Source: a virus | DNA length: 34,565 nt | Virus record (IMG/VR): IMGVR_UViG_3300031839_000891 | Span: 1-34,565 of that record | Strand: one strand, 5' to 3' | Notes under the pieces: model-generated | Databases searched by the model: none | Seen by the model: the letters and a program-made list of their open reading frames with translations, nothing else | What the model was told of the DNA's origin: nothing | Shown: piece by piece, positions 1 to 34,565 of the stretch | How the letters are laid out: each line of letters begins with the position of its first letter | Position numbering within the stretch: the first letter of the stretch is position 1 | Made by a program: the position numbers and the translations under genes

Positions 1-3000
1 GAACTTTATCGTCTCTTAAATTTATTTCTTGTTCGTCTATACGTTGTATAGTTGTATCACCTGTATCTTCTAATTGTGTTTTTGGTTGGCCTTCAGTTGT
101 TCTAGCGTCCGCTTCAACAGTTCCAGTGCCCTTAGGTACTCTACCTCTTTCAGCTTCTTTAAATACATCATCAGCTCTAAATCTTAATTGAGAATTTATA
201 TAGTCAAATAAACTTTCGTTTTCTTTATTCGGTCCAGTTTCAACTCCACGTCTACCTCTATTAAAACGATTAATCATATTAATAAACTCTCTAGATCCAA
301 GAACGTCAGCAACAAAAGATTTAAGTTCGTCGTAGGTAAGCTTTATTTTGTATCTAGAAGCTATTAAACCATCTAAATAACCTTGATTTTCAAACTCTTT
401 TCTTTTTACTTTAAACTGTTCAATAGCTCTTTTAGCACCAACTCTATCCCACTCTGGTTGTGTATAGTTTTCACCAGTGTTTGGATCAACAGCCAACTTA
501 TCTACAGCTGGTTTAGCATCTACTCTTTTAAACTTAGTTCCAGTATCATCTGGTTGTATATTAGTGTCAGCGCCTGTACCTCTTTGTATACGACTACTTA
601 ATGCACCTTTGTGTATACTTTTATTATACTCTCTTAAAAAATCTAAAACAGCATCTGCATCACCAAATCTAACTTTTGAAAATGGACTAATGCTTCTTAT
701 TAAATCTACAATAGGTTGCATTAAAGATTGCAATGTAGACTGATCAATAGTTACTTTTTCATTATAAATTAAATCAGATAATATAGTTAAGTATTCATCT
801 GGATTAGCCTCCATGTACGAAACTGTTGCCAAACCTTTATCGTTAAACTGTAAACTATCTACATCTAAACCATATCTTTCAGCTTGCTCTCTAGTTACTT
901 CTCCAGTAAGATCAGCATATTGATCTTTTATTACTTCATCAATTAATTTAAACTGATCTTTTAATTTTAATCTTAATTGATCTATCAATTTAATATTTAT
1001 ATCACCATCTTTTAAAGCTTTTCTAAGTACACCATGCAGCAACTCGTGGTTACCTACTGTTATATCTCCTACACTTTTTGCTACGTCTAAATTTATTATT
1101 AATCTACCGGTTTTAGAATCTACAAATCCAGATGAATTTTTAGCGGCGTCTTCACCAAACTCTTTAAGCACCTGATCTCTCGTCATCTCAGTGTACTCAA
1201 GATTATATATTGAAGAGTGTTTTTTAGCAAAATCTAATTTACCTTTAAATATTTTATCTCCTATTCTTTTCGATCTAGCTTCTGCCTCTTCAACCATTTC
1301 GGTTCCTTCTAAAGCCGTGTAGCCTTCTGTCATCTGAAGTATATCGTTTTCTAGGTTTTTTATTTCTTCTTGTAAAGCTGGATCAACTTTAGTTTTATCT
1401 TTCCCAATGCTTTCAGCTCTCTCTTGTTTTTTCTTTAGCTCACCTTGTTTTCTTAATAACTCACTTTCTTTTTGAAATATTTCTTCTCTAGCCTCTTGAT
1501 CAACAACTCTAGAATCTATAGTAGAAAGTAATTTGCCTTTATACTCTTGCTGCTTAACCCTAGCGTTTAAAGCGTTATTGTTTTTTATTTCAATATTCAT
1601 ATCAGCAATTTCTTCTGGTGTTGCTGATTCTAATATTTGCTCTATTTTATCAAACGTTACTGTTTCTTCGTTTGGTCTACCTTTATTTATTGTGTATTTA
1701 CCAGGACTTAAAGCTGTACCAATATCTACAACAGCTTGACCACCTTGTCCTAGTATTTCTAAGCCAACATCCGCTGCGTTTATTTTTTCACCAATAACAA
1801 CTTGACTTAAAGCTTCACCACCACCACTAACTACACTTTCTCCAACTACACCTTTTCCAAATGCTAGAGCTTTTCTACCTGTTTTAGCTGTTTTAAAAAC
1901 GCTATTTTGAACAATACCACCACCAATATTATCAACAGCAGCTATGGTTAAACCCTTAGCAATTGCTTTGTTTCTAAACTTTAAATACTTTTCATCATCT
2001 TGAAAAAACTTTACAAGCTCTTCTTCAGATGGTATTTCTCCACCAAACTCTTGTTTTATTAACTCTCCAAATTTACTAGTGGTTTCTACACCACCACCAA
2101 GTGTAGACATAACACCTCTTAAATAACCACCAACACCCATCAAAGGACTTTTAGTTTTTGCGGCAGTAGCAGCACCTTGCACACCACCAACTAATTGCGA
2201 CAAGCCAAGTAACCCTTTAGATTTATTAGCCCTAACTTGACCAGCTATAGATTGTACAGTTATTTCAAGCGCAACAGCTGGATCATACACTGTTGCTCTA
2301 ACAAAGCCTAATACGCCGTTTTCTTCTTGATCCATTATCTCAATAAATTTATCTGTTTTTGGAGATCTTGGAGCTAACGCTTGTTTTTCTAAAACTTCAA
2401 TATATTTTTTAACATCTTCTTCTGTTAAGTTTTTTCTGTCCTCTTCACTCATGGTTATACCATCAAACATGGTATCTGTAAATTCACCGGTTTGACTAGA
2501 TGCTAATGATCTTCCAACAAGATATGCTATATCATCTATAAACTTACCACCAGAAAAACTTCTAAGTCTAATACCTTGAGATCTATCATAATCATATCTA
2601 ACTTCTTCTTCCCAACCTGGAGTATCTATAATCTCTAGTCCTTTTAAACTTTTTCTATTTGGATTATAATATAGTCTATTTCCATTTTCATCCAACTTAT
2701 ATTCTAATGGTTTTTCACTTTTTGTTTCTCTAGGGGCATTAACTAAGTAGTTTCCTTCAGTATACTTGTAGTTTTCTTTATCTTCTTTTATTTTATCTGC
2801 GCGATCTTTTATACCTTCTTTAGCAGCTAAAGCAACTTCTTTTCCAAAATCACCAGCCTTATATACAGTGGCTATCATTTTGCCCATTGGGCCTGAAAGC
2901 ATAGTAGCGTTTACAGCTTTTTCAAATAGATTCTTTTGTAGCTCCGAAGAACCATCTTCCGATTTGGACTCCGTATCTTGTTCCACTAAACTTGGTGCTT

Positions 3001-3160
3001 GATTTTTTTGGGACTGGCTCGTCCCTTTCGACTTTCCCGGCTCATCAGGTACTAGAGTGGGATTGTACTTTCCGTACTTATTGAAGAACATGTCTTCGTT
3101 TTCAGGTGATACGTTTTTGAATATAGTTTCACCATTGAGAATAAATTGATATCTTTTCAT
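1..3160 (-). CDS. Giant internal/ejection protein with HELLH metallopeptidase domain (partial, 3' end outside window)
   Basis: The reading frame is open from the ATG at 3160 to the left edge, giving 1053 codons with no stop seen; the C-terminus is missing. Residues 1-75 are polar and low-complexity. Glycine/alanine-rich amphipathic stretches follow at about residues 270-330 and 375-460 (including KSPLMG), then a Lys/Glu-rich coiled-coil-like segment near 540-600. A zinc-protease motif NHELLHG has H705, E706 and H709. A plausible third ligand is E789 in NPDEYLT, about 80 residues on. The leader is A/T-rich without Shine-Dalgarno. It is the last gene visible in the late operon, after two other internal-type proteins. 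Very large, mosaic proteins with a peptidase domain are typical of phage polyvalent/ejected proteins that enter the cell with the DNA. That role is inference; the peptidase motif is seen directly. Confidence 0.75.
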   Translation of the reverse strand, partial: MKRYQFILNGETIFKNVSPENEDMFFNKYGKYNPTLVPDEPGKSKGTSQSQKNQAPSLVEQDTESKSEDGSSELQKNLFEKAVNATMLSGPMGKMIATVYKAGDFGKEVALAAKEGIKDRADKIKEDKENYKYTEGNYLVNAPRETKSEKPLEYKLDENGNRLYYNPNRKSLKGLEIIDTPGWEEEVRYDYDRSQGIRLRSFSGGKFIDDIAYLVGRSLASSQTGEFTDTMFDGITMSEEDRKNLTEEDVKKYIEVLEKQALAPRSPKTDKFIEIMDQEENGVLGFVRATVYDPAVALEITVQSIAGQVRANKSKGLLGLSQLVGGVQGAATAAKTKSPLMGVGGYLRGVMSTLGGGVETTSKFGELIKQEFGGEIPSEEELVKFFQDDEKYLKFRNKAIAKGLTIAAVDNIGGGIVQNSVFKTAKTGRKALAFGKGVVGESVVSGGGEALSQVVIGEKINAADVGLEILGQGGQAVVDIGTALSPGKYTINKGRPNEETVTFDKIEQILESATPEEIADMNIEIKNNNALNARVKQQEYKGKLLSTIDSRVVDQEAREEIFQKESELLRKQGELKKKQERAESIGKDKTKVDPALQEEIKNLENDILQMTEGYTALEGTEMVEEAEARSKRIGDKIFKGKLDFAKKHSSIYNLEYTEMTRDQVLKEFGEDAAKNSSGFVDSKTGRLIINLDVAKSVGDITVGNHELLHGVLRKALKDGDINIKLIDQLRLKLKDQFKLIDEVIKDQYADLTGEVTREQAERYGLDVDSLQFNDKGLATVSYMEANPDEYLTILSDLIYNEKVTIDQSTLQSLMQPIVDLIRSISPFSKVRFGDADAVLDFLREYNKSIHKGALSSRIQRGTGADTNIQPDDTGTKFKRVDAKPAVDKLAVDPNTGENYTQPEWDRVGAKRAIEQFKVKRKEFENQGYLDGLIASRYKIKLTYDELKSFVADVLGSREFINMINRFNRGRRGVETGPNKENESLFDYINSQLRFRADDVFKEAERGRVPKGTGTVEADARTTEGQPKTQLEDTGDTTIQRIDEQEINLRDDKV

Positions 3161-3190
3161 ACTGTTTCGTTAGTTACCCGTTAAAATGTT

Positions 3191-4735
3191 TTATGCAAAT
3201 TCGTCTTCGTCTTTTGCTGTATCTTGCTCTGTATTTGTACTATAAACATTACCCTTGTAGGTAAATGTTTTGCCAGAACCAAATCTTTTTCTAGCAGAAG
3301 CCAAAGCTTCTTGCTGTGTTAATTTAAAATCAAAGTTTTGTGCAACCTCTGGTTTTAAATTATCATTAAAGTTTTGTTCCGCCATGTTAGTGTAGTACTC
3401 ACTAACATACTCAGTTAGCATCTTAGGATTATTATATATACTCCTAACTATAACTTCGGCGTCAGCCATATTTATAGGTGTCTTAGGCGTAGGATCCATA
3501 GCTTCTAGTTTACCTTTATCTTTTCTAGCACTAGCAATACCAAGATCTTCATACGATGCTGTCATTATAGCTTCAGCTAAATCTTCAATAAACACTCTAC
3601 CAAATGGATTTGTGTTTTGAGCTAACGATCTTAAATTACCTTTAGCAACTATCTGTTGCTTCATATTATTATAGTTCTTCTTGTAGTTGAACTCATTGTT
3701 TTCGCCTAGCTGGATATTTTCAGCCTTTATAGCATTGTCAGCAACTATAGCTCTTATAGCATTAAAACTAGCCTTATCAACACCAGCTCCTTTAACCATA
3801 CTTTCTACTTGGCTAAAGCTCATGAAGTTACCGTTTGCTTTAGATTTAGGTTCTTTAGCTTCTTCTTGACCTTGACCACCTTGCATCTCATTAGCCTTCA
3901 TAGGAGACTTCATAGTCATAGGACTACCACCAAACTCATCTTCATTATCTTGTTCCCAAACAGGATGTGCAGATCTTTTTTGAGTTTGAGTATCTATATC
4001 TAGTTTTCTTTTTTGTTGTGTTTTTTTATCTTGCTCTTTCCAGTATTTTTCTGAAGCGTCAACAAAACTTTGGTAACCTTCTTTAGTGTTAGGATATTTA
4101 TTACCAAACTTATCTTCTTTAAAATTACCATCTGAAGATAATTCAAATCTACCATCATCCCAAGCGTTTGCATAGCTAGCTAGCTTAGCATTATTGTTTT
4201 CATCAAACTTAACATACTCTCTCAGCTCTTCACGTTCAGCAGCATAACACTCTCTACCAGCTGGCATATTATACCCAGCGTTACCGTTCTCATCGTAAAC
4301 AACCTCCATCTCACCTTTTACTATTTTAGCTACAGCGTTAGCGTTGCATCCACCTAAATCTTTGCTTGGATTTTCTATAGGTACATTAGCTATTTTATCG
4401 TTTAATTCTTTCTCTTGTTTTATAGCATCAGCCTCTTTGTTTAGATCGTTTTCTAAAGACATCCTACCTCTTTTGTTTAAATAAACATATTTAAACCTTT
4501 GTTTTCTTAGTTTCTTTTCGTATTTCTTGTACTCTTCATCTGTCATTTCACCAGTCTTAGCTAGTTCAGCTTTCATTGCTGAATTAAAATGTCTATTTCT
4601 AGCTTGTATAACTGTATTAACGCCTTCTGATAGGTGATCAGCTAGGTCCATAGCAGCGGTTGTAGCCGCTAATTTACCAACGCCTTCTGCTCGTGCCACT
4701 TGACCAGCACCTTGTACTAACATTCTATCTGCCAT
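3191..4735 (-). CDS. Putative internal virion (cargo) protein with SPMK motifs
   Basis: This is a 514-aa, mostly helical, highly charged protein with no membrane segment. The N-terminus (residues 1-50) is Ala-rich and amphipathic. Residues 60-110 are Lys/Glu-rich, and the middle, about 225-300, is low-complexity. A short GGSPMTMKSPMK block lies near residue 270. The C-terminal half looks globular and ends in an acidic DEDEFA tail. It sits between a Gln/Ala-rich internal-type protein and the giant HELLH protein, 30 nt before the latter. Position after the tail genes and composition fit a capsid-internal or ejected protein. I do not recognise a catalytic motif. The SPxK motif recurs in three or four other proteins here. 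Function is inferred from context only. Confidence 0.7.
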   Translation of the reverse strand: MADRMLVQGAGQVARAEGVGKLAATTAAMDLADHLSEGVNTVIQARNRHFNSAMKAELAKTGEMTDEEYKKYEKKLRKQRFKYVYLNKRGRMSLENDLNKEADAIKQEKELNDKIANVPIENPSKDLGGCNANAVAKIVKGEMEVVYDENGNAGYNMPAGRECYAAEREELREYVKFDENNNAKLASYANAWDDGRFELSSDGNFKEDKFGNKYPNTKEGYQSFVDASEKYWKEQDKKTQQKRKLDIDTQTQKRSAHPVWEQDNEDEFGGSPMTMKSPMKANEMQGGQGQEEAKEPKSKANGNFMSFSQVESMVKGAGVDKASFNAIRAIVADNAIKAENIQLGENNEFNYKKNYNNMKQQIVAKGNLRSLAQNTNPFGRVFIEDLAEAIMTASYEDLGIASARKDKGKLEAMDPTPKTPINMADAEVIVRSIYNNPKMLTEYVSEYYTNMAEQNFNDNLKPEVAQNFDFKLTQQEALASARKRFGSGKTFTYKGNVYSTNTEQDTAKDEDEFA

Positions 4736-4746
4736 ATTATATTAAT

Positions 4747-5523
4747 TTAATTAGTTGGAACATACTGTCCGGTAGCCGAATCATAAGTATATGTTTGTTG
4801 TGGGTTTCCTGTTGAAGGAGTAAAAGTACTTGATTCACCTGTGCCTTGTGGTATAGATGTATTACCTAAACCTTGTGCGGTTTCATCTCCAAAACCGGCT
4901 ACAGCACCTGCTATGTTTTGTAAGCCACCTGATATAGCACCCATTTTAGCTGCTTGAGCTTGACCAGCTTGTTCTGCCGCAGCTGCTGTTTGCTGCTGCG
5001 CCATACCAAGAAGTGTTGATGTTCTATCTAATTCTGCACCTCTTTTAGTATACTCTCCTTGTATTTGTAAATCTTGTATTCTTTGCGCCTCTTGTCTTGC
5101 TGCCATTTGATTACTAGCTTCTTGTCGACCTATATCGACTGATGCTTGTTGTGATGCTAATTGCCCTTGCTGTGATAACTGTTGAGCTAATGCTGCCACA
5201 CCACCACCACCTGCAGCACCACGTAAGCTATCTAATATGTTAGATTGACTTTGTTGAAACTGTTGTTTTTGAAACTGAGCTTGTTGTTGGTTAACAGTTA
5301 AATCCTCCATGGTGTTCTCCATGTTTAAAAAAGGATTACTAGTATCTAGATTTGCATAAACATTTTGAAGTCTATTCATCTCTTCTCTAGCTTCAGCTTC
5401 TTTTGCTTCAGCAGCTCTTTGTTGTTTACCAGCTTGTATAGCTCCAAATATACTAGTACCAGCAGATACGGCTGCGCCTATAACTGGTAGTATTTTTAAA
5501 GGACTATTTTTTTCTTCTGCCAT
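4747..5523 (-). CDS. Putative internal virion/DNA-ejection protein, Gln/Ala-rich
   Basis: This 258-aa protein starts with a short polar NSPLK segment. A hydrophobic, glycine-containing helix follows at about residues 12-32 (ILPVIGAAVSAGTSIFGAIQ). Next comes a long Gln/Ala/Glu-rich helical region (33-190) with an NPFLN motif near residue 63 and a GAAGGGG linker near 103. The C-terminal 50 residues are Gly/Ser/Thr/Gln-rich and probably disordered. This composition (one amphipathic hydrophobic helix plus long Q/A-rich coils) is typical of podovirus internal-core and ejection proteins such as the P22 gp7/gp16 type. It lies 11 nt upstream of the 514-aa cargo-like protein. The ejection role is inference; no homolog search was possible. 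Confidence 0.65.
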   Translation of the reverse strand: MAEEKNSPLKILPVIGAAVSAGTSIFGAIQAGKQQRAAEAKEAEAREEMNRLQNVYANLDTSNPFLNMENTMEDLTVNQQQAQFQKQQFQQSQSNILDSLRGAAGGGGVAALAQQLSQQGQLASQQASVDIGRQEASNQMAARQEAQRIQDLQIQGEYTKRGAELDRTSTLLGMAQQQTAAAAEQAGQAQAAKMGAISGGLQNIAGAVAGFGDETAQGLGNTSIPQGTGESSTFTPSTGNPQQTYTYDSATGQYVPTN

Positions 5524-5563
5524 AATTGTTATTTTACTATTATATAGTTACATTTTTTGCTAA

Positions 5564-5929
5564 TTATTTACTACTTTCTTCTATTTCACAGGCCGTAGCA
5601 TAGAGTTCAGCTTTAGCTGTAGAGTTGTTTCTAAAAGTAGCGGTAGCGTAATAACCTAGCATCGATCCCATTTCAACTAAATTATTCTTTTGAAAAAATA
5701 TAAACGAGCTAGTTGTTATATCGTCGGTATTAACACCTTGCTCTTCGATGTTTAAAACAGTTGTTGACGTTGTTTCTGTTATAGTGTTTATAACACCGAT
5801 TAACTGCATAGCACTACTAACGTTAAATCCACCAAAAGTATTTGTTGGATAATTCACAAAGTAAGCTGTGTCGCCAACTTTGCAGGACATGTTGATAGGT
5901 GTTGTAAATGTTAAATTTATTGTTGCCAT
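5564..5929 (-). CDS. Small beta-rich virion protein (unknown role)
   Basis: This is a 121-aa Thr/Ser/Asn-rich protein, probably all beta. It opens with alternating hydrophobic/polar residues (MATINLTFTTPINMSC) and contains VGDTAYFVNYPT near residue 18. It ends with a conserved-looking block, MGSMLGYYATATFRNNS, at about 87-103. It has no signal peptide or membrane helix. It begins 1 nt after the stop of the 473-aa appendage protein and precedes the ejection-protein genes, so it belongs to the tail or tail-tip section. I recognise the C-terminal block as recurring in uncultured marine phages from memory, but no function is known to me. Confidence 0.65.
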   Translation of the reverse strand: MATINLTFTTPINMSCKVGDTAYFVNYPTNTFGGFNVSSAMQLIGVINTITETTSTTVLNIEEQGVNTDDITTSSFIFFQKNNLVEMGSMLGYYATATFRNNSTAKAELYATACEIEESSK

Positions 5930-5930
5930 A

Positions 5931-7352
5931 TTATGATACTATATTATCTAAACTAACTGTTATTACTGAGTCGTCTATACCAACTTTATCTATTAAAATT
6001 AATATATATAATTTATACTCTGTTGTTCCTGTTCCAGTTGCTCTTATGCTACTAACACTAAATTCAACGTTACCACTAGTTAACGCCACATCGCTAGGCA
6101 CTGGATGATTACTTGCTTGTGTAAATGTCTTACCTGTCAATGTATATATTAATGATATTTGTTTATTTTTACCATCATGCTCAAATCCATAGTATTGATT
6201 GTTAGCTGCACCTGATCCACCACCGTTTATAGCAGCACCAGTAACAGCTGTGCCTATAACCTTAATTACAGAGCCAGTGTATTGATTAAATGTTTGAGTT
6301 GGAAAAGTAGATGCTATACTAGAATCTTTTGTTCCTGATGTTTCTAAGTTGATCTTATAAGTTGTAGACCTTTTAAAAGCGACAGGTCTATTGTCCGCTG
6401 CTATTATAGACTTAGACAATTCACATTCATTAGCGTTATCACCATCTGGATTTAAAGTTAAAACTTTTATAGTTTCTCCATCTGCAAAAAATTTATTGTT
6501 AGCGTCTGTTAAGAAAATCTCATCTCCAACTTGCACGTCTGTTAAGCTATCAAATATAACCTTAGTCGCACCACTTGCCGCCATGCTACCGTTAACCTTG
6601 GTTACGCGTATTGTGGGTAAAGAAGGAAACCTTTGCTTATAAAAATAATGACCTTTTTTATTTAACTTTTGAGATAAAGATTGTTTAACACCAACGGGTA
6701 AAACAAAAGTTGAATTAGTGTTTGTTAGTATAGAGTTGTCGCTACTATCTAAAACACTTAGTTCAAAAGGAGTGTTTGGTGATCCGTATATTTTTATAAA
6801 CCTTTCTTCACCTTCTTTATTAATTGTTGAGCTACCAAGGTATAATCTTTTTATAGTATTAGTTGAAGGCGTGGTAACTCTAGCAACAGAGTAGTTTAAA
6901 TCAACATTAACATCGTCTCTTGACTTTATAGCTCTTGATGAATTACAAACTATATTAAACTTATTTAATGTTGGAGTTTTTTCTATAAATAAATTTAAAT
7001 TACTATTGTTACCAGAAGATACACTAACAGATGGTGGGTTTGATATTTTAAAGTTAGTGCTAGGTGTTATAGTAAATGTAGCTATTGCAACGTTTTTATT
7101 ATAAGGTATTATACTAGATGTAGTATTAGTTGTTAACTCATTAACTTTACCAATGTTTGTTCTACTAGTTGAAACTGTAGTTGTGTTATTTATTACTATA
7201 TTACCATCACTATCTATAGTTTTACTACCAAAACTTAGTTGCTTTGAATTTGTTTTTAATTTTTGTGATACAGCTAATCCTGTAAAAGATAAACTTGAAT
7301 TATAAGTTTTAGCTGCTATTTTTAATTTTAAATTTGTAGTAGTCTGTAACAT
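5931..7352 (-). CDS. Putative tail appendage/fibre protein, beta-rich
   Basis: This 473-aa protein is rich in Ser, Thr and Asn, with only two cysteines. Alternating beta patterns run throughout, and repeated NTTT/SNT tracts between residues 50 and 130 suggest an extended stalk. The middle carries VGDEIFLTDANNKFF near residue 280, which resembles small beta-barrel modules. The C-terminal part includes a GGGSGAANNQYYGFEHDG loop and strand-rich sequence with ILILIDK. It lies 4 nt downstream of another structural protein and 1 nt upstream of the 121-aa protein. Composition and position after the giant tail protein fit a host-contacting appendage. The receptor-binding role is inference. Confidence 0.6.
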   Translation of the reverse strand: MLQTTTNLKLKIAAKTYNSSLSFTGLAVSQKLKTNSKQLSFGSKTIDSDGNIVINNTTTVSTSRTNIGKVNELTTNTTSSIIPYNKNVAIATFTITPSTNFKISNPPSVSVSSGNNSNLNLFIEKTPTLNKFNIVCNSSRAIKSRDDVNVDLNYSVARVTTPSTNTIKRLYLGSSTINKEGEERFIKIYGSPNTPFELSVLDSSDNSILTNTNSTFVLPVGVKQSLSQKLNKKGHYFYKQRFPSLPTIRVTKVNGSMAASGATKVIFDSLTDVQVGDEIFLTDANNKFFADGETIKVLTLNPDGDNANECELSKSIIAADNRPVAFKRSTTYKINLETSGTKDSSIASTFPTQTFNQYTGSVIKVIGTAVTGAAINGGGSGAANNQYYGFEHDGKNKQISLIYTLTGKTFTQASNHPVPSDVALTSGNVEFSVSSIRATGTGTTEYKLYILILIDKVGIDDSVITVSLDNIVS

Positions 7353-7356
7353 AATT

Positions 7357-8928
7357 TTATACTTCTGTTGGATATAGATTTAAAAATATTTTATTGTTTT
7401 TAATTAAACCCGCTAAATCATCAGCTATCGATGATGCGGCTTGCCAAAAAGGAATTTCTAAGTTTGATTGAAAAGGTATTTTTACTTTAATTGTTTTTGT
7501 ATCTATACTACCATCGGGTTTTACAACTTGAGTTATTTCAGCATTAGCAATATCTAAATAACTATTATTTTGAGTAACAACTCCACTGGTATTTGTTTCT
7601 GAAACAAGTAGTGTGTAATTTTCAGGCGTGATAACACTACACGACATGAGCCAGTTATTAACATCAAGTGAATCTGTTGATGGATCATTATCTGATCCAG
7701 CAGCGCTTGTTGATATAATTTTCCAAATATCAGCTGTTTCGGCTATAAGCTCGTAATCAGGGTTGTCACCAACTGATATATACCACTGTAGATGGGTTGG
7801 TAAAACTCCATCTCCGGGTGTTAAAAAAGGATAATCTGTAGGATTTAAATATGGAATACTACCCGCACCACCTTCACCAGACCACGCTGCAATTCGATAC
7901 CCTTCATTTCTTTGTAGATCATGAGCAACAGGATTTGACTCAGCATTAGGACCAATTGTTCCTTGTGTTAAAGTAATGTTAGCACTAGCATTGAGATCCA
8001 TTCCATTAGATCCAGTAGCTCTAGGTGGAATTAAACATAAAATTGATCCGCACTCTGTGGTTACATTATTAGTGTTGTTAACATCAAACCATCCGCTCCA
8101 AGTGTTTCCATCTTCGAATGTAGCTGAACCACTATATTGATTATAAGTTGTTGGTTGAAAACTAGCTAAAGGAGAATCTTGTTGTGGATCTGGTGAACCA
8201 ACAAAGTATCCTGGATTATTATTTAACCATAAAAAATTAGGATCATACACAGGTATGTTTCTGTAAGCATAAAGATCGTCTTCGTCATTAAAACAATTCC
8301 TGTTTTGAAGCCAGTAAATACTACTCGCGTAGGCAGCATCATCAAAATATTTAGCTACAAAAATATCGCAGTTTTCATAATTAGAGTTAATTATTAATTC
8401 AAAAAATTGGAGACCTATGCTATTATTAGTTGGGGTCCAAACCTCTTCTTCTTGACAAGGGGCTGCCGTACATCCAAAATCTAAATTTATATAAACATCA
8501 TTACTAGGCATAGTAAAACCAGGATCTAGTTGAACCATAACTATAATCTCGTTGTTGCAATTAGTATCACCATCTGTTAGGGTGTCATATATTCTTACTT
8601 GATTTAAAGTGCCTTGGTACTGAGATATAGCCGCACCTGTTGTATTAGAATTCATCTGCCAACTACGTACAGAGGTTTCTAGTGGAGATAATGCACCAAT
8701 GTTAGCAGGAGAAATACTATTTAAAAAAACCATGTTTGAATTTATACGGTAATTAGGTAGTGGAGATATTTTTAAAAAATATGAATATACGGTTTGAGCT
8801 TGAGAAGAAGTATAACCCGTACCACTAGGTAGGGTTTGAGCCTCTAGTGTTCCTGCGCTCATGTTATCTCCAGCAAACTCTTCTGCTGAATATGATGTTA
8901 TAGTACAATTTTGTAGTGAACTTGACAT
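7357..8928 (-). CDS. Putative tail/appendage structural protein, cysteine-containing
   Basis: This 523-aa protein is rich in Asn, Ser, Thr, Pro and aromatic residues, with no signal peptide or membrane helix. It contains nine cysteines, unusually many for this genome, including GCTAAPC and ECGSILC clusters, so structural disulfides or metal binding are possible. Trp-rich segments such as WSGWFD and WQMNS suggest a beta-sandwich or carbohydrate-contacting surface, but no catalytic motif is recognised. It starts 11 nt after the 2232-aa tail protein and is followed within 4 nt by the 473-aa appendage protein. The order fits a tail fibre or tail-tip protein. The assignment is contextual and moderately certain only. 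Confidence 0.6.
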   Translation of the reverse strand: MSSSLQNCTITSYSAEEFAGDNMSAGTLEAQTLPSGTGYTSSQAQTVYSYFLKISPLPNYRINSNMVFLNSISPANIGALSPLETSVRSWQMNSNTTGAAISQYQGTLNQVRIYDTLTDGDTNCNNEIIVMVQLDPGFTMPSNDVYINLDFGCTAAPCQEEEVWTPTNNSIGLQFFELIINSNYENCDIFVAKYFDDAAYASSIYWLQNRNCFNDEDDLYAYRNIPVYDPNFLWLNNNPGYFVGSPDPQQDSPLASFQPTTYNQYSGSATFEDGNTWSGWFDVNNTNNVTTECGSILCLIPPRATGSNGMDLNASANITLTQGTIGPNAESNPVAHDLQRNEGYRIAAWSGEGGAGSIPYLNPTDYPFLTPGDGVLPTHLQWYISVGDNPDYELIAETADIWKIISTSAAGSDNDPSTDSLDVNNWLMSCSVITPENYTLLVSETNTSGVVTQNNSYLDIANAEITQVVKPDGSIDTKTIKVKIPFQSNLEIPFWQAASSIADDLAGLIKNNKIFLNLYPTEV

Positions 8929-8939
8929 AATTAATTATA

Positions 8940-11900
8940 TTAACCAGAGTAACCAGAGTTATTAGAACCTTGACCAGCTGGATCGTTACTAGTATCGTTT
9001 TGAATAGTAAAAGTAAAAGTAGAAGGTGCTACTTCTGGTAGTTCAACCACCGTAGGATTACCTATACCCTGAACAGTAAACTCATTAGTATCTAAATTTG
9101 CCTGTGAACTCTGTATACCTTGTATTCTATTAAACCATTTATTTTCTTTATCTATAAACTCAACAACTCTACCTTCCTGTAGATCAGTATTTAAAGCATC
9201 AACCCACCAGCCATTTTTACCTATTAAGTTGTAGTAGTCATAATCATCTAGATTTTGTATAACTCTAGATTGTGAACCTTCATAGTTCATAGCTTTAAAA
9301 GATTTTACCTGACCAGGAGCATCGTTAAATACAACTTCTAATTTAGACTCACTAAAAGAGTTTAGAGAAGTTGCACCATAAAATAAATTTCTACCTACAT
9401 TTGGTGAGTAATGTTTCCATATTGTACCATCTTTAACCGTTAGGTATTGACCAGAGATAGATAAACCTTCATCTGGTTTAAACGATTTAAAACTAACCCA
9501 ACCTTTAGAAGTTTCGTTAAAAGAAATTGTTGGGCCATTAGCTGGTGATGGTGTAAACGTTAAGTTATATTCACCATTAACAGTATCAAAGTTACCAAGA
9601 AGTTTAGTTTTATTTTTTAAATTTTTTCTAAACCAAGTTTTCATACCAACACTTGATATAGGAGTTAAACCATCTCTTGATAATCTAAGAACAGCTCCTC
9701 TTTGTGTGTCGGTAAAATACATTCTGTATTGATCAACAGCTAAAGATTCTGGATTATTAGATATGCCATAGTCACCTAAAAATGTAGATACTTGTCCTAG
9801 CACTCTATCAGTTGCTGTTAACTGTGGATTACCATCTGCATTAAACACAGCTTCTTTATTTGCTAAAATTCTTAATATTCTATCTTCACAAAAAGCAATA
9901 ACATCTGTATCTCTACTTTTTAATCTTTGTATAGAGCCATAAGCCGGGTTTAAATCTTTAATTATTTTTTCACCCATGTTAAATTCATTTAAATCATTAA
10001 CACCAGATGTTGTATTATATAAACCTGAATATATTAAACTACTTGTTTTGTTCTCTTGACCAAAGTCATCTATTGTTGCAGATACTCTAACACCATTATC
10101 TATTTGAGGTGCGTTAAAGTCATCACGTATTCTATCTGATTCTACTCCGTTACCAAATGAATAACAATTATGCCAACCAAGTTGAACAGCATATTGATAA
10201 ACATCTTTTTTAATTTGGTAGTAACCTGTTTGAAAATGTAAGGTTACATCAAATGAAGTACCAGCTACAGCATCAGGATCAGCTTCATCGAAACCAGTTA
10301 TCCATCGAACATCTGTTAATTGATTGTTACCACCAAATGAACCAAAGGGTGGAAAATGTTTTAAGAATATATTACCAGGAACATCATCTCCAACTACACT
10401 AGCGCCGTGGCCACCTATACCGTCACTTACGGCAAAAGCACTCACATCGTTAAACGCAGAACCATCTTGATTTGTTATAGATATTGTTCCTTGCGGTAAA
10501 TCATCTGTAACACCACCATCAAAAGTTATAGTAACATCTACAGTTGGACCTGCTACGTATGTTACATTACTACCAGATGGAGCTTTATAATATTTTTCAA
10601 CTTCACTTTTTGTAATTAAACCACTACTATGTTCAAAGCTAATGTGATCGCCAATACCTATTCCACCTTTATGTACACCAACAACATCATCAGCATTGGT
10701 TGATATTACTTTTATTATAGATTCATTTTGTGTATACTCTGCTCCACCAACTTTAATATCTTTAAAAAGGTTTCCATCTAAATCAGTGGTCAAGCTATTT
10801 ATTTGATTACCACCTTCAATATCAAAGTACTGACTAAATACTCTAGATTTTAACGGTGCGTAAGCCAAAGTGTTACCTTGTTCTAGCTTCATAGGTAACG
10901 CATGTGTAGCTTCATAGTATATATCAAGCTCTTCACCTTCTTTAGGTTCTGTTTCCCAAACACCTCTATCTGTTTCAGCTTCAATTACATCTCCACCGCT
11001 AATAAGAGCTCTTTGTAGTATACTAAATCTTATAGCCCCAGCTGATCCATCGTGTTTAGCTTGACCTCTAGGATCAAACTCGTCTAAATTAGTTATACCT
11101 TCGTTTAGTATTTCCCCTGTTACTTCATCTACTTTTCTAAACTCAAATCTTATAGAGTGTCTATTACAACCTCTTTGACTACCTTTACACTCTCTACATA
11201 TAGCTTGATCTAAAAAATTACCATCATTACCACCTGGATCACCAGCTATATTATTTTTCCTACATCCAACTTTTATTTTAATTGGTTCAGCTGGATAAGA
11301 AGAGTTAATAGAACCAGAAACGTAAAAATCTAGTTGAGAGCCCGTTAAATAAGAAGCTCCACTTTCTTTTAATATACTCCAGCAATCTATAGGATTGTTA
11401 TTCTCATCCACACAATTAGCATTTTCACCGCCCCATCTTAAATCTGTTTCTGAAGCACTACTTCCACCAAGTAGAAATGTAGTACTATCATAAGCTGTTG
11501 AACTTGGACTTGATATATCTGGACCAAAAGGATTGTTGTTGTTTGTAACAGGTTGTGTAGTAGATATTACTTTCTCTTTAAATTGATTATCATCATCATC
11601 TACTTCATCATTATCAAACGCACGGCCAAAGTTTTTTATTTCGTTTGAATATTGTATTGGTAAACTAACACTTCCATCGGGACTAGATTCAACAACTACA
11701 TATGTGTGTGGTTCGCCTCCTGGACCAGATCCATCATCTAAAAATCTAAAATAAGTTCCAGGTGTTGTAAAGTAATTGTAAACAGTTAAAGCACCACCAA
11801 CACCATTTAACTCAGATATATCTGTCGCGAATGTGCCTTCTGCTCCCCAACTATCTTGAGATCCATCTACACCTTTAGTTTGACTAAACACCATTCTGCA

Positions 11901-14900
11901 CATACCAACTGCTGTTGGATCTGCACTCGTGTCTAGTGCTGTTGGCTTGTAATTGAATATATACGGAGGAGTAGAGTATTCAGTATCATCATTTGATAAT
12001 GTTGTTAGTCCGTATCCAGCCGCTGGATCAGACGCATTTCCTCTAATACCCATCTCTGTTGTGTTACCAGAATTTGTACCAAACTCTTGTAAACGATATT
12101 TAGTAGCTCTAGCTCCATCTAAAAAAACTCTATTTCTAATATTAATACCTAGCCCAGCTATATTAGCATATGATGTGCCTAAAGTAGATTGATGCCAAGT
12201 TAAAAAATTTTCCCAATAAGCTCTTGTTATAGCACCATAGTTAATAACTTTATCAGCGTTGTTGCTTCCAAAGTTATCATCAAAATGTTCCACTCCTATA
12301 CCTTGTAAAACACCGTTTCTTTGGCAACCTAAAGCAAAGAAGTTAGCTTGAATAGGATCATTACTTAAACCTTGAGGTGCTGGATTTTCTGAAAACTCAC
12401 CCCAACCCCACCAGATATAAGGTGAATTTGACGTGTCTGTTACGTTTGCTGAACCAGTTGATTCTGCATCTAAATCAGCGTAAACACCAGTGCTACCAAA
12501 TGCAGTATTACCACCACCTACATAAGAGTATGGACCAGACTTAGCTGGACTATAAGTTTGTGAATCAACATAGCTTATAGCCACTTGATCTATCTCGGTA
12601 AAACCAATAGATGATGCTGTTATTTTTTCTACATATTTTTCTATTGGTTCATCTTTTTCTATTAATACAAAAAATCTACCATCAAACTCTGGTTTGTTTT
12701 CTACCACCTCCTCTTTAAACTCTAAGAAGTAATTTAAATCATTAGCAGAAGGATCTGCTTCAAGTAAATTTAGTGCGTAACCAGCTAACGTGAAACGTTC
12801 TCTCATATTAGCACTTTCACCAAATGATTTATTAAATCTAATTGTAGCGACGTTGTCCGTTGAACCTACTGTACCTCTACTAAAGTTTGTTACTTTTTTA
12901 AAATCTCCACTTACTATTTTGTTAACAGTAACACCTGTTGAATTATTAATAGTTCTACCAACAACTCTAGCTAGTAGTTGACCTCTTTTATTAGGACCGT
13001 ATGTATCCAAAAAGTTTTGATATTCATCTGGTCCAATGTCAATAGCTTTTCCCCTATCAGGATCTATAAGTAAAGTTGGATCAGCAGTATTTACAACATC
13101 ACCACCACCATCATGGGTAAACTCTGATCCTAATCTTACCTCACCCATAAACCTATGGTCTATCTTTATAAAATCAGGAGCTTCATTTTCTATAGCTATT
13201 ATTTTATATCTAGCATCTTCTAATACTGGTATGTTTTCTCCATGAGCTTTTTTTAATTCTAAGTAAGTTTCAATATCTACTTTGTTTCTATCTGCTGATG
13301 GAAAAGATAACCATATATTTTCCTGTTCCTCAGCATAGTACCATCTATCCATCACCATACTATAGTATTCGTTAGAAGTTTCTTTAACGTAATACTTAAC
13401 GTAATCCATCCACTCCATAGTGTCAGGCGTACTAGCTGGTAAACCTAGTTTGTTCCAGTCTTGTTGAACTAGTAGTTTATTAGACATTGCAGCTAGTTGT
13501 TTTTTAACTCTTACATCGTCTGTTTCAACTATATAGTTGGTTGTTGTTGGATCAGAATCTAAATCAATTAATCTATTTGATACAATAACAGGTGTTTCTC
13601 TACCGTACTTATCACCAAAAACCATACCAACTTTATAATCTCTAATAGTTTTTACAGATCTTTTAGGTTGACCATTTACAGGTTCACTTACAACATTTTG
13701 AGTTAAACCAACAGGATATGTTAGATCAAAACCTTGTACGTAATTACCGTACACTACTCTACTACCAGTTATTTCTTGAGCTTTAGCGTGCCTAGGTACA
13801 TTGTCAAAAGCTCTAAGTATTTGATTTGAAGGTATAGCTCTATGTATAGTTTCTGATTTAATAGTTAAGCTACCAGTTTCTATACTTAATTGAGTTGTGT
13901 TATTGTTATCAACAGTCGTATCGTTTGGAGTAAATAACTCCCACTCGTTATCTCTAACCTTCTTAATACTCTTTATACTGTACACCGTTGGATTATCAGT
14001 TGATTTGTATAGCACTTCAACTTCTACAATATCTAAAGCTCTATCAGTGTAATAAGGTATAAAATCTTTTATAGTTAATTCTCTTATAGTATTTATCATA
14101 CCTAAGTTATGGCCTTTCTTTACGTCATAATCAAAAAGACCTGGATCAAAAGCTAATTCAGAAAATGGAGAGAATGCAGAGTACTCGCCATCTTCGTATT
14201 TATATCTATAACCAAACCTAGCAAACTTTAATTCAAACTTTGGTTTTTCTAAACTAGTAACTTCAAAAGACCAAGAGGTCATATCATTTTCAATTATCAA
14301 ACTAGGTTCAGTTAAAACTTTAACTCTTATTTTATTGGTTACAAAATCAACGGGCACAGATGTTGTTGACGCTTCATCTAAGTATGTTAAGAACTCAACT
14401 TTAAAATCAACTGCATCAAATCCCACTTCAACTTCTTCTTGAGTTACTGTTAATACATCTCCTTGAATTAAAGGTATTTGACTAAGCTCAGGTGACGATA
14501 TACCTATGTTTACTGCGGTACCGCTAGTGTCATAAGATAAACCTATTTGCAATTCGTCACCTACTATTGGTTGAACTCCACCTGATATCCAAGGAACTAA
14601 ACCAGATGTGTTTAAATATTCGTTTACCGTAAACTTTAACTCAGCTACATCACGAGCATCAACATGTATAGTCGGTGCTGTTTTAGGCGCTGGTCTAAGA
14701 ACAGTAACATGCTCTTCTAATAAATCATTGTTAACATTACCAAGGTTAGCATCACTAAACTCTACGTCACCAGCATCAACTAAGTCACCATTATTGTTTG
14801 TAATTAAAAGTTGTGTGTGAGTATCAATATCAGCAGTAGTACCTGCTTTACATCTTGTTATGTTTATTTTTTTAGGCTCATGTACACCATCAGTAAAGAA

Positions 14901-15638
14901 TAGCAAATCATCTATAATGTTTATAGCTGTAACATGATTGTCTGGATGTAGATTTAAAACTCTTGGATGTTCAAACTCTGCGTGAGTAAACGTACTGCTA
15001 TCCCAAGAAGAAGCATCTATAGGATCATAAAGCCTTATTATATTACCATCAATCTTTTTAATCTTAATAAAAGCAGAGTTATCATTAGCAGTGTTATACA
15101 AAGTAAGAGTCATGTTCTCTCTAATTCTACTTGTAAATCCAGCAACTAAAGTTATGTTTATTGTGCTCGATGTAAACTGAGTGAAATCAGTTATTACATT
15201 AGCTATAGGTGAGTGGACTCTCCATATATCAACAACAACAGGTGAGCAAGCATTTGTGTCTACGTTTTGCTCAACTATAGTATCTAGCATTGTTACGATG
15301 CTAGTTGTCGCATTATATGATTCAGCATCTTGATCTTTTGGTGTAAATAAAAAATAAGCATTATTTGTTTTTTCATCACCTACAGATCCAACACAAGTCA
15401 TATCACCTTGAGAAACAGAAACAGTATCACCACTACTTTCATTACCACTGTAGTAGCCTATGTTAGTATTTCCTTCTAAATTTTGAACGACACCACCATC
15501 ACCTTGGCCATCACTACCTCCATCTGTAGTTCTAACCTGTATGTTAACCGCGTCTCTGTACTGGCCTTGAGGAACTAATCTTATATCAAGATCTTTATTC
15601 ATCTTACCACCAGTAAAACTATGTTTGATTTCTGCCAT
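8940..15638 (-). CDS. Giant tail hub protein, muzzle/stabilisation-type (2232 aa)
   Basis: This is the largest gene in the window, at 2232 aa. The N-terminus carries GKMNKDLD (11-18) followed by PQGQYRDAVNIQV (23-35). I know this signature from the tail stabilisation/muzzle proteins of crAss-like and related environmental podoviruses. Long beta-rich tracts, Asp/Asn-rich loops and many short Gly/Ser linkers follow. A compact C-x2-C-x6-C-x2-H cluster (C1481, C1484, C1491, H1494) looks like a zinc knuckle. Near the C-terminus a block of YDYYNLIGKNGWW and KENKWFNRIQG resembles the conserved end of that family. It lies 4 nt after a neck protein, where the tail nozzle gene is expected. Role: forms the tail tube/nozzle below the portal. 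The family call rests on remembered motifs, not a search. Confidence 0.75.
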   Translation of the reverse strand: MAEIKHSFTGGKMNKDLDIRLVPQGQYRDAVNIQVRTTDGGSDGQGDGGVVQNLEGNTNIGYYSGNESSGDTVSVSQGDMTCVGSVGDEKTNNAYFLFTPKDQDAESYNATTSIVTMLDTIVEQNVDTNACSPVVVDIWRVHSPIANVITDFTQFTSSTINITLVAGFTSRIRENMTLTLYNTANDNSAFIKIKKIDGNIIRLYDPIDASSWDSSTFTHAEFEHPRVLNLHPDNHVTAINIIDDLLFFTDGVHEPKKINITRCKAGTTADIDTHTQLLITNNNGDLVDAGDVEFSDANLGNVNNDLLEEHVTVLRPAPKTAPTIHVDARDVAELKFTVNEYLNTSGLVPWISGGVQPIVGDELQIGLSYDTSGTAVNIGISSPELSQIPLIQGDVLTVTQEEVEVGFDAVDFKVEFLTYLDEASTTSVPVDFVTNKIRVKVLTEPSLIIENDMTSWSFEVTSLEKPKFELKFARFGYRYKYEDGEYSAFSPFSELAFDPGLFDYDVKKGHNLGMINTIRELTIKDFIPYYTDRALDIVEVEVLYKSTDNPTVYSIKSIKKVRDNEWELFTPNDTTVDNNNTTQLSIETGSLTIKSETIHRAIPSNQILRAFDNVPRHAKAQEITGSRVVYGNYVQGFDLTYPVGLTQNVVSEPVNGQPKRSVKTIRDYKVGMVFGDKYGRETPVIVSNRLIDLDSDPTTTNYIVETDDVRVKKQLAAMSNKLLVQQDWNKLGLPASTPDTMEWMDYVKYYVKETSNEYYSMVMDRWYYAEEQENIWLSFPSADRNKVDIETYLELKKAHGENIPVLEDARYKIIAIENEAPDFIKIDHRFMGEVRLGSEFTHDGGGDVVNTADPTLLIDPDRGKAIDIGPDEYQNFLDTYGPNKRGQLLARVVGRTINNSTGVTVNKIVSGDFKKVTNFSRGTVGSTDNVATIRFNKSFGESANMRERFTLAGYALNLLEADPSANDLNYFLEFKEEVVENKPEFDGRFFVLIEKDEPIEKYVEKITASSIGFTEIDQVAISYVDSQTYSPAKSGPYSYVGGGNTAFGSTGVYADLDAESTGSANVTDTSNSPYIWWGWGEFSENPAPQGLSNDPIQANFFALGCQRNGVLQGIGVEHFDDNFGSNNADKVINYGAITRAYWENFLTWHQSTLGTSYANIAGLGINIRNRVFLDGARATKYRLQEFGTNSGNTTEMGIRGNASDPAAGYGLTTLSNDDTEYSTPPYIFNYKPTALDTSADPTAVGMCRMVFSQTKGVDGSQDSWGAEGTFATDISELNGVGGALTVYNYFTTPGTYFRFLDDGSGPGGEPHTYVVVESSPDGSVSLPIQYSNEIKNFGRAFDNDEVDDDDNQFKEKVISTTQPVTNNNNPFGPDISSPSSTAYDSTTFLLGGSSASETDLRWGGENANCVDENNNPIDCWSILKESGASYLTGSQLDFYVSGSINSSYPAEPIKIKVGCRKNNIAGDPGGNDGNFLDQAICRECKGSQRGCNRHSIRFEFRKVDEVTGEILNEGITNLDEFDPRGQAKHDGSAGAIRFSILQRALISGGDVIEAETDRGVWETEPKEGEELDIYYEATHALPMKLEQGNTLAYAPLKSRVFSQYFDIEGGNQINSLTTDLDGNLFKDIKVGGAEYTQNESIIKVISTNADDVVGVHKGGIGIGDHISFEHSSGLITKSEVEKYYKAPSGSNVTYVAGPTVDVTITFDGGVTDDLPQGTISITNQDGSAFNDVSAFAVSDGIGGHGASVVGDDVPGNIFLKHFPPFGSFGGNNQLTDVRWITGFDEADPDAVAGTSFDVTLHFQTGYYQIKKDVYQYAVQLGWHNCYSFGNGVESDRIRDDFNAPQIDNGVRVSATIDDFGQENKTSSLIYSGLYNTTSGVNDLNEFNMGEKIIKDLNPAYGSIQRLKSRDTDVIAFCEDRILRILANKEAVFNADGNPQLTATDRVLGQVSTFLGDYGISNNPESLAVDQYRMYFTDTQRGAVLRLSRDGLTPISSVGMKTWFRKNLKNKTKLLGNFDTVNGEYNLTFTPSPANGPTISFNETSKGWVSFKSFKPDEGLSISGQYLTVKDGTIWKHYSPNVGRNLFYGATSLNSFSESKLEVVFNDAPGQVKSFKAMNYEGSQSRVIQNLDDYDYYNLIGKNGWWVDALNTDLQEGRVVEFIDKENKWFNRIQGIQSSQANLDTNEFTVQGIGNPTVVELPEVAPSTFTFTIQNDTSNDPAGQGSNNSGYSG

Positions 15639-15642
15639 AATT

Positions 15643-16524
15643 TTATTTTATTTGTTTGCCCATACCTTTAAGTATCTGCGTGAATTCTTCAATCTTAATA
15701 TTTGATAATCTTATTTTTGCTTTTCTAGTTTCAGCAAATCTTTCTTTTTTAAATCTTTGAACTATATACTCTGGCATATTAGATCTTGTAGATAATATAC
15801 CATAAGCTATATGTTTATAACAAGCTTCTTCACAAAACTTATGCACAACCATTTCTGCGTCTGTACCTAGACCATCGCTAACGTAATGAAGTGTTATTGT
15901 TTCACCTGCTAGTGCAGCACCGAACTTTATTAAACCTCTTAATTGGTCTATAAAAAAACTACCGTTTATTTGTGAGTATTGCGGATCTAACCCATATCTT
16001 CTACCTTCTGTAGATATCTCTATATCAGAAGAATAGTTGATATCATACAGTTGATAATTGATAGGTGTTACATTTTGAAAGTTAGTAGAAGTATTACTTG
16101 GTGTTTGCTCTGTTAAGGCGTTAGCTGTAAATTGATATACACCACTTGCATCTTGTGTTATAGCAAAAGGATCAGATGTTTTTCTAGCTGGATATAAAGG
16201 CCTTTCTAAACCATCACTACCAACCCTAACTATTTTAATGTAGTTAACATAATCTTGAGGTAGTATCATTGATAGTGTGTTAGGTACTTCTATTTCTTGA
16301 GATTTGAAAGATCTTAACACATCGTATGATAATTCTTGTATAGCGCGCATAGCGTGAAACTGAATATCAGTTCTATTTACTTTACTTATGATTTTATTTT
16401 CACCAACATAAGCAACCATAAAAGCATTTATGATATTATCTAAAGTTGTAAATTGATAATCGCCGTAGTTAGCGGCGTTACCAGATCCATAATAAGTTTC
16501 TTGATTTTGACTTAGTAATCCCAT
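15643..16524 (-). CDS. Neck/ring (head-tail connector) protein 2
   Basis: This 293-aa protein has an N-terminal helical region (25-75; HAMRAIQELSYDVLRSFK) and then MILPQDYVNYIKIVRV (86-101), a pattern typical of tail tubular A-like connector proteins. A beta-rich insertion follows at about 120-210. A helical C-terminus includes HKFCEEACYKHIAYGILS and a basic stretch RKAKIRLSNIKIEEF. It forms a pair with the preceding 248-aa gene (gap of 2 nt) and is followed by the giant tail protein. This is the portal-to-tail section. It probably forms a ring under the portal that seals the capsid and docks the tail. Related families are common in crAss-like and marine podoviruses; I rely on pattern memory for this. 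Confidence 0.7.
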   Translation of the reverse strand: MGLLSQNQETYYGSGNAANYGDYQFTTLDNIINAFMVAYVGENKIISKVNRTDIQFHAMRAIQELSYDVLRSFKSQEIEVPNTLSMILPQDYVNYIKIVRVGSDGLERPLYPARKTSDPFAITQDASGVYQFTANALTEQTPSNTSTNFQNVTPINYQLYDINYSSDIEISTEGRRYGLDPQYSQINGSFFIDQLRGLIKFGAALAGETITLHYVSDGLGTDAEMVVHKFCEEACYKHIAYGILSTRSNMPEYIVQRFKKERFAETRKAKIRLSNIKIEEFTQILKGMGKQIK

Positions 16525-16526
16525 TG

Positions 16527-17273
16527 TTAACTATTTTGTTCTTGATTTTTTACCTGCATTTGAGTTGCCCCAGCTTGTTGTATATCTTGTTTCTGTATTG
16601 TTACTCCAGCTAAGATTAATATTTTATTAACTAAGTTTTCTTCTTCAGATTGATGTAGTTGAAAATCAGTTGAAGTTCCAGCGTTATATAGGGCTTTTTC
16701 AAAACCACTTGGACCAGCTAAAACATACCCCCAATTAGGCTTTGTAGGATCTTTGTAATAAAAAACTCTCCAAGCACTTGACACAATTAAATCACTACCA
16801 TTAGGATGAAATTGTAGATAAGCAATACCACTACTTAATCCTGTGTGAACATATATAGATCTACTAGTAGATGGGGCCGTTAATGGATTATTTAAAATAT
16901 GATCAAGCTCGCTAGCACTTACTCTTTCTGCTGTTTTACCAGAAGCCGTATTATTACCTACAACTTTTATTATTCTATAGGGGTTGACACTACTAGGTAG
17001 TGCTGCACCACCAGCGGCAGTTGAAACAGTTATTAAGTCACTTTCTATAAAACCACTTAGCTTGTGCTCAATAGATTCTAAAATATCTGAGTGTTGTTTT
17101 TGACTATTAGGTTTTCTTTGAGCTAAATTAAGTTGATGAAAATAATTTTCATAAATTTCATTTTGCGCTTTATCAGAAAATAAGTTAAACTCTTGGGGTG
17201 TTACATAACCTCTCTGTTCTTTATTACAAAGTGCTAAAACTTTTTGATAAACATTATCTATTGGTACTGCCAT
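16527..17273 (-). CDS. Neck/ring (head-tail connector) protein 1
   Basis: This is a 248-aa protein. The N-terminal part has NKEQRGYVTPQEFNLF (17-32), followed by helix AQNEIYENYFHQLN. A beta-rich middle (about 80-190) contains YRIIKVVG and WRVFYYKDPTKPNWGYV. A C-terminal helix, EENLVNKILILAGVTIQKQ, leads into a Gln-rich tail. The NKEQRGY/TPQEFN signature is one I associate with structural neck proteins of crAss-like and uncultured marine phages. It lies 8 nt after the small CGC protein and 2 nt before the second neck protein. The role as an oligomeric ring at the portal is inferred from family and position. Confidence 0.7.
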   Translation of the reverse strand: MAVPIDNVYQKVLALCNKEQRGYVTPQEFNLFSDKAQNEIYENYFHQLNLAQRKPNSQKQHSDILESIEHKLSGFIESDLITVSTAAGGAALPSSVNPYRIIKVVGNNTASGKTAERVSASELDHILNNPLTAPSTSRSIYVHTGLSSGIAYLQFHPNGSDLIVSSAWRVFYYKDPTKPNWGYVLAGPSGFEKALYNAGTSTDFQLHQSEEENLVNKILILAGVTIQKQDIQQAGATQMQVKNQEQNS

Positions 17274-17281
17274 AATTATTT

Positions 17282-17452
17282 TTATTTATAATAAGGAAAC
17301 TGTTTGTTGAGCCAAGCTTTTCGTTTATCACAACCACAGTCTGTATAACCAGTTGCTCTCATAGCTAACTCTGTTAATGATTTTACACCTGTAGCTCTAG
17401 TAATTTTTTCTACAGTATCACCTAGTCCTTTTGATTTATTTGTTTCGCTCAT
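17282..17452 (-). CDS. Small CGC-motif protein (56 aa)
   Basis: This short gene reads from ATG at 17452 to TAA at 17282-17284 and encodes 56 residues. It begins MSETNKSKGLGDTVEKITRA, has an Ala/Thr/Leu amphipathic helix, and ends in YTDCGCDKRKAWLNKQFPYY followed by a final lysine. The CGCxKRKxxLN ending is shared, from memory, by tiny proteins encoded beside structural genes in many marine phages. The two cysteines (C39, C41) could bind metal only as an oligomer. An A/T-rich leader without Shine-Dalgarno precedes it, directly after a strong terminator. It stops 8 nt before the first neck protein. The codon pattern, clean start and conserved-looking tail argue that it is real. Its function is unknown. 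Confidence 0.7.
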   Translation of the reverse strand: MSETNKSKGLGDTVEKITRATGVKSLTELAMRATGYTDCGCDKRKAWLNKQFPYYK

Positions 17453-17514
17453 ATTATAATATATTTTACTATATTATAGTTACATAATAAAGTGAAAGGT
17501 TAGCCCTAAATAAA

Positions 17515-17541
17515 AATAGCCACCCAAAATGAGTGGCTATT
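17515..17541 (-). terminator. Intrinsic terminator after the 283-aa gene
   Basis: On the minus strand a perfect 9-bp stem (AATAGCCAC / GTGGCTATT) with a 9-nt loop is followed at once by TTTATTT. It sits 19 nt downstream of the stop of the 283-aa gene and before the small CGC gene. The stem plus U-tract in the leftward direction is a classic Rho-independent terminator. Confidence 0.85.
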
Positions 17542-17559
17542 AATATTAGCTAAAAGATA

Positions 17560-18411
17560 TTAGTTTAATCTTTTTTCTATGTTTTGGTATATTTCCATAC
17601 CTTCATCGGTTTTAAACCAAGCAGCTAGTGCTGAGTATGGATGTTCATCAAACGGAACAGTCATTAATTTTCTACCTGTGTTACCCCAAGTAAAATATCT
17701 TTGGTCGCGTGATAAATTTATAAGTTTAGCTTCAACAGCTTTTATACCAAAGTTTCTTAACTGAACATTATCATCTTGAGCTAAATCTAAGAATAATTTA
17801 GGATTTTTCCTTGCAAATAGTAGTAAATCCCTTTTAAGTTCCTTAGAACCTAACTTATTAACTTTAGATCCAACTTCTGCTCTTAGTATAGCTTCAGCTA
17901 AATCGATATCCATATCTTTAGCTATCTTAAGTGCTTCAACTTCAAACTCTAACCAATCTAATTCATTTTCAGCTATTTGAACTGGTTTATGTTCGTAAAA
18001 TAACTTGTCTCTATGAGGGTGGTATAATGATAAAAGTTTTTGTAGAACTGTTTTTTCTTTCTCAACGTAAAGAACACCACTTCTAAATATAATATGTTCT
18101 AATCTTTGATCACCTTTCATTTCATCAACAAAACAAGTTCTTTGATTTTGACAATACTTAAGCTCTCTTTCGTAACCAAGTTTTTCATCAAAGTAATAAA
18201 CGTTAGCTGATTTTATAGATCTTGACAAAGGTTTTTTATTTCCTTTTAAATAATAAACTCTATTTTTTATCTCCCAAGTATCTTTTGGTTTAGCCTTAAC
18301 TTCAGCAACTTTAATTTTAGGTTTTTCTTCTACAATAGGTTGTTCTTCTACAACTATTGTTTCTTCAACTATAGGTTCTTCAACCTTAGTTTCTTTTTTC
18401 TTTTTTGCCAT
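17560..18411 (-). CDS. Capsid-associated protein of unknown function (283 aa)
   Basis: The N-terminal 45 residues are a Lys run (MAKKKKETK) and then Glu/Val/Pro-rich low complexity, likely disordered. The rest looks globular: TWEIKNRVYYLKGNKKPLSR (45-64), a KLGYERELKYCQNQRTCFVDE block, LQKLLSLYHPHRDKLFYEH, and a helical C-terminal half ending in a Trp-containing segment. No catalytic motif is recognised. It is the gene directly after the major capsid gene but is boxed in by terminators on both sides, so it is likely made as its own transcript. From memory, proteins of this type regularly follow the capsid gene in related marine phages. A head-associated role is inference. Confidence 0.65.
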   Translation of the reverse strand: MAKKKKETKVEEPIVEETIVVEEQPIVEEKPKIKVAEVKAKPKDTWEIKNRVYYLKGNKKPLSRSIKSANVYYFDEKLGYERELKYCQNQRTCFVDEMKGDQRLEHIIFRSGVLYVEKEKTVLQKLLSLYHPHRDKLFYEHKPVQIAENELDWLEFEVEALKIAKDMDIDLAEAILRAEVGSKVNKLGSKELKRDLLLFARKNPKLFLDLAQDDNVQLRNFGIKAVEAKLINLSRDQRYFTWGNTGRKLMTVPFDEHPYSALAAWFKTDEGMEIYQNIEKRLN

Positions 18412-18441
18412 AATATAATATATAATATAATTAATAAAAAT

Positions 18442-18468
18442 ATAAGGGCGATACTAGACCGCCCTTAT
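18442..18468 (-). terminator. Intrinsic terminator after the major capsid gene
   Basis: A perfect 9-bp GC-containing stem (ATAAGGGCG / CGCCCTTAT) with a 9-nt loop is followed on the minus strand by ATTTTTATT. It lies 13 nt after the capsid gene stop, in the gap before the 283-aa gene. It is strong for such an AT-rich genome. Confidence 0.87.
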
Positions 18469-18480
18469 AAAATAAATAGT

Positions 18481-19989
18481 TTACTTCATTAACATAAAGT
18501 TGTTTGCACCTTGTGTGATCAAACATCTTTCTGATAACATATGTAATTGCATTGCATCAAGTGCTGATGTAGCGGCTCCAACAGAACCAGTAACCCAAGT
18601 TTTTAATCTTCGATCATCAGTTGCAGAAGCTCTATATCTAACGTGTAAGAACGGTCGCTTCATGTTTTTACCCATGTTTTGATCGTATACAGTAGATACA
18701 CCAGCTGGAATCATAACACCTCTGATAGCACTAGCTCCAGCAGCATCATTAATACCACCTCTTGTAGCTCTATCATTTAAGTATCTGAAGTCAGATTTGT
18801 AAAAGTCGTAAGAACCTCTTCTAAATCCTGAGAAACCTAAATTTAAAGCCATATCTTCGTCGTTGTCAAATACTCCGTAAGAAGTACCTCCAGCTCCGTA
18901 AGAATTCATTGAAGCAAGCATATCGTCTATCGCTAAGCTAGTTGATCTGTTAACAAACATCATGTATTCTTCAATAGCACCTTGCTTGTCAAACTCAGCT
19001 AAAATAGCATCGAACTCAGCTAAATCAGTAGCAGCATTAACACCAGTTACACCTGAAGTTAAGTTACCTCTTGATTCAATAGCAGCAAATAAACCTTCAG
19101 TACCAGTTGCAGCGCCATCCTCTTGATGAACAGCTAAATCAGCATCATTAGTGCCAGAAGCTCTAACACCTTCAATCATTGACATTTCTAAGTAATCAGT
19201 AAATCTAGCTCTTGTATCAGCTTCAGCTTTTAAATACCAAAGATAACCTGATTGTCCTTGCTCAGATGAAACTTCTACCCAACCAATTCTAGATGCATCA
19301 GATCCTGATACTTCGTAGTAATCTTTTAAGATAATTGGCTTGTTAGTGAAAGTTGTAAACTTAGGTTCGTTAGCGCCTCTTGATTCAGTAGAAGCAGCTT
19401 GAGAACCACCAGCATCAGCTAGTGCTCCTGGATAAGATACTCCTTTTTTAAACTCAGAACCATAAACTAAAACAGTACAGTTGTCAGTACCGTTAGCTAT
19501 AACAGCATCGTTATTGTCGTAAGGTATAACTTCAATGTCAGGTGAAGACGCAGTAGCGACTTCAGTTACAACACCTTTAAATGTTTGACCAGTTCCACCA
19601 GCAACAATAACAGTATCGTTCAAACGAATACCGTGATTAAAACCTGGATCTTGACCATCCATATCAGTTAATACTTCTATCTTGCAACCTAAGTTACCAT
19701 TGATACCAGCATCATTGTCTAACATAGAACACTTATAAGATAAGTGTAATCTACCTTGCTCAGACCAAACAACTTGATCAGAGGTCATAGATTCTTCTGC
19801 ACCAACTTTAGCTAAAAAACCTGAAATAGTTCTCGGTCCGAAAACTTCAGCTTCTTTTTCCATTAAGTCAGGCAGGTATTGTTGTCTCCAGTCATTAGTG
19901 GAGCCCGTAAAATCTAGATAATTTGTATTTAGCGCTTGCTTTTGTGGAGCAGGTACACTATTCAAACTACCTCCTGCAGTAATTGCCAT
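18481..19989 (-). CDS. Major capsid protein
   Basis: This 502-aa protein shows the mixed alpha/beta, Gly/Ala/Asp-rich composition of HK97-fold capsid proteins. The N-terminal arm is polar (LNTNYLDFTGSTNDWRQQ), followed by a helix-rich LMEKEAEVFGPRTISGFLAK. Inserted beta-rich segments lie at about 90-190. The C-terminal domain contains PFLHVRYRASATDDRRLK and ends SERCLITQGANNFMLMK. I associate that ending with capsid proteins of crAss-like and related phages. It follows the scaffold-like gene by 19 nt, and a strong terminator follows it, fitting very high expression. It has no obvious prohead-protease cleavage site. Position after terminase, portal and scaffold makes the call firm. Confidence 0.85.
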   Translation of the reverse strand: MAITAGGSLNSVPAPQKQALNTNYLDFTGSTNDWRQQYLPDLMEKEAEVFGPRTISGFLAKVGAEESMTSDQVVWSEQGRLHLSYKCSMLDNDAGINGNLGCKIEVLTDMDGQDPGFNHGIRLNDTVIVAGGTGQTFKGVVTEVATASSPDIEVIPYDNNDAVIANGTDNCTVLVYGSEFKKGVSYPGALADAGGSQAASTESRGANEPKFTTFTNKPIILKDYYEVSGSDASRIGWVEVSSEQGQSGYLWYLKAEADTRARFTDYLEMSMIEGVRASGTNDADLAVHQEDGAATGTEGLFAAIESRGNLTSGVTGVNAATDLAEFDAILAEFDKQGAIEEYMMFVNRSTSLAIDDMLASMNSYGAGGTSYGVFDNDEDMALNLGFSGFRRGSYDFYKSDFRYLNDRATRGGINDAAGASAIRGVMIPAGVSTVYDQNMGKNMKRPFLHVRYRASATDDRRLKTWVTGSVGAATSALDAMQLHMLSERCLITQGANNFMLMK

Positions 19990-20008
19990 AATATATTTTT
20001 TTTAAATG

Positions 20009-21175
20009 TTATTTTTTATTTTTACTTCTAATCTTAAAAGATCTATTTTTAATTTCAGAAGAAGATTGACCTAACACCTTATACTTAACACCCCCAACAT
20101 TTGTTTCGCCATGAGTTTTTCTAGGTTCTAGATTAATGTTTTTATCTTTAGCAACTTGACTTTTAATTGCATCTGCTTTACCTTGCTCATAAAAGTGCTT
20201 GGCAATAGCATCAGCGTTCATAGCTGTATATAAAGATTTATGATAACCTGCAGCGTCGTCTATAGTAGACTTATCTTCACCAACAAACTTGTTGACAAAA
20301 TTATTAATATCACTTTGAGCTGTCTTTACTTTATTAACATCATTAACATTATACCGATATTTTTTATCTCCGACATTATATTCAAAACCTTTGAAGTTCT
20401 GTCCAAAGAAACTATCAGTCTTATTTAAAAATGTTCTCTTGCTTTTTTCAGATAACTTTTTCTGACTTTCTTGATCTTTATTGTATTTATGATAGAAATT
20501 AATAGCATCTTGTTGTTCTTGAGTCAACTTTGACCCAGCTTTAATATCTTCATAGTATTTAGACTTTTGCCTGTCTAAGTGGGCTCTAGCCTCGGCAACT
20601 TGCTCTTTGAGGGCTATCTTTTTACTACGTATTGTTTTTTCATCATCAATATCATCTTCATAACCAAACTTCTCTTCTAATAAAAAATTACGTTCTTCTG
20701 CTGTTAAATGAGATTTAGTGCTTCTATAGTACTCGTCTAATATATCTGAGTCATCCATTTTTGAAACATCTCTATTTAAATTAACGTAGTCTTGTAAATC
20801 ACCACCTGTTTCTTCCATAAACTCTACAACTTTTTGTATGTTTTCTGGTAGTGGTTCTCCAGTAGCAACTGCTTCTTCAACTGCTTCTTCAACAGCTTCT
20901 TGCACTTCTTCAACTTTTTCTTCTTCAGTAACTTCTTGAAGTACAGGTTGATCTACTGTTTCTTCGACTACGTCCACCTTTTCTTCTTCAGCGGGTTGTT
21001 GCTCAACCTCTTCGCTTTTAATTTCAGGTGTATTGTCTAAATCTATTTTAATAACATCTGGATCTTCAGCGCTATCAAACTTAGATAAATCTAATTCGTC
21101 AACAACTTCTTCTACGGGTTGTTCTACGTTTTCTTCAGTTGTTTCTTCAACAACTTCATTGTTTTCTTCTATCAT
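20009..21175 (-). CDS. Scaffold-like (prohead assembly) protein
   Basis: The 388-aa protein has a very acidic N-terminal third (about residues 1-110), with repeated EEV/VEE units, and is almost surely disordered. Residues 150-260 are charged and coiled-coil-like. The C-terminus is strongly basic (SFKIRSKNKK). An acidic, helical protein with a basic C-terminal tail lying between portal and major capsid genes is the usual form of a scaffolding protein, whose basic end docks on the capsid shell. No protease motif is seen, so it would act as a passive scaffold. The start at 21175 follows an AT-only leader. The function is inferred from position and composition. Confidence 0.7.
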   Translation of the reverse strand: MIEENNEVVEETTEENVEQPVEEVVDELDLSKFDSAEDPDVIKIDLDNTPEIKSEEVEQQPAEEEKVDVVEETVDQPVLQEVTEEEKVEEVQEAVEEAVEEAVATGEPLPENIQKVVEFMEETGGDLQDYVNLNRDVSKMDDSDILDEYYRSTKSHLTAEERNFLLEEKFGYEDDIDDEKTIRSKKIALKEQVAEARAHLDRQKSKYYEDIKAGSKLTQEQQDAINFYHKYNKDQESQKKLSEKSKRTFLNKTDSFFGQNFKGFEYNVGDKKYRYNVNDVNKVKTAQSDINNFVNKFVGEDKSTIDDAAGYHKSLYTAMNADAIAKHFYEQGKADAIKSQVAKDKNINLEPRKTHGETNVGGVKYKVLGQSSSEIKNRSFKIRSKNKK

Positions 21176-21207
21176 AATAAAATTTTATAAAATATTAAAA
21201 ATAAAGA

Positions 21208-23589
21208 TTACAGGTCTAAACCTGCATCTCCTGTAACTATATCATTACCTGATGATTCAAACTTTTTAAGTGAATCACCCTCACTTCTTTGTGTAATCAT
21301 TTCTTTTTGATGACCAGCTTGTCTATCAACTCTAGCATCTTTTCTATCTTCTCTTAAAGCTTCCATTTTATCTGCAGCTTCTTTTTTCATACCTTCTAGT
21401 CTGGTATTTAGTTGAAACTCGTATTGCATTAAATCTTTTTTAACACTAGCTTCTTCTCGTAAATATTGTATTTTAAGTTGATTTCTAGTTTGTTCTAGTT
21501 GAGCATCAGCCTGAGCGTTAGCTTGTTTCTTTTGCATTTCAGCTTGAGCTGCTGCTTGTTGTGTTTGAGCGTTTGCTTGTGCTTGTGCTTGTATATTTTG
21601 TTGTTGAATTTGTTGATCTCTTCTTTGCTTTTGTTTCCTTTTAATCTTCAACATTTGATTAGCTAGTTTTATATTTCTTATATTACGTAAATCTATAGCA
21701 TCATCTAAATCTATAGAGCCTTGTTGTAAAGAAACCTGTATATTATTTTCTAGCATTTGTTTTTCTTCATCATCTGGCATTAACTCTATAAATATACCAA
21801 AATCATAAAGATGTAAGTTTTTCATTTCTTCTAACGTAGCTACGTTGTGTGCACCTAATGCCCTTATAAAAGCATCGCGCGTTGGTGAGTACTCTATTAT
21901 ATCTGCTATACGTAGTGATAGACACTCTGCAACCTCAGCCGTAATAAACATCATTGATTGTAATATATGTCTTGTAGCTGTATTAGAATTAGCTGCTGCC
22001 ATTTTTTGTACACCTACTAAAGCATTACGATCTGGAGTACTAGCGTCTCTTGCTTCGTTTAATCCGGTTACATCTCTTATCATTTGTAAATAGTAGTTGT
22101 AAGTTGTAATTAAACTTTGTAATTTACCACTGTTAACACCGTTGTTTATTTGTTGTATTGGTACTTTACCAGGGTTACCATCACCATCAGATGTAAAACT
22201 TCTACCTATAACACTACCAGTTTGGAAGAACATGTTAAGTGCTTCTTGTGGATTATAATTTGTTCCATTACCAAGATCAACTTCTGCTAAACCATCAGCA
22301 TCTAAATAAACACCATCAGGCACCATACGTGCCATAACTTGTTGTAGCTTTAAATGTGTTAATTGAATCATATCAGCAAAACTAGTTATTCTACTAACAA
22401 TAGATTCTATTCTACCTTCATACATTCTTGGAGCAACAATTTGGTAATTCATTTTAACTCTACTAAAATCAGAGTCAGTTCTCATCATATTGTCACACAT
22501 CTTCCATCTAAGTATCTTATCTGCACCTATAATGTAAACACCTTCATATAAAGTTTCAACAACTCTTTCAAGTTTAGAAAACTTAGCTTCCATATCTGCG
22601 GGTGGATTAAATTGATCATCTTTTTCAATAATCTTTTCGGCACCACTAGCAAGTTCTTTTAATTTATAAACATTATTCATATGAGTTTTATAATTAAAAT
22701 ATAAAACTTGAACTTTATTTTTATCTCTACTTGTAACGTAATCTAATGGGTAAGCGTATTTATTTGCTAATTCTTTTATTTCCTCTTCAGATAACTCTGG
22801 AAACTCTTTTACTAATTCGTTAATAGGTAGTTCTTTTACTTCACCAATATAATATACATCTTCAAAATAAGGTGATTCAGTATGTGAGTAAACTAAATTA
22901 GCTGGATCAACGTATTCTGCTTGAGCTCCAGTGCTAAAATCAAACGTGGTCTTAGTAGCTCCAATACCTAGTACTGTTAAATCGTATAGACATCTTCTTC
23001 TAATTAAATCATAATCACTACCTTCTAGTAAAACGTTTAGCGCTTGTTCTTCTGCTAGCTCTACAGCTTGTTTATAATCAAGTTGCATGTGAAGCGTTAG
23101 TTCTTCTTCAGTATCAGGAAGTTCTTCAGGATTATTTTCGTAAAGATCAATACCAAATTTTTGCTTAACTAAATCTGTGTATGTTCTAGATCTCATGTCA
23201 CGAAGTATAGACTCCATGTAGTCTGTTCTTTTCTTAACTCCAAACTCATCTTGTGAAAAACAATTTATTTCAAAGTTTCTTTGAGCCATACCATTAACAA
23301 CAATATCTACAAACTTAGGAATAATAGGTACAGGTTTCCAATCAAGATTTAAATAAGATAAATCACCATTTATAGATAATTCATTTTTATATTTTTGAAT
23401 AGGTTGTTCTCCTCTAGCATATAATCTTAACGTATGAAAATTATTTTTATGACTGTTATATTTAGATGTACTTCCTGAAAACCATTCGTGGCGTATAGCT
23501 CTAGCTACTTTTAAACCGTAATCTTCATTTAGTTTTTCTAAATCGCTAACTGCTTGCGAAGGAAAATTTATAGAGTGTTCTGATCTCAT
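21208..23589 (-). CDS. Portal protein
   Basis: This 793-aa protein starts with helix-rich sequence, has a central portal-like body, and ends with a Gln/Ala-rich coiled coil (about 655-740) and a charged tail. Diagnostic stretches include WKPVPIIPKFVDIVVNGMAQ near residue 82 and DVTGLNEARDASTPDRNA near residue 510, then VGVQKMAAANSNTATRHI. The NEARDASTP block is typical of portals in crAss-like and related phages, from memory. Its ATG overlaps the end of the terminase gene by 4 nt, indicating translational coupling. As a dodecameric ring it would occupy one capsid vertex, carry the packaging motor and later the tail. The length is large for a portal but normal in that group. Confidence 0.85.
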   Translation of the reverse strand: MRSEHSINFPSQAVSDLEKLNEDYGLKVARAIRHEWFSGSTSKYNSHKNNFHTLRLYARGEQPIQKYKNELSINGDLSYLNLDWKPVPIIPKFVDIVVNGMAQRNFEINCFSQDEFGVKKRTDYMESILRDMRSRTYTDLVKQKFGIDLYENNPEELPDTEEELTLHMQLDYKQAVELAEEQALNVLLEGSDYDLIRRRCLYDLTVLGIGATKTTFDFSTGAQAEYVDPANLVYSHTESPYFEDVYYIGEVKELPINELVKEFPELSEEEIKELANKYAYPLDYVTSRDKNKVQVLYFNYKTHMNNVYKLKELASGAEKIIEKDDQFNPPADMEAKFSKLERVVETLYEGVYIIGADKILRWKMCDNMMRTDSDFSRVKMNYQIVAPRMYEGRIESIVSRITSFADMIQLTHLKLQQVMARMVPDGVYLDADGLAEVDLGNGTNYNPQEALNMFFQTGSVIGRSFTSDGDGNPGKVPIQQINNGVNSGKLQSLITTYNYYLQMIRDVTGLNEARDASTPDRNALVGVQKMAAANSNTATRHILQSMMFITAEVAECLSLRIADIIEYSPTRDAFIRALGAHNVATLEEMKNLHLYDFGIFIELMPDDEEKQMLENNIQVSLQQGSIDLDDAIDLRNIRNIKLANQMLKIKRKQKQRRDQQIQQQNIQAQAQANAQTQQAAAQAEMQKKQANAQADAQLEQTRNQLKIQYLREEASVKKDLMQYEFQLNTRLEGMKKEAADKMEALREDRKDARVDRQAGHQKEMITQRSEGDSLKKFESSGNDIVTGDAGLDL
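21209..21226 (-). terminator. Weak stem-loop at the end of the portal gene
   Basis: A 7-bp stem with one G-U pair and a 4-nt loop (TGCAGGT-TTAG-ACCTGTA on the minus strand) includes the portal stop codon. It is followed by ATCTTTATTTTT. It could act as a partial terminator or attenuator before the scaffold and capsid genes; the U-tract is imperfect. Confidence 0.35.
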
Positions 23590-25823
23590 ATTTTATTTTT
23601 AATTATCGTAGATGAAAATCCTTTATTATTATATTTTGATATATGTAAATTTAATGGTTCTTTTTTTTGTTTAGGGTTTGGTCTATATAAATGTCTATTG
23701 CAAGCCATGATTGCTAGTCCAGAACTTATTGATGCATCGTGTTTAGTTCTTCTATTTATATTGAATTTAGACCAATCATTAAGTGTACTATTAAAATACA
23801 TTGTTCCATAAGTGTTGTCTTGTAGTAAACCAACGTGATCGTTTATGTACATTTCTATAGCAGCAGCGTGAGCTTGTTTTATATCTTCACTAGAGTTTGG
23901 TATCCCACCTACTTCTTTTTCTGCAACTGATAATTTATTCCATATTTTATCAGGCCTATTCATACTAAAACCTCTATAACCTCTTCTACGTAAATAGTAC
24001 AATAACCTTGGTTTATTATTCTCTGCTAATAGTGGCATGCCGTAGAATACTAGCGCCATTAAAACATCTTCAAAAAATATCTCAGCTGTTTGTGGTCTTG
24101 CTATATATTCAAGGAAAAAAGTATTTGCTGGTGCATCTTCCATAGAAAACTTTGTTAAACCGTGCAAAGCACCTTTTGATCCTCTTCTATCCACTGTTCC
24201 AGATATATCATATGAGTCACAACCAAATGCACCCATGTGCTCGTTACCTGGATAACGTACGCCATTTTTAATTATAACGTTATTTTGCAATTTTTGTCCT
24301 GGAACCCAACTAATATTAAACCTACCATTAGGATCTGGATTAAAAGTAACTAGTGTATCTTTTTTACCGCCAACCCACTGAAAGTTACCAGCTGTAGTTA
24401 CAGATGAGTTTCTATTACCTTCATTATAATCTATCTGCTCGTATATTTTTATAAGGTTAAATAAACTATTTTTTGTTTCATCTCTAAACGCATGCTCTTC
24501 TGTTCTAGGAAACTGACGATAAAATTCATTTAAAGCATCTTGGTCATCTTTTAATCCATGTGCTTCATTTTCCCAATGATCAATTACTCCTTGATCTATC
24601 TCTACTCCATGTGGATCAAATGCTTGTTGTTTAGGATTAGTGAACACAGGTCGTCCGAATTCATCAATGAATCCCTCGTAATTCCATTCCATAGGAATAA
24701 ACAAAGAATATAATCCCGACTTAGTCTGTCCATTTCTATTTCGTCTGGTAACATCTGAATCATTATATAGATTTTTAAAATTATCACCTCCTTTATCTAA
24801 GGCATTGGATGTGCTTCCCATCATACACTTACCAACTATTCTACTACCTAAACGTAAACAAGTTTTTGTAACTCTCCAGTTGTTTTTTATGTTATCAGGT
24901 CTTTCCCACTTACCACTTTCATCATGAACTAGTAGGTTTAACTTTTCACCATCATAGCTATTATCACCTGTATTTTTCCAGTCTATAGTTGTATCAAGAC
25001 CCTGCATGTCATCAATCTCCTCTCGCTCCCTCATCTTTTTACGAGTAAACTTTTTAGCTGGTACTCTATAAGCTAGTTCAGATTTAGGTCGATCCATACC
25101 ATCTTGTATTGGTTTGAAAAAGAAAGGATAGTTTAAACTTATTGGCACAACTTTATCAGTAAACATTTTCTTTGCATCGGCACCCGTTTTAGACAATATA
25201 CCAAATCTACTATCACTTGCTAGAGTTGCCATGTTAACAGTTTCAGAAGAACTCATAAAAGAAAAACCAGAACGTCTATTTTTTAAATAACACATTCCGT
25301 AACTTCTTTTATCTGCTTTACACGCTTCCCAAAATATATAGAATAATCTATTTGCTTCTCTAAAGTCTGGTGCTCCAACGTCTATTTTACTCCATTGTAA
25401 ATACATATAGTGCGTACCAGTCATATAAGTTGGTTCACCTTTGTTCATAAACCAAAACCCTTCTTCTCTTCTTTTAAACTCTTCGTCTATATATCCATAA
25501 TGCTTTTCTTTAAAATCATCTGGATAAACTTGCCAGTCAAATACTGTTTTAATTTTTTTAAAATCAGGATTAGGTGAAAACTGTTTCCACTTTTGTTCTT
25601 GTTTAATTTTGCTACAAGAATAAATTTCTTTAGGTTGTTTAGGTAAAGCTATTTGTAAACCTTGTATTTCGATAACATCACCTATCATACCGGTTTTAGA
25701 TATTACAACAACATCATTTTCTTTGTTATAACCATACTCCCACTTTTTAGATTTATTTAATCTTTTTATTGTAGTTAGTTTTACTGGCTCAACTATTTTA
25801 TATAGTGTTTGCTCGTAACTCAT
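23586..25823 (-). CDS. terL: Terminase large subunit
   Basis: This 745-aa protein has the two domains of a phage packaging motor. ATPase: a deviant Walker A, KNRRSGFS (181-188); a Walker B, LNLLVHDE (295-302, D301/E302); and a coupling motif, MMGSTSN (334-340). Nuclease, RNase H-like: D536 in GCDSYD, a likely acid at E601 in LLAENN, and D696 in KHDASISSG. An N-terminal extension of about 150 residues precedes the ATPase core. It cuts concatemeric DNA and drives it through the portal. It is linked on both sides by 4-nt overlaps, with the upstream 90-aa gene and with the portal gene, as is usual for terminase modules. The call is very secure. Confidence 0.95.
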   Translation of the reverse strand: MSYEQTLYKIVEPVKLTTIKRLNKSKKWEYGYNKENDVVVISKTGMIGDVIEIQGLQIALPKQPKEIYSCSKIKQEQKWKQFSPNPDFKKIKTVFDWQVYPDDFKEKHYGYIDEEFKRREEGFWFMNKGEPTYMTGTHYMYLQWSKIDVGAPDFREANRLFYIFWEACKADKRSYGMCYLKNRRSGFSFMSSSETVNMATLASDSRFGILSKTGADAKKMFTDKVVPISLNYPFFFKPIQDGMDRPKSELAYRVPAKKFTRKKMREREEIDDMQGLDTTIDWKNTGDNSYDGEKLNLLVHDESGKWERPDNIKNNWRVTKTCLRLGSRIVGKCMMGSTSNALDKGGDNFKNLYNDSDVTRRNRNGQTKSGLYSLFIPMEWNYEGFIDEFGRPVFTNPKQQAFDPHGVEIDQGVIDHWENEAHGLKDDQDALNEFYRQFPRTEEHAFRDETKNSLFNLIKIYEQIDYNEGNRNSSVTTAGNFQWVGGKKDTLVTFNPDPNGRFNISWVPGQKLQNNVIIKNGVRYPGNEHMGAFGCDSYDISGTVDRRGSKGALHGLTKFSMEDAPANTFFLEYIARPQTAEIFFEDVLMALVFYGMPLLAENNKPRLLYYLRRRGYRGFSMNRPDKIWNKLSVAEKEVGGIPNSSEDIKQAHAAAIEMYINDHVGLLQDNTYGTMYFNSTLNDWSKFNINRRTKHDASISSGLAIMACNRHLYRPNPKQKKEPLNLHISKYNNKGFSSTIIKNKI

Positions 25824-26092
25824 TTTGATCTACCTTCTGCGAATCCTTTAAACTTATTTTCTTTTGCTTCTACAGTCTTGCCATCTAACATAGCTTCTTC
25901 CTCGTGAATCCTGTTTAGTATTTCAAACGCATCGAATATAGCTAACTTTTTTGTAGCTGCCGCGTTCTTTAATCTATCTGCTGATATATCTTCGTCTGAA
26001 TCAACTATTTCTTCTCTAGCAACTTTAATAAGTTCTTCAACCGCTTTGTGCCCAGCTTGGATTATATTCTTCTTCGTTTCCTTGATATTCAT
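25820..26092 (-). CDS. Candidate terminase small subunit (90 aa)
   Basis: This is a small, entirely helical, charged protein. It has amphipathic segments VEELIKVAREEIVDSDEDIS and LKNAAATKKLAIFDAFEILN, then a charged tail. Its 3' end overlaps the terminase large subunit start by 4 nt, the classical place for the small subunit. The only in-frame ATG that keeps the helical core lies at 26092, which overlaps the previous gene by 56 nt, so a later non-ATG start is possible. Small terminase subunits diverge beyond recognition, so the assignment rests on position and helical composition. Confidence 0.55.
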   Translation of the reverse strand: MNIKETKKNIIQAGHKAVEELIKVAREEIVDSDEDISADRLKNAAATKKLAIFDAFEILNRIHEEEAMLDGKTVEAKENKFKGFAEGRSK

Positions 26093-26624
26093 ATTTAATT
26101 GTAATAAATTTATTTAAAACTCTATATAATCTTTTACCTTCAATAATAAATTCATATTCACTATTTGGTGTAAAACCAACTAAAGTATTTAAATTATAAG
26201 CACCATCTGTATACTTTATAATACCAGTTAATGGTTGCTCATTATCGTTAGTTAGATTATTTGTAGATTTTATAGGTTGTACAAAACTATATCCAGGTGT
26301 AGCGATCCAATCTTTTCTTTTATATAAATACAGTTGATCTTGTGATATTATATATTTATCTTCTTTCCAATAAGATCTACTATTCTTCTCTCTACCTTTA
26401 ACATCGTGCCATCTTCTAAAAATATTATGATGCACTATTACTTCATCACCCACGTTAATAGGTGATTGAAATAATAATGGAGTAGCGATAACTTTTGCTA
26501 ATCTATTTACATATTGATGATTAAAAACCTCAGTGTTTAATATTAAATTTTTATCACCAACTTTTGTAGAATTATTATATCTTTCACCTATTGGAGATAC
26601 AATAAAATCTTTATAAGCTTTCAT
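26037..26624 (-). CDS. Conserved protein with possible GroES-like barrel (195 aa)
   Basis: This protein has a beta-rich core. Residues 40-70 read VIATPLLFQSPINVGDEVIVHHNIFRR when joined across two segments (VIATPLLF, then INVGDEVIVHHNIFRR). A charged region with EKNSRSYWKEDKYI follows, then YLYKRKDW and a C-terminal EYEFIIEGKRLYRVLNKFI. The order 'regulated strand, VGDxVIxHxN, ... late strand pair' resembles co-chaperonin barrels such as GroES and T4 gp31. I judge this possible but unproven. The start overlaps the stop of the previous gene as TAATG, and its end overlaps the next gene by 56 nt. It precedes the terminase genes. Otherwise no function is recognised. Confidence 0.6.
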   Translation of the reverse strand: MKAYKDFIVSPIGERYNNSTKVGDKNLILNTEVFNHQYVNRLAKVIATPLLFQSPINVGDEVIVHHNIFRRWHDVKGREKNSRSYWKEDKYIISQDQLYLYKRKDWIATPGYSFVQPIKSTNNLTNDNEQPLTGIIKYTDGAYNLNTLVGFTPNSEYEFIIEGKRLYRVLNKFITIKYEYQGNEEEYNPSWAQSG

Positions 26625-26848
26625 TAGTATTCTAGATTATACTCAACTGATATGGCCATATTTTTATTAAAATCTTTCCAAGGTATAACCACCTCTTCTT
26701 TTCTAATATAAATACAATACTTGTCTTCTTCTTCTATTATATCACATATTTTGTGTCCGCCGTAAACTTCTTGTTGTACAGCATAATGCATTGAATCTGT
26801 TTTATAATCTTTACCTATAGTAATTTTTCTGATGATATTATTTTTCAT
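26624..26848 (-). CDS. Small conserved protein of unknown function (74 aa)
   Basis: The open frame extends upstream to 26884, but I start it at the inner ATG at 26848 (MKNNIIRKITIGKDYK). This limits the overlap with the preceding gene to 11 nt and begins at the conserved-looking part. The protein is beta-rich with HYAVQQEVYGGHKICDII, a CIYI strand and a VIPWKDF motif near residue 55. It ends in an overlapping TAATG with the next gene, so translation is coupled. The pattern IRKITIGxDY...MHY is familiar to me from uncultured marine phages, without known function. Confidence 0.6.
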   Translation of the reverse strand: MKNNIIRKITIGKDYKTDSMHYAVQQEVYGGHKICDIIEEEDKYCIYIRKEEVVIPWKDFNKNMAISVEYNLEY

Positions 26849-27119
26849 CTTTATTTTCTTTAGGCCAGTTGATACTACCATCATCTAGATTAATATCATA
26901 AGTACCGTATTCTTTAGCTAACTTATCTTGCATAGTTTTAACTCCCTTTTGAGCTTCATCAAGACCGTGTAGTAAATGATGTTTTTGAGCTTCTACTTTG
27001 CCTATGTTAAATTGTAATCCATTTATAGTATTAACTATTTTTTGTAATTCATCTAAATGAATATCTGATATTTTATCAACCTTTTGCTTAAGGTCGATAA
27101 CCTTTTCTTTTTTTGCCAT
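26838..27119 (-). CDS. Small coiled-coil protein (93 aa)
   Basis: This 93-aa protein has a Lys-rich start (MAKKEKVIDLKQ), a single long heptad-patterned helix at about residues 10-75 (LDELQKIVNTINGLQFNIGK and on), and an acidic end with YDINLDDGSINWP. The form resembles a prefoldin-like or hub-associated coiled coil. The leader is a pentanucleotide repeat. It overlaps the next small gene by 11 nt. I can assign no function; a virion or chaperone-helper role would be speculation. Confidence 0.6.
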   Translation of the reverse strand: MAKKEKVIDLKQKVDKISDIHLDELQKIVNTINGLQFNIGKVEAQKHHLLHGLDEAQKGVKTMQDKLAKEYGTYDINLDDGSINWPKENKDEK

Positions 27120-27120
27120 A

Positions 27121-27144
27121 TTTAATTTAATTTAATTTAATTTA
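27121..27144. repeat. Short TTTAA pentanucleotide repeat in gene leader
   Basis: Four TTTAA units plus TTTA occupy almost the whole gap between the 276-aa and 93-aa genes. On the minus strand this gives an A-rich leader ending at the ATG at 27119. It may set translation efficiency in a Shine-Dalgarno-free system, and such tracts can slip in length. Confidence 0.7.
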
Positions 27145-27151
27145 TATTTTT

Positions 27152-27982
27152 TTAGTATTCAAACCCAAGTTCAAGTCTTATTGGGCTTTTAAAACAAAGT
27201 TGTTCGTTATTATCAATTTGTTCACTTATATTTTTAACTGTCATTGTTGTCGTACTATCTACAGTAACAACTTCCATGGTTGGCCCACCAGTTTCACCAA
27301 CTAATATATCTCCTGATCCAAATACAGTGAGAGGATTTGTTCCATCTACTGTTATTTGAACAGCAGCAGTTGAAGCGGCTTGATTACCAACTTGATTTAA
27401 ATCTACATCTGTACCAAAATCAAAAGCACCATGAGCTATAGCAGCGACAAAATAAGTTTCATATCCTTCTGGTGTTTCGCTCATAGAAGATGCTGTTGAT
27501 GTACCATCATCATAATTAAACCCTGACGGATGAGTAAGAGAGTTATTAAACGGAACACCATCTGAGTTTAATATTATTGTTGGAGCTACTTTACCTGTAA
27601 AATCACCAGTATTGAAAACACTATATCCAACTAAATGATCCGTATCAGTTGATGCACTTTCGTCTATTAGTATTTTACCTATTATATGTCTTCTGTAACT
27701 TGCCGAAAACGCAGCGGACATGCTAGAATGAATAATATCAAATCTAGGTGGGGCTACGCCATTAACTGTTCTAGCAAAGTAAAGTGTAAAATCGTGACTA
27801 TTGCCTGCTGTTGCATTAGTACCCTGGATTATTCCGCTGATATTAGTTAACTTAGCAGTACCTTTTGGTATGTGAAATTTATTCCAAGTGAATAAACAGT
27901 CGTTGTCAGAATATGCTGTACCCATAGCGGTAGCAACTGTAAAATCTGGTCTAACTGTTGTTTGATAAAATCTTGAGTTCAT
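27152..27982 (-). CDS. Putative virion structural protein (276 aa)
   Basis: This is a beta-rich, Thr/Gly/Asp/Asn-rich protein with no transmembrane segment. The first half has FTWNKFHIPKGTAKL and HDFTLYFARTVNG. The second contains a compact module with ITVDGTNPLTVFGSGDI and VVTVDSTTTMTVKNI, which looks like a small beta-barrel. The C-terminus RLELGFEY is a typical closing strand. The composition matches other virion-surface proteins of this genome, and it lies between the holin-like gene (3 nt upstream) and small morphogenesis genes. I do not recognise the family; a head or tail decoration role is inference. Confidence 0.55.
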   Translation of the reverse strand: MNSRFYQTTVRPDFTVATAMGTAYSDNDCLFTWNKFHIPKGTAKLTNISGIIQGTNATAGNSHDFTLYFARTVNGVAPPRFDIIHSSMSAAFSASYRRHIIGKILIDESASTDTDHLVGYSVFNTGDFTGKVAPTIILNSDGVPFNNSLTHPSGFNYDDGTSTASSMSETPEGYETYFVAAIAHGAFDFGTDVDLNQVGNQAASTAAVQITVDGTNPLTVFGSGDILVGETGGPTMEVVTVDSTTTMTVKNISEQIDNNEQLCFKSPIRLELGFEY

Positions 27983-27985
27983 ATC

Positions 27986-28414
27986 TTATTTTTTATTATT
28001 TTGTTGTTCTTGATTCTTTTTTGACGATCCGCCGAAAAAGAAGTCGACTACCGTATTAACCTTTGCGCTCATTGCGCCAAATATTGTAGAGATAAAACTT
28101 ATCTCAAATTCTCCTAGCTCTAGATCACCTGTTACAAAGTATCTAAACATCATGAAGCTTAATCCAAAGTACGCAATTGTAAATAACGTTGCAAGTATTT
28201 TTTGAATAAGAGCGTCGTCTTTGTACATATCTCTAGCGCTCTTTCTGTCTTCGACTTCTTGTTTGAAGGCTTCTTGCTCTGCTTCAAGTAGTAGTCGTTT
28301 AAGCGCAAGTTTCGCTTCATCTCTTTCTTTGTCCGTTGTAATAACTTTATCAAGTATTCCTTCTGCATTTTTTACTACCGTGCTGAATAAGCCACCTACT
28401 AAATTCTTTATCAT
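27986..28414 (-). CDS. Holin-like membrane protein (GTA/3TM holin type)
   Basis: The 142-aa protein has an amphipathic N-terminus (MIKNLVGGLFSTVVKNAEGI). A charged helix follows, with LLLEAEQEAFKQEVEDRKSA ending near residue 60. Two hydrophobic segments lie at about residues 73-93 and 105-127, then a polar Lys/Gln/Asn tail. The EVEDRKSAR motif and the DFFFGGSSKK ending match my memory of the 'holin of 3TMs' family of gene transfer agents and phages. It would make lesions in the inner membrane to time lysis. No endolysin is adjacent. Its start overlaps the winged-helix gene by 4 nt, so the two are co-translated. Confidence 0.6.
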   Translation of the reverse strand: MIKNLVGGLFSTVVKNAEGILDKVITTDKERDEAKLALKRLLLEAEQEAFKQEVEDRKSARDMYKDDALIQKILATLFTIAYFGLSFMMFRYFVTGDLELGEFEISFISTIFGAMSAKVNTVVDFFFGGSSKKNQEQQNNKK

Positions 28415-28851
28415 CGTTCATTATCTTTTATCATATCATCGATAGACTTATTCATGACCTTATCGGTATATGATTTGTTATTAAAAAAAATACTCTTTTC
28501 AGAAGTTGGTATATCTTCTTCACCTAAGAGTATTCTATATATTCTACTTATTAAGTGCGAACACTTAAAGGAGGTTTTGAATACAGAGTATTTGATGGTT
28601 GTTCTATTTCTATGTCTCCACGTTTCGATCCAACCATTCCTCCTTAATTTCTCCCAACGGTTTTTATCCCAACTCATGGTATATGTTCCGTCGATAAATT
28701 CATTTCTTGTAAAACGCCCCTTGCAATCTAAATATATTAAGAGTTCAAGGTCTGCATCTGTTAACCCGTAAGTTTTACAGGCCCATTTTCTAACGAGCCT
28801 GTAATACTTAAGGATTTGTAAATCACGTAAATCGTGACTTGTTAATCTCAT
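28411..28851 (-). CDS. Winged-helix (MarR-like) DNA-binding protein
   Basis: This is a 146-aa basic protein. The order of elements, LTDADLELLIYLDCKGRFTR (30-49), SWDKNRWEKLRRNGWIETWR and then a strand pair TTIKYSVF, follows the winged-helix layout: helix 1, helix 2, recognition helix, wing. A helical C-terminal part has HLISRIYRILLGEEDIP. It is the only clear candidate transcription regulator among the leftward genes. It overlaps the holin-like gene by 4 nt and follows a long gap after groES. It may control late gene expression; the target is unknown. Confidence 0.6.
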   Translation of the reverse strand: MRLTSHDLRDLQILKYYRLVRKWACKTYGLTDADLELLIYLDCKGRFTRNEFIDGTYTMSWDKNRWEKLRRNGWIETWRHRNRTTIKYSVFKTSFKCSHLISRIYRILLGEEDIPTSEKSIFFNNKSYTDKVMNKSIDDMIKDNER

Positions 28852-28858
28852 GCTAATA

Positions 28859-29275
28859 TTAGTCAGCAGTTTCAGAGTGCTCTACAACGTGTATACCAGA
28901 TACACCAGCAAGACCTGTTCCCGCGTTTCCATCAAAAACATCGATCATACCAGTGATATGGGGTTGTCCATACATTTTGTTAACTAAATCGGTAAGAACC
29001 GCTTTTTGTGTGTTAACAGTAGTAAGGTCTAAAACAACGATGTCATTGTAGTCAGCAGAAGCGTCATCAGCATCTCCAGCTCCTCCTGGTTGTTTTGCTT
29101 TTGGCTTGAAGAACAAAGATAACCTATCGTCATCATCTGCAATTGCACCACCTAAAGCAGCATCACCAGAACAAGCTCCCATAAAAGAAGAAGCAGGATA
29201 TATGTTTGATCCAGTAACTTCATCATGGTCATCTGTCAATGTAGCACTTTGTCTAAAATACAAATATCTTTCCAT
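28859..29275 (-). CDS. Small virion-like protein (138 aa)
   Basis: This acidic 138-aa protein starts MERYLYFRQSATLTDDHDE and is rich in Asp, Ala and Gly. It includes GDAALGGAIADDDDRLSLFF and then YNDIVVLDLTTVNTQKAVL, with a helix leading into HITGMIDVFDG. No membrane segment is seen. The AT-rich leader contains a run of nine T-complements (A9 on the coding strand). The composition resembles the other small capsid-surface-type proteins here. It is the first gene after the 116-bp gap downstream of groES. I do not recognise a family. Confidence 0.55.
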   Translation of the reverse strand: MERYLYFRQSATLTDDHDEVTGSNIYPASSFMGACSGDAALGGAIADDDDRLSLFFKPKAKQPGGAGDADDASADYNDIVVLDLTTVNTQKAVLTDLVNKMYGQPHITGMIDVFDGNAGTGLAGVSGIHVVEHSETAD

Positions 29276-29318
29276 TTTAATTTTTTTTTAATGATTAATA
29301 ATTAATTTATGATTTTCT

Positions 29319-29346
29319 GTTTCTTGTTTATGGTTTATAGTTTATG
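29319..29346. repeat. Four tandem 7-bp repeats in the groES downstream gap
   Basis: On the plus strand the units are GTTTCTT, GTTTATG, GTTTATA and GTTTATG in perfect register. On the transcribed strand they read xxTAAAC-like heptads about 45 nt upstream of the 138-aa gene. Position in a 116-bp gap suggests an operator or promoter-associated repeat. Confidence 0.6.
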
Positions 29347-29391
29347 TATAATCTACTTTAATAGATATTACACGCTTTTTGTAAATAGTAA

Positions 29392-29649
29392 TTATTCTAC
29401 TATAACTATATCTCTAGCGCGTATAACTTTATACATAGTATTATTGTAAGCAATATCATGTCCAGCTATCGCATCATAATATATAATATCACCCTTGTTA
29501 ACAACAGGAACATCGTTGCCTGTAGAAATAACGTTAGCTTTTTTGTATCTATTCGTTTCATCTGTTTCATCTGTTAAGATTAAACCACCAACTTTCTTTG
29601 GACCTTCTTTTATTATGTCAATTATTACGTAATCGTTAACTGCTTGCAT
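29392..29649 (-). CDS. groES: Phage co-chaperonin GroES
   Basis: This 85-aa Cpn10-family protein starts with MQAVNDYVIIDII, like the GroES N-terminus. A mobile loop has KKVGGLILTDE (18-28), with G21-G22-L23-I24-L25 in place of the E. coli GGIVL that inserts into GroEL. The barrel core is KANVISTGNDVPVVNKGDII (37-56), and the final strands are KVIRARDIVIVE. Between the GN and the GD turns, E. coli GroES has about ten more residues that form the roof hairpin; here they are absent. It starts 14 nt inside the end of groEL, so the pair is translationally coupled. It would cap the phage GroEL ring to enclose folding substrates. Confidence 0.87.
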   Translation of the reverse strand: MQAVNDYVIIDIIKEGPKKVGGLILTDETDETNRYKKANVISTGNDVPVVNKGDIIYYDAIAGHDIAYNNTMYKVIRARDIVIVE

Positions 29650-31201
29650 TTTCTATTCTTATATTTGATATTACACAATCCGCTGACATAATAGTTAAAG
29701 CTACACTTACAGCGTTTTTAAGTGCAGACTTAGTTACAAGTACAGGATCGATAATACCTTCATCTATCATTTTAACAAAGTTACCTGTTATTACATTACA
29801 ACCATAACCTTCCTTCATGTTAACATTAAGCTTCATACCAGAGTTATCCATAATAGTTTCAAATGGTGAAGATAAAGCATTTAACAATACCTTACCAGCA
29901 TCGCTGGTTGAAATTTTTTGAGAAGCATTTAATAGTGCTATACCACCACCTGGTACTATACCTTCTTGTAGTGCAGCCTTAGTAGCATATATAGCATCTT
30001 CAACACGATCTTTCTTTTCTTTTAATTCAACCTTTGAATTAGCTCCTACCATAATTATACCTACACTACCAGATAATGTAGCTAATCTATCTTCTAGTTT
30101 CTTTTTAATAAAACCATCTTTTTCTTTAGCTAACTTAGCATTTAACTCATCTATTCTATTTTCAATATCATCGGTCATGCCATCTAGTGTTAGAACTGTA
30201 TGTTTACTATCTGTTACTGAGAACTCAGCTTCACCTAAGTGTTCTGGCTTCATAAGATCCAAATCATCACCTAGCTCTTCGTTAATTACTGTAGCACCTG
30301 TTAATATAGCTAGATCTTCTGTAGCATCCTTTTTAGTAGGACCAAAGCCTGGTAAATCAATAATGTTTACTTTAATATTACCTTTTACTTTGTTCATCAT
30401 TAAAGCGGCCTTAACTGATTGAGCTACTGGCGCTATAATAAGTAAAGCTCTATTGTTCTTTATAACGTATTCTAATATTCCTTGTATTTTTCTTACATTA
30501 GGTATTTCAGATGAACATATTAATACAAGTGGAGTATCTAATTCACATGTTTGTTTATCTGTGTTTGTAACAAAGTGTGTAGATGTAAGGCCACAATCTA
30601 CTTGTACTCCATCTACTATCTCAACATATGTATCATCTGTTTCACTTGTTTCCATTAGTACTACACCGTTTTTACCAACCTTATCATAAGCTTCAGCTAT
30701 AATAGCTCCTAGTTCTTTATCATTGTTACATGATATAGCACTAACAGATTTAAGCATATCACCTTCTACATCTATAGATATGTTATTAAGATATTCAATA
30801 ACATCATCTAGTGTTTGGTTTACTCCATCTTTTATTTCTCTGATTGTAAGACCATCTGCGACTGCAGTGTCTATTTGTTGAATTAGCGCTTCAGCTAAGA
30901 CTGTAGCGGTTGTTGTACCATCACCAGCATCTTTAACTGTATTTCTAGCGGCTTCTTTTATTAGGGTTGCACCCATATTTTCTACCGGATCTAACAAGAC
31001 TACGCTCTCTGCAACGGTTACTCCATCTTTTGTTATGACCGGTTTGCCACGACCGTCTTCGTAGATAACGCATTTACCTGACGCTCCTAATGTAGATTTA
31101 ACGGCTTGGGCTAATTTATTTACGCCGGTGATTACCTTAGCTTTAGCATCATCACCAAAGCTAAGATCTTTCACCAACTCACTTGGTAAGTTGTATTCCA
31201 T
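29636..31201 (-). CDS. groEL: Phage chaperonin GroEL
   Basis: This 521-aa Cpn60-type chaperonin is close to the 540-550 of bacteria. ATP-binding and hydrolysis residues are present: KDG with D59 (E. coli D52), GDGTTTATVL with D94 (E. coli D87), and VEDAIYATKAAL with D402 (E. coli D398), followed by PGGGIALL. The equatorial N-terminus LSFGDDAKAKVITGVNKLA matches GroEL. The apical groove motif, normally GYLSPYF, reads GLTSTHF (204-210), so client-contact residues differ. The C-terminal GGM tail is missing; it ends IRIENASS. It should form a folding ring with the overlapping groES. Position upstream of terminase-capsid genes and clear divergence argue against host contamination. Confidence 0.95.
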   Translation of the reverse strand: MEYNLPSELVKDLSFGDDAKAKVITGVNKLAQAVKSTLGASGKCVIYEDGRGKPVITKDGVTVAESVVLLDPVENMGATLIKEAARNTVKDAGDGTTTATVLAEALIQQIDTAVADGLTIREIKDGVNQTLDDVIEYLNNISIDVEGDMLKSVSAISCNNDKELGAIIAEAYDKVGKNGVVLMETSETDDTYVEIVDGVQVDCGLTSTHFVTNTDKQTCELDTPLVLICSSEIPNVRKIQGILEYVIKNNRALLIIAPVAQSVKAALMMNKVKGNIKVNIIDLPGFGPTKKDATEDLAILTGATVINEELGDDLDLMKPEHLGEAEFSVTDSKHTVLTLDGMTDDIENRIDELNAKLAKEKDGFIKKKLEDRLATLSGSVGIIMVGANSKVELKEKKDRVEDAIYATKAALQEGIVPGGGIALLNASQKISTSDAGKVLLNALSSPFETIMDNSGMKLNVNMKEGYGCNVITGNFVKMIDEGIIDPVLVTKSALKNAVSVALTIMSADCVISNIRIENASS

Positions 31202-31254
31202 AATGTATTTTATTTTATTTAATTAAATTGATTGTAGATTTAAAGTTCTACTTC

Positions 31255-32349
31255 TTATTTATTTGCTTTTCTTTTTGCTCTTCTAATTTTTCTTTCAGCT
31301 AACTTTGTTTTTATAGCAGATCCAATTCCAGTGCCACCTCTTTTTCTTGTTTTAATTTTAGCTGGTTCGTTTTTTCTATCTTTAATCTTTAACTTAGTTA
31401 CTGTATCGTTAGTTTTAGTAGTTACTTTCTTTTTCTTTCTATTACCTTCAACATCGAACTTTTGTTTAGTTTTTTTAGAAACATCTCCTGATTCAGTTCT
31501 TTCTACAACTTTAGTTTTTCTAATATTATCTTTAGTTCCTTTAACAACTTTAGTTTGTTTAGAACCTAGACCTGGAGTTGCAACTTTAGTTTTAGTAGTT
31601 CTCTTTGTATCTTTACTTACTTTTGGTCCAGCAGTTTTTGTAGTCGTTGTTTGACCATGTCTTTTACTAACGCCATAAGCTTTGTTTATTTTATTTTGTA
31701 AAGCATTGTATTCAGGAGAACCTTTTTTATGCTTCTTTCTTTCAGCAACATACTTAGATAAATTAGGATCTCTCTTTTTAGCTTCAGCAAATTTATCAAC
31801 TTTAGGTTTAGGTTTAGGTGTAGGTGTAGTTTTAACAACTTTACCAGTATTTGGACCTGAGGTAACAACAGATACATTTTTGTTAACTTTTATATTTTTA
31901 TTATCTTGCTTTTTATTTTGAACAGCTGGTTTATCTTTTTTACTAGATGCTGTTGCGCCTGCCGCTAAGGCAGTAACTCCTATGCTAGGACCATATTTTT
32001 TTATTAACTCAGTGGCCTTTTGTTTTCCCTTATCTAATAGTGATGTGACCGGCTTGATAATTTTTTGTTGTACCTTTTTATTTTTAGCTAATTCTTTAGC
32101 TCCTTTTTTAACAGCTTTCTTTGCAACAGGTAATAAGGGTACTGCCTTCATTGGAGATTTTTCAGCCATATCCATAGCGGAGCCCTTCTTCATCTTCATA
32201 GGATTTTTAGCCATGTCCATTGCAGAGTTTTTGGCCATTTTCATAGCTGCTTCTCTTTGCATTTTCATTGCAGCTTCTGCTTTCATTTTCTGTGGAGACT
32301 TATATTGTGTTCCTTTACCGAACTCCATCCCCTTCATTTTAAATGCCAT
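31255..32349 (-). CDS. Met/Lys-rich basic protein with repeated N-terminal motifs
   Basis: This is a 364-aa, strongly basic protein. Residues 1-70 are a Met/Lys/Ala repeat region with KSPQKMK, AAMKM, two copies of SAMDMA, NPMKMK and KSPMK. A helix-rich block (75-115) is followed by a short hydrophobic patch YGPSIGVTALAAGATASS. The rest is Lys/Thr-rich and probably disordered, with one ordered-looking block, KKGSPEYNALQNKINKAYG, near residue 205. That block is familiar to me from marine phages. No known catalytic domain is seen. The charge suggests nucleic-acid binding or packaging inside the capsid. It shares the start MAFK with the gene upstream. Role unproven. Confidence 0.6.
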   Translation of the reverse strand: MAFKMKGMEFGKGTQYKSPQKMKAEAAMKMQREAAMKMAKNSAMDMAKNPMKMKKGSAMDMAEKSPMKAVPLLPVAKKAVKKGAKELAKNKKVQQKIIKPVTSLLDKGKQKATELIKKYGPSIGVTALAAGATASSKKDKPAVQNKKQDNKNIKVNKNVSVVTSGPNTGKVVKTTPTPKPKPKVDKFAEAKKRDPNLSKYVAERKKHKKGSPEYNALQNKINKAYGVSKRHGQTTTTKTAGPKVSKDTKRTTKTKVATPGLGSKQTKVVKGTKDNIRKTKVVERTESGDVSKKTKQKFDVEGNRKKKKVTTKTNDTVTKLKIKDRKNEPAKIKTRKRGGTGIGSAIKTKLAERKIRRAKRKANK

Positions 32350-32373
32350 ATTGTTTTTTTTTAATCGATTAAT

Positions 32374-32730
32374 TTATTCTTTTTCAGCTTGCATAGCCTC
32401 TTGTTCCCATGGGTGGGCTGGATGTCCTTCAGGTAATCTACCCATTGGACCATCAATCATCCCGTTTTTTCTAATGTAAATTTTATCCTCCCACATAACC
32501 CAGTTGTCTCCATATGCCGCTCTGCCCTCATCCATCTGTTCCATGTGTTTTTGTTCGTGCTTAATGACGCGTTTCATTAACTTACTTCCAGGTTTTACAC
32601 TAGGACTGACAGCAATAGTGCCATCGTTTCTAGCTTCCGCTATTGTTCCTTTATCTAATGGCGTTCTAACCAGGTTAACATTACCCGAATGTTTGAAATT
32701 TCTTTTTTCTTTGCCTAGTTTAAACGCCAT
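32374..32730 (-). CDS. Small HExxH metallopeptidase-like protein
   Basis: This 118-aa protein carries a zinc-peptidase motif, IKHEQKHMEQM, with H58, E59 and H62. A candidate third ligand is E109 in HPWEQEA (105-111). The helix-motif spacing and the late WEQEA are typical of minimal gluzincin-type domains. The N-terminus MAFKLGKEKRNFK is basic and resembles that of the next gene. No signal peptide or membrane helix is seen, so it would act in the cytoplasm or be packaged. Possible roles are maturation of virion proteins or degradation of host targets. The peptidase motif is seen; activity is inference. Confidence 0.65.
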   Translation of the reverse strand: MAFKLGKEKRNFKHSGNVNLVRTPLDKGTIAEARNDGTIAVSPSVKPGSKLMKRVIKHEQKHMEQMDEGRAAYGDNWVMWEDKIYIRKNGMIDGPMGRLPEGHPAHPWEQEAMQAEKE

Positions 32731-32737
32731 ATAGTTT

Positions 32738-33031
32738 TTATTTAAAAGTTTTAACGACCTTTGGGCCTTTAATGTACTCTAATTTCTTCTCAAAGTGCTC
32801 AACACTGCCGTTTATTGCAGCTTCTGCACCTTCCATTGTCTCTCTTCTTGTAATATCTACCCAAGTTTCTTCATTATCGGGCTTATTTACCTCTGTTTGG
32901 TAGTACCCGTTGGGTAATTGTGTAATTCTCCAGTTCTTTTTGTTAGCTAAGTGCTTCCACTCTGCTAATTGTTTCTCTGAAATTTTAGGTTCTGTAGTAT
33001 ATGTACTACTTTTATAGTATATGTATGTCAT
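32738..33031 (-). CDS. Small conserved protein of unknown function (97 aa)
   Basis: This 97-aa protein has YKSSTYTTEPKISEKQLAEW near the start, a Trp/Asn-rich strand region with WRITQLPNGYYQTEV, and a helix-forming block MEGAEAAINGSVEHFEKKLE (65-84). It ends GPKVVKTFK. The EGAEAAINGSVEH block is one I have seen repeatedly in marine phage proteins without known function. It follows the tandem paralogs and precedes the metallopeptidase-like gene by 7 nt. No catalytic motif is recognised. Confidence 0.6.
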   Translation of the reverse strand: MTYIYYKSSTYTTEPKISEKQLAEWKHLANKKNWRITQLPNGYYQTEVNKPDNEETWVDITRRETMEGAEAAINGSVEHFEKKLEYIKGPKVVKTFK

Positions 33032-33055
33032 GTTTTTGGTTTTAATTGATTAGGT

Positions 33056-33072
33056 ATAAGGATTTTCCTTAT
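33056..33072. other. Perfect 7-bp hairpin between small genes
   Basis: ATAAGGA-TTT-TCCTTAT forms a perfect stem in the 40-bp gap after the second paralog's stop. There is no following U-tract in the leftward direction, so it is not a normal terminator; it may be an RNA processing or stabilising element. Confidence 0.4.
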
Positions 33073-33464
33073 TATGCTTTAGTAAAAAATGCGTACTCTA
33101 CTTGTACTGTACCTGAAGTTGTTTGTAATTGAACTCCTTTACTTCCACCGGCTTTGCTGTAAGGTAAAAACATAAATTCACCTGCTGATAATCTAGCAAA
33201 AGCAACGTTATCAGTATCTTCTACGTCTACAGCGTTAGTTGTTGCTGTAGATCCATCTGTTGTTCCAGTATGTTTTATATACATGTATGCTGTTGCTGTA
33301 CCCGCTGGTTTTATTACAGTGTCACCCCCTGTTGTTCCTGCATTTACTTTAGATATACCTTTGCTTGGATTACCAGTTGTTAAAGTATCTGTTACTGAAA
33401 ATGACAATGCATCTGATGATACATCTGTACTTGATAATGATAATGTTGGTTTTAATGTTGCCAT
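33072..33464 (-). CDS. Tandem-paralog small virion-like protein, copy 2 (130 aa)
   Basis: This beta-rich, Ser/Thr-rich 130-aa protein starts MATLKPTLSLSSTDVSSDAL and ends TVQVEYAFFTKA. The same framework (start, LSFSVTDT, YMYIKH, EFMFLPY, QVEYA) is found in the upstream neighbour. The middle sequence and nearly all synonymous codons differ, so the duplication is old. There is no signal peptide, and the form suggests a small beta-sandwich. Position at the head of the leftward operon and likely high expression fit a capsid decoration or spike protein. That role is inference. Confidence 0.65.
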   Translation of the reverse strand: MATLKPTLSLSSTDVSSDALSFSVTDTLTTGNPSKGISKVNAGTTGGDTVIKPAGTATAYMYIKHTGTTDGSTATTNAVDVEDTDNVAFARLSAGEFMFLPYSKAGGSKGVQLQTTSGTVQVEYAFFTKA

Positions 33465-33477
33465 AGTTATTTATAAT

Positions 33478-33870
33478 TTATGATCTAGTAAAGTAAGCGT
33501 ATTCAACTTGTACTGTATTAGCTGTAGCTTCTAGTTGTATTAAACCGGCTCCACCAGCGTGATGTGGAAAAAATGCAAACTCATCTTTAGATATACGCAT
33601 TATTTCTGTACCATCAGCTGTTTCTACTTTAACTTGATCAGCACCAGATGATCCACCAGCTGAGTTTAATCCAAGGTGTTTTATATAAACATATCTTGTA
33701 GCATCTACACTTGGAAGTATAATACTTGCGCCACCAGTAGTGGTTGCTGTTATTCTAGCTACATTTTCTATTGGTGCATTTACAGTGGCAGTATCAGTAA
33801 CTGAAAAAGATAAAGCATCAGAAGAAACATCTGTGCTAGATAAAGATAGTGTTGATTTAAGTGACGCCAT
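33478..33870 (-). CDS. Tandem-paralog small virion-like protein, copy 1 (130 aa)
   Basis: This is the first gene of the leftward block, at 130 aa. The N-terminus MASLKSTLSLSSTDVSSDAL and C-terminus TVQVEYAYFTRS match the downstream copy. The core carries RYVYIKHLG and EIMRISKDEFAFFPHH, with two adjacent His residues missing from the paralog. It is all-beta in appearance, with Ser/Thr/Ala enrichment. It starts after a leader containing a small hairpin. The two copies are equal in length, which favours two interacting subunits or alternative decoration proteins over decay of one copy. Function is inferred. Confidence 0.65.
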   Translation of the reverse strand: MASLKSTLSLSSTDVSSDALSFSVTDTATVNAPIENVARITATTTGGASIILPSVDATRYVYIKHLGLNSAGGSSGADQVKVETADGTEIMRISKDEFAFFPHHAGGAGLIQLEATANTVQVEYAYFTRS

Positions 33871-33891
33871 ATTGAATTTATTTATTTTATT

Positions 33892-33906
33892 ACAGCACCT
33901 TGCTGT
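33892..33906. promoter_or_regulatory. Leader hairpin upstream of the leftward block
   Basis: ACAGCA-CCT-TGCTGT forms a 6-bp stem 22 nt upstream of the first leftward ATG. There is no U-tract. It may stabilise the 5' end of the leftward transcript or be an operator half-site pair. Nothing else but AT-rich sequence lies between it and the C-run block. Confidence 0.4.
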
Positions 33907-33986
33907 TATTCCATATTCTAGATAATTACATAGTACTTTATATATTTACTTTTATTTGGTATTATAAATATAGGAGTATAGTGCTG

Positions 33987-34045
33987 CCCCTACCCCCCTA
34001 TACCCCCACCCCCCATATAGAACCCCATTATTTTCCCCACCCCCC
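33987..34045. other. Seven C-runs (G-runs on minus strand): G-quadruplex-prone block
   Basis: C-runs of 4, 6, 5, 6, 4, 4 and 6 occur within 59 bp in an otherwise AT-rich gap of 445 bp (33871-34315). Three pairs share a CCCC-(T/C)A-CCCCCC-like layout. The minus strand therefore has seven G-runs of four or more, well above the four needed for an intramolecular G-quadruplex. It lies between the leftward and rightward transcription units. Possible uses are a replication origin, a packaging start or a transcription pause. Confidence 0.75.
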
Positions 34046-34130
34046 TTCAATCCATACCTTTTCAATATTTTATTTTCAACCTTTACCCATAATATCCATA
34101 TATATTCGTAACTACATTGTAATTCACTTA

Positions 34131-34164
34131 ACAAAGTAAATACGAAACTAATTAGATAATATAT
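34131..34164 (+). promoter_or_regulatory. 34-bp repeat, copy 1: candidate rightward promoter/operator
   Basis: It contains ACAAAGTAAATACGAAA, identical to copy 2, followed by a TAATTAGATAATATAT-type end with GATAAT. Only three of 34 bases differ from copy 2. It ends 22 bp before the ATG of a 23-aa hydrophobic ORF. A TTAACA hexamer overlaps its left edge, but its spacing to GATAAT is 21 bp, so a standard sigma-70 reading is doubtful. Confidence 0.5.
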
Positions 34165-34186
34165 ATGTAACTAAAAAATACTAAAT

Positions 34187-34258
34187 ATGAATATATTAAT
34201 ATCAATACTAACATTCTCAATAATAATATACATTTTAATATTTGAGTTTACAAAGTAA
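34187..34258 (+). CDS. Candidate 23-aa single-pass membrane peptide
   Basis: An ATG at 34187 opens a 23-codon frame ending at TAA 34256-34258, inside the second 34-bp repeat. The product, MNILISILTFSIIIYILIFE followed by FTK, is almost entirely hydrophobic with one charged end, like a single transmembrane helix. An A-rich leader without Shine-Dalgarno precedes it, and a 34-bp repeat lies just upstream. Such peptides occur by chance in AT-rich DNA, because A/T-rich codons give Ile, Leu, Phe and Asn, so this is only a candidate. If real, it may act on the host membrane early in infection. Confidence 0.3.
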   Translation: MNILISILTFSIIIYILIFEFTK

Positions 34259-34283
34259 ATACGAAAGTAAATAGATAATATAA
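34250..34283 (+). promoter_or_regulatory. 34-bp repeat, copy 2: candidate rightward promoter/operator
   Basis: Same 17-bp core as copy 1, 119 bp further right, then AGATAATATAAAT. It lies 32 bp before the ATG of the 72-aa rightward gene. A TTTACA hexamer overlaps its left edge. Equal placement upstream of two separate ORFs favours a promoter or operator over a chance repeat. Confidence 0.5.
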
Positions 34284-34315
34284 ATATAATAAATAACTAA
34301 TTAAAATATAATAAT

Positions 34316-34534
34316 ATGACTTTAAAAAGATTTGTAATAAGAAAATCCTTAATCGGTAAAAACGAAGTAATAACTTTCACAAACAAAAAAGGTGAAGCAG
34401 TAAAGTATAATCATGACGAAGTATACAACACACATAAAGAAAGATTCGATGCAATGAATTGTTTCGCTAAGTACAAGTCGTACACTAATACTAACGCTAT
34501 GCCAGCTTTCTGTAGAGATATGAAGATATCATAG
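34316..34534 (+). CDS. Small rightward protein of unknown function (72 aa)
   Basis: This 72-aa basic protein is the only plausible full gene on the plus strand. It reads MTLKRFVIRKSLIGKNEVIT, then FTNKKGEAVKYNHDE, and ends with MPAFCRDMKIS. It has a strand-rich start and a helical middle (HKERFDAMNCFAKYK). It is preceded by an A-rich leader and a 34-bp repeat, and its strand suggests an early gene divergent from the late operon. Its end lies within a 10-bp stem-loop. No family is recognised. It appears real from its charge pattern and context, but homology was not testable. Confidence 0.5.
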   Translation: MTLKRFVIRKSLIGKNEVITFTNKKGEAVKYNHDEVYNTHKERFDAMNCFAKYKSYTNTNAMPAFCRDMKIS

Positions 34535-34546
34535 TAATATCTCTAC
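34512..34546 (+). other. 10-bp stem-loop spanning the end of the rightward gene
   Basis: GTAGAGATAT pairs perfectly with ATATCTCTAC across a 15-nt loop that contains the stop codon. No U-tract follows, so it is a poor intrinsic terminator; it may protect the 3' end of the mRNA or be an operator for a gene beyond the window. Confidence 0.45.
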
Positions 34547-34565
34547 TAAATACTGTGACACTTGC

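Follow-up and report, generated by a model that had tools for sequence, protein, structure and literature searches.

A phage groEL-groES pair with a putative tandem Cpn10-fold co-chaperonin: a possible three-gene chaperonin set

A chaperonin set of three genes owned by the phage itself, in which a phage GroEL would be closed by lids of a single-domain and a tandem co-chaperonin, is a reading to which we give an even chance. The DNA analysed (the window) is a linear IMG/VR record of 34,565 bases from a marine bacterial virus, probably about half of a genome, since related records reach 60-79 kb. By itself the groEL-groES pair is already known and is ordinary for its phage group; a fused lid, held at moderate confidence, and the strongly changed GroEL near it seem new in the light of the literature found. 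Transcription on the minus strand runs through groEL, groES, several ORFs, the tandem gene, a 90-aa ORF, the large terminase, the portal and virion proteins (Table 1). The first-pass annotation had placed a full chaperonin pair in a phage late region, and the terminase, portal and virion genes do share the strand of groEL and groES. A sigma-70 promoter scan of the region returned 13 promoters against 12.3 expected, which is chance level. The terminase search matched 87 phage records, of which ctfjg026 was the closest reference phage; a Bacteroidota host is likely on this sequence evidence, because the other 86 were phages of Flavobacterium, Cellulophaga, Maribacter and Tenacibaculum.

Table 1. 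Positions of the chaperonin, co-chaperonin and neighbouring late genes in the window
Feature	Positions	Strand	Description
groEL	29636-31201	-	521 aa group I chaperonin; Pfam Cpn60_TCP1 E 4e-54
groES	29392-29649	-	85 aa single-domain co-chaperonin; Pfam Cpn10 E 1.5e-10, above curated cut-off
groEL/groES overlap	29636-29649	-	14 nt common to both frames
groES mobile-loop motif VGGLILTD (residues 20-27)	29569-29592	-	from sequence
Tandem Cpn10-fold co-chaperonin (predicted)	26037-26624	-	195 aa; phrog_13932
Tandem domain 1, residues 1-104	26313-26624	-	conserved L27-I28-x-N30; model least confident at residues 31-40
Tandem domain 2, residues 105-195	26037-26312	-	predicted GroES fold over ~102-181; short loop
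90-aa ORF between tandem and terminase	25820-26092	-	no PHROG match; putative small-terminase position
Terminase large subunit (phrog_6681)	23586-25823	-	62.9% identical to Podoviridae sp. ctfjg026
Portal protein (phrog_6547)	21208-23589	-	PHROG match
Virion structural protein (phrog_13704), 502 aa	18481-19989	-	putative major capsid protein and candidate client

Cpn60_TCP1 scored 184.5 bits in the window GroEL against a Pfam cut-off of 34.3, and Cpn10 scored 41.4 bits in groES against a cut-off of 21.1. In the best 80 of at least 599 confirmed IMG/VR relatives, every locus had a GroES-type partner gene beside the clade groEL, with groEL then groES on one strand (80/80). The 14-nt overlap reported in the first-pass annotation agrees with the gene coordinates and recurs exactly at 74 of these best 80 loci; 4 loci overlap by 17 or 29 nt, for 78/80 overlapping in all, and the 2 exceptions have gaps of 416 or 443 nt. 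In bacterial Bacteroidota, groES was upstream of groEL in 33/33 loci fetched. Among other phages, groEL precedes groES in ctfjg026 and Elemovirus, and in Panino with one intervening ORF; groES precedes groEL in immuto and Bacteroides phage SJC03, and in Callevirus with one ORF between. No groES was recognised within 2.5 kb of the GroEL of Vibrio phages 2.275, phiTY18, phiKT1024, K471 and 1.255, or of crAss cr108_1 or LR756501; because the groES profiles overlooked the annotated Cpn10 of Calle_1, a missing neighbour in other phages is weak evidence.

Annotation of the cultured Elemovirus shows the reversed order, and Marine et al. 2017 (ISME J) reportedly linked the order of the large and small subunit genes to GroEL phylogeny; if so, the reversed order has already been published. 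The earlier suggestion that such a pair is rare did not hold within this group, with at least 599 confirmed relatives and Elemovirus besides, and a GroEL with query coverage of at least 80% turned up in 235 of 50,697 phage records, some of which (the Salmonella ones, for example) look like bacterial DNA. Of the 2,429 reference viral genomes in a 2017 paper, only 7 had chaperonins; that paper also published GroEL in 36 environmental genomes of its group 2 (78 genomes), related to phi38:1 (PMC5332604). A structure paper on phage EL states that some phages own both GroEL and GroES (PMC7185714), and the Panino paper mentions homologues of both (PMC11590407).

The window GroEL is 40% identical to E. 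coli GroEL and 38.4-41.6% identical to 33 Bacteroidota GroELs. Residues were counted, in E. coli numbering, in 74 distinct clade GroELs longer than 500 aa. D52, D87 and D398, which we take to be the ATPase sites, are kept in 74/74 and align with D59, D94 and D402 of the window protein, which had correctly been called intact. L234Q, L259K, V264M, R197C and E386K likewise occur in 74/74, at positions where the Bacteroidota set varies little or not at all; exceptions are found among the 19 clade rows of the tree described below, of which two retain E at 386 and two retain L at 259. In 63/74 the charges at positions 83 (K/R) and 327 (D/E) are swapped relative to E. coli D83-K327; the window GroEL has K and S there. 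The R452-V464 segment is about 10 residues shorter in clade GroELs: the V464 column is a gap in 57/74, E461 is kept in 15/74, and the six commonest letters at 452, which account for 66/74 rows (8 not printed), do not include R. At R452, E461, S463 and V464 the window GroEL has E, K, N and a gap, so the contact residues of an E. coli-type double ring are not preserved in an alignment that is gappy there. The changed positions belong to the lid/substrate groove, the salt bridges and the ring-ring contacts, the last of which are the contacts mutated in single-ring SR1. By alignment comparison, the C-terminal GGM repeat is absent from the window GroEL.

Judged from these residues, the phage GroEL would hydrolyse ATP actively, prefer lids and clients of its own and perhaps form a single ring. 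The 14-mer plus 7-mer complex envisaged in the first-pass annotation is doubtful, because the ring-ring contact segment is shortened and a second, tandem co-chaperonin is present. In the partner groES, G22 is invariant in 41 aligned rows and the mobile loop is hydrophobic and contains glycine (GGLILTD); by profile alignment alone, the roof stretch (GNDVPVVNKGD) is short compared with the longer E. coli stretch. The GroEL of phi38:1 is listed among the methylated phage proteins, which shows that the GroEL of a relative is made during infection (PMC13288928).

An unrooted maximum-likelihood GroEL tree with 200 bootstrap trees was built from 68 rows selected from those fetched (33 Bacteroidota, 19 clade, 13 other phage and 3 proteobacterial); the bootstrap had not converged, and the tree joins long branches. 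The 19 clade GroELs formed one group (100/99 support, 100% of the 200 bootstrap trees), which was also recovered in a quick tree. This group lies beside the GroEL of Elemovirus plus Panino (98/88) and apart from Bacteroidota and Proteobacteria (100/98), so that the window GroEL is outside the 33 Bacteroidota and 3 proteobacterial GroELs and not inside a bacterial clade. The tree is able to show host kinship, as seen from an internal control in which Vibrio phage GroELs group beside E. coli and those of SJC03 and LR756501 group with Bacteroidota. The GroEL of ctfjg026 is a long branch outside the clade, and its GroEL and terminase histories differ, subject to a warning on long branches.

Recent host capture of groEL is unlikely from these comparisons, because GroEL is a viral lineage outside the 33 Bacteroidota GroELs. 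The broader explanation, that groEL and groES either came recently from a host or reflect a chimeric assembly, is scarcely credible: nothing was found in its favour, the clade stands apart from all 36 bacterial rows of the tree, identity to Bacteroidota GroEL is no higher than 41.6%, and one gene junction recurs across 80 separate contigs with no sign of a chimera at the groEL edges. Chimera and recent capture were rejected on junction recurrence, low identity, G+C and the tree. The G+C content of groEL is 34.5% against 33.5% for the window, which is neutral for host capture.

A second co-chaperonin gene, overlooked in the first-pass annotation, lies between groES and the terminase. Its product is about twice the length of GroES, matches phrog_13932 'co-chaperonin GroES' (E 1.7e-15), and appears to consist of two Cpn10 domains head to tail, as suggested by structure prediction and by the Pfam and PHROG matches of its homologues. 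The AlphaFold2 model of the whole protein had a pLDDT of 78.8 and a pTM of 0.73, with the lowest confidence in the loop region given in Table 1. Searched against the PDB, this model gave 7ekq_R at rank 1 (E 4.7e-4, TM 0.54/0.54, 202 columns), 7ekq_Q at rank 2 (E 1.6e-2, 211 columns), single GroES/Cpn10 chains throughout ranks 3-14, and gp31 (1g31) at rank 22. Chain R of 7ekq is named 'Cpn20 co-chaperonin subunit', and 7ekq is the Chlamydomonas ClpP complex, in which CPN11, CPN20 and CPN23 are bound to ClpP (PMC8889267). In VIA-align, 7ekq_Q scored Z 9.1 along residues 1-178; GroES chains and gp31 covered residues 102-181, with Z from 8.4 down to 6.1. Because this whole-model list mostly tests the second half, residues 1-104 were predicted separately (pLDDT 78.5, pTM 0.65); Foldseek ranks 1-24 for domain 1 alone were all GroES/Cpn10 and rank 25 was 7ekq_R; the E-values were modest, the best being 3.5e-3, with TM 0.35-0.53, rmsd 6-8 A and Z of at most 7.0. 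Other similar-sized viral models exist in BFVD, including 'Chaperonin cpn10' of phi18:3 (200 aa, TM 0.64-0.66), and the tandem protein is thus already in databases under a single-domain name.

By sequence, the case for domain 1 is weaker, and its identity rests mainly on structure. With the phage groES profile, the domain 1 halves of 143 tandems gave 4 matches at E<=0.01 (shuffled halves, 0) and 54 at E<=1 (shuffled halves, 13); with a combined profile, the domain 2 halves of the 143 gave 6 and 28 at the same thresholds, against 0 and 0. A first hhalign of the tandem halves against groES was insignificant. With a deeper set, domain 2 aligned to bacterial GroES with a probability of 82 (E 1e-5), and domain 1 aligned to phage groES with a probability of 54 and to bacterial GroES with 10; the two halves against each other were not significant with either set. 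The window protein had no Pfam match in a single-sequence search, in which other tandems gave stray families only, and the tandem family profile had no PDB sequence match. When ten tandem homologues were given to Pfam, Cpn10 exceeded the cut-off of 21.1 bits in the second half of phi46:3 (33.3), phi38:1 (28.2) and Calle_2 (28.0); of the remaining 7, 2 had weaker Cpn10 matches and 5 had none. The single-domain GroES family phrog_3188 matched 3 of 5 tandem proteins given, in the second half for phi46:3 (3.6e-8) and phi38:1 (7.5e-7) and weakly in the first half for Elemovirus (3e-4). The phrog_13932 profile found the tandem in 13/14 records, the exception being Gundel, and in 8/14 its positions ~103-199 also picked up that genome's single groES (best E 2.7e-9; one of the 8 reads through three stops); this profile also rings in 9/14 control bacterial and archaeal genomes.

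The tandem gene was downstream of groEL on the same strand at 71 of the 80 groEL loci (the best 80 of at least 599), at a median of 3.05 kb after groES. The 9 loci without it stop 0.9-4.2 kb past groEL; the contig of one, L043, has the tandem on another piece (L094). Starting from the tandem, 16 loci had 6 kb or more upstream, and 14 of them carried groES and all or part of groEL there, 8 outside the groEL-seeded contig set and 6 already in it. In one of the 14 (L173) just a 58-aa groEL end is present, and the two exceptions, L168 and L172, have neither gene. GroEL was missing in 7 of 13 tandem-bearing records, all 7 shorter than 40 kb, with less than 2.7 kb before the tandem in six and 4.4 kb in one. 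The counterparts of the tandem carry GroES or Cpn10 annotations in Elemovirus, Panino, phi38:1, Calle_2 and phi46:3; in these five, in ctfjg026 and in the window the gene stands directly or one ORF before the large terminase. Among Pachyviridae, phi46:3 carries the tandem before its terminase and no GroEL in 72,961 bases, and neither tandem nor GroEL was found in Gundel. The tandem is not strictly bound to phage GroEL and, given phi46:3, can serve without one.

Elemovirus (Flavobacterium phage vB_FspP_elemo, NC_055854) resembles the window in having groEL then groES, with a 1 nt overlap, and, immediately ahead of the large terminase, a 180-aa 'co-chaperonin GroES'; it differs in that groEL and groES are opposite in strand to the late genes and its GroEL is 36% identical. 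Podoviridae sp. ctfjg026 (MW202828, Manatee Spring) shares the related terminase, an overlapping groEL then groES and a tandem gene one ORF before the terminase, but its tandem is annotated just as hypothetical and its GroEL is not in the clade. Callevirus (Pervagoviridae: Calle, phi38:1, phi40:1) has a GroEL, a single Cpn10 and a 194-aa tandem before the terminase; unlike in the window, the order is Cpn10, ORF, GroEL, adjoining replication genes. T4 gp31 and RB49 CocO are, like the window lids, phage lids of Cpn10 fold, whereas gp31 is a single domain (107 residues) whose partner is the host GroEL (PMC9598537). The jumbo phages EL, OBP and AR9 also have a phage GroEL-like ring, with single rings formed by the OBP and AR9 chaperonins (PMC9598537). 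These rings are reported to be co-chaperonin-independent, whereas the window clade has co-chaperonin genes, and the EL chaperonin has 22-25% identity to GroEL (PMC7185714, PMC9598537), compared with 40% for the window GroEL to that of E. coli. The presence of co-chaperonin genes argues against membership in the EL/OBP/AR9 group, as far as gene content can tell.

The chloroplast Cpn20 proteins that act with Cpn10 (Chlamydomonas CPN11/20/23, Arabidopsis) share with the window a head-to-tail arrangement of Cpn10 domains and a tandem alongside a single-domain Cpn10, and Cpn20 is the best structural match. Cpn20 is a plastid protein, whereas the tandem is a phage gene near the terminase and not a plastid-targeted eukaryotic protein. 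Both domains of apicomplexan cpn20 are said to have a mobile loop and a roof (PMC3542282), unlike domain 2 of the tandem, whose loop is about 10 residues long and lacks a hydrophobic triplet in sequence and model. The tandem Cpn10 design has so far been described from chloroplasts and related plastids, and as confined to plastids; no evidence of common descent of Cpn20 and the phage tandem as a tandem was seen. Among the open-licence papers listed for tandem or double GroES/Cpn10, titles and abstracts concern plastids, apicoplasts, Rubisco assembly or atypical chaperonins and none concerns phages; no paper found in this literature names a phage tandem lid.

In the three-gene reading, the phage GroEL would be an ATP-driven ring, perhaps single, and its clients would be freshly synthesised structural proteins of the phage, the 502-aa virion protein being the likeliest. 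The lid would be assembled from Cpn10 domains of two genes, one domain from each groES and two from each tandem, so that the seven lid positions could be filled by 7 singles, by 2 tandems and 3 singles, or by 3 tandems and 1 single; each tandem would supply one mobile loop (domain 1), with domain 2 serving mainly as structural filler. Such mixed lids would resemble those of plastids with Cpn10 and Cpn20 (PMC5780408, PMC3542282, PMC4242682). The groEL/groES overlap may couple translation of the pair, and independence of the phage from the host chaperonin is plausible. Counting against the three-gene set are the moderate confidence of the structure models, the missing Pfam match of the window tandem and PDB sequence match of its family, the insignificant alignment of its halves to each other, phi46:3 with its tandem and no GroEL, and the position of the tandem, ~3 kb from groES and near the terminase; a joint complex of all three products is putative. 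A more specific proposal, which we put forward only tentatively, is that marine Bacteroidota phages evolved, independently of chloroplasts, a mixed one- and two-domain Cpn10 lid on a dedicated single-ring GroEL with a rebuilt groove, giving a virus-specific chamber tuned to the capsid protein, under a lid that departs from seven-fold symmetry.

The loose bond between tandem and GroEL keeps two other explanations alive. The tandem lid might act on host GroEL, or mix with host GroES, in the manner of T4 gp31 and suit the host cage to the capsid protein, while groEL and groES form a self-contained system. Phages whose own lids use host GroEL are established (T4 gp31, RB49 CocO; PMC9598537), and phi46:3 lives with a tandem and no GroEL of its own; but in the window clade the tandem travels with the pair in both the groEL-seeded and the tandem-seeded loci, and a phage that owns a GroEL has less need of the host's, which makes this division of labour unlikely. 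Slightly less likely still is that the tandem has left chaperonin work for a ring in packaging or virion assembly, where six chains would offer twelve domains to match a twelve-fold portal. Its place beside the large terminase in the window and six named phages would suit such a ring, as would the lack of a long mobile loop in domain 2, and Chlamydomonas ClpP is a known case of a ring other than a chaperonin that bears a Cpn10/Cpn20 cap (PMC8889267). Domain 1, however, has a low-confidence, presumably flexible loop beside the conserved hydrophobic L-I-x-N motif, and groEL and groES are tightly linked to the tandem in the window clade. Quite improbable is a conventional GroEL 14-mer with a GroES 7-mer folding phage proteins, with the 195-aa protein irrelevant: groEL and groES are complete by family and by ATPase residues, but the ring-ring contact residues are changed in a segment shortened across the clade, and the second co-chaperonin is conserved and recognised by PHROG.

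Two-domain plastid lids on a seven-fold ring have been described as a 'symmetry dilemma' (PMC5780408). If the three-gene set is real, the phage tandem would be a second occurrence of a fused lid, pointing to more than one origin of such lids, and the compact combination of one GroEL, one Cpn10 and one tandem would be a simple, expressible test case; the tandem lid is testable in cultured relatives, among them Elemovirus on Flavobacterium sp. BAL314 and phi38:1 and phi46:3 on Cellulophaga baltica. A phage would then also be seen to possess its own folding chamber, closed by a lid that differs from the host's, and not just to borrow GroEL as T4 does.

Among 74 distinct members of the phage GroEL's clade longer than 500 aa, K or R at E. 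coli position 83 is combined with D or E at position 327 in 63, the reverse of E. coli D83-K327, and these swapped charges look like co-evolution; the window's own GroEL (29636-31201, minus strand) carries K and S.

Genes in the region of groEL are listed below. Searches of Pfam and PHROG with the repetitive protein returned no match in either. The HEQKH protein resembles a small metallopeptidase; its sole Pfam match was below the cut-off and to an unrelated family. The paired proteins are equal in length with near-identical N-termini (MA[TS]LK[PS]TLSLSSTDVSSDALSFSVTDT), which indicates a tandem gene duplication; they are perhaps small virion proteins.

Genes in the region of groEL
Feature	Position	Strand	Remark
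364-aa protein	31255-32349	-	repetitive, rich in lysine and methionine; immediately before groEL
118-aa protein	32374-32730	-	HEQKH motif
130-aa protein	33072-33464	-	first of adjacent pair
130-aa protein	33478-33870	-	second of adjacent pair

Phage-like contigs bearing the tandem co-chaperonin gene (loci L165-L176) were found in MAGs labelled Flavobacteriales and Sphingobacteriales, as well as in others labelled Woesearchaeota, Pacearchaeota and Maricaulis, and are probably mis-binned phage contigs. On a Burkholderiaceae MAG contig (L177:9317-10093), an ORF ending in a piece 69% identical to the second domain of the tandem protein looks like an assembly chimera. In phage phi46:3 (NC_021792, L221), the tandem co-chaperonin gene precedes terminase and GroEL is absent from the phage, which makes phi46:3 a natural test of whether host GroEL is served by the tandem lid.
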